Positions 1 to 64,000 of a stretch of DNA of 64,000 nt are shown here, in pieces. The notes under the pieces are model-generated. The model searched no databases and was not told the origin of the DNA. It was given only the letters and a program-made list of their open reading frames with translations. Origin of the DNA: Microbacterium suwonense (GTDB lineage: Bacteria > Actinomycetota > Actinomycetes > Actinomycetales > Microbacteriaceae); assembly GCF_030296555.1 (NCBI RefSeq), contig NZ_AP027728.1:2852001-2916000 (forward strand), given 5' to 3'. The translations under genes and the position numbers were made by a program. The number at the start of each line of letters is the position of its first letter. The first letter of the stretch is position 1.

Positions 1-163
1 AGGGTGGAAGCAGTCGCTGTTCGGCGATGCGAAGGCCTACGGCCCGCACGGCTTCGAGTTCTTCACCCGGGAGAAGGCGGTGACCTCGCGCTGGACCGAT
101 CCGGCGCGTCGCGGCGGCGCCGAGCACGGTGGCCTCGACCTCGGATTCCCGCAGAACCAGTGA
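1..163 (+). CDS. iolA/mmsA: Methylmalonate-semialdehyde dehydrogenase, C-terminal end (partial)
   Basis: The window opens inside this gene; only about 53 C-terminal residues are present, read from base 2 to the TGA at 161-163. The fragment starts GWKQSLFGD and continues through PHGFEFFTREKAVTSRW, the typical end of CoA-acylating (methyl)malonate-semialdehyde dehydrogenases of the ALDH superfamily; a complete paralogue at 22070-23580 ends in a very similar way (FYTKTKTVTSRW). It lies 10 bases before iolB, so this copy is probably the inositol-pathway enzyme (IolA) that turns malonate semialdehyde into acetyl-CoA, the last step of myo-inositol breakdown. The specific role is inferred from context because the catalytic part is outside the window. 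Confidence 0.85.
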   Translation, partial: GWKQSLFGDAKAYGPHGFEFFTREKAVTSRWTDPARRGGAEHGGLDLGFPQNQ

Positions 164-173
164 ACGCACGAGC

Positions 174-1103
174 ATGAGTGACCAGCGCTGGTTCCACCGC
201 AGAGGCGACCTCTCCCGCGACGGCTGGGAGAGCGTCGTCGACGGCGCGCAGCCCGGGTGGCGGCACACCGGCATCCGCATCGCCGAGATCGGCGACCACG
301 ACGTGCTCGAGCTCAGCGAGCCCGGCGTGGAGCGGATCGTGGTGCCGCTGAGCGGGTCGTTCACCGTCGCGCACCGCAACCATCCAGGTGCGGGCACCAC
401 GACGCTGCGCGGTCGCCGCTCGGTGTTCCACGGCCCGACCGATGTGCTGTATCTGCCCAGCGGAGCGGCGGCGCAGCTGAGCGGAGCCGGACGCGTCGCG
501 GTGGCGGAGGCGCCCACAGAGCAGGTGCGCCCGTGGCGGCACGTGCAGCCGACCGAGACCCCGGTCGAGCTGCGCGGAGCCGGCACCTCCAGTCGCCAGG
601 TGCACAACTTCGGCACGCCCGAGGCGCTGGACGCCGCCGAGCTCATCGTCTGCGAGGTCATCACCCCGGCGGGGAACTGGTCCTCCTACCCGCCGCACAA
701 GCATGACCAGAGCGTTCCGGGGCACGAGTCGCGGCTCGAGGAGATCTACTACTTCGAGGCCGCGCGCACCCGCGGAGCAGATGCTGCCGGATCCGGCGGG
801 ACGGATGCCGCGGATGCCGCGTTCGGCATGTTCTCGACGTACTCGTCGCCGGCGGGCGAGATCGATATCAATGCGATGGTGCGCACCGGCGACATCGCGC
901 TCGTGCCGTTCGGCTATCACGGCCCTGCCGTCGCCGCCCCTGGATACGACCTCTACTACCTCAACGTGATGGCCGGCCCCGATCCGGAGCGCCTCTGGCG
1001 CATCAGCGATGATCCCGCGCACGCGTGGGTGCGCGAGGCCTGGAAGGATCAGGATGTGGACCGCAGGCTCCCCTACGAGGACGAAGGAGAACGACAGCGA
1101 TGA
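174..1103 (+). CDS. iolB: 5-deoxy-glucuronate isomerase IolB
   Basis: A 309-residue protein of the KduI/IolB cupin family, which isomerises 5-deoxy-D-glucuronate to 2-deoxy-5-keto-D-gluconate in myo-inositol catabolism. Family marks seen include the metal-site region YPPHKHDQ near residue 180, followed by LEEIYYFE, and a C-terminal YHGPAVAAPGYDLYYLN stretch. The ATG at 174 (MSDQRWFHR) was preferred to an in-frame ATG 45 bases upstream because that one lies inside the preceding gene. The stop overlaps the iolD start (ATGA at 1100-1103), so the two are translationally coupled within the iol operon. A short Ala/Gly/Asp-rich insertion sits near residues 205-220. Confidence 0.93.
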   Translation: MSDQRWFHRRGDLSRDGWESVVDGAQPGWRHTGIRIAEIGDHDVLELSEPGVERIVVPLSGSFTVAHRNHPGAGTTTLRGRRSVFHGPTDVLYLPSGAAAQLSGAGRVAVAEAPTEQVRPWRHVQPTETPVELRGAGTSSRQVHNFGTPEALDAAELIVCEVITPAGNWSSYPPHKHDQSVPGHESRLEEIYYFEAARTRGADAAGSGGTDAADAAFGMFSTYSSPAGEIDINAMVRTGDIALVPFGYHGPAVAAPGYDLYYLNVMAGPDPERLWRISDDPAHAWVREAWKDQDVDRRLPYEDEGERQR

Positions 1104-3058
1104 CCGCGACGAGACGGATGACGGTGGGGCAGGCCCTCATCGAGTTCCTGGCGCATCAGTGGACCGTCGACGGGGAGCATCGCGAGCGCACGATCGCCGG
1201 CGCCCTCGGCATCTTCGGTCACGGCAACGTGGCCGGGGTGGGGCAGGCGCTGGCACAGCTGCACGCTGAAGATCCCGTGCTGATGCCGTACCGTCAGGCG
1301 CGCAACGAGCAGGCCATGGTGCACCAGGCGGTGGGCTACTCGCGCATGCACCGCCGCCGCGGCACGTTCGCCTGCGTCGCCTCGGTCGGCCCCGGCGCCG
1401 CCAACATGATCACCGGTGCCGCGCTCGCCACCTCCAACCGGCTTCCCGCACTGCTGCTGCCCAGCGACACCTTTGCGACGCGGACCTCCGATCCTGTGCT
1501 GCAGCAGCTGGAGCACCCGCACGATCCGGGTCTGCAGGTCACCGATGCCTTCCGGCCGGTGTCGCGGTTCTTCGACCGCGTGCAGCGCCCTGAGCAGCTG
1601 TACTCCATCGCGCTGGGCGCGATGCGCGTGCTGACCGACCCCGCCGAGACGGGCGCGGTCACGATCGCGCTGCCCGAGGACGTGCAGGCCGAGGCGCTGG
1701 ACGTCCCCCTCGAGTTCCTGCAGGACCGCGAGTGGCATCTGCGCCGTCCGCAGCCCGAGTCCGGCCCGCTGTCGCGCGCCGTCGAGGCCGTCCGAGCCGC
1801 CCGACGCCCGCTCATCGTGGCCGGCGGCGGCGTGCTGTACTCCGGCGCTGAAGACAGGCTGCGCGAGCTCGCCGAGGCCACCGGCATCCCCGTCGCCACC
1901 TCCCAGGCCGGCGGAGGCGCCCTGAACTGGGATCACCCGCAGTACGTGGGCGGCATCGGCGCCACCGGAAGCACGGCGGCGAACCGGCTGGCGGCGGAGG
2001 CCGACGTGATCATCGGCGTGGGAACCAGGTACAGCGATTTCACGACCGGATCACGCACCGCTTTCCAGCATCCGGATGCCGTGTTCGTCAACGTCAACAT
2101 CGCCTCGTTCGACGCGTACAAGCACGGCACGCAGCTGCCGGTGATCGCCGATGCCCGCGAGACCCTCATCGCGCTGCGCGCGGCGCTCGCCGACTGGCAG
2201 GTGGATGCCGAGCACTCCCAGGCGATCGCCCGGGAGAAGGCTGGCTGGGATGCCGTCGTCGACGAGGCGTTCGCGCCCTCCGGGCTCGCCCTGCCCGGGC
2301 AGGCCGAGATCATCGGCGCCGTGCAGGCAGCCTCTGCACCCGAGGACGTCATCGTGCAGGCGGCGGGATCCCTGCCGGGCGATCTGCACAAGCTCTGGCG
2401 GGTGCGCGATCCGCTCGGCTACCACGTCGAGTACGCGTTCTCGTGCATGGGGTACGAGATCGCGGGCGGGCTCGGTGCCAAGCGCGGCCTGCTGGCCGAC
2501 GGCGACGACCGCGACGTGATCGTGATGGTCGGCGACGGGTCGTACCTCATGCTCAGCACCGAGCTGGTCACCGCCGTCGCCGAGGGGATCAAGATCATCG
2601 TCATCCTCGTGCAGAACCACGGCTTCGCCTCGATCGGGCATCTCTCCGAGACGGTCGGATCCGGTCGCTTCGGAACGAAGTACCGCATGTACGACGACCG
2701 GACCGCCGACTTCCAGGGCGACCAGGTGCTCCCCGTCGACCTCGCGATGAACGCCCGCAGCTACGGTCTCGACGTCATCGAGATCGCACCGACCCCGAGT
2801 GCCATCGCCGACCTGGGCGAGGCGATCGCACGGGCCAAGGCCTCGGAGCGGTCGACCTTCATCCACATCAACAGCGATCCGCTGCGCTACGCCCCCGATG
2901 GCGAGGGATGGTGGGACGTCCCTGTGGCAGAGGTCTCGCAGCTGGAGTCGACGCAGCAGTCGCGAGCCGAGTACGAGAACCAGGTCGCCGCCCAGCGACC
3001 GCTGCTCGGAACGACCGGCGCCACGACGTCGGGCACGAGCGAAGGCGCCCGTCCGTGA
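1100..3058 (+). CDS. iolD: 3D-(3,5/4)-trihydroxycyclohexane-1,2-dione hydrolase IolD
   Basis: A thiamine-diphosphate enzyme of 652 residues that opens the ring of the diketo-inositol intermediate in the myo-inositol pathway. The three-domain layout of the TPP family is visible: an N-terminal pyrimidine-binding domain (MPYRQARNEQAMVHQA, near residue 55), a central Rossmann-like domain starting around residue 210, and a C-terminal diphosphate-binding domain with the GDGS motif (VGDGSYLMLS) followed about 30 residues on by the conserved Asn (ILVQNHGF). Length matches IolD. The start codon overlaps the iolB stop, and the stop overlaps the next start (GTGA at 3055-3058). A Ser/Thr-rich tail of about 30 residues ends the protein. 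Confidence 0.94.
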   Translation: MTATRRMTVGQALIEFLAHQWTVDGEHRERTIAGALGIFGHGNVAGVGQALAQLHAEDPVLMPYRQARNEQAMVHQAVGYSRMHRRRGTFACVASVGPGAANMITGAALATSNRLPALLLPSDTFATRTSDPVLQQLEHPHDPGLQVTDAFRPVSRFFDRVQRPEQLYSIALGAMRVLTDPAETGAVTIALPEDVQAEALDVPLEFLQDREWHLRRPQPESGPLSRAVEAVRAARRPLIVAGGGVLYSGAEDRLRELAEATGIPVATSQAGGGALNWDHPQYVGGIGATGSTAANRLAAEADVIIGVGTRYSDFTTGSRTAFQHPDAVFVNVNIASFDAYKHGTQLPVIADARETLIALRAALADWQVDAEHSQAIAREKAGWDAVVDEAFAPSGLALPGQAEIIGAVQAASAPEDVIVQAAGSLPGDLHKLWRVRDPLGYHVEYAFSCMGYEIAGGLGAKRGLLADGDDRDVIVMVGDGSYLMLSTELVTAVAEGIKIIVILVQNHGFASIGHLSETVGSGRFGTKYRMYDDRTADFQGDQVLPVDLAMNARSYGLDVIEIAPTPSAIADLGEAIARAKASERSTFIHINSDPLRYAPDGEGWWDVPVAEVSQLESTQQSRAEYENQVAAQRPLLGTTGATTSGTSEGARP

Positions 3059-3972
3059 ACGGCACGGTCGCCGGTGCGCCGGTGAGCTTCGGTGTCTTCG
3101 AACTGACGCCCGAGGGCGCCGAGACGGTGTCGCCGGACGCCATGTGCGAAGCGCTCCAGACGACGGGCTACCGGGGCATCGACCTCGGTCCGATCGGATT
3201 CCTGGGACGGGGGCCCGAGCTGCGGGCGCGGCTGGCGCGGTTCGAGCTCGAGCTCGCCGGCGGCTGGGTGCAGCTGCCGTTCAGCGACGACGACGCCTTC
3301 ACGGCATCCCTCCCCGAACTGCACGACGCCCTGCGGGTCTTCGCCGATGCCGCCGAGGCGGGTCCTGCGAGACTGCCGCTGCCCACGCTGGCCGACAGCG
3401 GCTCCGCGGCACGCGCGGCGGCACCGGGCCGCGGCGCAGCCGCCGATCCACTCACCGGAGCTGTAGCGGATCGCCTGCACCGCAACGTCGAGCGCGCTGC
3501 CGCCATCGTGCGCGCTGCCGGATTCGAGCCCACCTTCCACCATCACGCCGGAACGTTCGTGGAGTCCCCCGACGAGATCGACGCCTTCCTGGCCCACAGC
3601 GATGTCGGGCTGACCTTCGATGTCGGCCATCTGGTGCTCGCCGATGGCGACCCCGTCGAGGCGGTCCGCCGCTGGGGCACGCGCATCAATCATCTGCATC
3701 TGAAGGACGTCGACCGTACTCGCGTCACCGAGATCCTCGCCGCCGGCGGCGGCATGGCCGAGGTGTGGTCGGGCGGCGCGTTCGTGGCCTTCGGCCGTGG
3801 GGACGTCGACATCGACGCTGTCATGGCGCCGTTCGCAGCCGCCGGCTTCGAGGGCTGGGTGGTCGTGGAGCAGGATGTGCTCAACGGTCCGGATGTGGCG
3901 ATCGATGCCTTCCTGCGCGAGCGCACTGCCGATCAGCGCGTCAATCGCGATGCGCTGCGGCGCTGGCTATGA
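3055..3972 (+). CDS. iolE: Inosose dehydratase IolE-like TIM-barrel protein
   Basis: A 305-residue xylose-isomerase-like TIM-barrel protein. It begins at a GTG overlapping the iolD stop (VNGTVAGAPVSFGVFE). Metal-ligand strands are recognisable: PTFHHHAGTFVES near residue 160, LTFDVGHLVLADGDP near 185, and INHLHLKDVD near 215. Position between iolD and iolG points to inosose dehydratase, which converts 2-keto-myo-inositol to the diketone that IolD hydrolyses. The TIM-barrel family also contains inosose isomerase (IolI) and other sugar isomerases, so the exact reaction rests on context. An Ala/Gly-rich low-complexity stretch lies near residues 115-130. Confidence 0.82.
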   Translation: MNGTVAGAPVSFGVFELTPEGAETVSPDAMCEALQTTGYRGIDLGPIGFLGRGPELRARLARFELELAGGWVQLPFSDDDAFTASLPELHDALRVFADAAEAGPARLPLPTLADSGSAARAAAPGRGAAADPLTGAVADRLHRNVERAAAIVRAAGFEPTFHHHAGTFVESPDEIDAFLAHSDVGLTFDVGHLVLADGDPVEAVRRWGTRINHLHLKDVDRTRVTEILAAGGGMAEVWSGGAFVAFGRGDVDIDAVMAPFAAAGFEGWVVVEQDVLNGPDVAIDAFLRERTADQRVNRDALRRWL

Positions 3973-3999
3973 GAATCTGACGAGAAAGCTGGAACCCGC

Positions 4000-5004
4000 A
4001 TGACCCTTCGCTTCGGACTCATCGGAACGGGACGCATCGGCCAGGTGCACGCCGCAAATATCGCGCGCAGCGACGAGGCGACCCTGGCGTGGGTCGCCGA
4101 CCCCTTCGTCGACGGTGCCAGGCAGGTCGCCGACCGATTCGGAGGCACCGTCACGGCCGATCCGGAAGAGCTGCTCGGCTCGGGCGGGATCGACGCCGTA
4201 CTGGTGGCCTCCCCCACCCCGACGCACGTGGATCTGATCTCCCGGTCGATCGAGCTCGGGCTCCCCGTGCTCTGCGAGAAGCCGATCGACCTCGACATTG
4301 CACGAGTGGATGCCCTGCGCGACGCCGTCCGCTCCTCGGGTGTGCCGGTGGCGCTCGGGTTCAATCGCCGGTTCGACCCCGGGTTCGCCGGCGTGCGCGC
4401 GCGGGTGGCTGCCGGACAGATCGGCCCTCTGGAGCAGCTGACGATCATCAGCCGCGACCCGGCCGCACCGCCGGCGGCGTACATCGCCGTCTCGGGCGGG
4501 ATCTTCCGCGATATGACCATCCATGATTTCGACATGGCGCGCTTCTTTCTGCCCGACATCGTCGAGGTGTCGGCCACCGGCACCGCGGTGTTCGACGACG
4601 GAGCTCGTGAGCACGGAGATTTCGACTCTGCGGTGGTCACGCTGCGTGCGGAGTCCGGGGCGATCGCGACGATCATCAACTCCCGGCACAGTGCCGTCGG
4701 TTACGATCAGCGTCTCGAGGCGTTCGGTTCGGCCGGGATGCTGTCGGTGGCGAACGCGCCCACGAGCCTGGTCAGCCTCTCGACCGCCGAGGCCGTCGAG
4801 GCGAAGCCGCCATATCAGGACTTCTTCCTGGAGCGCTACGCCCAGGCGTACGTCGATGAGCTGCACGAGTTCGTCAAGCTCGTGCGGGGCGAGCCGTCCC
4901 GCTCGCCCAGCTTCGAGGACGGCCGGGCGGCGCTGGTGCTCGCCGATGCCGCGCAGCGCTCGGCGAGTGAGCGTCGCACCGTGCGCGTCAGCCCCGCCGA
5001 CTGA
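4000..5004 (+). CDS. iolG: Inositol 2-dehydrogenase / Gfo-Idh-MocA family oxidoreductase
   Basis: A 334-residue NAD-dependent oxidoreductase of the Gfo/Idh/MocA family. It has the N-terminal dinucleotide-binding glycine motif (GLIGTGRIGQVHAAN, residues 5-19), the family signature CEKPID around residue 90, and the catalytic region IFRDMTIHDFDMARFF near residue 170. In this operon it most likely oxidises myo-inositol to 2-keto-myo-inositol, the first step. It starts 27 bases after iolE and is the last gene of the unit; a strong hairpin follows at 5047-5081. Related family members act on other cyclitols, so scyllo- or chiro-inositol activity is possible too. Confidence 0.88.
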   Translation: MTLRFGLIGTGRIGQVHAANIARSDEATLAWVADPFVDGARQVADRFGGTVTADPEELLGSGGIDAVLVASPTPTHVDLISRSIELGLPVLCEKPIDLDIARVDALRDAVRSSGVPVALGFNRRFDPGFAGVRARVAAGQIGPLEQLTIISRDPAAPPAAYIAVSGGIFRDMTIHDFDMARFFLPDIVEVSATGTAVFDDGAREHGDFDSAVVTLRAESGAIATIINSRHSAVGYDQRLEAFGSAGMLSVANAPTSLVSLSTAEAVEAKPPYQDFFLERYAQAYVDELHEFVKLVRGEPSRSPSFEDGRAALVLADAAQRSASERRTVRVSPAD

Positions 5005-5046
5005 GGCGTTGATCCGTCGGCGACGTATGGAGCCGGACGGATGCGA

Positions 5047-5081
5047 AGAGCGGCGGCGTCCATCTCGGATGCCGCCGCTCT
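5047..5081 (+). terminator. Hairpin terminator after the iol operon
   Basis: A perfect 11-bp inverted repeat, AGAGCGGCGGC at 5047-5057 and its complement at 5071-5081, with a 13-base loop. It lies 43 bases after the iolG stop and before the convergent mgtC-like gene. No clear T-tract follows, as is common in high-GC actinobacteria. Confidence 0.75.
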
Positions 5082-5165
5082 CGTCTGCGGCTTGTCGTTT
5101 CTCAGTGGCTGCCGAGCGTCCACAGATCCTGCCACTCGGCGAGCTGGGGGCGATGCCCTCTTCGG

Positions 5166-5954
5166 TCAGAACTCGTCTTCGTCGTCCTGCTCATCGCTGT
5201 CGTCGGGCCACCAGCGTGCCGAGGTCACCTTCGGATCGAGCGTGAGCCTGCTGACGGCCCGTTCCAGCGGCTCGGGATCCAGCTTGGTCGACTTCAGCTC
5301 CGCGAGCAGGGCGACATGGCCCTGCTTGGTGTGCGAGGTGGTCACGGACGTGAGGTGGTACTCGGGGCGGCTCAGCGTCTGCAGCAGCAGCGCACGCACG
5401 CGCGGCTCGGCCTTGTCGTTGGTCATCACCTCGAACGCGAACTTCGACGGATCGAGCTCCGGCTTCGTCGCCGAGGGGATCGATCGTCCGCTGCGGCGGT
5501 TCACCACCCGTCCGAGCGGCCGGAGGAAGATGTTGGCGACCACGATCAGAGCCGTGCCGAGGGTCGCGATGAGGTACATGCCGTTGCCTGCCAGGCATCC
5601 GATCGCTGCGGAGCACCACAGCGTCGCCGCGGTGTTGAGGCCGCGGATGTTCAGTCCTTCGCGGATCATCACGCCCGCACCGAGAAAGCCGATGCCGGAG
5701 ACGACCTGTGCGGCCACGCGGGTGGGGTCGGCGCTGCCGTCGGGGGTGAAGCCGTAAGCGCCCATCACGACGAACAGTGCGGCGCCGATGGAGACCAGGG
5801 CATTGGTGCGCAGACCCGCGAGGCCGGCCCTCCACTGACGTTCCAGGCCGACGCAGGCTCCCAGCACCAGGCTGAACAGGACGCGGAAGGCGACCTCGAG
5901 CTCACCCGGAGCACTCAGGGGCAGGATCTCACCCAAGATCGAATGTAAAGACAT
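5166..5954 (-). CDS. MgtC/SapB-family membrane protein
   Basis: A 262-residue protein of the MgtC/SapB family. The N-terminal half has four to five hydrophobic helices (LFSLVLGACVGLERQWR, NALVSIGAALFVVMGAYGF, VSGIGFLGAGVMI, TAATLWCSAAIGCLAG, MYLIATLGTALIVVANIF). The conserved ERQ, GFLGAGVI and NTAATLW signatures of the family are present. A soluble ACT-like domain follows from about residue 160, ending in an acidic tail (SDEQDDEDEF). Family members are linked to survival in low magnesium and to modulation of ATP synthase; the role here is unknown. It is transcribed toward the iol operon and appears to have a promoter that places the start codon at the transcript start. Confidence 0.88.
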   Translation of the reverse strand: MSLHSILGEILPLSAPGELEVAFRVLFSLVLGACVGLERQWRAGLAGLRTNALVSIGAALFVVMGAYGFTPDGSADPTRVAAQVVSGIGFLGAGVMIREGLNIRGLNTAATLWCSAAIGCLAGNGMYLIATLGTALIVVANIFLRPLGRVVNRRSGRSIPSATKPELDPSKFAFEVMTNDKAEPRVRALLLQTLSRPEYHLTSVTTSHTKQGHVALLAELKSTKLDPEPLERAVSRLTLDPKVTSARWWPDDSDEQDDEDEF

Positions 5955-5959
5955 TTACA
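5944..5959. promoter_or_regulatory. Palindrome over the mgtC-like start codon
   Basis: TGTAAA-GACA-TTTACA is a perfect 6-bp dyad with a 4-base centre. It spans the predicted transcription start and the ATG of the mgtC-like gene. Its position would suit a repressor operator; no regulator is identified. Confidence 0.45.
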
Positions 5960-5960
5960 C

Positions 5961-5990
5961 ATACTATCTCGATCTCCCCGGAAAACTCAA
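5961..5990 (-). promoter_or_regulatory. Candidate leaderless promoter of the mgtC-like gene
   Basis: On the minus strand, TTGAGT (5985-5990) and TAGTAT (5961-5966) are separated by 18 bases and resemble -35 and -10 boxes of the housekeeping sigma factor. The ATG at 5954 begins only 6 bases past the -10 box, so the transcript would start at or next to the start codon, giving a leaderless mRNA. This is read from sequence only. Confidence 0.55.
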
Positions 5991-6063
5991 GGGAGAGCGG
6001 GTCTGCGGCAGTGGTTCGGAGGGGCGAATTCCGATCTTGCTGGACACATCCGGCGATGGTTGT

Positions 6064-6082
6064 GTTATTGTCAGGACATAAC
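6064..6082. promoter_or_regulatory. Candidate operator upstream of the ABC importer operon
   Basis: GTTATTGTCAGGACATAAC is an imperfect dyad (GTTAT...ATAAC) about 100 bases before the permease start, in AT-richer DNA than the surroundings. Its layout resembles GntR-type operators, but no cognate regulator gene lies nearby, so the assignment is tentative. Confidence 0.35.
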
Positions 6083-6142
6083 GGAGAACCGGTCAGGAAT
6101 ACGTCGGCGGGATACCCCGCTTCCCGAGCATAAGGATGTGCG

Positions 6143-6184
6143 ATGGAACCCACTCACACGCGAAGGCGAGTCGTGAAGCGATGA
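6143..6184 (+). CDS. Possible 13-residue leader peptide
   Basis: ATG at 6143 opens a 13-codon frame (MEPTHTRRRVVKR) whose TGA at 6182-6184 overlaps the proposed permease ATG at 6181. TAAGGA lies 7-12 bases upstream as a possible ribosome-binding site. It could couple translation to the permease, or be chance: the permease frame can also be read from an ATG at 6136. Confidence 0.25.
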   Translation: MEPTHTRRRVVKR

Positions 6185-8057
6185 GCAAGACACTTCTCGA
6201 TGCGCCGCGTACGGGGGCGAGTCCCGGGCTCACCACGCCCGAGCTCCAGCCCTCGCCCTCGAAGACCAGGTTGCGCGGAGGAGCGATGTACCGCCTGAAG
6301 GTCGCACTGCGCGAGCCCACCACGATCGTCGGCATCCTCGCGCTCGCGCTGTTCGCCTACCTCATCCTCGTTCCGATCGTCAGCATGCTCGGCGATGCGG
6401 TGATGGTGCAGTACGGCGACGAAGCACGAGCCGGACAGAACTTCGGCGAACTCACCTCCTACTACTTCCAGCGCGTCTTCGCCTCGCCGCTGTCGGCCAC
6501 CATCTTCTGGCGCCCGCTGGCGAACACGCTGACCATCGCGCTGGGGGCCATCGTGGTCGCCGTGCTCGTCGGCGGCTCGATGGCCTGGCTGCTCAGCCGC
6601 ACGAACATGTGGGGTCGCAAGTGGTTCGCCACCGCGCTGATCGTCCCCTACATGCTCCCCGCCTGGACCTTCGCCCTGGCCTGGACGAGCCTGTTCAAGA
6701 ACCGCAAGATCGGTGGACAGGCGGGATGGCTGGAGACGATCGGGTTCGAGCCCCCGACTGGCTGTCGTACGGCCGGATGCCGATCATGATCGTGCTGGCG
6801 CTGCACTACACGCCGTTCGTCATCCTGCTGTTCGGCAACGCGCTGCGTCGCTTCGACTCGCAGCTCGAGGACTCCGCGCGCATTCTCGGCGCCAGGCGCT
6901 TCACGGTCACCATGCGCGTGATCCTGCCGCTGATGCGCCCCTCGCTGGTCTCGGCCATCATCCTGATCTTCGCCAAGTGCCTCGGCGAGTTCGGTGTCCC
7001 CTACGTGCTGGGCATGCCGGTGCAGTTCGAGCTGCTCTCCACCTCGCTGTACCGCAACATCTCGTCGCGGCAGACGGGAGTCGCAGCCGTGCTCGCCGGC
7101 GCCATCATCCTCATCGGCGTCATCTCGCTGCTCGTCGACGCGCGATTGGTGAAGGAGGGCAAGCGGTTCGTCACCGTCGGATCGAAGGGATCGATGAACC
7201 GGCTCTCGGATCTGGGCCGCTGGCGCGGCCTGGCGACCTCGGCCGCCGGCGTGGTCTTCCTCATCAGCGTGGCCGTTCCGCTGCTGACGCTGTTCCTGTC
7301 GACAATCATGCGCCTGCCCGGTGTCTTCTCGGCCGACAACTTCACGCTGGACTTCTGGATCGGGCACGATCTGAAGACCGTCGCGCTGCCACAGGGCATC
7401 CTGCTCACCCCGGAGTTCTGGGCCGCCGCCTGGAACACGCTGTGGATCGTCGGCCTGGCCGCCACCACCTCGGGCGTGCTGGGGCTGCTCGTGGGCTACA
7501 TCGTGGTGCGAACGCCGGTCAAGTTCGTCGGCGGTGCACTGCGGCAGATCACCTTCTTCCCCTACCTGGTCCCCGGCATCGCGTTCGCGGTCTCCTACCT
7601 GTCGCTGTTCGCCGTGGCACGAGGACCGATCCCGGCGCTGTACGGAACCGCGGCCATCCTGGTGCTCGCGTTCATCGCAGAGCAGATGCCGTACGCATCC
7701 CGAGCCGGTATCTCGGCGATGATGCAGCTGGGCAAGGAGCCGGAGGAGGCCGCACAGGTCTCCGGCGCCGGCTGGTGGAAGCGGATGATCCGCATCGTCA
7801 TCCCGATCCAGAAGGGGTCGCTCGCCACCGGCGTGCTGCTCCCGTTCATCTCGGGGGTGAAGGGGCTGAGCCTGGTGGTCATCCTCGCCGTCCCCGGCAC
7901 CAACGTCCTGACGACATACTCGCTGCAGCTCGTCGACTACGGATATCAGCAGGCGGCGAACGCGGTGGTTCTGATGGTGGCGGCGATCGCCTTCTTCGGA
8001 ACCCTCCTCGGACAGAAACTCACGAAGAGCAACTTGGCAGAAGGGCTGGGTGGCTGA
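6181..8057 (+). CDS. ABC transporter permease, two fused 6-TM halves (frameshifted)
   Basis: An inner-membrane permease of the FbpB/SfuB/AfuB type, about 625 residues once one frameshift is repaired. It has two BPD-type halves, each with the EAA-loop region: ILGARRFTVTMRVILPLM in the first and AAQVSGAGWWKRMIRIVIPI in the second. The frame breaks in a run of five C at 6751-6755; one extra C restores FEPPDWLSYGRMPIM. Because many genes here show the same single-base loss, a sequencing error is more likely than a mutation. ATG 6181 (MSKTLLDAP) is preferred; an ATG at 6136 in frame is the alternative. The stop overlaps the upstream GTG option of the ATPase gene. Confidence 0.85.
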
Positions 8058-8058
8058 A

Positions 8059-9179
8059 ATGCCGAACATCACTCTTGAAGGCGTGCAGAAGAACTACGGC
8101 GGAGGAGCTGCCAACGCGGTCGCGAGCCTCGACCTGGAGATCAGAGACGGCGAGTTCATGTGCCTGCTCGGACCTTCGGGCTGCGGGAAGACCACGACGC
8201 TGCGCATGATCAGCGGTCTGGAGCATCCCACCGGCGGCAGCATCCGCATCGGCGACCGCGTCGTCGACTCGGTGCCCGACAGCATCTACGTGCCGCCGGA
8301 GAAGCGCGAGCTGGGGCTGGTGTTCCAGAGCTACGCGCTGTGGCCGCACCTGTCCATCGAGAACAACGTCGACTTCGGCCTGCGACTGCGCAAGGTGCCG
8401 CGCGCCGAGCGCGAGAAGCGCACCGCCGACGTGATGGACAAGCTCGGCATCTCGAAGTACCGCAAGCGCTACCCGTCGGAGCTTTCCGGCGGGCAGCAGC
8501 AGCGCGTCGCGCTGGCACGGATGCTGGCGGTCAACCCTGACGTGCTTCTGCTGGACGAGCCGTTGTCCAACCTCGACGCGCGGCTGCGGCTGGAGATGCG
8601 CGCGGAGCTCAAGCGCATCCACAAGGAGTTCAACACCACGATCGTCTTCGTCACCCATGACCAGTGGGAGGCGATGACGCTGGCGACGCAGATCGCGGTG
8701 ATGAGCGAGGGGAGCTGCAGCAGCTGGGCACTCCCGATGAGATCTACGAGACGCCGGCCAACCGGTTCGTCGCCGAGTTCGTCGGCAACCCGCCGATCAA
8801 CATCATCGAACTGGCCCGTGAGGACGGTGGCGGCCTGGCGCTGTGGGCCATGCAGCACATCAGCGAGCGGTTCGGCGAACTGCACGGCCTCGGATCGGTC
8901 GGCATCCGTCCGGAAGCCGTCCAGATCGCGAGTTCCGCCGACGGTGTGCCCGACGGCGAGTTCAAGGCGCGCGCACAGGTGAGCGGCATCCTGCCGACCG
9001 GAGGCAGCTGGATCGTCGAGCTGGACGTCGCCGGCGGCAAGATGTTCTCGGTCACCAGCCTGTCGCCGACTCTCTCGGTCGGTGACGAGTGCCACCTCTG
9101 GGTCGCGTCCGAGAACCTGAACCTGTTCGACCAGGACGGAGCGCGGCTGGACCCCGAGCGCCGGCTGGTCGCGGCGTAG
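8059..9179 (+). CDS. ABC transporter ATPase (frameshifted)
   Basis: The cytoplasmic ATPase of the importer, about 373 residues after repair. It shows Walker A (GPSGCGKTTT, near residue 36), the signature LSGGQQQRVALARML, Walker B with D-loop (VLLLDEPLSNLDARL) and the switch histidine (VFVTHDQ). A C-terminal TOBE-like domain follows (about residues 240-373). The frame breaks at a run of four G at 8709-8712; one added G gives SEGELQQLGTPDEIYETP, the normal continuation in this FbpC/PotA/UgpC class. ATG at 8059 follows the permease stop by one base; a GTG at 8050 overlapping that stop is possible. Confidence 0.88.
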
Positions 9180-9202
9180 GGCACCGAGCGGCCGGCGGTG
9201 CC
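9180..9202 (+). other. Hairpin between ATPase and binding-protein genes
   Basis: A 7-bp inverted repeat (GGCACCG ... CGGTGCC) starts directly after the ATPase stop. It may act as an attenuator or RNA-stability element that separates expression of the binding protein from the membrane components. Confidence 0.4.
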
Positions 9203-9280
9203 GCCTGCACGACGAACAACCGCTGCGAGATGAACACGAGCGCCGGGACCCGCCCGGCTCGAGACGAAGGAAAGAGAACG

Positions 9281-10477
9281 ATGAAGTTCATTCAGAAACC
9301 CTCCGCGCGTGCTGCGGCAGCGCTGACGACCATGACGGTGCTGTCCTTCGGACTGATGGCCTGCACGCCCTCTTCAGGTGGCCCTGCCAACAAGCCGGAC
9401 GGGCAGGCGGAGCTCGAACTGGGCATCAGCGACGATGGCTACACGCTCGACAAGCTGATCGCCGCGGCGAAGGAGGAAGGGCCGCTGGTCGTCTCCGACA
9501 GCACCGGCAAGATCACCGACATGGCCGACGCGTTCACGGCCAAGTACGGGATCAAGACCACCGGTGTGAAGCAGAAGGCCGGTGAAGCCACTGAGATCGC
9601 CATCCGCGAGGCGTCGGCGAGCAATATCCAGACCGACGTCTTCATCCTCTCCGACGCGCCGGGAGCGCAGCACGAGCTCATCGAGCGCGGTATCGCCTCC
9701 TCCTGGACGCCGCCCGATCTGGCCGGCTCGATCGACCCGGAGTTCCAGGATCCGCTGGTCATCTCCACCGACGTGCTCGTCTGGGGCTACAACACCGAGC
9801 TCTACCCGAACGGGTGCCCGGTCGACAACCTCTGGGCGCTGACGGATGACGACTGGACCGCGCATGTGGTCATGGAGGACCCAACGCTGAAGTCCGCGAT
9901 CCTGTACTGGGTCAACGAGATGTCGGTCAACCACGACGACAAGATGAAGCAGGCTTACGAGGACTACTTCGGCGAGAGCTTCGCCAGCGACGAGAAGACT
10001 GCGTCGGCCGAATGGCTCAAGCGCCTCGCAAAGAACAAGCCGCTGCTGGTGAAGAGCGGAAGCGACTCGGCGGAGTCCGCCGGCGCACCGGGGCAGACTG
10101 AGGGGTTCATGGGACTGCTCAGCACCGCGAAGTTCCGTGAGAACGAGGACAGCGGCTACAAGCTGGGCCTGTGCACGGGCATCGCCCCGTACTCCGGCAT
10201 CGGCTACACGAAGCTCGGTCTGATCGCCAACGGCACCAAGAGCCCGAACGCGGCGAAGCTGTTCCTGCACTACGCGATGACCGCCGAGGGAATCGCGCCG
10301 CAGGTCGAGGACGGCAAGTTCTCGGGCAACAGCGACGTGCCGCCGGCTGCGGACGAGCCCTCCGGCATCCTGGACGTCTGGGATGAGGTCTACATCGCCG
10401 AGCGCGGCATGCTCGACAGCGACTTCGATTCGCTGCCCGAGTGGAGCGACTTCTGGATCACGGCGAACCACTCCTGA
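9281..10477 (+). CDS. Extracellular solute-binding lipoprotein of an Fe3+/sugar-phosphate-type ABC importer
   Basis: A 398-residue lipoprotein. The signal peptide ends in the lipobox LMAC (FGLMACTPSSG, Cys about residue 28). The mature part is a type-II periplasmic-binding fold related to FbpA/AfuA (LDKLIAAAKEEGPLVVSDSTGK, ITDMADAFTAKYGIKT, ISTDVLVWGYNTELYP). A good ribosome-binding site (AAGGAAAGAG) precedes the ATG. In the same structural family, Actinobacillus AfuA binds hexose phosphates rather than iron. The phosphatase genes directly downstream suggest a phosphorylated organic ligand, perhaps an inositol or sugar phosphate. That substrate is an inference from context; iron or phosphonate uptake cannot be excluded. 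Confidence 0.82.
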   Translation: MKFIQKPSARAAAALTTMTVLSFGLMACTPSSGGPANKPDGQAELELGISDDGYTLDKLIAAAKEEGPLVVSDSTGKITDMADAFTAKYGIKTTGVKQKAGEATEIAIREASASNIQTDVFILSDAPGAQHELIERGIASSWTPPDLAGSIDPEFQDPLVISTDVLVWGYNTELYPNGCPVDNLWALTDDDWTAHVVMEDPTLKSAILYWVNEMSVNHDDKMKQAYEDYFGESFASDEKTASAEWLKRLAKNKPLLVKSGSDSAESAGAPGQTEGFMGLLSTAKFRENEDSGYKLGLCTGIAPYSGIGYTKLGLIANGTKSPNAAKLFLHYAMTAEGIAPQVEDGKFSGNSDVPPAADEPSGILDVWDEVYIAERGMLDSDFDSLPEWSDFWITANHS

Positions 10478-10492
10478 CACCGGTGCCGGTGT
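10477..10492 (+). terminator. Hairpin after the binding-protein gene
   Basis: ACACCG-GTGC-CGGTGT begins at the last base of the stop codon. A second imperfect hairpin (GCGGATG...CATCCTCCGC) follows at about 10493-10514. Such stem-loops after binding-protein genes often cause partial termination or protect the upstream mRNA. Confidence 0.4.
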
Positions 10493-10547
10493 GCGGATGG
10501 AGAGCATCCTCCGCGCGCCGGCGCCCGAATCCAAGAACGGATAAGCG

Positions 10548-11396
10548 ATGACCGATGCGGCTCTCGAATCCCGGGCTCTGAGGCGGACTGCCGTCCGCGC
10601 CGCGCTCAGCGTGGCGGACCAGCTGCGCGAGGCGTTCCGTGCCCCCATGCAGCACGACTTCAAGCGGGACGCGCACGACATCGTCACCGTGCACGACAAG
10701 GCGGCCGAGCGCAGCATCACCGCGGTGCTGCTCGATGAGCACCCAGACTCGATGATCGTGGGCGAGGAGGGCGGCGTCAGCGGTTCCGGCCGAGTGCAGT
10801 GGCATATCGACCCGATCGACGGCACCTCCAACTTCGCCCGCGGCCTGGCCTACTGGTGCGTGTCGATCGCCGCCGTCATCGATGACGCGGTCGTCGCCGG
10901 GGTCGTCCTCGACCCGATGACCGGCAACCTGTTCAGTGCCGACGCCGACGGAGCCCTGCTGGGCGACGCCCCGCTGAGCTCCCGTGCCGCTGCGCGCGAG
11001 ATCGACGCGACGCTGATCTCGAGCTTCCCGAACCCGAAGGACACCTGGCTCTTCGGCGAGAGCGCGTACCAGGCGCAGTCGCGCCTGGTCGACGCCTTCC
11101 AGGCCGTGCGCAATCTCGGCAGCGGAGCGCTGAACCTGGTGCACGTGGCCGCCGGATGGGCGGATGCCACGATGGGCTTCTACACGAACTCGTGGGACAT
11201 CTCCGCAGGAGGATTCATCCTGCAGCAGGCCGGCGGCAGCATCCGGGGCCTTGCCGGCGGCGAGAACCGCGAGCCCTTCCACACCTCACCCGACTACTAC
11301 GCGATCGGCGCGGGCGGCGACTATCCCACCCTCTCCGACGTGATGCGGACCTGGTCGTCGCGCTACGACGCGACCAACCCGCCGCCGCGTCCCTGA
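10548..11396 (+). CDS. Inositol-monophosphatase-family phosphatase (copy 1)
   Basis: A 282-residue Mg2+-dependent phosphatase of the IMPase/FBPase/CysQ superfamily. Metal-binding motifs are intact: GEEGG near residue 67, DPIDGTSNFARG near 87-98, and WDISAGGFILQQAGG near 215. It most likely hydrolyses a phosphate monoester on a polyol or sugar. It is 70 bases after the binding-protein gene and 31 bases before the HAD gene. A close paralogue lies at 12213-13045, and both share the unusual stretch KRDA.D.VTVHDK. Two IMPase-like enzymes, a HAD phosphatase and an importer in one unit support a pathway for phosphorylated substrates. Confidence 0.85.
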   Translation: MTDAALESRALRRTAVRAALSVADQLREAFRAPMQHDFKRDAHDIVTVHDKAAERSITAVLLDEHPDSMIVGEEGGVSGSGRVQWHIDPIDGTSNFARGLAYWCVSIAAVIDDAVVAGVVLDPMTGNLFSADADGALLGDAPLSSRAAAREIDATLISSFPNPKDTWLFGESAYQAQSRLVDAFQAVRNLGSGALNLVHVAAGWADATMGFYTNSWDISAGGFILQQAGGSIRGLAGGENREPFHTSPDYYAIGAGGDYPTLSDVMRTWSSRYDATNPPPRP

Positions 11397-11427
11397 CACA
11401 CCACCCACACCGAGGAGAAGAACAAGA

Positions 11428-12216
11428 ATGACGAAACTCATCAGGCCCCGCGGTCTGCTGGTCGACTTCGGCGGCGTCATCGTCGAGACGGCCAACCGCA
11501 CCGGCTGGCAGTCCGAGCTGGCCCAGATCGTGCAGTCGCGACTGACCGAGGCGGGGATCGATCTCCCCGCGCTGACGGAGGACGTGATCGAGAACGACAT
11601 CCGTGAAGGGGCCAAGGCCGACTCGCGCTGGAAGGATGCGATGTCCCGCCCCTTCGCGCCGGCCGAGCTGAAGTACGAGGAGTTCTGGGAAGGGTTCGTG
11701 GCGGGGGACTGGCCGACGGTGGCCCGGGAGTACGTGCGCGAGCACGCCAAGGAGCTGTGTCGCGTGATGGGCGAGATGAAGCAGGAGCGCACCACGCGCG
11801 ACGGGTTCATCGAGGTGCTCGATCTGGCGGACGAGGCATCCATCCCGGTCGTGATCGTCAGCAACACGCTGATGGGACAGGTGCACCGCGACTATCTCAC
11901 CCGCAACGGTCTGACCGATCGCTTCGTGGAGCAGATCTACAGCGACGAGGTACGGGTGCGCAAGCCCAACCCCGAGATGATCCACCTCGGTGCGCGGGCC
12001 ATCGATGAGACCGCGGCGACCTGCTGGTACGTCGGCGACAACTTCGACCGAGACGTGCTGTGCGGTGTTCGCGCCGGGGTCGGAGGCAACATCCTCATGG
12101 AGGCCCGCAGCACCTACGACCTGCCCTATCAGCTCTCCGTGACGGCCGACGCGATCGTCGCCGACCCGCGGGGCCTGCGCGACCTGATGGTCGCCTCGCT
12201 GGAGCGCGTGGCATGA
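11428..12216 (+). CDS. HAD-superfamily hydrolase (YihX-like)
   Basis: A 262-residue haloacid-dehalogenase-fold hydrolase. Motif I is VDFGGVIVET (nucleophile Asp at about residue 12, with Gly in place of the second Asp, as in the YihX/epoxide-hydrolase N-domain branch). Motif II is VIVSNT near residue 146 and motifs III/IV are KPNPEMI and YVGDNFDRDV near 175-210. YihX from E. coli is a glucose-1-phosphatase; a sugar- or polyol-phosphate substrate would suit this operon. A ribosome-binding site (GAGGAGAAG) lies upstream. The stop overlaps the start of the second IMPase-like gene (ATGA at 12213-12216). Confidence 0.82.
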   Translation: MTKLIRPRGLLVDFGGVIVETANRTGWQSELAQIVQSRLTEAGIDLPALTEDVIENDIREGAKADSRWKDAMSRPFAPAELKYEEFWEGFVAGDWPTVAREYVREHAKELCRVMGEMKQERTTRDGFIEVLDLADEASIPVVIVSNTLMGQVHRDYLTRNGLTDRFVEQIYSDEVRVRKPNPEMIHLGARAIDETAATCWYVGDNFDRDVLCGVRAGVGGNILMEARSTYDLPYQLSVTADAIVADPRGLRDLMVASLERVA

Positions 12217-13045
12217 GCAGCGAGTCGGCGACGGCGCAGTCGCGCCGGCTGCGCGCGATCGCCGAGGCGCTGCGCGCTGCGTGCAGGAGCAGCTGCGCGC
12301 GGCGTTCCGCGGGCAGATGTCGATCGATCACAAGCGTGATGCGCGCGATGTGGTCACCGTGCACGACAAGAACGCTGAGAAGGCCATCTCGGCGTACATC
12401 TTCAAGCAGGAGCCCGACTCGCGGATCCTCGGTGAAGAGGGCGGTGCGGTCGGCGACGGTGCGGTGGCCTGGTTCGTGGATCCGATCGACGGCACGAGCA
12501 ACTTCGTCGACGGCATCGCGTTCTGGTGCGTATCGGTCGCCGCGGCCGTGGACGGCGAGGTCGTCGCGGCCGCGATTCTGGATCCGATGGCCGACGATCT
12601 GTTCTCGGCCGACCTGGAGGGCGCGCTGCTGAACGGTGAGCCGCTGCTGTCGACGGCCGCGGCCACCGAGGCGGAGGCCACGCTGATCACCGGGTATCCG
12701 AACGCCCGACAGCTCACCGCGCACGGTGGCGTCGCCCTGACCGACTTCGCCGAGCTGGTGCTGGCGTTCCGGGCTCTGCGCCGCCCCGGCAGCGCGGCGC
12801 TGACTCTGGCTCACGTCGCCGCCGGCTGGGCGGATGCCGCTGCCGGCTTCAACGTGAACCCCTGGGACATCAGTGCCGCCGAGCTGATCGTGAAGAAGGC
12901 GGGCGGCAGCTACATCCCCCTGGCGGTCGGCCAGCACGAGCGCCCGGTGCACTCCTACGACCATCGCGGCTACGTGGCGGTCGGAGGCGGTGCGTCGTAT
13001 CCCACGCTGATGTCCATCGCCCGCGACATCGCCGCACGCAGCTAG
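12213..13045 (+). CDS. Inositol-monophosphatase-family phosphatase (copy 2, frameshifted)
   Basis: A paralogue of the enzyme at 10548-11396, about 277 residues after repair. Motifs GEEGG, DPIDGTSNFVDG and WDISAAELIVKKAGG are intact. The natural start is the ATG at 12213 that overlaps the HAD stop (MSSESATAQ). One G is missing at about 12280-12282: with GCG-GTG the frame runs RAAVQEQLRAAFRGQ, which aligns with copy 1. Without repair only a form starting at the GTG 12281 can be made, lacking the first helix. Last gene of the importer operon; a long palindrome follows. Confidence 0.82.
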
Positions 13046-13109
13046 CAGTCCCCCTGCGCGGCCACCCGGTTCGGTCCGTCCGCTACCTCCCCTGCCTCCC
13101 CCGCAGAAT

Positions 13110-13174
13110 CCGCTCCCGTCGCGAAAACCGTCGCCCCGAACCAGGGAAAGCGACGGAAAGTGCGACGGGAGCGG
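13110..13174. repeat. Intergenic palindrome before the thiolase gene
   Basis: Arms of 25 bases at 13110-13134 and 13150-13174. Each has a 13-bp block (CCGCTCCCGTCGC) and a 7-bp block (CCGTCGC) that pair perfectly, separated by a 5-base unpaired bulge. The right arm ends 22 bases before the thiolase ATG at 13197. It could fold into a long hairpin in mRNA. Confidence 0.8.
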
Positions 13175-13196
13175 AGTGCACGGGCATGATGGAGGC

Positions 13197-14375
13197 ATGA
13201 GCAGCGAAGCCGTGATCGTCGATGTCGTCCGCACCCCGGTCGGACGAGGCAAGCCCGGAGGATCCCTGTCGGGGGTGCATCCGGTGGACCTCGCGGCGGG
13301 GGTGCTGCAGGCGATCCTGGAGCGCAGCGGACTGGAATCCGGGCAGATCGACGACGTGATGCTGGGCTGCGTCAGCCAGGTCGGCGACCAGGCGATGAAC
13401 ATCGCCCGCCAGGCCGTGCTCGCCGCCGGCTTCGACGAGCGCATCCCGGGCACCACGATCGACCGGCAGTGCGGCTCCAGCCAGCAGGCCGTCCATTTCG
13501 CCGCGGCAGGCATCGCCGCAGGCGAAAACGACATCGTCATCGTCGGCGGGGTGGAGTCGATGAGCCGGGTGCCGCTGGGCTCTTCGGCATCCGGTGGTTC
13601 GCCGATGTCGCCGCGACTGCGCTCTCGCTACCCGGACGGACTCGTGAACCAGGGCGTCAGTGCCGAGCTCATCGCGCAGCGATGGGGCCTGGGCCGCGAG
13701 GCGCTGGACTCCTTCGCGGCCGAGTCGCATGCGCGGGCGGCCGCGGCCTGGCGCGACGGATTCTTCGACCGCACGGTCGTCGCGGTGCCCGAGGCTCCGG
13801 ATGCCGCAACCGACGAGACCGTGCGGGAGGGGACGACGGTCGAGAAGCTCGCCGGTCTTGCCGCCTCCTTCCGCACCGATGCGCTCGCAGAGCGATTTCC
13901 TGACCTCGAATGGAGCATCACGCCGGGCAACTCGTCCCCGCTCACCGACGGGGCCTCCGCCGCGCTGATGATGAGCGCCGACCGTGCGGAGCAGCTCGGG
14001 CTCACCCCGCGGGCGCGCTTCCGTGCCTTCGACGTGATCGGGGATGATCCCTTCTTCATGCTGACCGGTCCCATCCCCGCCACCCGCCGCGCGCTCGAGC
14101 GCGCCGGCCTCGGCATCGACGACCTCGACGCCTATGAGGTCAACGAGGCGTTCGCCTCGGTGCCGTTGGCGTGGGCGGCAGAACTCGGAGCCGACCCCGC
14201 GAAGCTGAACCCGCGTGGCGGTGCGATTGCCCTCGGCCATGCGCTCGGCTCCTCGGGCACCCGTCTGCTGGGCACGCTGCTCGACCACCTCGAGGCCACC
14301 GGCGGCCGACTGGGGCTGCAGACCATGTGCGAGGGCGGCGGAATGGCGAACGCCCTGGTGCTCGAGCGGCTCTGA
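13197..14375 (+). CDS. Acetyl-CoA acyltransferase (thiolase)
   Basis: A 392-residue thiolase that cleaves or forms beta-ketoacyl-CoA. The nucleophilic Cys lies in DRQCGSSQQAVHFAA (about residue 89). The C-terminal motifs are NEAFASVPLAW, NPRGGAIALGHALGSSGTR (catalytic His) and MCEGGGMANALVLE (second Cys). The ATG at 13197 (MSSEAVIVDVVRTPVG) gives the canonical N-terminus; an in-frame GTG at 13176 is possible. The gene stands alone between two long palindromes. Degradative steroid/fatty-acid thiolase (FadA type) is likely; the exact substrate is unknown. Confidence 0.9.
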   Translation: MSSEAVIVDVVRTPVGRGKPGGSLSGVHPVDLAAGVLQAILERSGLESGQIDDVMLGCVSQVGDQAMNIARQAVLAAGFDERIPGTTIDRQCGSSQQAVHFAAAGIAAGENDIVIVGGVESMSRVPLGSSASGGSPMSPRLRSRYPDGLVNQGVSAELIAQRWGLGREALDSFAAESHARAAAAWRDGFFDRTVVAVPEAPDAATDETVREGTTVEKLAGLAASFRTDALAERFPDLEWSITPGNSSPLTDGASAALMMSADRAEQLGLTPRARFRAFDVIGDDPFFMLTGPIPATRRALERAGLGIDDLDAYEVNEAFASVPLAWAAELGADPAKLNPRGGAIALGHALGSSGTRLLGTLLDHLEATGGRLGLQTMCEGGGMANALVLERL

Positions 14376-14388
14376 CCCCCTCCTCTGG

Positions 14389-14449
14389 CTTCATGTAGCG
14401 CAAATTGCTCCCGTCAGCCTCTGATTCGAGCAATTTGCGCTACACGAAG
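14389..14449. repeat. Inverted repeat, family 1, copy A
   Basis: Arms of 22 bases at 14389-14410 and 14428-14449 with one mismatch; core TGTAGCGCAAATTGCTC and its complement. It lies between the convergent thiolase and nuclease-like genes. The TAG in the right arm (minus strand) is the stop codon of the nuclease-like gene. Copies B (15501-15563) and C (21923-21979) share the core. Confidence 0.9.
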
Positions 14450-15441
14450 ATCGGGTGGGCGAGGGCGTCGGCGACTCGCCGGACCAGTTCCTCGGGGCGC
14501 TTCAGCAGTGGTGAGGTGATCTCGACGACCGTCCACCCGGCGGCTCGCAGCGCTGCGAGCCGCTCGACATCGGCGGCCCATTGCTCGCCGTGCAGCATTC
14601 CCAGGTACTCCACCGCGACACGCTGATCCGGGTACGCCATGTCGACGCAGCCGAGGAACCTGCCGCCGGAGTCGAACACATCGACGTTGAGCTCTGGTTC
14701 GGGCAGGTGGGCCTCGAGAAGGATGCAGCGCACGAGCGACTCGCGCGGCGACCACGAGTCCTCGCGGATCAGCGAGAGCGCCTCGCGCAGTCGAGCTGCT
14801 CCATACCGTCGGCCCGCCTCCAGCGCCGCCTCGAGATCTGCTCTGGTCGCGAGGGGTGCTCGGCCGGCATCCGGTCTGCCATAGCCCTCCCGCCATTCGC
14901 GGCAGAAGAAGTCGCCGAGCGCGACCAGATCGTGAACCGAGAGCCCGCCCAGTGATACCCAGGTGGTCGCCGGGGATGCCACGCGCAGCCCGATGTGCTC
15001 TGTGACGGTGGTGAGGCTCGAGTAGGTGCGATGCCCGACGATGCCGGATGCGCGAGGGAAGGGCAGGTATCCGAGCACACTGACGTGCAGCGCCAGCGCA
15101 TCTCCTTCGGCGAGGGCCCCCGATTCCGTGAACTCGATCGGCAGGGGTGCTCCCCAGATCGACGCGGCAGTCTGATGGCTGAAGAAGTGCCCCGTGTGCA
15201 GCCTGGCTGCGTAGGTTCGTGCCCGTTCGATGCGGAAACGGCGCTGCCGCTCGTAGGGGTTCTCGATCCCGGCGATCGCGACGGCTGCGGGCTCCACGGC
15301 GTTGGACTGTGCGCGCACGCCGTGGAAGGGAGCCTGCAGATCGTGCCCGCGCAATCGGCCATGGCCGATTCCGTGCGCTCGGGCGACCCGCACCGAGAAG
15401 ATCTCTCCGAATCGATCAGCCAGGTTCTCGTCGCCGTTCAT
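14440..15441 (-). CDS. PD-(D/E)XK nuclease-like protein with AbiEi-like N-terminus
   Basis: A 333-residue protein of a type common in Microbacteriaceae. The C-terminal 105 residues look like a DUF559/Vsr-like PD-(D/E)XK nuclease fold: SPRESLVR (Glu 234), LNVDVF, LGCVDMAY (Asp 267), VAVEYLG (Glu 278), then H284 and the D-x2-R of DVERLAALRAAGW. The N-terminal region (about 15-130) resembles AbiEi-type winged-helix antitoxin domains (HGRLRGHDLQAPFHGVRA). No toxin partner lies next to it. Both ends of the gene abut copies of the same long inverted repeat, and its stop codon is inside one of them. DNA-cleaving activity is inferred from the residue pattern, not known. Confidence 0.7.
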   Translation of the reverse strand: MNGDENLADRFGEIFSVRVARAHGIGHGRLRGHDLQAPFHGVRAQSNAVEPAAVAIAGIENPYERQRRFRIERARTYAARLHTGHFFSHQTAASIWGAPLPIEFTESGALAEGDALALHVSVLGYLPFPRASGIVGHRTYSSLTTVTEHIGLRVASPATTWVSLGGLSVHDLVALGDFFCREWREGYGRPDAGRAPLATRADLEAALEAGRRYGAARLREALSLIREDSWSPRESLVRCILLEAHLPEPELNVDVFDSGGRFLGCVDMAYPDQRVAVEYLGMLHGEQWAADVERLAALRAAGWTVVEITSPLLKRPEELVRRVADALAHPIFV

Positions 15442-15500
15442 GTGCTCACTGTTCCACGTGCAGCGGCCCTCGCGCGGAAGTTATCCACAGGCCAGATCAT

Positions 15501-15563
15501 CGTTCGTGTAGCGCAAATTGCTCCACTTCCCCCGGAATCGGAGCAATTTGCGCTACACGAACG
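15501..15563. repeat. Inverted repeat, family 1, copy B
   Basis: A perfect 24-bp inverted repeat, arms at 15501-15524 and 15540-15563 with a 15-base loop. It has the same core (TGTAGCGCAAATTGCTC) as copy A. It sits 60 bases upstream of the nuclease-like ATG, in the divergent gap before the amylase-pullulanase gene, so simple termination is not its obvious role. Confidence 0.92.
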
Positions 15564-15579
15564 AGGGGAGGGGAGCTTC

Positions 15580-15593
15580 TGGAAACGGTTGCT
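15580..15593. promoter_or_regulatory. LacI-family operator-like site 1
   Basis: TGGAAACGGTTGCT matches the LacI/CcpA-type consensus TGNAANCGNTTNCA at all but the last position. It lies 66 bases upstream of a second, perfect site before the amylase-pullulanase gene. Confidence 0.5.
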
Positions 15594-15645
15594 GAATGAC
15601 GGGAGAGAATCTGAGGTGGGGCGCGGGGAATCGCGGGAATATTAC

Positions 15646-15659
15646 TGGAAGCGCTTGCA
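15646..15659. promoter_or_regulatory. LacI-family operator-like site 2
   Basis: TGGAAGCGCTTGCA matches TGNAANCGNTTNCA exactly and is nearly palindromic. It overlaps the proposed -35 box of the amylase-pullulanase promoter, as expected for repression by a maltose/starch-responsive LacI-type regulator. No such regulator is in the window. Confidence 0.7.
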
Positions 15660-15684
15660 ATCAAGTCGCATCCCCTGCTAGCTT
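15655..15684 (+). promoter_or_regulatory. Candidate promoter of the amylase-pullulanase gene
   Basis: TTGCAA (15655-15660) and TAGCTT (15679-15684) with an 18-base spacer. The start codon is 54 bases downstream with GGAG at 15730-15733 as ribosome-binding site. The rest of 15442-15738 holds only the inverted repeat and the two LacI-type sites. Confidence 0.5.
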
Positions 15685-15738
15685 CACAGGAATCGCCTGG
15701 GCGCACAGCCGTGCCCGCCGTCCCTCCCTGGAGCATCC

Positions 15739-21922
<6,184 letters not shown>

Positions 21923-21930
<8 letters not shown>

Positions 21931-21979
21931 CGCAAGTTGCTCCGATCGGCACCGATTCGGAGCAACTTGCGCTACATGA
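21923..21979. repeat. Inverted repeat, family 1, copy C
   Basis: A perfect 21-bp inverted repeat, arms at 21923-21943 and 21959-21979. The core is TGTAGCGCAAGTTGCTCC: compared with copies A and B one A-T pair is a G-C pair, changed in both arms, so pairing is kept. The left arm supplies the likely TAG stop of the amylase-pullulanase gene. Confidence 0.92.
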
Positions 21980-22069
21980 GACCTGAGATAGTAGGTGTCC
22001 CTAGTAATTCGATTGGGGGCCGACTACCATGGTCACTGTGCCAACGACGGCGCAGAGGAGTGTCACACA

Positions 22070-23579
<1,510 letters not shown>

Positions 23580-23580
<1 letters not shown>

Positions 23581-24767
23581 TGACCATGATCGACAGCACT
23601 GTCACCGCAGAGGAGCGCGAGGCGATCCTCGAAGCCGTGCGCGACTTCACCGAGGCCGAGCTCACCCCGTTCGCGTCCGAACGGGACGAGAAGCACCTCT
23701 TCCCACGCGAGACGCTGAACCGGGCGGGCGAGCTGGGGCTCGGCGGCATCTACGTCCGCGAGGAGTTCGGCGGCACGGGCCTGGACCGCGTCGACACCGT
23801 GGCGATCTTCGAGGAGCTCGCCAAGGGAGATCCCGCGGTCGCCGCGTACATCTCCATCCACAACATGGTCGCGTGGATGATTGACAGCTACGGCACCGAT
23901 GCGCAGCGTGCGCAGTGGCTGCCGTCACTCACCGCGATGTCCGAGTTCGGCGGCTACTGCCTCACCGAGCCCGGCGCGGGGTCGGATGCCGCGAACATCG
24001 CCACCAGCGCCGTGCGCGACGGCGATGACTACCTGCTCACCGGCGTGAAGCAGTTCATCTCCGGCGCGGGAGAGGCGGGTGTCTACGTCGTCATGGCGCG
24101 CACCGGCGGGCCGGGCTCCGGCGCGAAGGGGATCAGCGCGTTCCTCGTGCCCGGCGATGCGGCGGGACTGAGCTTCGGCGCCCCCGAGAAGAAGATGGGA
24201 TGGCACGCTCAGCCCACGCGCCAGGTGATCTTCGACGGCGTGCGGGTACCGGCATCCGCCCTGCTCGGCGAGGAGGGCCGCGGCTTCGCGATCGCGATGT
24301 CCGGGCTCAACGGCGGGCGGCTGAACATCGCGGCCTGCTCGCTGGGCGGTGCGCAGTGGGCGCTGGAGAAGGCGGTGCAGTACGTGCAGGAGCGGGTCGC
24401 CTTCGGCGAGCCGCTCGCCGAGATGCAGTCGGTGCTGTTCCAGGTCGCCGACATGCGCACCAAGCTGCAGGCCGCGCGCCTGATGGTGCGCGATGGTGCG
24501 CAGGCGGTCGACGAGCACGCTCCGGATGCCACGATGCGCTGCGCCATGGCCAAGAGGTTCGCCACGGATGCCGGGTTCGAGGTCGCCAACCGGGCCCTTC
24601 AGCTGCACGGCGGATATGGGTACCTTCAGGACTACGGTATCGAGAAGGTCGTGCGTGACCTGCGCGTGCATCAGATCCTGGAAGGGACGAACGAGATCAT
24701 GCGACTCATCGTCGGCCGCGAGATGCTGCGGCCCGCGGGCTCGGCGTCGATGAGGGAGGCATCATGA
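23580..24767 (+). CDS. Acyl-CoA dehydrogenase (probable isobutyryl-CoA dehydrogenase)
   Basis: A 395-residue FAD enzyme of the acyl-CoA dehydrogenase family. Signatures: YCLTEPGAGSDAAN (near 125), the substrate/FAD region GMHA-like KKMGWHAQPTRQV, QSVLFQVADMRTKLQAARLM, and the C-terminal LHGGYGYLQDYGIEKVVRDLRVHQILEGTNEIMR block, split here only by line length in the source. Within an mmsA/mmsB unit it should oxidise isobutyryl-CoA to methacrylyl-CoA. Start ATG 23580 overlaps the mmsA stop by one base, with GGGGAGGGG as ribosome-binding site. The stop overlaps mmsB. Electrons would go to the ETF encoded at 28993-30738. Confidence 0.9.
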
Positions 24768-25650
24768 CCCGCATCGCGTTCCTCGGACTGGGACACATGG
24801 GCCTGCCCATGGCCGTGAACCTCGTCGAGGCCGGCCACGAAGTGCACGGCTTCGACCTCGTGCCCGCCGCTGTCGACGCGGCGCGCACCGCCGGCATCCC
24901 GGTGGCGGCCAGCGGAGCGGATGCCGTGGCCGATGCGGATGTCGTGATCACGATGTTCCCCGCCGGGAAGCATGTCATCGCGGCCTATCAGGACGAGCTG
25001 CTGGCTGCCGCGAGACCGGGCACATTGTTCATCGAGTCGTCGACCATCGCCGTGGACGAGGCGCGCAGTGCGCATCAGCTGGCCGTCGACGCGGGGCACC
25101 GCAACATCGACGCCCCCGTCTCGGGCGGCGTGGTGGGTGCCGAGGCCGGAACGCTGGCGTTCATGGTCGGCGGGGCCGAGGACGACTTCGCGGCGGCGCT
25201 GCCGCTGCTGGAAGTGATGGGCAAGCGCATCGTGCACTGCGGTGGACCCGGTCTCGGTCAGGCCGCGAAGGTGTGCAACAACATGATTCTCGGCATCTCG
25301 CAGATCGCCGTCGCCGAGGCGTTCGTGCTGGCTGAGCGACTCGGGCTGGAGCATCAGGCGATGTACGACGTCGTGTCGCAGGCGTCCGGTCAGTGCTGGG
25401 CGCTCACCACCAACTGCCCTGTGCCGGGGCCGGTGCCCGCCAGCCCCGCGAACCGCGATTACCAGCCCGGCTTCGCCGGCGCCCTGATGGCGAAGGACCT
25501 CGGGCTCGCGTTGCAGGCGATCGAGCAGACGTCGACGGATGCCAGGATGGGCCGTCTCGCGCAGGAGCTTTACGCCGCCTTCGCCGATGGCGAGGAGCGG
25601 GGCGCGACTTCTCCGGCATCATCACCGACATCCGCGCCGGCACCGTCTGA
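24764..25650 (+). CDS. mmsB: 3-hydroxyisobutyrate dehydrogenase (frameshifted)
   Basis: About 295 residues after repair. An NAD-dependent beta-hydroxyacid dehydrogenase of valine catabolism. It shows FLGLGHMGLPMAVNL (residues 5-19, NAD-binding plus family signature), APVSGGVVGAEAGTLAFMVGG near 120, and GQAAKVCNNMILG near 168 with the catalytic Lys. The frame is lost near 25601-25606: one added C gives GEERGRDFSGIITDIRAGTV and the stop at 25648-25650, the usual C-terminus. ATGA overlap couples it to the acyl-CoA dehydrogenase gene. Confidence 0.9.
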
Positions 25651-25654
25651 CAAG

Positions 25655-25721
25655 CCCGTCTATTTGGCGCTCGTGCACGGCTTCTGCGGCGTGTCGCGTG
25701 CACGAGCGCCAAATAGACGGG
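25655..25721. repeat. Perfect 24-bp intergenic palindrome
   Basis: Arms at 25655-25678 and 25698-25721 pair without mismatch; loop of 19 bases. Core TATTTGGCGCTCGTGCAC. It lies 4 bases after the mmsB stop and before the enoyl-CoA hydratase gene in the same direction, so it may end the first transcript. Confidence 0.92.
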
Positions 25722-25797
25722 TGGTCGGTGTGGCCCGGTGAGCTCGGGCACCTGGAATACTGGAGGGGTCGCAGTGCCGCGGCTGAGGGAGTGACAC

Positions 25798-26573
25798 ATG
25801 GCTGATTACGAGACGATCCTTGTCGAGCAGCGAGGACGAGTGGGGTGGATCACCCTGAACCGGCCGGAGGCGCTCAACGCGCTGAACGGCCAGGTCTCCC
25901 AGGAGGTCGCCGCCGCGGCATCCGCCTTCGATTCCGACGAGAGCATCGGCGCGATCGTCGTCACCGGCTCCGAGAAGGCCTTCGCCGCCGGGGCAGACAT
26001 CAAGGAGATGGAGTCCAAGACCGGTGCCGAGATGCTCGACACCGACCACTTCGGGGCCTGGACGCGCTTCGCCGCCGTGCGCACCCCCGTCATCGCCGCC
26101 GTCGCCGGCTACGCGCTGGGCGGCGGATGCGAGCTGGCGATGATGTGCGACATCATCCTCGCCGCCGACAGTGCCACCTTCGGCCAGCCCGAGATCAACC
26201 TCGGCGTCATCCCCGGCATGGGCGGCACGCAGCGGCTCATCCGCGCCGTCGGCTACTACAAGGCTGCGGAGCTCGTGCTGTCCGGCCGGCTGATCAAGGC
26301 CGACGAGGCCGAGCGCATCGGACTCGTGTCGCGTGTGGTGCCGGCATCCGATCTGCTCGACGAGGCGACGAAGCTGTCCGAGACCATCGCGTCGAAGTCG
26401 CTGCCGTCGCTGTACGCCGCGAAGGCGACGCTGGATGCCGCCATGGAGACCACCCTCGAGGCCGGGCTCACCGTCGAGAAGCGCGCGTTCGCCGCCCTGT
26501 TCGACACCGCCGACCAGAAGGAGGGGATGGCTGCCTTCCGCGAGAAGCGCCCCCTCACTTCCAGCACAGGTGA
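25798..26573 (+). CDS. Enoyl-CoA hydratase/isomerase family protein (frameshifted)
   Basis: About 258 residues after repair. A crotonase-fold enzyme with [11 protein letters not shown] (oxyanion-hole region, near 65), [17 protein letters not shown] (near 103) and the two catalytic-type acidic positions in [17 protein letters not shown] (near 131-147). It probably hydrates enoyl-CoA such as methacrylyl-CoA in the valine pathway or beta-oxidation. The frame breaks in a run of five C at 26550-26554; one added C gives EKRPPHFQHR and the stop at 26571-26573. GAGGGAG lies 7 bases before the ATG. Confidence 0.9.
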
Positions 26574-27022
26574 TCGCGGTGACGACCGACACGCTTCCGG
26601 AGGACACCGACCTGACACTGTCGGAGGCCGATCGTCGAGAACTCGTGGAGTGGACCATCGCCTGCGCCGAGCGGATGCTGCCGCTGTTCTTCGCGGAACG
26701 GCCCGACGATGTGCGCCCGCGGGAGGCGCTGGATGCCGCGCGGGCGTTCCTGCGCGGGGAGATGACCATCGAAGCCGTGCGCGAGAAGGCGTTCGCCAGC
26801 CATGCCGCCGCCCGCGAGGCAGGAGACCCCGGAGCGCTGGCCGCGGCGCGGGTGTGCGGGCAGGCCGCAGCCGTGGCGCACATGGCCGGCCACGCACGGC
26901 AGGTGCCGCGGTACACGGCCAAGGCGTTCCCGGGCGATCGCTCCCGCCGTGACGAGGAGCTCGCCTGGCAGCGGATGAACGTACCCGACCGCTTCGACCG
27001 CTACGTGTACGACGGGGATTGA
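26570..27022 (+). CDS. Imm-5-like putative immunity-family protein
   Basis: About 150 residues, alpha-helical and Ala-rich, resembling the family annotated as putative immunity protein (Imm-5-like): [46 protein letters not shown] and YTAKAF. The GTG at 26570 overlaps the enoyl-CoA hydratase stop (GTGA); a GTG at 26579 is the alternative. No toxin or secretion gene lies beside it, so a true immunity role is doubtful and the protein may be a stand-alone housekeeping member. It ends 15 bases before a tandem palindromic array. Confidence 0.5.
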
Positions 27023-27036
27023 GGCCTGGCCCGGGC

Positions 27037-27200
27037 GCGAGACTTCTCCTGGGGTGCGAGACATCTCCTGGGGTGCGAGACATCTCCTGGGGCGCGAGAC
27101 TTCTCTTGGGGCACGAGACTTCTTCGTAGGGTTGCGAGACTTCCTTTCGAGCACGAGACATGGCGCAGCGCAGCATGTCTCGTGCCCGAAGAGAAGTCTC
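27037..27200. repeat. Tandem array of a 19-bp palindromic half-unit (array 1)
   Basis: Units GCGAGACTTCTCCTGGGGT repeat with 19-base spacing at 27037, 27056, 27075 and 27094, then with wider spacing near 27113, 27134 and 27152. The array closes with an inverted copy: CACGAGACATG at 27152-27162 pairs with CATGTCTCGTG at 27174-27184. It fills the convergent gap between the Imm-5-like and YdeI-like genes. Array 2 at 45808-45955 has the complementary unit. Confidence 0.88.
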
Positions 27201-27218
27201 AGCGGAGGGCGCCGGGCG

Positions 27219-27662
27219 TCAGCCTCGTAGATCAGCAAGGGCCTTCGCGAGGCGGCGCTCGCGGGTGGCATCCTGCTTCGCGTCGGCGATCAAGCGGGCG
27301 ATCTCCTTGCGGCGCGAGTAGGACAGCGCGTCGAAGGCCGCTTTCGCGGTGGAATCGGATGCCAGGGCCGCGGCCAGTGCATCCGGAATCTGCACCGTTC
27401 GCTCGGCGGTATCGGAGGCGATGATCACGTCGATCTCGTCGCCCAGCTCCACAGCCATCTCGGCGCGGACGGCCTTGCTGAAGCCGATCAGGTTCTTCCC
27501 GCCCATGCGCGCCAGCCGCAGCCGCGCGGTGCGTTCGCCGATGGTCACGACGACCGGGAATGCCTTGGCCGTGCTCAGCTGCGCGACCTGATCGTCATCG
27601 AGCACGATCGCTCCCGCCGGCCCCATCGCCTCGAGTACCGTGTGCAGCTTCAGCTCGCTCAT
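27219..27662 (-). CDS. YdeI/OmpD-associated, DUF1905-type protein
   Basis: A 147-residue protein with an N-terminal DUF1905-like beta domain (about 5-85, VVVTIGERTARLRLARMGGKNL) and a C-terminal YdeI/OmpD-associated helical domain (FDALSYSRRKEIARLIADAK, about 110-129). The family is widespread and poorly understood; some members are linked to peptide or bacteriocin resistance. It stands between two family-2 repeat regions, transcribed alone on the minus strand. Confidence 0.8.
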   Translation of the reverse strand: MSELKLHTVLEAMGPAGAIVLDDDQVAQLSTAKAFPVVVTIGERTARLRLARMGGKNLIGFSKAVRAEMAVELGDEIDVIIASDTAERTVQIPDALAAALASDSTAKAAFDALSYSRRKEIARLIADAKQDATRERRLAKALADLRG

Positions 27663-27695
27663 GTGGGTCAGCCTAACTTCGGCACCCCGATCGCG

Positions 27696-27761
27696 CGAGA
27701 CTTCCTTCCAGCACGAGCCGGTGCTTCTGCTGGTGAGTCTCGTGCTGGAAGGGAAGTCTCG
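27696..27761. repeat. Inverted repeat of the GAGACTT family
   Basis: Left arm 27696-27717 and right arm 27739-27761 pair over 22 bases with one extra base; core CGAGACTTCCTTCCAGCACG. It shares the CGAGACTTC start with the tandem arrays at 27037 and 45808. It lies just upstream of the YdeI-like start, in the gap to the SRPBCC gene. Confidence 0.85.
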
Positions 27762-27769
27762 GGGTGGGT

Positions 27770-27830
27770 GGGGAACTCTCGGGGAACCTCGGGGCCTCGG
27801 GGAACCTCGGAACCTCGGGACCTCGGAGAA
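27770..27830. repeat. Degenerate short tandem repeat
   Basis: A run of imperfect 8-17-base units built on CTCGGGGAAC and CTCGGGACC variants. It directly follows the inverted repeat at 27696-27761 and looks like slipped-strand expansion. Confidence 0.6.
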
Positions 27831-27863
27831 CTTTGGGGCGGGGAGGAGCGGGCGGAGCGGTGC

Positions 27864-28313
27864 TCAGGAGAAGTGCGCGCTGATGGCGTCGTTGCGCTCG
27901 GTGATGACGCCGATCAGGTGGCGGCGCATCACCACGGCATCCACCAGCCGGCCCAGCGGGCCGAGCGGCGAGCGGAACTCGATGGTGTCGCGCATCAGCG
28001 TCCCGCCGTCGTCGGCGGCGAGGAACTCGTGCGTGTGCAGGAACGAACGGAACGGCCCGCGCGTCTGGCGGTCGCGGAATCGGTGCGGACGGTCGACGTC
28101 GAACACGATCGACGACAGGCGGAATCGGATGCCGAAATGCCGGGCGCTCCAGGTGACCTCGTCGCCCTCGCCCAGCATCCCGCTGGTGGTGCCGGCGACC
28201 GCGCGCTCACCGCGGGAGCTCTGGGATGCCAGGTGCAGTCCGACATCGAGCGACAGATCGAACACAGCCTTCGGAGGAGCCGCGACGATCCGCTCCAGGG
28301 TGAATGACGCCAT
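27864..28313 (-). CDS. SRPBCC-family protein
   Basis: A 149-residue START/Bet v1-like protein (SRPBCC). The start MASFTLERIVAAPPKAVFD fits the first strand and helix; HTHEFLAADDGGTLMRDTIEF and a final helix (VDAVVMRRHLIGVITERN) complete the fold. Such proteins bind hydrophobic ligands or act as polyketide cyclase-like factors; the ligand is unknown. The ATG overlaps the stop of the upstream MarR gene (28313-28315), so the two form a regulator-effector pair. Confidence 0.82.
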   Translation of the reverse strand: MASFTLERIVAAPPKAVFDLSLDVGLHLASQSSRGERAVAGTTSGMLGEGDEVTWSARHFGIRFRLSSIVFDVDRPHRFRDRQTRGPFRSFLHTHEFLAADDGGTLMRDTIEFRSPLGPLGRLVDAVVMRRHLIGVITERNDAISAHFS

Positions 28314-28849
28314 CAGAGCGGATCGGGCACCGGACGCGGATCGGTGAAGTCGCCGGCATTCTTGCGCAGCCGCGCGACGATGCCCACGAGGGCAGTCGCG
28401 TCGTCGGCATCGATGCCCGGGTTGCTGAACACCTCGGTGTTCAGTGCACGCGTCGCCCGTTCGACCAGATCTCGGCCGGCATCGGTGAGCGTCAGCAGAG
28501 CCGCGCGGCCGTCGTGCGGATGCGGTTCGCGCAGCACCAGGCCGTCGCGCACCAGGCGCTCGGCGGTGCTCGTGACACTGGTCGCATGCACCTGCAGGCG
28601 GGCGACCACGCTCGACAGCGGCAGCGTTCCCTCCCGGCTGAAGGCCAGCAGGCGCAAGACCTCGTACCGCGCGAACGAGAGAGCGAAGGGCTTGAGCGCT
28701 GCATCCACCCTTGCCAGCAGCAGCTGCTGCGCGCGCATCACCGAGGTGACCACCGTCATGCCGTCTGCGGCATCCTCCCAACCGTGCGCGAGCCACTGCC
28801 GTTTCGCTTCGGCGAGCGGATCGATCGACAGAGGGCGGGGGCGGGCCAT
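28313..28849 (-). CDS. MarR-family transcriptional regulator
   Basis: A 178-residue winged-helix regulator. The DNA-binding part is recognisable: YEVLRLLAFSREGTLPLSSV, VHATSVTSTAERLVRDGLV and the wing REPHPHDGRAALLTLTDAG (about residues 60-130). It is transcribed divergently from etfB and is coupled to the SRPBCC gene. A dyad TATC-ATTAC-GATA at 28904-28916 in the divergent gap may be its operator. The inducer is unknown. Confidence 0.88.
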   Translation of the reverse strand: MARPRPLSIDPLAEAKRQWLAHGWEDAADGMTVVTSVMRAQQLLLARVDAALKPFALSFARYEVLRLLAFSREGTLPLSSVVARLQVHATSVTSTAERLVRDGLVLREPHPHDGRAALLTLTDAGRDLVERATRALNTEVFSNPGIDADDATALVGIVARLRKNAGDFTDPRPVPDPL

Positions 28850-28892
28850 GGGACTACGTTATCCGTCAGCGACCGGGTTCGTGCGCGGAGCG

Positions 28893-28920
28893 CTGACACT
28901 CAGTATCATTACGATAGGTA
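28893..28920 (+). promoter_or_regulatory. Candidate etf promoter with embedded dyad
   Basis: CTGACA (28893-28898) and TAGGTA (28915-28920) with a 16-base spacer. The dyad TATC-ATTAC-GATA (28904-28916) fills the spacer, where a MarR dimer could block RNA polymerase. GCGAGGAGG lies before the etfB ATG. Confidence 0.4.
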
Positions 28921-28992
28921 TTCAATTCCGTTCCGCGAGTCGAAGCGGCGGGACTCGCCCGACTACAATCGACACAGGCGCGAGGAGGCTCG

Positions 28993-29767
28993 ATGAAGAT
29001 CTATGTCCTGGTGAAAGAAGTCCCCGACACCTACGGCGACCGAAAACTCGATCTCGAGACCGGGCTGGCCGATCGTGCGGCCGGGGATGTCGTGCTCGAC
29101 GAGATCACCGAGCGCGCTCTCGAGGTCGCGCTGACCTATGCGGGCAAGGATCCCGATACCGAGGTGGTCGCGCTGACGATGTCGCCGGAGTCGTCCACGG
29201 CATCCGTTCGTCGTGCTCTGGCGATCGGCGCCGGATCGGCGGTGCACATCGTCGATGAGCAGCTGCGCGGCGCTGACCTCAGCCTGACGGCCGAGACGCT
29301 CGCGGCCGCCATCCGCCGCGGTGAGCCCGACCTCGTGATCACCGGGAACCTCTCCACCGACGGCTCGGGCGGCGTGATCCCGGCGATGCTCGCCGAGCAC
29401 CTCGGCTGGGCGCAGGCCACCGCGCTGAGCGCCGTCGAGATCTCGGCCGACCAGGTCACCGGAACCCGCGCCGGCGATGACGGCACCCAGCAGGTCACAG
29501 CGACCCTGCCCGCGGTCATCTCGATCACCGAGGCGCTTCCGGATGCCCGGTTCCCGAACTTCAAGGGCATCATGGCGGCGAAGAAGAAGCCCTCGAGGTG
29601 CTCTCCTCGCTGATCTGGGCGTCTCGGCCGATCCGGCCGACGCTCCCCACACGATCCTGACGGCGGTCTCCGAGAAGCCGCCGCGCGCCGCCGGAGTCAA
29701 GATCGTCGACGAGGGCGATGCCGCCGAACAGCTCGTCGAGTTCCTCGCGCAGAACAGGCTGGTGTGA
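28993..29767 (+). CDS. etfB: Electron transfer flavoprotein subunit beta (two frameshifts)
   Basis: About 258 residues after repair. EtfB accepts electrons from acyl-CoA dehydrogenases together with EtfA. Seen: [20 protein letters not shown] at the start, [16 protein letters not shown] near 75, and the family block [22 protein letters not shown] near 117-138. Two single C losses lie close together (29590-29592 and 29605-29606). With both restored the sequence reads [20 protein letters not shown] and continues to [14 protein letters not shown]. First gene of the etfB-etfA-cytochrome unit. Confidence 0.92.
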
Positions 29768-29769
29768 CC

Positions 29770-30738
29770 ATGGGCTACCCCGAGAAGTCGATCCTCGTCC
29801 TCGTCGACGTCGACCCGAGCGGCAACGCCGCCAGCAGCACCGCCGCACTGATCGGTGCGGCATCGACGATCGGAGCGCCGGTCGCGCTGATCGTCGGCGG
29901 CACGCCGGAGGCCACGGATGCCGTGACCGCGGCCGGCGCGCAGGTCATCCTCACCGCCGCGGCCGACGCCACCGCGCTCACGGTTCCGATCGTCGACGCG
30001 CTGCAGGCCGCGTATCAGCAGGTTCAGCCGGATGCCGTGCTGATCTCCAACTCGATCAGCGGCCGTGACGCCGCCGGGCGTCTCGCCGTGCGCGAGAGGC
30101 TCGCCCTGTCCGTGGATGCCGTCGGCGTCTCCCGCGATGACGAGGGCATCGTCGCCCACCACTCCGTCTACGGCGGCTCGTTCCTCACGGATTCGGCCCC
30201 CACATTCGGCGCCCCGGTGATCACCGTCCGCCAGGGTGCGGTGGACACCCGAGCCGAGGCGACCACCCCGGTGGTCGAAGAGCTCGCCGTCACGGCATCC
30301 GGTGCCGTCGCAGCCACCGCCGGCGAGATCGCCGCCGAAGAGAAGACCTCCTCGCGCCCCGAGCTGCGCGGCGCGGCGAAGGTCGTCTCGGGAGGACGCG
30401 GACTGGGGTCGAAGGAGAAGTTCGAGCTCGTCGAGCAGCTCGCCGATGCGCTGGGGGCGGCTGTCGGAGCGTCGCGTGCCGCGGTGGATGCCGGATATGT
30501 CCCCTACGCGCACCAGGTCGGTCAGACCGGCGTCTCGGTGTCGCCACAGCTGTACATCGCGCTCGGCATCTCGGGAGCGATCCAGCACCGCGCCGGCATG
30601 CAGACCGCCAAGACGATCGTCGCGATCAACAAGGACGGCGAGGCACCGATCTTCGACGTCGCCGACTTCGGCATCGTCGGTGACGTGTTCACCATCGTGC
30701 CGCAGCTGATCGAGGCGATCGAAGCACGGAAGAAGTAA
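29770..30738 (+). CDS. etfA: Electron transfer flavoprotein subunit alpha
   Basis: A 322-residue FAD-binding subunit. The C-terminal FAD domain is clear: [20 protein letters not shown] (about 213-232), [22 protein letters not shown], then [20 protein letters not shown] and [24 protein letters not shown], each a known EtfA signature. The N-terminal half is the variable alpha/beta domain. It starts two bases after etfB; a GTG at 29764 overlapping the etfB stop is a second option. Two bases separate its stop from the cytochrome gene. Confidence 0.94.
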
Positions 30739-30740
30739 CG

Positions 30741-32510
30741 ATGGCGACCCGGATGCTGCGCCGCGGCCTGCCGCGGGTGAAGGGCGGCGAGGCCTGGCCT
30801 CCCGCCGTTGAGATCGAGGATGCCACCGCACCGGCGGCCGGCGCAGCGGAATCGCCGAGTGTCGCCGCCTCGCCGAGTGCGCCGGGAGCCGCCGAGAGCA
30901 CGGGTGCTCTGCGCACGGAAGCCGTGCAGTCGACGGGATCCGGTGCCGCGGACGTCACGCCTGCGCCGGAATCGTCGACGACGGATGCCGCTCCCGCCCC
31001 GTCCGCGAGCACCGCCCCGTCCGCGAGCACCGCCCCGTCCGCGAGTGCCACGCCCGTCGCCCTGCGCAGGGGTCTCCCGCGCGTTGCCGGCGGAGAGCCC
31101 TGGCCCCCGGCATCCGCCGCCCCGACTGCACCCGTCGCTTCGCCGAGCGCACCGGAACTCGCTGAGAGCACGGCACCTCCGCGCGACGAAGCCGCGCAGT
31201 CGACGGCATCCGGTGCAGTCGACGCGCAGGGCGCCGCTGCCACGCAGACCGACGCCGCAGGCCGGGCCCCAGCCGCTGCGGCGTCCCCGGCATCCGGAAC
31301 CGCCGCCGCAGGCGCCACGCTGCGCCGCGGTCTCCCGCGGGTCGCCGGCGGTGAGCCCTGGCCACCTGCGGGCTCGGCGCACATCCGCGCCACTTCTCAG
31401 CATCCGCTGCAGGAAACGATGGCGCCGTTGCAGGAAACTGCAGCGGATGCCGACGCACCCGCTGCCGACGCACCCACGTCCGCTGCGGTCGCGGTGGCAT
31501 CCGCCAAGCCGGACGTCTCCACCCCGCTGCCGTTCACGCGCACGGTGTGGCAGGGCGCTGCGCCGCGCCACGCCGTGACACCGGAGCGCGAACCGTCGCG
31601 ACTGCGACCGACCTGGCCGCAGGCCATCTCGGGGCTGCTGGCGCTGGCGGGGCTCGGGCTGCTCGCCGTCTCGGCCGTGTTCTTCGTCCGCGCCTTCCTC
31701 AGCACCCCGTTCATGCAGGACTTCCTGGCGACGTACCCCGGTGAGTACCACGTGGACGTCGAGCCCGGATTCGCACCATGGGTGGGCTGGCAGCACTTCT
31801 TCAACATGTTCCTGATGGTGCTGATCATCCGCTCCGGTCTGCGCGTGCGCACCGAGAAGCGTCCGACTGCATTCTGGACAGCACGCGGCAACGCCAAGAG
31901 CAAGATCAGCCTGACGCTGTGGTTCCACCAGGCGCTGGACGTGCTGTGGATGGTCAACGGCGTCGTCTTCGTGGTGCTGCTGTTCGTCACCGGGCACTGG
32001 CTGCGTCTCGTGCCGACCAGCTGGGAGGTCTTCCCGAACGCACTCTCGGCGGGCCTGCAGTACATCTCCTTCGACTGGCCGACCGACAACGGCTGGGTGA
32101 ACTACAACAGCCTGCAGCAGCTGGCCTACTTCACCACGATCTTCCTCGCCGCCCCGCTGGCCGCCATCACCGGATTCCGGATGTCGGGACTGTGGCCGAA
32201 GAAGGCCGAGAAGCTGTCGAAGGCCTACCCGGTGGAGTGGGCACGCGCGCTGCACTTCCCGGTGATGCTGTACTTCGTGGCGTTCATCATCGTGCACGTC
32301 GCGCTGGTCTTCCTCACCGGCGCCCTGCGCAACCTGAACCACATGTTCGCCTCGCAGGGCTCGGTCGACGGCGTGCAGTATGCCGCGAACTGGACCGGCT
32401 TCGGGGTGTTCGTGCTCGCGGTCGTCGTGATCGCCGGAGGCTGGTTCGCTGCGCGGCCGCTGGTGCTCGCACCGATCGCGAAGCTGTTCGGGCAGGTGTC
32501 CGGACGCTGA
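30741..32510 (+). CDS. b-type cytochrome membrane protein with triplicated N-terminal motif
   Basis: A 589-residue protein. Residues 1-285 are Ala/Pro/Ser-rich and carry three copies of [16 protein letters not shown] (6-22, 108-124, 194-210); the spacers between them are also related (AEST...R-EA-QST-SGA-D). Residues 290-580 hold about six membrane helices with several His in or near them ([45 protein letters not shown]), as in cytochrome b561/hydrogenase-type b subunits. Two bases after etfA, so it is probably the membrane partner that passes ETF electrons to menaquinone. That role is inference; no iron-sulfur or flavin domain is present. Confidence 0.75.
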
Positions 32511-32647
32511 TCCGCAGTCTTTCCGTTCGCGCAAAGAACGGCGAATCTTGCACGGTCACAGAGCGGATTTCGGCGTGTTCCTTCGCGAGCGGTCAGTAGT
32601 CTGAGCGAAACGTGAACCCGGCGCCGTCGCCGGGTGGAAGGAACACG

Positions 32648-34189
32648 ATGACGCAGATCGGAATCGTGCAGGAGGGGCCGGACGAGGCGCGGGTCGCCGC
32701 GACCCCGGCCACCGTGCAGACCCTGCAGAAGCTCGGCTACCAAGTGGTTGTGGAAGAAGGCGCCGGCGAGCGCTCGTCCTACCCGGATGAGGAGTACCGG
32801 CAGGCGGGAGCGCAGGTCGTCTCGGTGACGGATGCCTGGGCCAGCCCGGTCGTGCTGAAGATCAACGCGCCGACGGATGCCGAGATCGCCCGGCTCTCGG
32901 ACGGTGCCACGCTTATCGCCCTGCTCTCCCCGGCGCTGCGGCCTGAGCTGGTCGAGTCGCTCGCGCAGCGCGGGATCACCGCTCTGGCCCTGGACGCGGT
33001 GCCGCGCATCTCGCGCGCCCAGTCGATGGACGTGCTCAGCTCGATGGCGAACATCGCCGGCTACCGGGCCATCGTCGAGGCCGCCCACGAGTTCGGGCGC
33101 TTCTTCACGGGTCAGGTGACGGCTGCGGGCAAGGTGCCGCCGGCGAAGGTGCTCGTTGCCGGTGCCGGGGTCGCCGGGCTCGCCGCCATCGGCGCGGCCT
33201 CCAGCCTCGGTGCGATCGTGCGTGCCACCGACCCGCGTCCCGAGGTCGCCGATCAGGTCTCCTCCATCGGCGGCACCTACATCCCCGTCGATGTCGAGGT
33301 GGAGAAGTCCGCCGACGGCTACGCCAAGGCGACCAGCGCCGACTACGACCGTCGCGCCGCCGAGATCTACACCGAGCAGGCCGCCGACGTCGACATCATC
33401 GTCACGACGGCGCTCATCCCGGGGCGCGCGGCGCCGCGTCTGATCACGGCATCCGACATCTCCCTCATGAAACCGGGCAGCGTGATCGTCGACATGGCCG
33501 CCGCGCAGGGCGGCAACGTCGAGGGCTCCGTCGCAGGCGAGCGCATCGTCACCGACAACGGCGTGATCATCCTCGGCTACACCGATCTCGCCTCGCGGCT
33601 GGCCGCCCAGGCATCGCAGCTGTACGGCACGAACGTCGCCAACCTCGTCGCCCTGCTCACGCCCGGCAAGGACGGCGCACTCACCCTCGACTTCGACGAC
33701 GTCGTGCAGCGCTCGGTCACCGTTGTCCGCGACGGCGAGGTCACCTGGCCGCCGCCTCCGGTGCAGGTCGCGGCAGCTCCCACGGCATCCGCTCCGACGC
33801 AGGAGCCCACCGCCCTCGCCGAGCCACAGAAGATGTCCGCAGGACGCAGGATCGGGCTCATCGTCGTCGGCATCGCCGCACTGTTCGCGGTGAACGCCTT
33901 CGCCCCCGACCCGCTTCCGCAGCACTTCACCGTGCTGATGCTGTCGGTGGTGATCGGCTTCTACGTGATCGGTAAGGTGCACCATGCGCTGCACACGCCG
34001 CTCATGTCGGTCACCAACGCGATCTCGGGGGTGATCATCGTCGGCGCCATGCTGCAGATCACCGACGCGAATCCCGTGGTGCAGGTGATCGCCGCGGTCG
34101 CGGTGCTCGTGGCCAGCATCAACATCTTCGGCGGCTTCGCCGTCACCCGTCGAATGCTCAGCATGTTCACGAAGGGCGGCACCCAGTGA
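32648..34189 (+). CDS. pntA: NAD(P) transhydrogenase subunit alpha
   Basis: A 513-residue fused alpha subunit. Domain I (about 1-375) binds NAD(H): [16 protein letters not shown] start [37 protein letters not shown] near 130, [17 protein letters not shown] near 175 and [14 protein letters not shown] near 285. A Pro/Ala linker leads to three or four C-terminal membrane helices (about 410-500). GGAAGGA precedes the ATG at 32648. The enzyme couples proton entry to NADPH formation. The gap before it (32511-32647) holds a short CCGTTC...GAACGG stem (32523-32541) that may end the etf transcript. Overlaps pntB by GTGA. Confidence 0.93.
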
Positions 34190-35586
34190 CCGTCGACGCT
34201 CTCGCCGGGGCCGCGTACATCGTCGCCGCCCTGCTGTTCATCCTGAGCCTCGCCGGCCTCAGCCGCCACGAATCCGCCCGCGCCGGCGTGGTCTACGGCA
34301 TCGTCGGGATGGCGATCGCCCTCGCCTCAACCCTGGCTCTGACGATCGCCGACGCCTGGGGAGGCAGCGGAGCCCTGCTGGGGCTGAGCCTGCTCGGGGC
34401 CGCCGTGCTCGTCGGCGCCGCAATCGGCCTGTGGCGGGCGCGGGTCGTGAAGATGACCGGGATGCCCGAGCTCATCGCCCTGCTGCACAGCTTCGTCGGT
34501 CTCGCAGCCGTGCTCGTGGGGTGGAACGGCCACCTCGCGCACGCCGCGATCCCGCCGCAGCTGGTCGACATCCACAACGCCGAGGTCTTCATCGGCATCT
34601 TCATCGGCGGTGTGACCTTCACCGGGTCCATCGTGGCCTACCTCAAGCTCGCAGCGAAGATCTCGTCGCGGCCGCTCATGCTGCCGGGCAAGAACCTGCT
34701 CAACGTGCTCGCACTTGTCGCGTTCCTGGTCTTCACGGTCTGGTTCGTGATCGATCAGCAGCTCTGGCTGCTGATCGCCGTCACCCTGCTCTCCTTCGCG
34801 CTCGGCTGGCACCTGGTGGCCTCGATCGGCGGCGGAGACATGCCCGTGGTCGTCTCGATGCTGAACAGCTACTCGGGATGGGCCGCGGCCGCAGCCGGAT
34901 TCCTACTGAACAACGACCTGCTCATCGTCACCGGTGCGCTCGTCGGCTCCTCGGGTGCATACCTGTCGTACATCATGTGCAAGGCGATGAACCGGTCGTT
35001 CATCTCAGTGATCGCCGGCGGGTTCGGCATCGTGGCATCCGCTTCGGGCGACGAGGACTACGGCGAGCATCGCGAGACGAACGCCGAGGCGGCCGCCGAC
35101 CTGCTCTCGCACGCGAAGACGGTCGTGATCACGCCCGGCTACGGCATGGCCGTGGCCCAGGCGCAGTATCCGGTCGCCGACCTCGTCGCCCGGCTGCGCG
35201 AGCGCGGTGTGGACGTGCGCTTCGGCATCCACCCCGTCGCCGGTCGCCTGCCCGGGCACATGAACGTGCTGCTCGCCGAGGCGAAAGTGCCCTACGACAT
35301 CGTGCTGGGCATGGAGGAGATCAACGACGACCTCGCCTCGACGAGTGTCGTGCTGGTGATCGGCGCCAACGACACGGTCAACCCGGCCGCCGCCGAGGAT
35401 CCGGGCAGCCCGATCGCCGGGATGCCGGTGCTGCGCGTGTGGGAGGCCGAGAACGTGATCGTGTTCAAACGCTCGATGGCCGCCGGCTATGCGGGCGTGC
35501 AGAACCCGCTGTTCTTCCGGGAGAACACGCGGATGCTGTTCGGCGACGCCAAGGAGCGCGTGGAGGACATCATCCGCGCGCTGTGA
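34186..35586 (+). CDS. pntB: NAD(P) transhydrogenase subunit beta
   Basis: A 466-residue membrane subunit. About eight or nine membrane helices fill residues 5-265, and domain III (about 285-466) binds NADP(H): [52 protein letters not shown] and [11 protein letters not shown] are all family signatures. It starts at a GTG overlapping the pntA stop. With pntA it forms the proton-translocating transhydrogenase. A double palindrome follows. Confidence 0.95.
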
Positions 35587-35616
35587 CCCTCACCGCACAC
35601 ACCGACACACACACAC

Positions 35617-35698
35617 GCCGAGACCCCTCACCAGCGCCGAGACCCCTCCTGAAACACGCGAATCAGGAGGGGTCTCGGCAACCAGGAGGGGTCTCGGC
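35617..35698. repeat. Double-unit palindrome, GAGACCCCTC type
   Basis: Two tandem units of GCCGAGACCCCTC on the left (from 35617 and 35634) face two inverted units on the right (ending 35674 and 35698), around an AT-richer loop. The gap lies between the convergent pntB and GNAT genes. It is preceded by a short (CA)n run. The CGAGAC start recalls the GAGACTT family. Confidence 0.88.
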
Positions 35699-35705
35699 GG
35701 ATGGA

Positions 35706-36212
35706 TCAGCGGACGAAGCGGACCTCGGTGAGGGTCTCGCCGAGGAACGGCTCGGTGTGGGTGGCACCGTCGAGGGTGAAGCCGTTGCGCACATAGAAGC
35801 GGTGCGCACGGGGGTTGTCCTCCGCGACCCACAGGTACAGCGGCTCACCCTCGTCGACGGCGGCGTCGAAGAGCTGCTGGCCCAGGCCGGTGCCCTGGTA
35901 CTGCGCCAGCAGATAGATGAAGTACAGCTCGCGCATCGCCGGGGCGTCCTTGTCGCGAGCGGGGCCGGAGCCCACGAAGCCGACGATCTCGCCGTCGACG
36001 AGGGCGGCGCTCATCTTGAAGTCGTCGCCCTGGCGGGCCCAGTTGGTCCACAGCTCGGCCATGCGGCGCGGGGAGATGCGCGCCAGTGCGGCCTTGCTGA
36101 TCAGGTGGTCGTAGGTCTCATGCCAGGTCTGCGCATGCACGCGACCGAGGGCTTCCGCATCCACATCGCGGACCGGACGGACGATGATCTCGGGCTGGGC
36201 TTCGGCGCTCAT
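35706..36212 (-). CDS. GNAT-family N-acetyltransferase
   Basis: A 168-residue acetyltransferase. The acetyl-CoA site appears as YLLAQYQGTGLGQQLFDAAV (about residues 98-117), followed by LWVAEDNPRAHRFYVRNGF, the usual GNAT motif A and B. The substrate cannot be told. It is transcribed alone, convergent to pntB. Confidence 0.88.
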   Translation of the reverse strand: MSAEAQPEIIVRPVRDVDAEALGRVHAQTWHETYDHLISKAALARISPRRMAELWTNWARQGDDFKMSAALVDGEIVGFVGSGPARDKDAPAMRELYFIYLLAQYQGTGLGQQLFDAAVDEGEPLYLWVAEDNPRAHRFYVRNGFTLDGATHTEPFLGETLTEVRFVR

Positions 36213-36294
36213 GCCGTGACTCTACGCGCGCAGACCCACCAGGTGAAATCGGCCAGTAACGGACGGCGAGTTATGTAGCATCCGTCCAAAGAAC

Positions 36295-36323
36295 TTGGGC
36301 GGTCTGTCGTGGATCACTACTAT
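36295..36323 (+). promoter_or_regulatory. Candidate leaderless promoter of the thioesterase gene
   Basis: TTGGGC (36295-36300) and TACTAT (36318-36323) are 17 bases apart. The GTG start at 36332 follows the -10 box by 8 bases, which puts the transcript start at or within two bases of the start codon. No ribosome-binding site is visible, in line with a leaderless mRNA. Confidence 0.5.
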
Positions 36324-36331
36324 CGGCGACT

Positions 36332-36892
36332 GTGAATGTGATCTGGCGCACCCTTCTCATCATCGCCCGGGCCCGTCGTCGGATGCGCCGGGAAGGCGCT
36401 CTCGAATCCTCGGAGGTCGGCCGGATCAGCCTGACGACGCTCCCCACCGACCTCGACATCCTGCGGCACATGAACAACGGTCGCTATCTGTCGCTGTTCG
36501 ACCTCGGGCGCTGGGATCTGCTCATCCGCACCGGTCTGTTCGACGCGATGAAGAAGCGCGGCTGGTACGCCGTCGTCTCCAGCGAGACCATCACCTTCCG
36601 CAAGTCGCTGCAGCTGTGGCAGCGCTTCGACATCGAATCGCGATTCGTCGGACACGACGAGAAGGCGATGTTCCTGGAGCACCGGGCGGTCGTGGACGGC
36701 GAGGTGTACGCCCGGGTGATCGTGCGGGCGCGGATGCTGCGCCGCAGCGGTGGCACGGTTCCGCACGACGAGCTGTTCGCGGCCGTCGGCACACCGGCGG
36801 GGATCCCGGACATCGACGACTGGATCCACGACTGGGCCACGGCATCCGCCCTGCCCTCCACGCGCAAGCCGGCGCCCAGCGTCTGGGGCTGA
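36332..36892 (+). CDS. Hotdog-fold acyl-CoA thioesterase
   Basis: A 186-residue protein of the 4-hydroxybenzoyl-CoA thioesterase-like hotdog family. The typical start of the fold is PTDLDILRHMNNGRYLSLFD (about 36-55) with Asn/Asp at the active-site loop, followed by SETITFRKSLQLWQRFDIES and FLEHRAVVDGEVYARVIVRA. A short basic segment precedes it (ARARRRMRRE). It should hydrolyse acyl-CoA; the chain length is unknown. It stands alone, divergent from the GNAT gene. Confidence 0.82.
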   Translation: MNVIWRTLLIIARARRRMRREGALESSEVGRISLTTLPTDLDILRHMNNGRYLSLFDLGRWDLLIRTGLFDAMKKRGWYAVVSSETITFRKSLQLWQRFDIESRFVGHDEKAMFLEHRAVVDGEVYARVIVRARMLRRSGGTVPHDELFAAVGTPAGIPDIDDWIHDWATASALPSTRKPAPSVWG

Positions 36893-36957
36893 CGCCGACA
36901 TCACTGCCGTGAACCCTCCGCCGCTCTAAGCTGAGTTGCATCAACGAGGGGGAATCC

Positions 36958-37611
36958 ATGTCGTACGATCCGTCGAACTCCGGTGAGCAGCCGCCCCGAG
37001 TCGTGCCGCCGCCACCCGCGTCGGAGCCGGTGCCGCCACAGGCGGACGCGGTACCGTCGCCGTCAGACTATGCGCCGCCGGCGCCTCCGACGCAGCCACC
37101 CGGCTACCAGCCGCCGGGGGCCGGCTACGCTCCGCCGGGCTACCAGGCGCCGGCGCAGCCCGGCTACGCGCAGCCCGGCTACGCGCAGCCCGGCTACGTA
37201 CAGCCCGGGCCCGCACAGCATCCGGGCTACCAGCCGACCACCCAGCAGCCCGGCTACCCGAATGCGCCCGGTCAGCCGCCGTACGTGGGCTACTCCGCGC
37301 CGCGGGCACTCACTCCGCAGGGCTACCCGGTCGCGTCCTATCCCGGGTATGCGGGCGCGGGTTACGCGCCGCCGTCGCCTGGTGTCGGCGGCCTCGCGAT
37401 CGCGGCGATCATCGTGTCGGGAGTCGCGTTCCTGGCCGGATGGATGCCGGTCATCGGCGTGGTCCTGGCGCTCGCCGGGCTTCTGCTCAGCATCTTGGCC
37501 GTGCGTCGCCAGTCAGGCCGGGTGCTCGGGATCATCGGCATCGTGCTGTCGTCGCTGGCGCTCGTCACCAGCCTGTTGATGACGATCGGGCTGTTCGCCA
37601 CCTTCCGGTGA
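36958..37611 (+). CDS. Pro/Gly/Tyr-rich small membrane protein (DUF4190-like)
   Basis: A 217-residue protein. Residues 1-140 are low-complexity with repeated PGYAQPGYAQPGYVQPG and related PGY/PPGYQ units. Residues 143-215 hold two membrane helices (GGLAIAAIIVSGVAFLAGW plus IGVVLALAGLLLSILAV, then GIIGIVLSSLALVTSLLMTI), the pattern of DUF4190-type proteins. No function is known. GAGGGGG lies before the ATG. Confidence 0.75.
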   Translation: MSYDPSNSGEQPPRVVPPPPASEPVPPQADAVPSPSDYAPPAPPTQPPGYQPPGAGYAPPGYQAPAQPGYAQPGYAQPGYVQPGPAQHPGYQPTTQQPGYPNAPGQPPYVGYSAPRALTPQGYPVASYPGYAGAGYAPPSPGVGGLAIAAIIVSGVAFLAGWMPVIGVVLALAGLLLSILAVRRQSGRVLGIIGIVLSSLALVTSLLMTIGLFATFR

Positions 37612-37680
37612 GCGCGGAACCCCGGTGAGCGACGAACCCTCGGTGAGCGACGACCTTCTCGGGAGAGGAGCAGGACGACC

Positions 37681-39129
37681 GTGCTGACGATGCTGCGGAC
37701 CACGGGCCGAGCGGTGCTGCGGCACTGGCCCGCGATGCTGGCGTGGTACCTCGGCGGCGTCCTGGTGCACTACGTCATCGTGCAGGTGGCCGGCGTGGTC
37801 GGCGCGCACTCGGCCACCATCGGATTTCTCATCCTGCCGCTGGCCATCCTCGCGCGGCTCGTCAGCTACGTGGCGATGTTCCTGGTGCTGAGAGACGGCC
37901 TGCGCGAGCTGACCGCCATCGCTCCGCTGCCCGAGTCGGCGGCGGCGCGTCGGGGAACCTTCCTCACGGCACTGCTCACCGGCATCCTGCCGTTCTTCGC
38001 GGTGTACTGGGGTCAGGGGCTTCTGGGCGAGGACGTGGTGGCGTACTCGGCGCGCGCCCTGCGCGAGCGCACGGACATCATCTGGATGAGCGTGTTCGAG
38101 ACCGGCCAGCCGCTGGACGACACCGACCGGGTGCTGAACCTGCCGCTGAACCTGTGGACGGCGGCGATCATCGTGGTCGCCTTCGCAGCCCGGTGGACGT
38201 GGACGAAATGGCAGCAGCGCATCCCGGGATGGGTGTCGCCGATCGCGGTGTACCTCGAGGTCGTCTGGGTGTTCTTCTCGGTGATGGTGATCGGCGACCT
38301 CACCGATCGGGTGAAGGAATGGGTCGACTCGCGGGCGGCGATGGCCTGGCTGGAGCAGATCCGCGAGGGGGTGCTCACTGCGATCGCACCGCTGCGCTGG
38401 GCCTGGGATGGGATCGGCTGGGCGATCGGCGAGGCCGGCCCGATCCTGCTCTCTCCGCTGGCCTGGCTCACCGTCGGCGGAGTCGTCTACGGGCAGGCGA
38501 TCGTCGCGGAGAAGCTGCGTCTCGAGAACGAGATGCTTGCCACGCTGCGCGAGCACGCCGCCGTCATTCCGAACCCGCTGATGCGCCGGCTGAAGGATCT
38601 CGGCGACGAGCTGGGATCGCGTTTCGTGCCGATCGGACGCGCCCTGCTGCTGATGTGGCGGGCGGGGCCGGTGCTGATCGCATCGTACGCGCTGCTGCAC
38701 GTGGCGGTGAAGACCCTCGAGACCTATCTGCAGTACGGTGCCTCGCGACTGGTCGGCCCGCACGAGCTGATGTTCTGGAGCATCGTGCTGCCCCTGGTGT
38801 CGCTGGTGCCGCTGCTGCTGACCGAGCCGGTGCGCGTCGCAGTGATCGCCGGCGCGTACGACGCGACGCTCGGGCGCCTGCGCACGCGGCAGCAGCAGCG
38901 TGCCGACGCCGGTGACATCTCGCAGGGCGAGGCGGATGCCAGGGCCGTCGCGGATGCTGCGGGAGTGCTGCCGGATGCCGTGCTCGAAGCCGGCCGGGAA
39001 CCTCAGACGACGAGCGGTCAGGGATCGATCGAGAATCTGACGAACCGGCCGTCGCCGACCGGGTCCACCTCGAGCCAGAAGGGCCCCTCCACGTCGGAGG
39101 GAACCACGAACGCGACGGTCAGCGAGTAG
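37681..39129 (+). CDS. Large polytopic membrane protein of unknown function
   Basis: A 482-residue protein not recognised as a known transporter. About six to eight hydrophobic segments are visible, for example MLAWYLGGVLVHYVIVQVAG, TIGFLILPLAILARL, TALLTGILPFFAVYW, AAIIVVAFAARWTW, YLEVVWVFFSVMVIGDL and SIVLPLVSLVPLLLTEPVRV. A charged tail follows residue 400. It starts at a GTG. Its last 112 bases overlap the end of the convergent gene at 39018; the final Ser/Thr-rich 35 residues may therefore be an artefact of a missed frameshift near the end. Confidence 0.7.
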   Translation: MLTMLRTTGRAVLRHWPAMLAWYLGGVLVHYVIVQVAGVVGAHSATIGFLILPLAILARLVSYVAMFLVLRDGLRELTAIAPLPESAAARRGTFLTALLTGILPFFAVYWGQGLLGEDVVAYSARALRERTDIIWMSVFETGQPLDDTDRVLNLPLNLWTAAIIVVAFAARWTWTKWQQRIPGWVSPIAVYLEVVWVFFSVMVIGDLTDRVKEWVDSRAAMAWLEQIREGVLTAIAPLRWAWDGIGWAIGEAGPILLSPLAWLTVGGVVYGQAIVAEKLRLENEMLATLREHAAVIPNPLMRRLKDLGDELGSRFVPIGRALLLMWRAGPVLIASYALLHVAVKTLETYLQYGASRLVGPHELMFWSIVLPLVSLVPLLLTEPVRVAVIAGAYDATLGRLRTRQQQRADAGDISQGEADARAVADAAGVLPDAVLEAGREPQTTSGQGSIENLTNRPSPTGSTSSQKGPSTSEGTTNATVSE

Positions 39130-39623
39130 GGCTGCGCGGATTCGGGATCGTCCTCATCCGCCAGGCTGCTGATGCACCTCTCCGGTTCGTCGGAGTTGTA
39201 GGGGATGCCGATCTCCGAGCGCATCGGCGTCCACTCCCTGCCGGTGCTCTGCTGCACGAGCACCGGCGGCTCGCAGGACACCGCCCGCCCCTCGGGCGCG
39301 ACCGGGACGATGGCTGCCAGCAGGCGGGTGCCCTCGGGCATGTCCATGCCGCTGGTATCGGCGATCTCGCCGCTGCGCACCGGGCCCCAGGCGGCACCGC
39401 TCAACTCCACGGTTCCCTGGTCGGGAACGACGACCGGGGTGACCTTGCGCATGCCGTACCCGAAGTACGAGTACCACTCGTTCGCGCCCACGCCGAGGCC
39501 GACTGCGGGCGCGAGCAGCACCAGCGCGATCAGCGCCAGCCGGTTGGTGCGCCACCAGCCGGGTCGGTGCGGCGCATCGGCTCCGGCTGCGACTGCGGAT
39601 GCCGGCGGTGTCGGCACGGTCAT
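39018..39623 (-). CDS. Exported single-TM protein, unknown (third of a three-gene cluster)
   Basis: A 201-residue protein with a short cytoplasmic N-terminus, one membrane helix (NRLALIALVLLAPAVGLGVG, about 30-50) and an extracytoplasmic beta-rich domain with two or three Cys (SCEPPVLVQQSTG, ERCISSLAD). No family recognised. ATGA overlap with the upstream gene at 39623. Convergent and overlapping with the membrane-protein gene on the plus strand. Confidence 0.65.
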   Translation of the reverse strand: MTVPTPPASAVAAGADAPHRPGWWRTNRLALIALVLLAPAVGLGVGANEWYSYFGYGMRKVTPVVVPDQGTVELSGAAWGPVRSGEIADTSGMDMPEGTRLLAAIVPVAPEGRAVSCEPPVLVQQSTGREWTPMRSEIGIPYNSDEPERCISSLADEDDPESAQPYSLTVAFVVPSDVEGPFWLEVDPVGDGRFVRFSIDP

Positions 39624-40171
39624 CAGCGCGCCCAGCCCGTCTCTGGAAGGGCGACCTCGTTCTCGATCGGGATGTCGTCCAGATCGATGGGCACCTCGAT
39701 GAGGCCGTCGTACCGGGCATCGGGCGGAATGCCCAAGCGTAGTGCGGCGGTTCCGGTGAGCGCGTCATCGGGCAGCTCGAAAGCCAGGCCGCCGCGTCTC
39801 ATCACCCCGGTCACGAGACGCTGCTGGTAGAACGTGTCGGCGCGCTCGGTCGCGCGGAACGTGCGCTCGCCGATGATCAGTTCGGCGAAGCCGAGCCGGG
39901 CTGCGTACTGGGAGTCCCGTGCCGCGGCATCCACGTCGACGACGAGCCAGGTGCCATCTGCCGACCATCCGCTCGCCGACGTCACGGTGCGCGCGGCGCG
40001 CACATCGGTCACCGTGAGGGTGAGGTTGCGGGTGGTGGCCGCTTCGCCGACCGTTGTGCGGGTGATGAAACTCGCCTCCGACGATCCGTCCGGAAGCGCC
40101 ACGGCGTTCAGCACCCATGCACCGGCGAGCAGCACGGCAGTGAGCCCCCAGGGCATGAGCTTCGACGTCAC
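39623..40171 (-). CDS. Exported single-TM protein, unknown (second of the cluster)
   Basis: A 182-residue protein starting at a GTG that overlaps the stop of the gene before it (40168-40171). One N-terminal helix (MPWGLTAVLLAGAWVLNAVA) leads to an Ig-like beta domain resembling DUF4352/telokin-type extracellular domains: NLTLTVTDVRAARTV, TWLVVDVDAAARDS and YAARLGFAELIIGERTF. It resembles its neighbour at 40168-40866 in layout. Function unknown. Confidence 0.68.
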   Translation of the reverse strand: MTSKLMPWGLTAVLLAGAWVLNAVALPDGSSEASFITRTTVGEAATTRNLTLTVTDVRAARTVTSASGWSADGTWLVVDVDAAARDSQYAARLGFAELIIGERTFRATERADTFYQQRLVTGVMRRGGLAFELPDDALTGTAALRLGIPPDARYDGLIEVPIDLDDIPIENEVALPETGWAR

Positions 40172-40866
40172 GATGCACCCCCATCGGAATCCGTGGCGAC
40201 CTCGCGCACGGCGGCGGTCAGGTGAGCGCCCACGGTCACGTCTTCCCAGATGTCCACTCCGCGCTGCACGTTCGTTCCCACGCGGTGCGTGGAGGCGGGC
40301 AGGGTGAGAGCGAGTTCGTCCCCATCGCGCAGGTCGTCGGAGCCCACGACCCAGGCCAACTCCAGACGGGTCGGCACATCCGGCTGCAGGGTGGTCACCG
40401 GGCTGCCGTCGGCACGGGAGATCGCCGGCTTGGCGTCGATCCCCTCCACCCGGATGCCGTCGACCACGGGCGAGGTCGTGCTGAGCGAGGTGGCCAGCCG
40501 CGGCTTGTCGAAGGTGTTCACCACGTCCACGATCACCGCGAGCACCCGCTCGCCCTTCTCCCGATCCGGGAAGACCGACGTGGTGCCGCGTTCCGACCGC
40601 AGCTCCACGCCCTGCACCGTCAGCTGCAGATCGGAGCCGGAGTACGCTTCGCCGATCGCCACCGTCGGAACGGGTGGGGGCGGCACTTCCTCCAGTCCGC
40701 CGAAACCGGCCGTCGCCGCCAGCAGCACTCCGCCGCCGGCGGTGAGCAGCCATGGCGTCGGGATCAGGCTCGCCATGCGTCGCACTCGGGTGAGCAGGGT
40801 CCGCTCAGGCACAGCCGCGGGCTCAGGCACGGCCGCGGACTCGGGCGAGGACGAAGCGGCGGTCAC
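40168..40866 (-). CDS. Exported single-TM protein, unknown (first of the cluster)
   Basis: A 232-residue protein with a Pro/Ala-rich cytoplasmic start, a helix (IPTPWLLTAGGGVLLAATAG, about 36-55) and an extracytoplasmic beta-sandwich with DUF4352-like strands (DLQLTVQGVELRSERG, VLAVIVDVVNTFDKPRL, RLELAWVVGSDDLRDGDEL). It starts at a GTG. The three overlapping genes 40866 to 39018 form one unit. All three have the same topology, which suggests a membrane-anchored complex on the cell surface. Confidence 0.68.
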   Translation of the reverse strand: MTAASSSPESAAVPEPAAVPERTLLTRVRRMASLIPTPWLLTAGGGVLLAATAGFGGLEEVPPPPVPTVAIGEAYSGSDLQLTVQGVELRSERGTTSVFPDREKGERVLAVIVDVVNTFDKPRLATSLSTTSPVVDGIRVEGIDAKPAISRADGSPVTTLQPDVPTRLELAWVVGSDDLRDGDELALTLPASTHRVGTNVQRGVDIWEDVTVGAHLTAAVREVATDSDGGAS

Positions 40867-40945
40867 GAGATCAGCATAGGGCGAATCGCCGCGCCATCAG
40901 CGGGATCACCTGACCACCGGGCGGTCCGCGGCATACCCTGGGAAC

Positions 40946-43900
40946 ATGCCTGATCAGCCGTCTGTCGCACCCGGGGCACGTCTGGAGGACGCCGCCGTCG
41001 AACTCGCACGCCGGTGGGTGCAGCAGGAGGCATCCATTCCGGTCGACCCGGCCGCCCAGCGTCTGGCCGGAGTGCTGCACGACCCGAACGGGCTGCCCTT
41101 CACCCTCGGCTTCATCGACGGCGTGATGCGCCCCGAGAGTGCATCCGCCGCCGCATCCAACCTGCACCGGGTCGCCCCGCTGGCACCCGCGTTCCTGCCC
41201 TGGTATCTGCGCGGCGTCGTGCGGGTCGGCGGCGGCATCGCCCCCGCCCTGCCGCTGCCCACCGTCCCGATCGCGCGGCGCGTGCTGCGCGAGATGGTCG
41301 ATCATCTCGTCGTCGATGCGCGCCCCGACAAGCTCGGTGCCGCGCTGGAGCGCATCCGCCGGCCCGCCGCTGATCCCGCCGACGCGGACGAGGCGGCACG
41401 GGCGCCGAGACTGAATCTCAACCTGCTCGGCGAGGCAGTGCTCGGCGAAGCCGAGGCGAAGAGACGGCTCGACGGCATCCACGAGCTCATCCGCCGCGAC
41501 GACGTCGACTACGTCTCGGTGAAGGTCTCGGCGATCATGAGCCGCATCTCGATGTGGGCGTTCGACGAGGTCGTCGACGAGGTCGTCGAACGGCTCACCC
41601 CGCTCTACCTGACCGCTTCGGCCGATGAGACGTTCATCAACCTCGACATGGAGGAGTACAAGGATCTCGATCTGACCATCGCGGTGTTCACGCGGCTCCT
41701 CGAGGACCCGCGACTGAAGCACCTCGAGGCCGGCATCGTGCTGCAGACCTATCTGCCCGACGCGCTGCCGGCGCTGCGCGAGCTGACCGCGTGGGCGCGG
41801 GATCGGGTGCAACACGGCGGCGCGCCCATCAAGGTGCGCTTGGTCAAGGGCGCGAATCTCGCCATGGAGAAGGTGGATGCCGTGATGCACGGCTGGACGC
41901 AGGCTCCCTACGGTTCCAAGCTCGACACGGATGCCAACTACCTGCGCTGCCTGGACGAGGCGCTCCAGCCGCGCAACGTCGCGGCGGTGCGCATCGGCGT
42001 CGCCGGACACAACCTGTTCGACATCGCGTTCGCCTGGCTGCTCGCCGGGGAGCGCGGGGTGCGCGAGCAGGTGGAGTTCGAGATGCTGCTCGGCATGGCG
42101 CAGGCGCAGGTGGCCGCCGTCTCGCGCACCGTCGGCCCGGTGCTGCTGTACGTCCCTGTGGTGCACCCGCACGAGTTCGATGTGGCGATCAGCTACCTCG
42201 TGCGCCGCCTGGAGGAGAACGCGTCCACGTCGAACTTCCTCTCCGCGGCGTTCGATCTCGCCGCCGACCCCTCGCTGTTCGAACGGGAACGGCTGCGCTT
42301 CGTCGACTCGGTCAGCAGAGCCCGCGACCAGTCCCTGCAGATCGGACCGCGCCGCACGCAGGACCGCACCGCACCCGTGCACGAATCGGTGCGCCCGCGA
42401 ACCCGGCCGAGATCCGAGACCGAGGACCTCACCGGGCTCGTGCTCGACATCGCACGCGGCTCCTCCGGCGAGGACGTGGACAACGATCCCTTCCTGCAGA
42501 CGGCGGTCTACTCGCGTCAGGAGATCGTCGGCTCCGCGGCCGGTGCGCCCGGCTTCGCGAACACCCCCGACAGCGACCCCGCACTCGCGGCCAACCGGGA
42601 GTGGGGTCGCGGGATCCTCGCGCGGATCGCCGCCGCGGACGGTCCGGACGGCAGCAGAGGTGGCGATGCGCTCGGCGCCGCGACCCTGCGCGCCGCCCGC
42701 ATCGACGACGAGCGGATGCTGCAGCAGACCATCGCGTGCGTGCGCGCCGCGGCATCCGAGTGGGGGAGCCGCCCGGCATCCGAGCGGTCGGAGGTGCTGC
42801 TGCGCGCGGCCGCGGCACTGTCCGGGCGCCGCGCCGATCTCATCGAGGTCGCGGCGGTCGAGACGGGCAAGACGCTCGCCGAGGGCGACGTCGAGGTGAG
42901 CGAGGCCGTCGACTTCGCCTCGTACTATGCCGCCACCTGCCGGGAGCTGGACGGCGTCGCAGGCGCCCGCTTCGAACCGGCCCGCGTGACCGTGGTCACC
43001 CCGCCGTGGAACTTCCCGATCTCCATCCCCGCCGGCGGTGTGCTCGCCGCACTCGCTGCGGGATCCGGTGTCGTCTTCAAACCTGCCCCGCAGGCCCGGC
43101 GGTGCGCCGCCGTCATCGCCGAGGCTCTCTGGCAGGCGGGCATCCCGCGCGACGTGCTCGTGCTCGCCGATGTGGAGGAGGGGTCGCTCGGGCGGCAGCT
43201 CATCTCGCATCCGGATGTCGATCGCGTGATCCTCACCGGGTCATGGGACACGGCGGCGCTGTTCCGCTCCTGGCGAGCCGATCTGCCGCTGCTGGCCGAG
43301 ACCAGTGGCAAGAACGCCATGATCATCACTCCGACGGCCGATCTCGACCTGGCCGTCGCCGACCTGGTCAAGAGCGCGTTCGGGCACGCCGGGCAGAAGT
43401 GCTCCGCCGCGTCGCTGGTGATCCTGGTGGGCGCTGCCGGGCGATCCAAGCGCTTCGCCCGGCAGCTGGTGGATGCCACCCGGTCGCTGCGCGTCGCCTG
43501 GCCCGCCGATGCGCAGGCGGAGGTCGGACCGGTGATCGAGAAGCCGACGGGCAAGCTCGCCTGGGCGCTCTCGCAGCTGGAGGGCGAGGAGAAGTGGCTG
43601 ATCGAGCCGAGGTCGCTGGACGAGACCGGGCGGCTGTGGAGCCCCGGCATCCGCGTCGGGGTGCAGCCGGGCTCGCGCACGCATCTGGAGGAGTTCTTCG
43701 GTCCGATGCTCGGCGTCATGCACGCCCCGAACCTCGCTGCCGCGATCGAACTGCAGAACGCCGTCGCCTACGGGCTCACCGCTGGACTGCACACCCAGGA
43801 TCCCGCCGAGCTGGCGCTGTGGCTGGATCGGGTGCAGGCCGGCAACCTGTACGTGAACCGCGGCATCACCGGCGCCATCGTGCAGCGGCAGCCCTTCGGT

Positions 43901-44650
43901 GGCTGGAAGCGCTCGTCGGTCGGCCCCGGAGCGAAGGCGGGCGGTCCGAACTATCTGATCGGCCTCGGTTCGTGGCGGTCGCAGCCGCGCGGAAAGTCGT
44001 CGAGCACCCTGCATCTGCGCGGGCTGGATGTGCGGATCTCGGGGCTCATCGAGGCGGCCCAGTCCTCGCTGGACTTCGACTCCTTCGAATGGCTGCGGCA
44101 GGCCGCGCTGGCGGATGCCGTGGCCTGGGATCGCGAGTTCGGGCAGGTGCGCGATGTGTCCCAGCTCGGGGTGGAGCGCAATCTGCTGCGGTACCGTCCG
44201 GTGGCCGTCTCGGCGCGGGCGACGGCGGATGCGGGGCTGCACGAGGTGCTGAGGGTGGTGCTGGCCGGCATCCGCTCCGGTGCGGACTTCTTCGTCTCGG
44301 TGCCCGACGGCGTGCCCGCCGGAGTGCGGGCGGAGCTCGGTGCGCTGGGTGTGCCCGTGTCTGTGGAGAGCGATGCGGAGTGGATCGAGCGGATGCAGAG
44401 CCGCGGCGAGCCTGCGGAGGGCGCCGTGCGTCCGGGGCGGGTGCGCCTGATCGGCGGGCGGGATGCGGTGGCCGAGCTGCACCGCACGCTGGCAGAGGCC
44501 GTGGACGGCGACCCCGACCTGGCCGTCTACGACGATGAGGTGACCTCGGCGGGGCGTCTGGAGCTGCTGCCGTTCGTGCACGAGCAGGCCATCTCGATCA
44601 CCGCGCACCGCTACGGCAACCCCGACCCCTGGAGTGCCGAGGTCATCTGA
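40946..44650 (+). CDS. putA: PutA-like bifunctional proline dehydrogenase / P5C dehydrogenase (copy 1)
   Basis: A 1234-residue fusion enzyme that oxidises proline to glutamate. The FAD-linked proline dehydrogenase domain spans about 80-460 (RDDVDYVSVKVSA, MEEYKDLDLTIAVF, YLPDALPALRELTAW, KVRLVKGANLAMEK). The aldehyde dehydrogenase domain spans about 550-1010, with TPPWNFPISIPAGG, the catalytic Cys in GHAGQKCSAASLVIL and FGGWKRSSVGPGAKAGGPNYL-type C-terminus. About 220 further residues follow. A second copy lies at 56415-59870. This copy has a longer linker between the two domains. No LysR neighbour; a dimethylargininase-like gene follows, so it may serve arginine breakdown. Confidence 0.92.
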   Translation: MPDQPSVAPGARLEDAAVELARRWVQQEASIPVDPAAQRLAGVLHDPNGLPFTLGFIDGVMRPESASAAASNLHRVAPLAPAFLPWYLRGVVRVGGGIAPALPLPTVPIARRVLREMVDHLVVDARPDKLGAALERIRRPAADPADADEAARAPRLNLNLLGEAVLGEAEAKRRLDGIHELIRRDDVDYVSVKVSAIMSRISMWAFDEVVDEVVERLTPLYLTASADETFINLDMEEYKDLDLTIAVFTRLLEDPRLKHLEAGIVLQTYLPDALPALRELTAWARDRVQHGGAPIKVRLVKGANLAMEKVDAVMHGWTQAPYGSKLDTDANYLRCLDEALQPRNVAAVRIGVAGHNLFDIAFAWLLAGERGVREQVEFEMLLGMAQAQVAAVSRTVGPVLLYVPVVHPHEFDVAISYLVRRLEENASTSNFLSAAFDLAADPSLFERERLRFVDSVSRARDQSLQIGPRRTQDRTAPVHESVRPRTRPRSETEDLTGLVLDIARGSSGEDVDNDPFLQTAVYSRQEIVGSAAGAPGFANTPDSDPALAANREWGRGILARIAAADGPDGSRGGDALGAATLRAARIDDERMLQQTIACVRAAASEWGSRPASERSEVLLRAAAALSGRRADLIEVAAVETGKTLAEGDVEVSEAVDFASYYAATCRELDGVAGARFEPARVTVVTPPWNFPISIPAGGVLAALAAGSGVVFKPAPQARRCAAVIAEALWQAGIPRDVLVLADVEEGSLGRQLISHPDVDRVILTGSWDTAALFRSWRADLPLLAETSGKNAMIITPTADLDLAVADLVKSAFGHAGQKCSAASLVILVGAAGRSKRFARQLVDATRSLRVAWPADAQAEVGPVIEKPTGKLAWALSQLEGEEKWLIEPRSLDETGRLWSPGIRVGVQPGSRTHLEEFFGPMLGVMHAPNLAAAIELQNAVAYGLTAGLHTQDPAELALWLDRVQAGNLYVNRGITGAIVQRQPFGGWKRSSVGPGAKAGGPNYLIGLGSWRSQPRGKSSSTLHLRGLDVRISGLIEAAQSSLDFDSFEWLRQAALADAVAWDREFGQVRDVSQLGVERNLLRYRPVAVSARATADAGLHEVLRVVLAGIRSGADFFVSVPDGVPAGVRAELGALGVPVSVESDAEWIERMQSRGEPAEGAVRPGRVRLIGGRDAVAELHRTLAEAVDGDPDLAVYDDEVTSAGRLELLPFVHEQAISITAHRYGNPDPWSAEVI

Positions 44651-44658
44651 CTCTCACT

Positions 44659-44713
44659 CAGGTCGCAATGGTTGTCGCTGCGGTCGCGTCTGGGCGGCAA
44701 CCATTGCGACCTG
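44659..44713. repeat. Intergenic palindrome after the first putA-like gene
   Basis: Arms of 20 bases at 44659-44678 and 44694-44713 pair with one mismatch; core AGGTCGCAATGGTTG. It lies 8 bases after the stop, between two genes in the same direction, and may be a terminator. The CGCAA centre recalls family 1. Confidence 0.88.
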
Positions 44714-44909
44714 GACCGTAGGAGCCACCGAATCCGACGGATGAGCCTGCGGCCTGACGCGATTTTCGGTGGGTTGCTGGCATCGCGGACGTCCGGATGC
44801 AAAAATATAGCTGGCGTGCCTGTGTCGCATCTTCCCCGCCTCGGTGTGGGTCGAACTTCCGCCGGGCCCCTGGACAGCGTCCGCCGCACCTTCCCAGAGG
44901 AGCACACAC

Positions 44910-45790
44910 ATGTCCACGCCTCAGACCGCGACCCTTCGACAGGCCGAGGGGACCCGCAAGGCCCACCACCGCCGCTACCTGATGTGCCGGCCCGAGTACT
45001 TCACGGTCGACTACACGATCAACCCGTGGATGGACCCGGCCGCGCCCACCGACACCGCCAAGGCCGTCGCGCAGTGGCAGAAGCTGCACGACCTGTACCT
45101 GGAGCTCGGTCACGAGGTCGAGCTGATCGAGCCGCTGCCCGGCTACCCCGACATGGTGTACACCGCCAACGGCGGATTCACGATCGACGGCAGGGCGTAC
45201 GTTCCGGAGTTCTACTTCGAACAGCGCCAGGGCGAGTCGCCGGCCTTCGCCGAGTGGTTCCGCGAGCACGGCTTCGACACCGTGCTGCCGAAGGAGGTCA
45301 ACGAGGGCGAGGGCGACTTCCTGCTCGCCGGTGACGTGATCCTGGCGGGCACCGGTTTCCGCTCCGCCGGCGACAGCCACCGCGAGGTGCACGAGATCTT
45401 CGACCGCGAGGTGGTGTCGCTGACCCTCGTCGACCCGCGCTTCTACCACCTCGACACCGCGCTCACCGTGCTCGACCCGGTGCAGGGCGTGCAGAACGGC
45501 GGCCCGGAGCACGCCAACATCGCCTACCTGCCGAACGCCTTCGACGAGGCCTCCCAGAAGATCCTGCGGGAGCGCTTCCCCGACGCGATCCTCGTCGCCG
45601 ACGAGGACGGTGCCGTGTTCGGTTTGAACTCGGCATCCGACGGGTACAACGTGATCATCTCACCGCGCGCGACGGGCTTCGAGAAGCAGCGCGCGAGCGC
45701 GGCTACAACCCGATCACGGTCGACCTCTCCGAGCTGCTGCTCGGCGGCGGCGGCATCAAGTGCTGCACGCTGGAGCTGCGCGGCGCCTGA
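44910..45790 (+). CDS. ddaH: Dimethylargininase-like amidinotransferase-fold enzyme (frameshifted)
   Basis: About 293 residues after repair. A member of the guanidino-group-modifying superfamily (DDAH/arginine deiminase). Seen: PDMVYTANGGFTIDGRAYVPEF (substrate loop, near 67-88), EGEGDFLLAGDVILAGTGFRS (catalytic Glu region near 126), YHLDTALTVLD (catalytic His near 173) and the C-terminal GGGGIKCCTLELRG with the nucleophilic Cys. The frame is lost near 45690; one added base (CTG for CG) gives FEKQLRERGYNPITVDLSE. AGAGGAG precedes the ATG. The enzyme would release citrulline from methylarginines, or ornithine in related enzymes; next to a PutA copy it fits arginine catabolism. Upstream 44714-44909 is AT-richer near 44800 and may hold the promoter. 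Confidence 0.82.
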
Positions 45791-45807
45791 CGCTCGCCCC
45801 CATCCGC

Positions 45808-45955
45808 CGAGACTTCCTCTCCAGCATCAGACTTGCCGCATGCGCGCGTGTCTCGTGCCCGAGGGGAAGTCTCGCGCCTGAGGGGAAGTCTCGCGTCTGA
45901 GGGGAAGTCTCGTGCCCGAGGGGAAGTCTCGCGTCTGAGAGGAAGTCTCGCACCC
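45808..45955. repeat. Tandem array of a 19-bp palindromic half-unit (array 2)
   Basis: Five adjacent 19-base units, GAGGGGAAGTCTCGCGCCT and close variants, start at 45861, 45880, 45899, 45918 and 45937. An inverted half-unit, CGAGACTTCCTCTC, lies at 45808-45821. The unit is the reverse complement of that in array 1 (27037-27200). It fills the convergent gap between the dimethylargininase-like and MFS genes. There are no spacers, so this is not CRISPR. Confidence 0.92.
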
Positions 45956-45993
45956 AGCGCCAGCATGAGCGAGCGCGGATGCCGTGCCACCGG

Positions 45994-47337
45994 TCAGTCC
46001 GACTTCCGGTGGGGCAGCCGGATCGGCGTCGTGGCGGCGGTCCGATCGTTGAACAGCGACGGGTCCATCGCCTGCACCACTGACAGCGGCCGGGTCTCGT
46101 CGAGCGTGAGCATGAACCGGGTGCGCTCGGCACGGTGCAGACGGCCCGACCACAGCATCCAGCCGACGCCGATCGCACTCGCCAGCAGCCCCGCCACACC
46201 GCCGACGGTGATGGCCATGCGCGGGCCGAACATGTCGGCCACCCAGCCGGCGATCGGGGCGCCGATCGGGGTGGAGCCCATCAGCACCGCCATGTACAGC
46301 GCCATCACGCGTCCACGCACCCCGGCATCCGTCGTGGTCTGCACGTAGCCGTTCGCGGTGGTCAGCATCGTCACCGTCGAGAACCCGACGAAGATCAGCA
46401 CGACGGCGTAGCTCCAGTAGGAGGGCATCAGCGCGGAGATCACGGATGCTGCGCCGAACCCCGCTGCGGATGCGATGATCACCCGTACCCGCGCGCGATC
46501 GCGGCGGGCGGCGAGCAGCGCACCGGCCAGCGAGCCGATGGCCAGCACCGAGCTGAGCAGGCCGTAGCCGTCGGCGCCCTGATGGAACTCCAGTGCCATC
46601 GTCGACGCGAAGATCGGGAAGTTCATCCCGAAGGCGCCGACGAGGAACACCATCACGAACACGACCATCAGGTCGGGACGGTGGATCACATAGCGGAATC
46701 CGCCGGCGAGACCGCCGCCGTGCTTGCCGCTCTTCACGCGCGGCATGAGCTCGTTCTTGCGGATCAGCAGCAGGGCGATCAGCATCGCCAGGAAGGTGAC
46801 CGCGTTGGCGATGAACACCCATCCCGAGCCCATCACCACGATCAGCACACCGCCGACGGCGGGGCCGATCAGGCGGGCCATGTTGAAGGATGCCGAGTTC
46901 AGCGCGACGGCGTTCGAGGTGTCCTCCATGCTCACCATGTCGGAGACGAACGCCTGCCGGGCGGGCGCATCGAAGGCGTTGGTGATGCCGAAGGCGGCGG
47001 CGAAGCCGAACATCATCGGCAGCGTCATGATGCCGGTCAGCAGCATCACGGCCACGCCGACGGCCAGGACCATCAGTGTGGACTGCGTGGTGAGCAGGAT
47101 CTTGCGGCGGTCGAACCGGTCGGCGACCCATCCGGTCAGCCCCACCAGCACCAGCGGCGGCCCGAACTGCAGGGCCATGGTCGCTCCCATGGCCGTGGCG
47201 TCGTTGTTCGTCAGCTCGGTGAGCACCACCCAGTCCTGCGCGGTGGCCTGCATCCAGCCGCCGATGTTCGAGATGACGGCGCCGAGGAACCAGGTGCGGT
47301 AGTTGAACGTCGCGAAGGAGCGGAACATGGCGTTCAT
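45994..47337 (-). CDS. MFS transporter (EntS/MFS_3 type)
   Basis: A 447-residue transporter with about 12 membrane helices. Typical of the EntS-like branch: FRSFATFNYRTWFLGAVISNIGGWMQ at the start (read in two parts), TGWVADRFDRRKILLTTQ (motif A loop) and APARQAFVSDMV near 130. The substrate is unknown; this branch includes siderophore and drug exporters. Its ATG overlaps the MarR stop (47334-47337), so expression is likely under that regulator and induced by the transported compound. Confidence 0.88.
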   Translation of the reverse strand: MNAMFRSFATFNYRTWFLGAVISNIGGWMQATAQDWVVLTELTNNDATAMGATMALQFGPPLVLVGLTGWVADRFDRRKILLTTQSTLMVLAVGVAVMLLTGIMTLPMMFGFAAAFGITNAFDAPARQAFVSDMVSMEDTSNAVALNSASFNMARLIGPAVGGVLIVVMGSGWVFIANAVTFLAMLIALLLIRKNELMPRVKSGKHGGGLAGGFRYVIHRPDLMVVFVMVFLVGAFGMNFPIFASTMALEFHQGADGYGLLSSVLAIGSLAGALLAARRDRARVRVIIASAAGFGAASVISALMPSYWSYAVVLIFVGFSTVTMLTTANGYVQTTTDAGVRGRVMALYMAVLMGSTPIGAPIAGWVADMFGPRMAITVGGVAGLLASAIGVGWMLWSGRLHRAERTRFMLTLDETRPLSVVQAMDPSLFNDRTAATTPIRLPHRKSD

Positions 47338-47765
47338 GCGTCGGCCACCTTCTTGAGCACCGCTGCGGCCTCGCGCAGCACCTGCAGCTCATGGTCGTCG
47401 AGATCGAGGCCGACGATCATGTTCGCCAGCACCTCGTCGCGGCGCCGGATGGTCGCCGCGACGACCTCCCTGCCCTGCTCGGTGATCTCCACGTGTACGC
47501 GTCGGCGATCGTCCTCGTCGGGGACGCGCACCACCAGCCCGAGCTCGGCCAGTCCGTTCACCGTCGCGCTCATGGTCGGGGCGGTCACCCGCTCCCGCTC
47601 TGCGAGCCGTGAGAGCGTCTGCCGGCCGTGGGCGCGGAGTGTGCCGAGGGTTGCGAGTTGCGCGTCGGTGGTCGCGTCCGTCGCGCGTACGCAGCGCAAG
47701 CGTCTGGTGAGCCGGAAGAGGGCGTAGCGGAGTTCGGATGCGGTGGCGGAGAAGTCTTCGGTCAT
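47334..47765 (-). CDS. MarR-family regulator of the MFS exporter
   Basis: A 143-residue winged-helix protein: LRYALFRLTRRLRCVR, QLATLGTLRAHGRQTLSRLAE, MSATVNGLAELGLVVRVPDEDDRRRVHVEITEQG (recognition helix and wing) and a C-terminal dimer helix. It is coupled to the MFS gene and divergent from cutC. A perfect dyad lies immediately upstream of its start codon, indicating autoregulation. Confidence 0.9.
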   Translation of the reverse strand: MTEDFSATASELRYALFRLTRRLRCVRATDATTDAQLATLGTLRAHGRQTLSRLAERERVTAPTMSATVNGLAELGLVVRVPDEDDRRRVHVEITEQGREVVAATIRRRDEVLANMIVGLDLDDHELQVLREAAAVLKKVADA

Positions 47766-47768
47766 TAC

Positions 47769-47781
47769 TTAGATAGTCTAA
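47769..47781. promoter_or_regulatory. Probable MarR operator
   Basis: TTAGA-TAG-TCTAA is a perfect dyad starting 4 bases upstream of the MarR ATG (47765). The surrounding TTTAGTTAGACTATCTAAG is typical of MarR sites. The minus-strand TAGACT within it could be a -10 box, which would again give a nearly leaderless mRNA. Confidence 0.6.
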
Positions 47782-47851
47782 CTAAACATCCCCGCCCCGG
47801 CGGAATGAAAATTTTATTCACATTCTTGGATTTTGCCGCCTTGGTGCGAAA

Positions 47852-48610
47852 ATGGTTCTCGTGCCCCTTGAGTTCGAACTCGCCGTCCAGAATCCCGCCG
47901 GCATGCGCATCGCCCGCGACCTGGGCGCCGCGCGCGTGGAACTCGCGCAGGCGCTCGCACTGGGCGGGCTCACCCCCTCGCGCGGGACGCTGCGGAGCGT
48001 TCTCGATGCTGCCGGCGAGTCGGGGCCGGAGGTGCACGTCCTGATCCGTCCTCGAGCGGGCGGCTTCCACTACGGCCGCGACGCTCTCGAGGTGATGATC
48101 CACGATGTGCGCGACGTGCTGGCCGCAGGCGCCCACGGCGTGGTGGTCGGATGCCAGGACGGCTCGGGAGCGCTCGATCGAGACGCCCTGGCGCGAATCG
48201 TCGACGCCGCGGACGGTGCCTCCGTCTCGCTGCACCGCGTGATCGATGTGACCCCCGACCCCCTCGCTTCGCTGCGGATCGCCCGCGACCTCGGCCTGCG
48301 ACGTGTGCTGACCTCGGGCTGCGCTTCGCGCGCTGCCGACGGCATCGACACGCTCCGCGAGCTGGTGGCGGAGGCCGACGGCCGTATCGAGGTGATGGCC
48401 GGCGGCGGCATCGACGCATCCAGTGCCGTGGCCGTGATCGCGACAGGCGTCGACGCCGTGCACTTCTCCGCGAAGCGCACGATCGTCTCGGACGGCGCCG
48501 TGCGGATGGGATCAGCCAGCGATGGCGTCGGCGCCCATGAGGTCACCGACCGTGACACCGCTCACGCGATCGTCGCCGCGCTGAGGCAGTCGGCCTCGTC
48601 CGCGGCCTGA
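47852..48610 (+). CDS. cutC: Copper homeostasis protein CutC
   Basis: A 252-residue TIM-barrel protein of the CutC family: FELAVQNPAGMRIARDLGA, RVELAQALALGGLTPS, HVLIRPRAGGFHYG (near 63) and SVSLHRVIDVTPDP, then LTSGCASRAADGI and IEVMAGGGIDASSA. It has been linked to copper tolerance, but a metabolic role is also discussed for the family. It is divergent from the MarR gene. ATG 47852 is used; a GTG at 47861 is possible. The gap 48611-48752 after it shows no gene. Confidence 0.9.
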   Translation: MVLVPLEFELAVQNPAGMRIARDLGAARVELAQALALGGLTPSRGTLRSVLDAAGESGPEVHVLIRPRAGGFHYGRDALEVMIHDVRDVLAAGAHGVVVGCQDGSGALDRDALARIVDAADGASVSLHRVIDVTPDPLASLRIARDLGLRRVLTSGCASRAADGIDTLRELVAEADGRIEVMAGGGIDASSAVAVIATGVDAVHFSAKRTIVSDGAVRMGSASDGVGAHEVTDRDTAHAIVAALRQSASSAA

Positions 48611-48752
48611 TCCCCGTCCGCAACCTGATCCCCGGCCGATCGTGCCGGGCTGAGTGCGGCTGGCACACCCTACGCGCGTCGTCCCCGCAACGCCAGCCTC
48701 TCGCGGCGTCTCGCTCCCGCTGAGATCGTGACATCAGCGGAAGGAGAGTGAC

Positions 48753-49166
48753 ATGACCGCTGGTGAGCACGAACTGATCGCCCTCGGCGACAGCGACCGG
48801 ACCGTGGCGAAGGACGACGACATCCGCGGACGCACCGTCATCGACGTCGGCGGTGAGGAGATCGGGAAGATCGACGATCTGCTCATCGACGCCGAGGAGC
48901 AGAAGGTGCGCTTCCTCATCGTCGCGTCGGGCGGGTTCCTCGGCATCGGGGAGCAGAAGTCGTACATCCCCGTCGATGCCGTCGCCTCCGTCGACGACGA
49001 TCGGGTGCGGATCGACCAGAGCCGGGAGCGGTTGCGCTCCGCTCCGGTGTACGACCCCGATCTGATCAACGACGTTGCCTACAACGAGGATGTGTTCGCC
49101 TTCTACGGCCTCGAGCCGTTCTGGTCGGCCGGGTACACGTATCCGACGTACCCGTTCTACCGCTGA
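48753..49166 (+). CDS. PRC-barrel domain protein
   Basis: A 137-residue protein with a PRC-barrel domain at about 20-90 (IRGRTVIDVGGEEIGKIDDL, VRFLIVASGGFLGIGEQKSY, IPVDAVASVDDDRVRI). The C-terminus is aromatic (AGYTYPTYPFYR). Family members act in RNA processing, photosynthetic complexes or stress; none of these is indicated here. GGAAGGAGAG gives a strong ribosome-binding site. Confidence 0.85.
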   Translation: MTAGEHELIALGDSDRTVAKDDDIRGRTVIDVGGEEIGKIDDLLIDAEEQKVRFLIVASGGFLGIGEQKSYIPVDAVASVDDDRVRIDQSRERLRSAPVYDPDLINDVAYNEDVFAFYGLEPFWSAGYTYPTYPFYR

Positions 49167-49249
49167 CCGGCCCCGAGCCGCCGGATGCCGGATCACGGCC
49201 GATGTCGTCATGATCTCCACGCGATCCCCGGCATCCGTAGACTCAGGAC

Positions 49250-50113
49250 ATGGTCGCGATGAGAACAGCGGAGTTCACGGACGCCCACGGGGTCGCCATC
49301 GTCTACGACGTGCACGAGGCGTCGGGCGAGGCGCGCGGTGTCGTGCAGCTGCTGCACGGCGTCGGCGAGCACGCCGGCCGGTACGGGGCGCTGATCGAAG
49401 CGCTCACCGGAGCAGGCTTCCACGTCTACGCCGATGACCACCGCGGACACGGGCGCACCGGCATCCGGCAGTGGGGCGGCCCCGCCAAACTGGGGCACCT
49501 CGGTCGCGGCGGCATGCGCGCCGCCGTCGACGGATGCTGGCAGCTGACCGGCATCATCCACGAGGAGCACCCCGATCTGCCGTTGGTGCTGCTCGGCCAC
49601 TCGTGGGGGTCGTTCCTCGCGCAGATGCTGTTCGATCAGCATCCGGACGCCTACGATGCCGTCGTGCTCAGCGGATCGGCGTACCGCACCCCGACCGACC
49701 TCAACGCCGCGCCGTTGAACGCGCGGTGGAAGGGCCCGGACGCCGACGGGCTGGAGTGGCTCTCGCGCGACCCGGCGGTGTGGCAGGCGTTCCACGATGA
49801 TCCCCTGACGGTGGAGACGCCGCTGCTGAAGCTGTTCGGGCCGATCGAGGCGGCACGGCTCTACGGGCGCCCGCGCAGGGATCTCGGCCACGATGTGCCG
49901 CTGCTGCTGCTCGTCGGCCGCGACGACCCGGTGGGCGGCCCGCGCAGCGTGCACAAGCTCGCGGATGCCTACCGCAGCCGGTCGGGTCTGAGCGATGTGA
50001 CCACGCTGGTGTACCCGGATGCCAGGCATGAGATCTTCAACGAGCTGCAGGCCGCCGACGTGCGCGCCGATCTGCTCGCGTGGCTGGACAAGCGGGTGCC
50101 TGCGCGGGGGTGA
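49250..50113 (+). CDS. Alpha/beta hydrolase (monoacylglycerol-lipase-like)
   Basis: A 287-residue serine hydrolase. LLHGVGEHAGRYGALIEAL (oxyanion region, near 28-46), YADDHRGHGRTG, the nucleophile elbow LLGHSWGSFLAQ (Ser near 117), the acid LLVGRDDPVGG (Asp near 225) and the His in VYPDARHEIFNE (near 258) form a complete catalytic triad of the Hydrolase_4 family. Probably a lysophospholipase or monoacylglycerol lipase. It stands just before the lipoate ligase gene. Confidence 0.88.
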   Translation: MVAMRTAEFTDAHGVAIVYDVHEASGEARGVVQLLHGVGEHAGRYGALIEALTGAGFHVYADDHRGHGRTGIRQWGGPAKLGHLGRGGMRAAVDGCWQLTGIIHEEHPDLPLVLLGHSWGSFLAQMLFDQHPDAYDAVVLSGSAYRTPTDLNAAPLNARWKGPDADGLEWLSRDPAVWQAFHDDPLTVETPLLKLFGPIEAARLYGRPRRDLGHDVPLLLLVGRDDPVGGPRSVHKLADAYRSRSGLSDVTTLVYPDARHEIFNELQAADVRADLLAWLDKRVPARG

Positions 50114-50158
50114 GGGCATCGCCCGGAGCGCGGACGAACGGCGCGGCTTGCTGGAGCC

Positions 50159-51208
50159 GTGCATGGTGAGTACAAGGTTCCCGGTGGCAAGCTCGTCGTC
50201 GTCGATCTCGAGGTGGAAGACGGTCTGATCCGCGACTTCCGCCTGGCGGGCGACTTCTTCCTCGAGCCGGACACGGCTCTCGAGGCGATCAACGCGGCGG
50301 TCGAGGGGATGCCGGTGGAGACCGACGCGTCGACGATCGCCGCAGCCGTTCGCGCGGCACTGCCCGATGGCGCACAGCTGCTGGGATTCTCGCCCGACGC
50401 GGTCGGCACCGTCGTGCGTCGCGCCCTGGTGACCGCTCCCGGATGGCGCGACTTCGACTGGGAGATCGTGCACGAGAAGGCTGTCTCGCCGCGGATGAAC
50501 CTGGCCCTCGACGAGGTGCTCACCGCTCGGGTGGGCGAGGGGCGACGCCGCCCGACCCTGCGCATCTGGGAGTGGGACGAATCGGCCGTCGTGATCGGGT
50601 CGTTCCAGTCGTACCGCAACGAGATCGACCCGGAGGGGGCGGCGAAGCACGGCTTCGACGTCGTGCGGCGCATCTCCGGCGGCGGCGCGATGATGATGGC
50701 CGCCGGCCAGATCATCACCTACTCGCTGTACGTGCCGGCCTCCCTCGTGCAGGGCATGACCTTCGTCGACTCGTACGCCTTCCTCGATGACTGGGTGCTG
50801 CAGGCGCTGCGCTCGATCGGGATCGAGGCCACCTATCAGCCGCTGAACGACATCGCCTCGCCCACCGGCAAGATCGGCGGCGCGGCCCAGAAGCGGCTCG
50901 CCAATGGCGGGGTGCTGCACCACGCCACCATCTCGTACGACATCGATGGTCAGACCATGACTGAGGTGCTGCGCATCGGGCGCGAGAAGCTCAGCGACAA
51001 GGGCACCACCTCGGCCGCCAAGCGCGTCGACCCGCTGCGCACGCAGACCGGCATGGAGAGAGCCGAGATCATCGAGCGCTTCAAGGAGACCTTCCGCTCG
51101 CTCACCGGGGCTGAGGACGGGGCGATCACCGCCGACGAGTACGCGGATGCCGAGGCGCTGGTCGAATCGAAGTTCTCGACCGACGCGTGGCTGCATCGGG
51201 TGCCGTGA
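50159..51208 (+). CDS. lplA: Lipoate-protein ligase with N-terminal accessory domain
   Basis: A 349-residue enzyme. The N-terminal 95 residues (HGEYKVPGGKLVVVDLEVED, FFLEPDTALEAINAAV) match the lipoate-ligase accessory domain, which usually lies at the C-terminus or in a separate gene. The catalytic BPL/LplA domain follows (about 105-345): SPRMNLALDEVL, WEWDESAVVIGSFQS, VVRRISGGGAMMM and ASPTGKIGGAAQKR. It attaches lipoate to dehydrogenase complexes using ATP. GTG start at 50159; GTGA overlap with the methyltransferase gene at its end. Confidence 0.88.
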   Translation: MHGEYKVPGGKLVVVDLEVEDGLIRDFRLAGDFFLEPDTALEAINAAVEGMPVETDASTIAAAVRAALPDGAQLLGFSPDAVGTVVRRALVTAPGWRDFDWEIVHEKAVSPRMNLALDEVLTARVGEGRRRPTLRIWEWDESAVVIGSFQSYRNEIDPEGAAKHGFDVVRRISGGGAMMMAAGQIITYSLYVPASLVQGMTFVDSYAFLDDWVLQALRSIGIEATYQPLNDIASPTGKIGGAAQKRLANGGVLHHATISYDIDGQTMTEVLRIGREKLSDKGTTSAAKRVDPLRTQTGMERAEIIERFKETFRSLTGAEDGAITADEYADAEALVESKFSTDAWLHRVP

Positions 51209-52164
51209 GCTCTTCTCCGGTCGTTGAGCGAGCGAAGCGAGACGAAACGCCGGGTGCCGTCGAGATCATCGAGGGCGACAACCTCGAGGTCGCGGCATCC
51301 CTGGCATCCGGATCCTTCACCCTCGTCTACCTGGACCCGCCGTTCAACACCGGCCGCACGCAGGAGCGGCAGGTGGTCACTGCGCGGCGCAGCGGCGCCG
51401 ACGACGAACCCGCCGATGGTGAATCCGCACGCGAGGTGCGGCACGGCTTCCACGGGCACGCTTACGAGCGGGTGCGAGGGATGCTGCGCACCTACGACGA
51501 CCGTTTCGACGACTACGGCGAGTTCCTCATGCCGCGACTGGAGGAGGCCTGGCGGCTGCTCTCCGACGACGGCACCCTGTACCTGCACCTGGACTACCGC
51601 GAGGCGCACTACGCCAAAGTGATGATGGATGCCGTGTTCGGACGGGACGCGTTCCTCAACGAGCTGATCTGGGCGTACGACTACGGGGCGAAGTCACGCA
51701 GCCGCTGGCCCACCAAGCACGACACGATCCTGGTGTACGTGAAGAATCCGCGGGAGTACTTCTTCGATTCGGATGCCGTGGATCGCGAGCCCTATATGGC
51801 GCCGGGGCTCGTGACGCCGGAGAAGGCCGCTCGAGGCAAGCTGCCCACCGACGTCTGGTGGCACACGATCGTGCCGACCTCCGGACGTGAGAAGACCGGC
51901 TACCCGACTCAGAAGCCCGAGGGCATCCTGCGCCGCATCGTGCAGGCATCATCCCGGCCGGGCGACCGCGTGCTGGACCTGTTCGCCGGATCCGGGACGA
52001 CCGGTGCCGTGGCATCCGCCCTGGGTCGCGACGCGGTGCTGGTCGACTCGAGTCCCGAGGCCGTCAGAGTGATGCGCGAGCGGATGCCGCACGCGAGTGT
52101 GCGCATGCCCCAGCGCCCGACCCCAGGACATCTTGCACGCGACAGTTCTGAGCTAGATGCGTGA
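51205..52164 (+). CDS. Orphan site-specific DNA methyltransferase (beta class, N6-A or N4-C)
   Basis: A 319-residue methyltransferase. The catalytic motif IV (VYLDPPFNTGR, near 46) precedes the AdoMet motif I (VLDLFAGSGTTGAVAS, near 257), the order of the beta class. Also seen: TLYLHLDYREAHY and IVPTSGREKTGYPTQKPEGILRR with the usual TQKP block. No restriction gene is near, so it is an orphan enzyme that probably acts in regulation or replication control. GTG 51205 overlaps the lplA stop; a GTG at 51187 is in frame. The recognition site cannot be read from sequence. The gene ends just before the insertion sequence. Confidence 0.88.
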   Translation: MSSSPVVERAKRDETPGAVEIIEGDNLEVAASLASGSFTLVYLDPPFNTGRTQERQVVTARRSGADDEPADGESAREVRHGFHGHAYERVRGMLRTYDDRFDDYGEFLMPRLEEAWRLLSDDGTLYLHLDYREAHYAKVMMDAVFGRDAFLNELIWAYDYGAKSRSRWPTKHDTILVYVKNPREYFFDSDAVDREPYMAPGLVTPEKAARGKLPTDVWWHTIVPTSGREKTGYPTQKPEGILRRIVQASSRPGDRVLDLFAGSGTTGAVASALGRDAVLVDSSPEAVRVMRERMPHASVRMPQRPTPGHLARDSSELDA

Positions 52165-52375
52165 CGAGATCTCCGTGCTTCCCTCGCGCCGACAGTGACA
52201 GGACAACATCTTCGATCGCTCCAACCAGTGTTGCCGTTTAGCGACCACTGCCGAGCAGAGTGTCTGTTCCTGCCCGGGTTCAACGACGCCGACCACGCCC
52301 GATCAAGCAACCGATGGAAAATCGAGGCTAGACGATGATCGGGCGCAATATCCTGTTGAACCGTGCTGCATCCTG
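52165..52375. other. Gene-free junction between methyltransferase and insertion sequence
   Basis: No convincing frame was found in these 211 bases. It may hold the outer end of the insertion sequence or remnants of an older element; no inverted ends could be defined. Confidence 0.4.
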
Positions 52376-53431
52376 TTAGCCGTCGGAATTTGTCAAGGCG
52401 GATGAGGCCGGTGGGTGTTGGGCGGCGAGTTGAATCTCGTCGGTGGGTGGCTGGTTGATCCATGCTGTGGGGTCGCGGTCGAGGATCTTCGGTCGTGGTG
52501 TCACGCGGCTGGTGAAGCGTTCGGGGTGGGCGCGGCGTGTAGCATCGAGCGCGGCGTCACGGTCACGGTCGATGGCATCAGCCAGCCCGTAGTGGACGTC
52601 CGCGGGGGTGTGCATGCCGATCCCGGTATGCCGGTGGTGGTGGTTGTAGGCATTGACGAACTCGCCCAAGAACTGCCGGGCGTGGCCGAGCGAGCTGAAC
52701 CGGTCGGGAAAGACGGGCAGGTACTTCATCGTCTTGAACAGTGCTTCGGAGTAGGGGTTGTCGTTGGAGACGTGGGGGCGGGATCGTGACCGGACGATGC
52801 CGACGTCGGCGAGCAGGATCCTGACCGTCTTCGAGGTCATCGATGGGCCGCCGTCGGAGTGCACGACCTCGGGGGTGCCGTGGAGCCCGGACGCGTCGAT
52901 CATCATCTCTTTGGCGAGGAGGCCGTCCTCGCAGGAGTGCACGATCGCGCCGACGATGTACCGCGAGAAGATGTCGATCATCACGTAGGCGTCGTAGTAG
53001 ACACCACGGGCAGGTCCCGCGAGTTTCGTGATGTCCCACGAGTAGACCTGCCCCGCCGCTGTGGCGATCAGCTCGGGCACCTTCCGCGGCGGGTGCGTGG
53101 CCAGTCGGCGCCGCTCGCGGACCTGCATGTTCTCCCGCAGCACCCGATACATCGTCGCGACCGAGCCGACGTACTGGCCGCGTTCGAGGAGGATCGCGTA
53201 GACCTGCAACGGCGGCTTGTCGACGAACTCGTCACTGCTCAACGTCGCCAACACGAGCGCACGCTCGCCATCGATGAGCTTGTGCGCCGGCACCGGACGC
53301 GCCGCCGGTTCTGGTTCGGGGCGGCCGGCTCGTGCGGCCTGGCGGGCAGCAGTTACCCGAGGCACCCCGGTCAGCGACGACGCGTCACGGGTCGGTATCC
53401 CTGCACCGATCAACGCGGTATACGTGCCCAT
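52376..53431 (-). CDS. IS3-family transposase, catalytic OrfB
   Basis: A 351-residue transposase with a complete DDE retroviral-integrase core: SWDITK (first Asp, near 138), VHSDGGPSM (second Asp, near 200) and NPYSEALFK (Glu, near 235), then NHHHRHTGIGMHTPADVHYG. The N-terminal part contains an HTH_21-like segment (QVYAILLERGQYVGSVATMYRVLREN). The ATG overlaps the OrfA stop (53431), so OrfB is made by translational coupling here and not by the -1 frameshift seen in many IS3 elements. Confidence 0.92.
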   Translation of the reverse strand: MGTYTALIGAGIPTRDASSLTGVPRVTAARQAARAGRPEPEPAARPVPAHKLIDGERALVLATLSSDEFVDKPPLQVYAILLERGQYVGSVATMYRVLRENMQVRERRRLATHPPRKVPELIATAAGQVYSWDITKLAGPARGVYYDAYVMIDIFSRYIVGAIVHSCEDGLLAKEMMIDASGLHGTPEVVHSDGGPSMTSKTVRILLADVGIVRSRSRPHVSNDNPYSEALFKTMKYLPVFPDRFSSLGHARQFLGEFVNAYNHHHRHTGIGMHTPADVHYGLADAIDRDRDAALDATRRAHPERFTSRVTPRPKILDRDPTAWINQPPTDEIQLAAQHPPASSALTNSDG

Positions 53432-53868
53432 CAGCGCTTCGGCCGCTTCGGGTTGGTGTCCGCGCTCTCGGAGATCTGCTCCAAGAGCGCGTGTGCTTTT
53501 CCCATGATCTCCAACGCGGTCCGCGCCATCGACAGCTCCGCCTCGGCCTTACGCAGCTGCGCCTTCAACCGGGCGTTCTCCGCTTGCGCTGCGGATGGGC
53601 GCCCGACCGCTTGTCCGGGCTGCTTTCCCTCGAGCAGGCCCGCATCGCGCTGCTTGCGCCACTCCGAGATCAGCGAGGAGTACAAGCCCTGACGGCGCAG
53701 GAACGCGGCGCCCTGGCCGGTCTCACACGCGGTCTCGTACTCGGACAAGTACTTCAGCTTCTGCGCGGGCGTGAACGAGCGACGGCGCGTCGGCCCGTCA
53801 GGATTCGCAGGTGCACTCACGACTCCATCATCGGACGACAGCAGCACGACGGGGGAACTCAAACTCAT
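53431..53868 (-). CDS. IS3-family transposase, OrfA (HTH protein)
   Basis: A 145-residue DNA-binding subunit: RRRSFTPAQKLKYLSEYE, GQGAAFLRRQGLYSSLISEWRK (helix-turn-helix) and a C-terminal leucine-zipper-like coil (AENARLKAQLRKAEAELSMA). The ATG at 53868 (MSLSSPVV) was chosen over a reading 31 codons longer, which has no family support. OrfA should recognise the element ends. Confidence 0.85.
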   Translation of the reverse strand: MSLSSPVVLLSSDDGVVSAPANPDGPTRRRSFTPAQKLKYLSEYETACETGQGAAFLRRQGLYSSLISEWRKQRDAGLLEGKQPGQAVGRPSAAQAENARLKAQLRKAEAELSMARTALEIMGKAHALLEQISESADTNPKRPKR

Positions 53869-54032
53869 CAGTAATCGGTGATCCTTCACCTCGCCCTGCA
53901 GGCGGACTTGCTGTGAACCCGTGGACTCACCCAACCCTGACACGCAGGGCGTGCTGCGCACTCCATGAACGACATGTTTACCCGTCGTTCAGAAATTTGG
54001 CACGCGCTCTCCCGGACGTCCGAAACTGAGCC

Positions 54033-54061
54033 TTGACGCGCACTGATAAATGTGCTGAGAT
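54033..54061 (+). promoter_or_regulatory. Candidate promoter of the metalloprotease gene
   Basis: TTGACG (54033-54038) and TGAGAT (54056-54061) with a 17-base spacer. Expected start near 54068, about 35 bases before the TTG start codon. The -35 box lies at the likely insertion-sequence border, so the element may have supplied part of it. Confidence 0.5.
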
Positions 54062-54102
54062 CAGGCCAAAGGTGGGGTCTAAAGCGAGTTTCGGAGGGCA
54101 TC

Positions 54103-55113
54103 TTGCGTTTCAGGCGATGGGCGGTAACTGCGGGTTCGATTGCTGCAGTGATTATTTCAATAGGCGGATTGGGTCCGGCTTATGCCTCAGCGGCTCTCGT
54201 GGATTGCGGGCAGCGTCCCGACGTTCAAATCGAGTCACTAGAGTCGATTCCCAAATCGTGTGATTTGGGTGGGACGGACGTTCTTGTTCCAACTGCGTCA
54301 GGCACGGTTGAAATGACGATCCCGGAACCCGGATACACGGTTGTACGGTCAGCGTTGGGCAGTGAAATAGGTGAAGAGATTGCAGTCTACTCATCGCCCA
54401 ACGGTGGCGTTGCCGCATCAGTGAATGACGTCATGATGGGTGAACCGGGTGCCGTGGCTGAGTTGATCGAACAGACGGAGGCCAGTGGGAGCATAGTCGG
54501 AACAAATGCTCCTACCAATTCGAAATGTAGTGCTACGGCACCGGGTTCCATTTCATATACCTGGAATAACGTAAATTCCTTCAAGAAAATGGCTTGGCGA
54601 TGGAACGGTAGTGGGGCTCCGTCTGGTGCATTCGATCGCGTCAAGGCGGGGGCCGACACCGTCGAACAAGGCCGGTCAACTACCTGTGGCAATTTGTCAA
54701 ATGGGTTCGACCTTATTTACGAGGGGACAACAACTCAGACGGCGTCGGTGAATTCTTCTGGAGGATGCACGAACCTTTCGTATCAGAGCACCATTTCGTT
54801 CGGTGACATCACGAATTCCGCGAATAACTGGCTCGCGATGACGTGCACCTATCTCTTATTGGGAACCCTCGTAGAGGCGGACATTAAGTTTGACACATCG
54901 AGCCGCGTATGGAACACCAATTCGTCTTCGTGTTCCGCCGGATACGACCTTCAAGGCGTGGCGACCCACGAATTCGGTCATGCGGTCGGGATGAACCATG
55001 TTGCCCAAAATTCTGGTCAAGTGATGGCGCCGTCGACCGGGACGTGCAATCTCTCCCAGCGCCAGTTGGGCCGTGGCGATCAGAATATCCTGAGGTCGAA
55101 ATATGGCTCCTAA
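54103..55113 (+). CDS. Secreted matrixin-like zinc metalloprotease
   Basis: A 336-residue secreted protein. The zinc site HEFGHAVGMNH (HExxHxxGxxH) lies near residue 290 and the Met-turn SGQVMAPS follows about 15 residues on, as in M10-type (matrixin) metzincins. A TTG at 54103, preceded by GGAGGG, gives a clean signal peptide (RFRRW, a hydrophobic core, then AYA-SAA). Longer readings from 54052 lack such a start. Four to six Cys may form disulfides. Base composition is near 50 % G+C (36/60 and 25/60 in two lines counted), against about 70 % around it, so it was probably acquired by transfer. Substrate unknown. Confidence 0.82.
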   Translation: MRFRRWAVTAGSIAAVIISIGGLGPAYASAALVDCGQRPDVQIESLESIPKSCDLGGTDVLVPTASGTVEMTIPEPGYTVVRSALGSEIGEEIAVYSSPNGGVAASVNDVMMGEPGAVAELIEQTEASGSIVGTNAPTNSKCSATAPGSISYTWNNVNSFKKMAWRWNGSGAPSGAFDRVKAGADTVEQGRSTTCGNLSNGFDLIYEGTTTQTASVNSSGGCTNLSYQSTISFGDITNSANNWLAMTCTYLLLGTLVEADIKFDTSSRVWNTNSSSCSAGYDLQGVATHEFGHAVGMNHVAQNSGQVMAPSTGTCNLSQRQLGRGDQNILRSKYGS

Positions 55114-55231
55114 CAAGCGAGAACGGCTTCGCACAGTGATCAGTGTGGTCGTTGCCGTTGTGGTCATCGTGGGCGTTGGCTGGCTTCTTGTGCAGATGCT
55201 GACTACGTCGATCGGGCAACCCGCAGGCTGA
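55103..55231 (+). CDS. Small single-span membrane protein (42 residues)
   Basis: ATG at 55103 opens a 42-codon frame overlapping the metalloprotease end by 11 bases. It reads MAPNKRERLRT, then one hydrophobic helix (VISVVVAVVVIVGVGWLLVQ) and a short polar tail. GAGG lies 8-11 bases upstream. The positive-inside start and clean helix support a real protein, possibly a partner or anchor of the protease. Not recognised as a known family. Confidence 0.6.
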   Translation: MAPNKRERLRTVISVVVAVVVIVGVGWLLVQMLTTSIGQPAG

Positions 55232-55328
55232 GCACTCCTGTGGTAGTCAGAAGACCTTGCTACGACGGAGTGTCGACAGCATTCGTTCGCCGACGTGTAG
55301 ATTCCGCCAGGGTGACGTTGGTTCGGTT

Positions 55329-56222
55329 CTACGGCGCCACGCGGCGGTGGGCGGCAAACGCGTCGCGCAGCGCAGCGCGCACCAGCGAGACCGACTCGTC
55401 GGCGTGGGAGGATGTGCGCACCGCGGTGAACACTTCGCGCACGGGCGAGCCGGGCAGGTCGGCGACCGTCAGCGGACTGGGCTCATCGCCCCAGATCAGA
55501 TCGGGCAGCATCCCGACGGCGTGACCGGATGCCACCAGTCGCACGTGCGTGGTCAGGTCGGCGGCCTCGAAGCGCACGTCGGGCTCGAATCCCGCCGCGC
55601 GGCACTGCTGAACGGCCCACTGCCGTGCCGCGGTGCCCTCCGGCTCCATCACCCAGGCGCGGTCGCGCAGGTCGGACAGCTGGGTCGGATGCTCCGACGG
55701 CGGCAGCACGATGCGGATCGGGTCCTCACCCAGCAGGTCGTGCTCCACGCCGTCGCGCTGCTCGCGCGTGTACCCCGGGTACTGCTCCGCGATCACCAGG
55801 TCGAAGCGGCGCGCCCACAGTTCGAAAAGGCTCTCCTCGGGCGGCAGCTCGGCCAGCTCCACGCGCAGCTCGGGCGCGCGTTCGGCGAGCGCGGTCAGGG
55901 CGGCCGGCACGATCGTCTCCGCCGCGGTGGGCATCGCCGACAGGCGCACCGGCTCCCACCCGGGGGTGTCGATGAGTTCCGCTCGCGCGGCCTCATCGAG
56001 CTCCAGCGCGCGCGCGGCGTGCTGCGCCAGCATCCGCCCCTGCGGTGTCAGCCGCACCCGTCTTCCGTCGGGTTCCAGCAGTGTCACGCCGGCCTCGCGC
56101 TCCAGCAGCGAGAGCTGCTGGGAGACCGTCGAGGGGGAGTAGGACAGGGATGCGGCGACCTCGGCGATCGTGCCGCGCAGCGCCAGCTCGTGCAGCAATC
56201 GCAGCCGTCTCAGTTCGAACAT
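55329..56222 (-). CDS. LysR-family regulator, probably of the second putA
   Basis: A 297-residue LysR-type regulator. The N-terminal winged helix is clear (FELRRLRLLHELALRGTIAE, SPSTVSQQLSLLEREAGVTL, RRVRLTPQGRMLAQHA) followed by a two-lobed effector domain from about residue 90. It is divergent from the putA gene at 56415, as is common for proline-catabolism regulators. An array of symmetric half-sites lies between the two. Confidence 0.88.
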   Translation of the reverse strand: MFELRRLRLLHELALRGTIAEVAASLSYSPSTVSQQLSLLEREAGVTLLEPDGRRVRLTPQGRMLAQHAARALELDEAARAELIDTPGWEPVRLSAMPTAAETIVPAALTALAERAPELRVELAELPPEESLFELWARRFDLVIAEQYPGYTREQRDGVEHDLLGEDPIRIVLPPSEHPTQLSDLRDRAWVMEPEGTAARQWAVQQCRAAGFEPDVRFEAADLTTHVRLVASGHAVGMLPDLIWGDEPSPLTVADLPGSPVREVFTAVRTSSHADESVSLVRAALRDAFAAHRRVAP

Positions 56223-56250
56223 CGGGGCTCCTGTCTCTTCTTCATCGGGA

Positions 56251-56315
56251 ACAGGAGATTCGTTCAGAACAGGACGGATGCCGAGAAATCGTCCTGTCCT
56301 CGCGAGATCTCCTGT
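56251..56315. promoter_or_regulatory. Four-half-site dyad operator between LysR and putA
   Basis: ACAGGAG (56251), ACAGGAC (56269), GTCCTGT (56291) and CTCCTGT (56309) form an exact mirror arrangement: 11-base gaps within each pair and a 15-base centre. A fifth half-site, CTCCTGT, lies at 56228-56234 close to the LysR start. This fits a LysR tetramer and autoregulation. Confidence 0.65.
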
Positions 56316-56414
56316 CCTCGGTGGATCGCCATCGCAGACACGACGATTCTATCGAACATTATGCTTCATAAAACGTCGCTTTTCATAGTGAGTTCCGGGA
56401 GGCATCCTGAGAAC

Positions 56415-59400
56415 ATGACCACCCCTGTGCGCGCCACCGGCGCCGTTCTCTCCGACCTCACCGAACTGGCCGACGACGCCGTCGCGCTGGTCAAGAAGTG
56501 GCTGGTCGACAGCCGTGCCGTGCCGGTGGATGCCGCCGGTGAGCGCCTTGCCGGCGTGCTGCGCGACCCCAACGGCCTGGACTTCACCGTCGGCTTCGTC
56601 GACGGCGTCGTGCGCCCCGAGGACCTGAAGGTCGCCGCTGCCAAGCTCAAGGAGCTCGTGCCGCTGACCCCCGCGTTCCTGCCCGCGATCATGCGCGGCG
56701 CGATCGGCCTCGGCGGCGCCACCGCCGGCATGCTCCCCGGCATCGTGGTCCCCTCGGCGCGGGCCGTGCTGCGCCAGATGGTGCGCCACCTGATCGTCGA
56801 CGCCCGTGATGAGAAGCTGGGCGCGGCGATCAAGCACATCCGCGAGACGCAGGGCGTGAAGCTCAACATCAACCTGCTCGGCGAGGCCATCCTCGGCAAG
56901 GACGAGGCCGAGCGCCGCCTGGAGGGTACCCGCCGTCTGCTGCTGCGCGACGACGTGGACTACGTCTCCATCAAGGTGTCCTCCACCGTCGCCCCGCACA
57001 GCCCGTGGGCCTTCGAGCAGGCCGTCGCCGAGGCATCCGAGGCACTGCACCCGCTGTACGAGATCGCCGCCCGCCCGGCGCGCGGGGCGAAGAAGTTCAT
57101 CAACCTCGACATGGAGGAGTACAAGGACCTCGACCTCACGATCGCGGTCTTCACCAGCATCCTCGACCGTCCCGAGTTCCACGACCTCGAGGCCGGCATC
57201 GTGCTGCAGGCCTACCTGCCTGACGCCCTCTCCGCCATGATGCGTCTGCAGGAGTGGGCCGCGAAGCGCGTCGCCGACGGCGGTGCGCCCATCAAGGTGC
57301 GCGTCGTCAAGGGCGCCAACCTGCCGATGGAGACCGTGGATGCCGAGACCCACGGCTGGGAGCTGGCGACCTGGTCGAGCAAGCAGGAGTCCGACTCCTC
57401 GTACAAGGCCGTGCTCGAATATGCGCTGCGCCCTGACCACATCGGGAACGTGCGCATCGGCGTCGCCGGTCACAACCTCTTCGACATCGCCCTGGCCTGG
57501 CTGCTCGCCTCGAAGCGCGGCGTGCAGGACGGCATCGAGTTCGAGATGCTGCTGGGCATGGCGTCCGCGCAGGCCGAGGTCGTCAAGCGCACCGTCGGCT
57601 CGCTGCTGCTCTACACGCCAGTCGTGCACCCCGACGAGTTCGACGTCGCGATCGCGTACCTGATCCGCCGCCTCGAAGAGGGCGCGAGCCACGAGAACTT
57701 CATGTCGGCCGTCTTCGACCTCGACTCCGACCCGGCCCTGTTCGACCGCGAGAAGCAGCGCTTCCTGGCATCCGTCGCCGGCATCCCCGCGGAGGTCCCC
57801 GGACCCAACCGCACCCAGAACCGCCAGCTGTCGCCCGCACCCGCGCAGCGCGACGGCTTCACGAACACCCCTGACACCGACCCGTCGCTGGCCGCCAACC
57901 GCGAGTGGGCCGACGGCATCCGCTCGCGCATGGTCGCCTCCACCCTCGGTGACGACACAGTCGCGGCGAACACCCTCTCCACCGCCGCCGAGGTCTCCGA
58001 ACGCATCGCCGCCGGCGTCGCGGCGGGCGAGGCCTGGCGCGCACTGGGCGCCGCCGGACGCGCCGAGATCCTGCACCGCGCGGGCGACGTGCTCGAGGCG
58101 CGCCGAGCCGAGCTGCTCGAGGTGATGGGCTCCGAAGCCGGCAAGGTCATCGAGCAGGGCGACCCCGAGGTCTCCGAGGCGATCGACTTCGCGCACTACT
58201 ACGCCGAGAGCGCCAAGAAGCTCGCCGACGTCGACGGCGCGGTCATGCACCCGGTCGGGCTGACCGTCGTCACCCCGCCGTGGAACTTCCCCGTCGCGAT
58301 CCCTGCCGGCTCCACGCTGGCGGCGCTGGCCACCGGATCGCCGGTGATCATCAAGCCCGCCCGTCAGGCCCGCCGCTCGGGCGCCGTCATGATCGAGGCG
58401 CTCTGGGAGGCCGGCGTGCCGCGAGACGTGCTGCAGTACGTGCAGCTCGACGGTCGGGAGCTGGGTGAGCGGCTCATCAGCGATCCCGCTGTCGAACGCG
58501 TCATCCTCACCGGCGGCTACGAGACCGCCGAGCTGTTCCGCAGCTTCCGCCCTGATCTGCCGCTGTTGGCCGAGACCAGTGGCAAGAACGCGATCATCGT
58601 CACCCCCTCCGCCGATTTCGATCTGGCCGCGAAGGACGTCGCCTACTCGGCGTTCGGCCACGCCGGGCAGAAGTGCTCGGCTGCATCACTCGTGGTGCTG
58701 GTCGGCTCGGCGGCGCACTCGGAGCGGTTCCGCCGACAGCTCGTCGACGCCGTGCGCTCCTACGAGGTGGGCGCGCCCGAAGACGGCACCACCCGGATCG
58801 GTCCGCTGATCGGCCCGGCCGAGGGCAAGCTGCGCAGCGCGCTCACCGAGCTGCATCCGGGTCAGTCATGGCTGCTCGAGCCGGAGAAGCTCGACGACGC
58901 CGGTCAGCTGTGGCGCCCGGGCATCCGCGAGGGGGTCGTCCGCGGCAGCGAGTTCCACCGGGTGGAGTACTTCGGACCGGTGCTGGGCATCATGACCGCG
59001 TCGTCGCTGAACGAGGCCATCGACATCGTGAACGACATCGACTACGGGCTCACCAGCGGCATCCACTCGCTCGACGAGGACGAGATCCAGCAGTGGCTGG
59101 CGACCATCCAGGCCGGCAACGTGTACGTCAACCGCGGCACCACCGGCGCGATCGTGCAGCGCCAGCCCTTCGGGGGCTGGAAGAAGGCCGCCGTCGGTGC
59201 CGGTTCCAAGGCAGGCGGACCGAACTACCTGGTCGGGCTGTCGGAGTGGACGGATGCCGAGACCACGACGACCCGACCACTCGACGAGCTGGGTCTCTCT
59301 GCGGCCGCGCTGGCTTCCGAGGGTGAGGACGCCTCCTGGCTGCGTGGGGCGCTGGCCACCGACATCGACGCGTGGGCCACGGAGTTCGGCATCGTCCGCG

Positions 59401-59870
59401 ATGCGACCGGCCTGACCACCGAGCAGAACGCGCTGCGCTACCAGGCGCTGCCGGTCACCGTGCGATACGAGGGAACGCGGGTGGCCGAGCTGGTGCGGGT
59501 GGTCGCCGCGGGGCTGCGTGCCCGCTCCCGGGTGACCGTGAGCACGGCATCCGCGCTGCCCTCCGCCGTCGTCACCTGGCTGGGTGCGCACGATGTCGTC
59601 GTCGTGACCGAGGATGCGTCGGCCTGGTCGGCGCATGCTCGTCGTCTGGCTGCCGCGGGTGGACGCGTGCGGCTGATCGGCACGGATGCTGCCGCCACGG
59701 CATCCGCGGTGAACGGATCGCCGAGCCTGGCGATCTACGCCAACCCGGTCGTCTCAGCGGGGCGGGTGGAGCTGCTGACGTTCCTGCGCGAGCAGGCCGT
59801 CTCGATCACCGCGCACCGGTTCGGCACCCCGCACCGCTACGAGATCCCTGTCCTCGACCCCGTGCGCTGA
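56415..59870 (+). CDS. putA: PutA bifunctional proline dehydrogenase / P5C dehydrogenase (copy 2)
   Basis: A 1151-residue fusion enzyme, paralogous to the protein at 40946-44650. Proline dehydrogenase domain about 75-460 (LRDDVDYVSIKVSST, NLDMEEYKDLDLTIAVF, VRVVKGANLPMETVD). Aldehyde dehydrogenase domain about 500-950 (TPPWNFPVAIPAGS, GHAGQKCSAASLVVL with the Cys, FGGWKKAAVGAGSKAGG). About 200 residues follow. ATG 56415 (MTTPVRATGAV) is preferred; ATG 56361 is in frame but lacks support. With its own LysR gene and operator this is probably the proline-inducible copy. Confidence 0.93.
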   Translation: MTTPVRATGAVLSDLTELADDAVALVKKWLVDSRAVPVDAAGERLAGVLRDPNGLDFTVGFVDGVVRPEDLKVAAAKLKELVPLTPAFLPAIMRGAIGLGGATAGMLPGIVVPSARAVLRQMVRHLIVDARDEKLGAAIKHIRETQGVKLNINLLGEAILGKDEAERRLEGTRRLLLRDDVDYVSIKVSSTVAPHSPWAFEQAVAEASEALHPLYEIAARPARGAKKFINLDMEEYKDLDLTIAVFTSILDRPEFHDLEAGIVLQAYLPDALSAMMRLQEWAAKRVADGGAPIKVRVVKGANLPMETVDAETHGWELATWSSKQESDSSYKAVLEYALRPDHIGNVRIGVAGHNLFDIALAWLLASKRGVQDGIEFEMLLGMASAQAEVVKRTVGSLLLYTPVVHPDEFDVAIAYLIRRLEEGASHENFMSAVFDLDSDPALFDREKQRFLASVAGIPAEVPGPNRTQNRQLSPAPAQRDGFTNTPDTDPSLAANREWADGIRSRMVASTLGDDTVAANTLSTAAEVSERIAAGVAAGEAWRALGAAGRAEILHRAGDVLEARRAELLEVMGSEAGKVIEQGDPEVSEAIDFAHYYAESAKKLADVDGAVMHPVGLTVVTPPWNFPVAIPAGSTLAALATGSPVIIKPARQARRSGAVMIEALWEAGVPRDVLQYVQLDGRELGERLISDPAVERVILTGGYETAELFRSFRPDLPLLAETSGKNAIIVTPSADFDLAAKDVAYSAFGHAGQKCSAASLVVLVGSAAHSERFRRQLVDAVRSYEVGAPEDGTTRIGPLIGPAEGKLRSALTELHPGQSWLLEPEKLDDAGQLWRPGIREGVVRGSEFHRVEYFGPVLGIMTASSLNEAIDIVNDIDYGLTSGIHSLDEDEIQQWLATIQAGNVYVNRGTTGAIVQRQPFGGWKKAAVGAGSKAGGPNYLVGLSEWTDAETTTTRPLDELGLSAAALASEGEDASWLRGALATDIDAWATEFGIVRDATGLTTEQNALRYQALPVTVRYEGTRVAELVRVVAAGLRARSRVTVSTASALPSAVVTWLGAHDVVVVTEDASAWSAHARRLAAAGGRVRLIGTDAAATASAVNGSPSLAIYANPVVSAGRVELLTFLREQAVSITAHRFGTPHRYEIPVLDPVR

Positions 59871-59886
59871 GCACCGTCCCTGCCCT

Positions 59887-59918
59887 CAGCCTCCCAGCCT
59901 CCCAGCCTCCCAGCCTCC
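59887..59918. repeat. Simple tandem repeat, four 8-bp units
   Basis: CAGCCTCC is repeated four times without a mismatch just after the putA stop, followed by degenerate copies to about 59935. Probably slipped-strand expansion. Confidence 0.9.
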
Positions 59919-59937
59919 TCGGCCCTCCAGCCTCTGA

Positions 59938-59999
59938 CTTCAGGTGTCGCAGCTGGTTGCCTCAGTGCGGGTGGATGCGGCGTGTTGCGCCACCTGAAG
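59938..59999. repeat. Intergenic palindrome after putA
   Basis: CTTCAGGTGTCGCAGC at 59938-59953 pairs with GTTGCGCCACCTGAAG at 59984-59999, with two mismatches. It is in the convergent gap to the esterase gene and may be a two-way terminator. Confidence 0.8.
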
Positions 60000-60035
60000 C
60001 CTCGAGAAAGGGGGCAGGAGGCAGGGGCGCCGCCT

Positions 60036-61472
60036 TCACACCAGGGGCAGGGCGTCGTCGTAGGCAGAGCGCGACAGGGCGGGCTGGTCACCGAACACAC
60101 GGGTGATGCCCGGCTCGGTGCGCCAGGCCGGCCACCCCGGAGCGCCGTCGCGTACGAACGCCACGGCGGCCGTATGCATCTCGTCGGCCAGAGCCAGCGG
60201 CGGATGATCCCCGGCCATCTTCGGAACGTGCGGCTCGTCGAGGCAGTCGAACCAGAACGGCACGTCCAGGCAGTGGTGCGCCCAGCCGTTGACGGGGGAG
60301 CGCCACGCGAAGCGGTAGACCCAGGTGCCCGCATCCCGTCGTACCTCGGCGACCCGCAGCACCAGTGAGCGGAACACCTGGTCGCTGACGTACCGGCCCA
60401 GTGCGGGCCCGGTGCGACGGCCACGGTTCGCACGATGCCAGGCGCGTCTGACGCTACCGGCCTTCTCGACCACCCGCAGCGCCAGCCGCACCGGCACCCA
60501 GCGCAGCCAGCGCGGCGCGCTGTCGAAAGCCATCGTGAACTCGTCGTCGGTGGCGCCCAGCAGCAGGGGCTTGTCCGCGCCGACGCCGGCAGCGAGCGAT
60601 TCGGGTGTGGGCTGCGCGATCAGCTCACCGTCGATCACCGGACCCCACGGCAGCCCGTCGACCAGAGTCGCAGTGGTCGCGGCGAGACCGGTCTTCCCCA
60701 GCAGCGACGCCTTGTACTGATGGCGGGTCAGTTCGCGCTCCTTCACGGCACGGAACCCGTCGAGAGTGGGCTCGGTGCCCGCCATCTCGGCCAGGCCGAT
60801 GCTGCGGCGGCGCACCAGATCACGCGGCAGATCGCCGAGTGCGCCGCTGAACGACATCCCGGCATGGAACAGGTGCTGGGCACTCGGCATCCCGAACAGG
60901 GTGAGCACCGCACCACCGCCGGCGGATTGCCCGGCGATCGTCACCCGGCCGGGGTCGCCGCCGAAGGCCGCGACATTGCGCTGCACCCATTCGAGTGCCG
61001 CGATCCAGTCCCGTACACCACGATTGTCGGGCACGCCGTCGATCACGCCGAAGCCGTCGAAGCCGAGCCGGTACGAGATGCTCACCGTCACCACGCCGTC
61101 GCGGCTGAAAGTGCGGCCGTCGTACCACGGGCTCGCGGCGGAGCCGGCGGAGTACCCGCCGCCATGGATCCACACCAGCACCGGGAGTGCACCCTCGAGA
61201 GCAGGAGTGAAGACGTTCAGGTTCAGCGTCGCAGCGCCGGGCACACTCGGCTCGGGGATGATCGCGTTCGGCTCCTCGCGGCGCTGCGGGGTCGCGCCGT
61301 ACGCGGTGGCATCGAGCGGGTCGGTCCAGGGATCGACCGGCTGGGGCGGCAGGAACCTCCGGCGCCCGGTGGGCGGGGCGGCGTACGGGATGCCGAGGAA
61401 GGCCAGGTCGTCCGAGCGACGGATGCCGCGCACCGGCCCCTCGACGGTCTGCGCGATCGGTGACTCATTCAT
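60036..61472 (-). CDS. Type-B carboxylesterase
   Basis: A 478-residue esterase of the carboxylesterase/p-nitrobenzyl-esterase family: GIPYAAPPTGRRRFLPPQP at the start, VWIHGGGYSAGSAAS (oxyanion hole, near 100), the nucleophile elbow TIAGQSAGGGAV (Ser near 178) and a C-terminal part with a likely catalytic His (WAHHCLDVPFWF). Substrate unknown. It ends 37 bases from the palindrome after putA and is separated from the GNAT gene by about 130 bases. Confidence 0.9.
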   Translation of the reverse strand: MNESPIAQTVEGPVRGIRRSDDLAFLGIPYAAPPTGRRRFLPPQPVDPWTDPLDATAYGATPQRREEPNAIIPEPSVPGAATLNLNVFTPALEGALPVLVWIHGGGYSAGSAASPWYDGRTFSRDGVVTVSISYRLGFDGFGVIDGVPDNRGVRDWIAALEWVQRNVAAFGGDPGRVTIAGQSAGGGAVLTLFGMPSAQHLFHAGMSFSGALGDLPRDLVRRRSIGLAEMAGTEPTLDGFRAVKERELTRHQYKASLLGKTGLAATTATLVDGLPWGPVIDGELIAQPTPESLAAGVGADKPLLLGATDDEFTMAFDSAPRWLRWVPVRLALRVVEKAGSVRRAWHRANRGRRTGPALGRYVSDQVFRSLVLRVAEVRRDAGTWVYRFAWRSPVNGWAHHCLDVPFWFDCLDEPHVPKMAGDHPPLALADEMHTAAVAFVRDGAPGWPAWRTEPGITRVFGDQPALSRSAYDDALPLV

Positions 61473-61601
61473 CGCCGCCCAGCGTACTCGGCACCCGTCG
61501 CTGCGCGGCGCTCGCGCGGATGCAGAACGTCGGTGCGGAAGCGCTGGAACCAGCCATTTCCATCCGTGCCGATGCGGCGACGACTCAGGCGGTGCGGATG
61601 C

Positions 61602-62128
61602 TCAGCCCAGTCGCTTCACGTGCCGACGCTCATGCAGCACCATCCCGGGCCGGCGATCGACCTTCGTCGCACCGTCGGATGCCCAGCCGTGCCGCTCGTA
61701 GAACGACGCCGCGCGCTCATTCCCCTCCAGCACCCACAGGTACGCCGCCTCGTGGCCGGCATCGACCAGTGCCCGCTCGACACCATCGATCAGCAGATGC
61801 CCGACACCCGTCGACCAGGCATCCGGATGCGCGTAGATCCCCCACAGTTCGCCGGTGCCGGCGGCATCCGCATCCCGGGCATCGCCGAAACTCGCCCAGC
61901 CCACCAGCGTCCCCGCGCGCTCGACGACCAGGGTCTGCGACCCGCGAACGGTCTCGGTGAGGATCCGTGCCCAGCCCGCCTCCCGCTCGGCGATTGAGAG
62001 CCCGTCGAGGACGTGCTGCGGCATCAGCCCGCGGTACCCCGCCTGCCAGGACCGCACATGCACCACGGCGATGCCATGCGCGTCGTCGACGGTCGCGGCG
62101 CGCAACAGCATCCGCTCCTCGCCCACGC

Positions 62129-62132
<4 letters not shown>
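61602..62132 (-). CDS. GNAT-family N-acetyltransferase downstream of galE
   Basis: About 176 residues. MLLRAATVDDAHGIAVVHVRSW starts the fold; WGIYAHPDAWSTGVGHLLIDGVE carries the acetyl-CoA loop (read in two parts) and YLWVLEGNERAASFYERHGW follows. A GTG at 62132 overlaps the galE stop (GTGA) and is used here; the ATG at 62111 is as likely from family alignment. Substrate unknown. Confidence 0.85.
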
Positions 62133-63106
<974 letters not shown>

Positions 63107-63151
63107 GGGACTCCTTCCGGTGCGCGGTTGCGCAGTGTTCATTGTGTCAAA

Positions 63152-63221
63152 CCGCGTTCGAATCGCTTAAATCGCTCCATTCCGGGAGGTTTTCGAGCCA
63201 TTTGCGCGATTCGAACGGCGG
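63152..63221. repeat. Palindrome between galK and galE, related to family 1
   Basis: A 12-bp perfect pair (CGTTCGAATCGC at 63155-63166; complement at 63206-63217) extends outward and inward to about 26 bases with a few mismatches. The inner part (AATCGCTTAAATCGCTCC) matches the family 1 arm at 12 of 18 positions. It lies between two genes in the same direction. Confidence 0.75.
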
Positions 63222-64000
63222 TCAGGCGTCCCGGTGCGGGCCCGCCGAGGGAGAGACGGCGAAGATGTGCGGGGCGGTGAAGCCGGCATCCGCGAACGCC
63301 TGCGTCACGGCATCCGTCACGCGATCCACCACATCGTGCGCGACCAGGGCGATCGCGGCCCCGCCGAAGCCGCCGCCGGTCATCCGGGCGCCGATCGCAC
63401 CGTGCGCCAGCGCGGTGTCGACGGCGACGTCGAGCTCGGGCGCCGAGATCTCGAAGTCGTCGCGCATCGACGCATGCGAGGCGACCAGCAGTTCGCCTAT
63501 CGCCCGCGGACCCTGCTCGGTGAGGGCCGCGACGGTGTCGAGCACACGCTGGTTCTCAGTGACGATGTGCCGCACCCGGCGGAAGGTCACCTCGTCCATC
63601 GCCTCTGCGGCACGCGGCAGGTCGGAGATGCTCGCGTCGCGCAGCGAGCGGATGCCGAGCAGCGCCGCCCCGCGCTCACAGGACTCGCGGCGCTCACGGT
63701 ACCCGCCGGTGGAGTGCGCGTGCGATACCTGCGTGTCGATCACGAGCACCTCGAGCCCAGCGGCGGTGAACCCGGTCGGGATCGAGCGGGTCTCGAGCGT
63801 GCGGCAGTCCAGGAACGTCGCCGCATCGGGCCGGCCGAGCATGGATGCCATCTGATCCATGATCCCGGTGGGCGCGCCGACGGCCTCGTTCTCGGCGCGA
63901 CGACCCACCTGTGCCAGCGCGACAGGATCCAGCCCCAGGCCCCACAGCTCGTTCAGGGCGGATGCCACGGCGCCCTCGATCGCGGCGGACGACGACAGTC
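63222..64000 (-). CDS. galK: Galactokinase, C-terminal part (cut by the window end)
   Basis: About 259 C-terminal residues of a GHMP-family kinase; the gene continues past 64000. The ATP loop start LSSSAAIEGAVASALN is at the window edge, then GAPTGIMDQMASMLG, LEVLVIDTQVSHAHSTGGY (galactokinase signature region) and the final GHMP motif GARMTGGGFGGAAIALV. It phosphorylates galactose. It is upstream of galE on the same strand; a palindrome separates them. Confidence 0.93.
   Translation of the reverse strand, partial: LSSSAAIEGAVASALNELWGLGLDPVALAQVGRRAENEAVGAPTGIMDQMASMLGRPDAATFLDCRTLETRSIPTGFTAAGLEVLVIDTQVSHAHSTGGYRERRESCERGAALLGIRSLRDASISDLPRAAEAMDEVTFRRVRHIVTENQRVLDTVAALTEQGPRAIGELLVASHASMRDDFEISAPELDVAVDTALAHGAIGARMTGGGFGGAAIALVAHDVVDRVTDAVTQAFADAGFTAPHIFAVSPSAGPHRDA

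What the first reader, a model, noticed from the sequence alone, without database searches (positions are those of the whole stretch)
14389..15563. Nuclease-like gene bracketed by identical long inverted repeats
The sequence shows a 333-residue protein with a PD-(D/E)XK-like pattern (E234, D267, E278) flanked on both sides by copies of one inverted repeat (core TGTAGCGCAAATTGCTC). Further copies occur at 21923 and, diverged, at 63152. REP-associated transposases (RAYTs, HUH type) are known to sit between palindromes they mobilise; a PD-(D/E)XK/AbiEi-like protein in that position is, to my knowledge, not described. It could copy, cut or be regulated by the hairpins.
Basis: partly seen in the sequence, partly recalled or inferred. 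Interest (0 to 1): 0.75.

Follow-up and report, generated by a model that had tools for sequence, protein, structure and literature searches.

The report
Nuclease gene bracketed by dispersing palindromes
A widespread but unexplained family of bacterial DNA-cutting proteins often sits between two copies of its own private palindrome, a sequence that also spreads elsewhere in the same genome, which looks like an independently evolved counterpart of the REP/RAYT system.

Summary
Confirmed and extended. The 333-residue protein (AbiEi-like N-terminal part plus a Vsr/homing-endonuclease-like nuclease domain with a conserved active site) lies between two matched ~60-nt imperfect palindromes; the downstream one contains its stop codon. 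I found this palindrome 9 times in the 3.16-Mb genome and in none of 294 other genomes of the genus. The one full-length paralogue found (38% identical) is flanked by two palindromes of similar size but different sequence, present in 25 copies. In Microbacterium 62/91 loci examined have a palindrome upstream and 62/91 downstream (control windows 22/723). The pair matches within a locus (arms 82% versus 47% between loci) although orthologous loci diverge: concerted evolution. The association recurs in other Actinomycetes families (21/38 loci; controls 0/116). Copies move: a 131-nt palindrome-bearing block, 98.5% identical at two distant sites of one genome, is missing from one of these sites in a relative. 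The pattern parallels REP/RAYT systems (private palindromes, vertical inheritance, target switching, orphan relics), but the enzyme is not an HUH transposase. That the nuclease itself moves the palindromes is inferred, not shown. The "diverged copy at 63152" is another palindrome type, probably a relic of an ancestral target.

The parts
14440..15441 (-). Nuclease gene, 333 aa: residues ~1-226 AbiEi-like, ~231-332 Vsr/EDxHD-type PD-(D/E)XK nuclease (E234, D267, E278, H284, D291)
   Evidence: ORF; conservation; model and fold matches; Pfam DUF559 below cut-off
14389..14449 (.). Downstream palindrome (D), 61 nt, overlaps the 3' end and stop codon of the nuclease gene
15500..15564 (.). Upstream palindrome (U), 65 nt, 58 nt before the ATG
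21922..21980 (.). Dispersed family-1 palindrome copy
25655..25721 (.). Family-2 palindrome (CCCGTCTATTTGGCGC type), cognate of the paralogue at G000:C1:1183810-1184733
63157..63215 (.). 59-nt TTCGAATCGC-type palindrome: type that flanks most syntenic nucleases in other species; here without a cognate nuclease found (probable relic)
13176..14375 (+). Thiolase (neighbour on the downstream side of the nuclease; 7 other sampled loci share homologous sequence on this side directly, 13 loci in one linked group)
15739..18096 (+). Alpha-amylase/pullulanase-type gene (neighbour, not part of the system)

Best explanation
A REPtron-like partnership built on an unrelated enzyme. The chromosomal, vertically inherited nuclease gene is bracketed by two copies of a ~60-nt palindrome that is the DNA partner of its own protein. 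I infer that the AbiEi-like part binds the outer arms (two half-sites at a fixed distance, or the extruded hairpin) and the Vsr/EDxHD-type domain nicks or cuts at or beside the palindrome. Repair or replication of the cut end then copies the palindrome, sometimes with tens of adjacent bases, into new, mostly intergenic sites and homogenises existing copies, so palindromes and protein drift together. When the gene is lost or changes its target, old palindromes stay as relics. Shown here: architecture, private matching, concerted evolution, dispersal, presence/absence of a palindrome block between relatives, nuclease fold and conserved active site. Inferred: binding, nicking, and that the nuclease rather than another enzyme drives the copying.
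Against: No binding or cleavage data. Four genomes with no homologue found (all candidates scored) hold 7, 1, 2 and 2 palindromes of the TTCGAATCGCG type, and two others (G253 with 25, G083 with 20) have only a nuclease of another palindrome type. Palindrome integrity was not visibly worse without a cognate nuclease. 29 of 91 loci lack a detectable palindrome on a given side and 17 of 91 on both; 17 of 38 loci outside the genus fail the flank-similarity test. Two palindromes flank a transporter gene in G149/G209. To my knowledge a PD-(D/E)XK nuclease alone has no strand-joining activity, so host repair must be invoked. The G149/G209 indel could be a loss.
Confidence: 0.55

Rival explanations
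1. Operator and regulon: the AbiEi-like part is a repressor; the upstream palindrome is its own operator, the downstream one and the dispersed copies are further regulated or decoy sites, and the nuclease domain has another or lost role.
For: AbiEi-like fold and AbiEi profile match of a relative; U palindrome lies 58 nt before the ATG; AbiEi proteins are recalled to bind inverted repeats of their own promoter.
Against: Of 28 copies in the window's genome classified by crude gene calls (9 of family 1, 19 of the 25 of family 2), 6 lie between convergent genes, 3 inside ORFs, 5 between divergent and 14 between tandem genes. The motif changes wholesale between syntenic homologues, unlike a regulon. 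Palindrome blocks copy to new places. Nuclease residues are conserved.
Confidence: 0.15
2. The palindromes are moved by something else (another transposase or host repair alone); the nuclease is their resident controller, for example cutting extruded cruciforms or limiting copy number, and keeps its own flanking copies for regulation.
For: Palindromes occur without a detectable nuclease or without the cognate one; a cutter could equally drive concerted evolution through gene conversion.
Against: In the window's genome no other gene is bracketed within 5 kb by two copies of either family; elsewhere this was not checked systematically, and one bracketed transporter was seen. TTCGAATCGCG palindromes (flanking copies included) are more frequent where a close homologue of the window's protein is present: 12/26 against 29/269 genomes, 3.8 against 0.43 copies, p 2.6e-5 for presence. 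REP literature describes the same orphan pattern after RAYT loss (passages).
Confidence: 0.15
3. Homing-type element: the nuclease cuts alleles without the insert and the whole palindrome-gene-palindrome unit homes.
Against: Many of the genes sit in homologous surroundings; palindromes, not near-identical gene copies, are dispersed; few relatives on plasmids (5 of 72,556 records) or phages (1 of 50,697).
Confidence: 0.05
4. RNA-level role: the palindromes act in the transcript (stability, termination or a hairpin RNA bound by the protein).
For: The hairpin overlaps the stop codon and folds strongly.
Against: Dispersed copies near unrelated genes in all arrangements, no run of four or more T in the 12 bases printed on either side of the 28 copies examined, span concentrated at 57-63 nt, no Rfam match at gathering thresholds in 10000-27000.
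Confidence: 0.06
5. Chance or insertion hotspot: palindromes of many kinds happen to land beside these genes.
For: Intergenic regions collect repeats; one transporter gene is also bracketed.
Against: Controls 22/723, 1/380 and 0/116; private matching per paralogue and per species.
Confidence: 0.02

Closest known systems
REP/RAYT (TnpA-REP) systems, REPtrons
   Same: Single-copy vertically inherited gene flanked by palindromes that are dispersed, extragenic and specific to it; more than one family per genome; orthologous genes with changed palindromes (orthoswitch); orphan palindromes after gene loss (passages read).
   Different: Enzyme is not HUH/Y1 but AbiEi-like + PD-(D/E)XK; palindromes ~60 nt with arms of about 20-25 nt in the window's genome, rather than 20-40 bp (abstract opening); copies up to tens in the patterns counted rather than many hundreds; dispersed copies in the window's genome are single, not doublets.
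Vsr mismatch endonuclease and the EDxHD homing endonuclease I-Bth0305I (EDxHD label recalled)
   Different: Different N-terminal part; no intron context seen; flanked by palindromes.
AbiEi antitoxin (type IV toxin-antitoxin AbiE)
   Different: No AbiEii toxin beside the window gene (neighbours are thiolase and amylase); fused to a nuclease.
DUF559 / REase_MTES_1575 domain proteins
   Same: C-terminal domain lies near these Pfam families; MTES_1575 was described as a Vsr-type REase (PMC3710099 passage).
   Different: No palindrome partner found described for them in the searches made.
REP-like palindromes without a transposase (CGTC REPs; untagged repeats of M. tuberculosis and others, named in PMC3733652, passages read)
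   Same: Dispersed palindromes for which no RAYT partner is known.
   Different: Here a protein partner is proposed; whether it applies to those repeats was not tested.

Membership tests
REP/RAYT system | Encoded protein is an HUH (Y1) tyrosine transposase | tested here: not met
   Pfam scan at E<=1 gives only DUF559 and MTES_1575, both below cut-off; model matches PD-(D/E)XK and AbiEi folds.
REP/RAYT system | Gene flanked on both sides by the palindrome it is paired with | tested here: met
REP/RAYT system | Palindrome dispersed, mostly extragenic, as non-autonomous copies | tested here: met
   9 and 25 copies in the window's genome; 25 of 28 classified copies not inside an ORF by crude gene calls
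REP/RAYT system | Gene vertically inherited, not itself multiplied | tested here: met
   Flank-linked groups of up to 18 loci, largest ones 18, 13, 13, 11 and 11; 1-7 homologues per positive genome, at most 7 candidates scored; rare on plasmids and phages. No tree comparison was made.
REP/RAYT system | Protein processes its palindrome in vitro | not testable with these tools
   needs purified protein
Type IV toxin-antitoxin AbiE | Adjacent AbiEii nucleotidyltransferase toxin | tested here: not met
   Neighbours in the window are thiolase and alpha-amylase; other loci not checked
Type IV toxin-antitoxin AbiE | AbiEi fold of the antitoxin | tested here: met
Vsr / EDxHD nuclease superfamily (PD-(D/E)XK) | Nuclease fold with conserved acidic/His active site | tested here: met
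Vsr / EDxHD nuclease superfamily (PD-(D/E)XK) | DNA cleavage activity | not testable with these tools
   needs assay
Pfam DUF559 (PF04480) | Score above gathering cut-off | tested here: inconclusive
   17.8 bits against 20.6 for the window protein; above the cut-off in 4 of the 7 relatives scanned
Homing endonuclease element | Whole gene-bearing unit present/absent at an allelic site | not tested
   no allele-level empty site for the whole unit was sought

The most novel reading that the evidence does not exclude
A new, class-wide kind of palindrome-mobilising system in Actinomycetes: a solitary AbiEi-PD-(D/E)XK (Vsr/homing-endonuclease-like) nuclease recognises its private ~60-nt palindrome and drives its copying round the chromosome, convergently with HUH RAYTs. 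It would give a first function to many solitary DUF559/AbiEi 'endonuclease domain' proteins and a partner for RAYT-less REP-like repeats.
Probability: 0.5. Interest if true: 0.92.

Novelty: categorically new. Interest (0 to 1): 0.85.

Why it matters
It links a common protein family of unknown function to a private DNA partner in many families of a bacterial class, and suggests that REP-type dispersal evolved a second time with an unrelated enzyme. Because species carry their own protein/palindrome pairs, it offers a ready panel for testing recognition specificity, target switching and the origin of short genomic palindromes, including those for which no transposase is known. If the protein cuts its palindrome, it is also a source of natural long-target nucleases.

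Tried and rejected
Chance and insertion hotspot: rejected by controls. Intrinsic terminators: no run of four or more T in the 12 bases printed after the 28 copies listed. Rfam families: none at gathering thresholds in 10000-27000. AbiE toxin-antitoxin pair: no toxin neighbour in the window. Mobile gene: relatives on 5 of 72,556 plasmid records, all under 60% identity, and 1 of 50,697 phage records. PDB sequence relatives: none for the A1 profile at E<=1. NCBIfam: no family at E<=1. Foldseek alone: the only match under E 0.001 is a Toxoplasma mitoribosome chain, I-Bth0305I comes at E 0.073; VIA-align then ranks I-Bth0305I first.

Tests that went against or did not help: inner-arm pairing of TTCGAATCGCG copies does not clearly separate genomes with the cognate nuclease (means 8.4, 8.7, 8.1 of 11 in G252, G228, G074) from those where no cognate one was seen (9.4 G102, 8.4 G253, 7.3 G040, 7.4 G186), on 44 of the copies listed, 59-nt ones only. 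No protein sub-domain stands out as specificity determinant: Spearman with palindrome distance from 0.33 (residues 8-46) to 0.49 (nuclease domain), whole protein 0.57. The first, register-bound version of the concerted-evolution test showed no effect in group g3 (0.42 against 0.45 and 0.48), probably because weak elements there were mislocated; g3 was not put into the repeat with free register. In one search the small groups g1b, g4 and g7 gave 225, 1661 and 2525 of 5000 permutations, so only g1 and g2 are clear; in g1 only 6 of 11 D elements are at least as close to their own U as to every orthologous D.

Full report
OBSERVATION. The window is G000:C1:2852001-2916000 of a 3.16-Mb one-contig genome. 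I take the genus to be Microbacterium, because two sister genomes have contigs of exactly the length of named Microbacterium records (3,681,524 bases, Microbacterium sp. 8M; 3,475,315 bases, Microbacterium sp. XT11). The gene at 14440-15441 (-) encodes 333 aa. A 61-nt palindrome (14389-14449) covers its last codons and stop; a 65-nt one (15500-15564) ends 58 nt before the start of the gene. Both carry the core TGTAGCGCAAATTGCTC; six arms occur in the window where 0.07 are expected. Among the 19 arm matches in the genome and the stretches fetched round them I found nine hairpins with the same geometry, 16-nt core arms starting 33 nt apart; a stricter whole-hairpin pattern counts eight.

A SECOND, INDEPENDENT INSTANCE IN THE SAME GENOME. 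The only full-length paralogue found at E<=1 (38% identity, G000:1183810-1184733; a third match is a 62-residue N-terminal stretch) is also flanked by two palindromes of the same build, 25-nt arms with a 17-nt centre, but of unrelated sequence (CCCGTCTATATGGCGC...). That sequence gives 54 arm matches (control 1), which pair into 25 complete hairpins plus 4 single arms. Of these 25, the only two closer than 5 kb are those around the paralogue; for family 1 the only two closer than 6 kb are those around the window gene. A family-2 copy lies in the window at 25655-25721.

GENUS-WIDE TEST. 265 of 295 genomes have a homologue at E<=1e-10 (at most 7 candidates per genome were scored there, so absences are soft). 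I examined 91 loci: 2 of G000, the 29 others returned, and 60 that I picked from the rows listed, leaving out rows near contig ends and most of the weakest. With one fixed rule (palindrome score >=11, span 44-76 nt), 62 of 91 have one upstream, 62 of 91 downstream, 50 both, 17 neither (12 of these 17 are among the 21 loci L098-L118, which are mostly the weaker homologues); control windows of 250 nt in the same loci give 22 of 723. At score >=18: 21 and 25 of 91 against 2 of 723. Spans cluster at 57-63 nt (84 of 124). Upstream and downstream elements match: arm identity 0.82 within a locus against 0.47 between loci; the own partner ranks first for 34 of 50; 2000 permutations reach at most 0.54. 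A test without a palindrome rule, direct similarity of the two flanks, exceeds the 99% level of 273 same-locus controls in 63 of 91. A scan of named genomes found 309 relatives and kept the best 80, 77 testable: 56 exceed the same level, against 1 of 380 control pairs; these species overlap with the first sample, so this is a repeat rather than an independent test.

CONCERTED EVOLUTION. Loci fall into groups linked by homologous flanks; the window's gene is in one of 13 loci, 7 of which match its own downstream (thiolase) side directly. At these positions the palindromes differ strongly between species yet remain matched within each locus: 0.888 against 0.674 (U-U) and 0.695 (D-D) for 11 loci, 0.857 against 0.607 and 0.591 for 10 loci of a second group, 0 of 5000 permutations in each; smaller groups are inconclusive. 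Palindrome and protein distance correlate (Mantel r 0.64, 0 of 2000). Family 1 is private: 0 of 294 other genomes hold it at up to 3 mismatches. The window's species seems to have switched target: 9 of the 12 other loci of its group have TTCGAATCGC-type palindromes, and G000 keeps a few of that type (2 exact hairpins, and the 63157-63215 element) without a nuclease flanked by them.

BEYOND THE GENUS. A profile search of 246 genomes of the class finds homologues in 123 at E<=1e-8 (57 of 95 genera; at most 9 candidates per genome scored). Of 39 loci outside the genus (20 of the 22 returned, two on short contigs left out, and 19 that I picked) 22 pass the flank-similarity level, 0 of 116 controls; two of the 39 are the same gene, so 21 of 38. 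The passing loci carry 13 family labels, the window's own family among them, with unrelated palindromes (for example GTTGATCATGGAGAA in G345, whose closest named proteins are from Jiangella; GAGCGTGCAGG in G297). These two are again dispersed and restricted: the first in 8 of 25 genomes tested, all in one genus (8 of its 11), up to 26 copies; the second four times in G297, two of them flanking the nuclease, once in G499, and in none of 20 others.

MOBILITY. In G345 a 131-nt block holding one palindrome is 98.5% identical at 3.77 and 6.24 Mb in unrelated flanks, and an 80-nt block is repeated 263 nt apart. In relative G330 the flanks of the 6.24-Mb site align through (90 and 94% identity) with about 20 nt in place of about 133 nt. 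Between the close relatives G149 and G209 a 95-nt difference removes or adds one palindrome plus spacer; direction unknown. In G209 the orthologue of one G149 nuclease has lost large parts of the gene.

READING. The features parallel REPtrons as described in the passages that I read: flanking and dispersed palindromes, single-copy gene, species congruence (PMC3116915), co-evolution of enzyme and repeat (PMC8266576), orthologues with different repeats, orphan repeats after gene loss (PMC3686654). The enzyme is not an HUH protein, so this is not a RAYT system; it works like one, as far as genomes can show. The mechanism proposed (recognition by the AbiEi-like part, nicking by the Vsr-like domain, repair-driven copying) is inference.

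AGAINST. Palindromes without the nuclease exist: G040 7, G002 1, G127 2, G211 2, with all candidates scored and no homologue found at E<=1e-5; G253 (25) and G083 (20) have only a nuclease with another palindrome. The TTCGAATCGCG type is found in 12 of 26 genomes with a close (E<=1.3e-114) homologue of the window's protein and 29 of 269 others (p 2.6e-5; 3.8 against 0.43 copies per genome, flanking copies included): enriched, not exclusive. One pair of palindromes flanks a CitMHS/ArsB-type transporter. None of this decides between mobiliser, controller and repressor. Eight full-text searches on this link gave no paper describing it: three returned nothing, the other five listings I judged by title and abstract opening. 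Most subscription journals and preprints are not in that library.

Noticed in passing
63157-63215: Exact 59-nt TTCGAATCGC-type palindrome, the type that flanks most syntenic nucleases in other species; looks like a relic of an earlier target in this genome.
   Followed up: partly
25655-25721: Family-2 palindrome whose cognate nuclease is elsewhere in the genome; it lies within the 3' end of a dehydrogenase-like ORF (by eye) and shows up in ORFs of both strands as a repeated peptide (VYLALVHG/A...RAPNRR).
   Followed up: partly
L253:1381-2695 and L254:1315-2630: In G149 and G209 two TTCGAATCGCG palindromes 1.25 kb apart flank a CitMHS/ArsB-type transporter gene (Pfam run on L253 only), not a nuclease.
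   Followed up: partly
L022, L027, L028, L029, L033, L037 (beside the nuclease): A different short hairpin (AAGACCCCCGCCGA, 6-nt loop CCCGAT/ATCGGG, TCGGCGGGGGTCTT) or close variants recurs near several nuclease loci; possibly a common terminator-type repeat.
   Followed up: no
L235: In G209 the orthologue of a G149 nuclease has internal deletions that remove most of the nuclease domain: natural loss in a close relative.
   Followed up: partly
G000:C1:2779206-2779373 (L011): 62-residue match to the N-terminal part only, in an 83-aa frame: a possible gene remnant.
   Followed up: no
L273:1983-2113: The copied 131-nt block in G345 carries, beside the main palindrome, a second inverted repeat (AAGGATTCGACC / GGTCGGATCCTT); several relatives have hits to this part alone, so it may be a second repeat family.
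   Followed up: no
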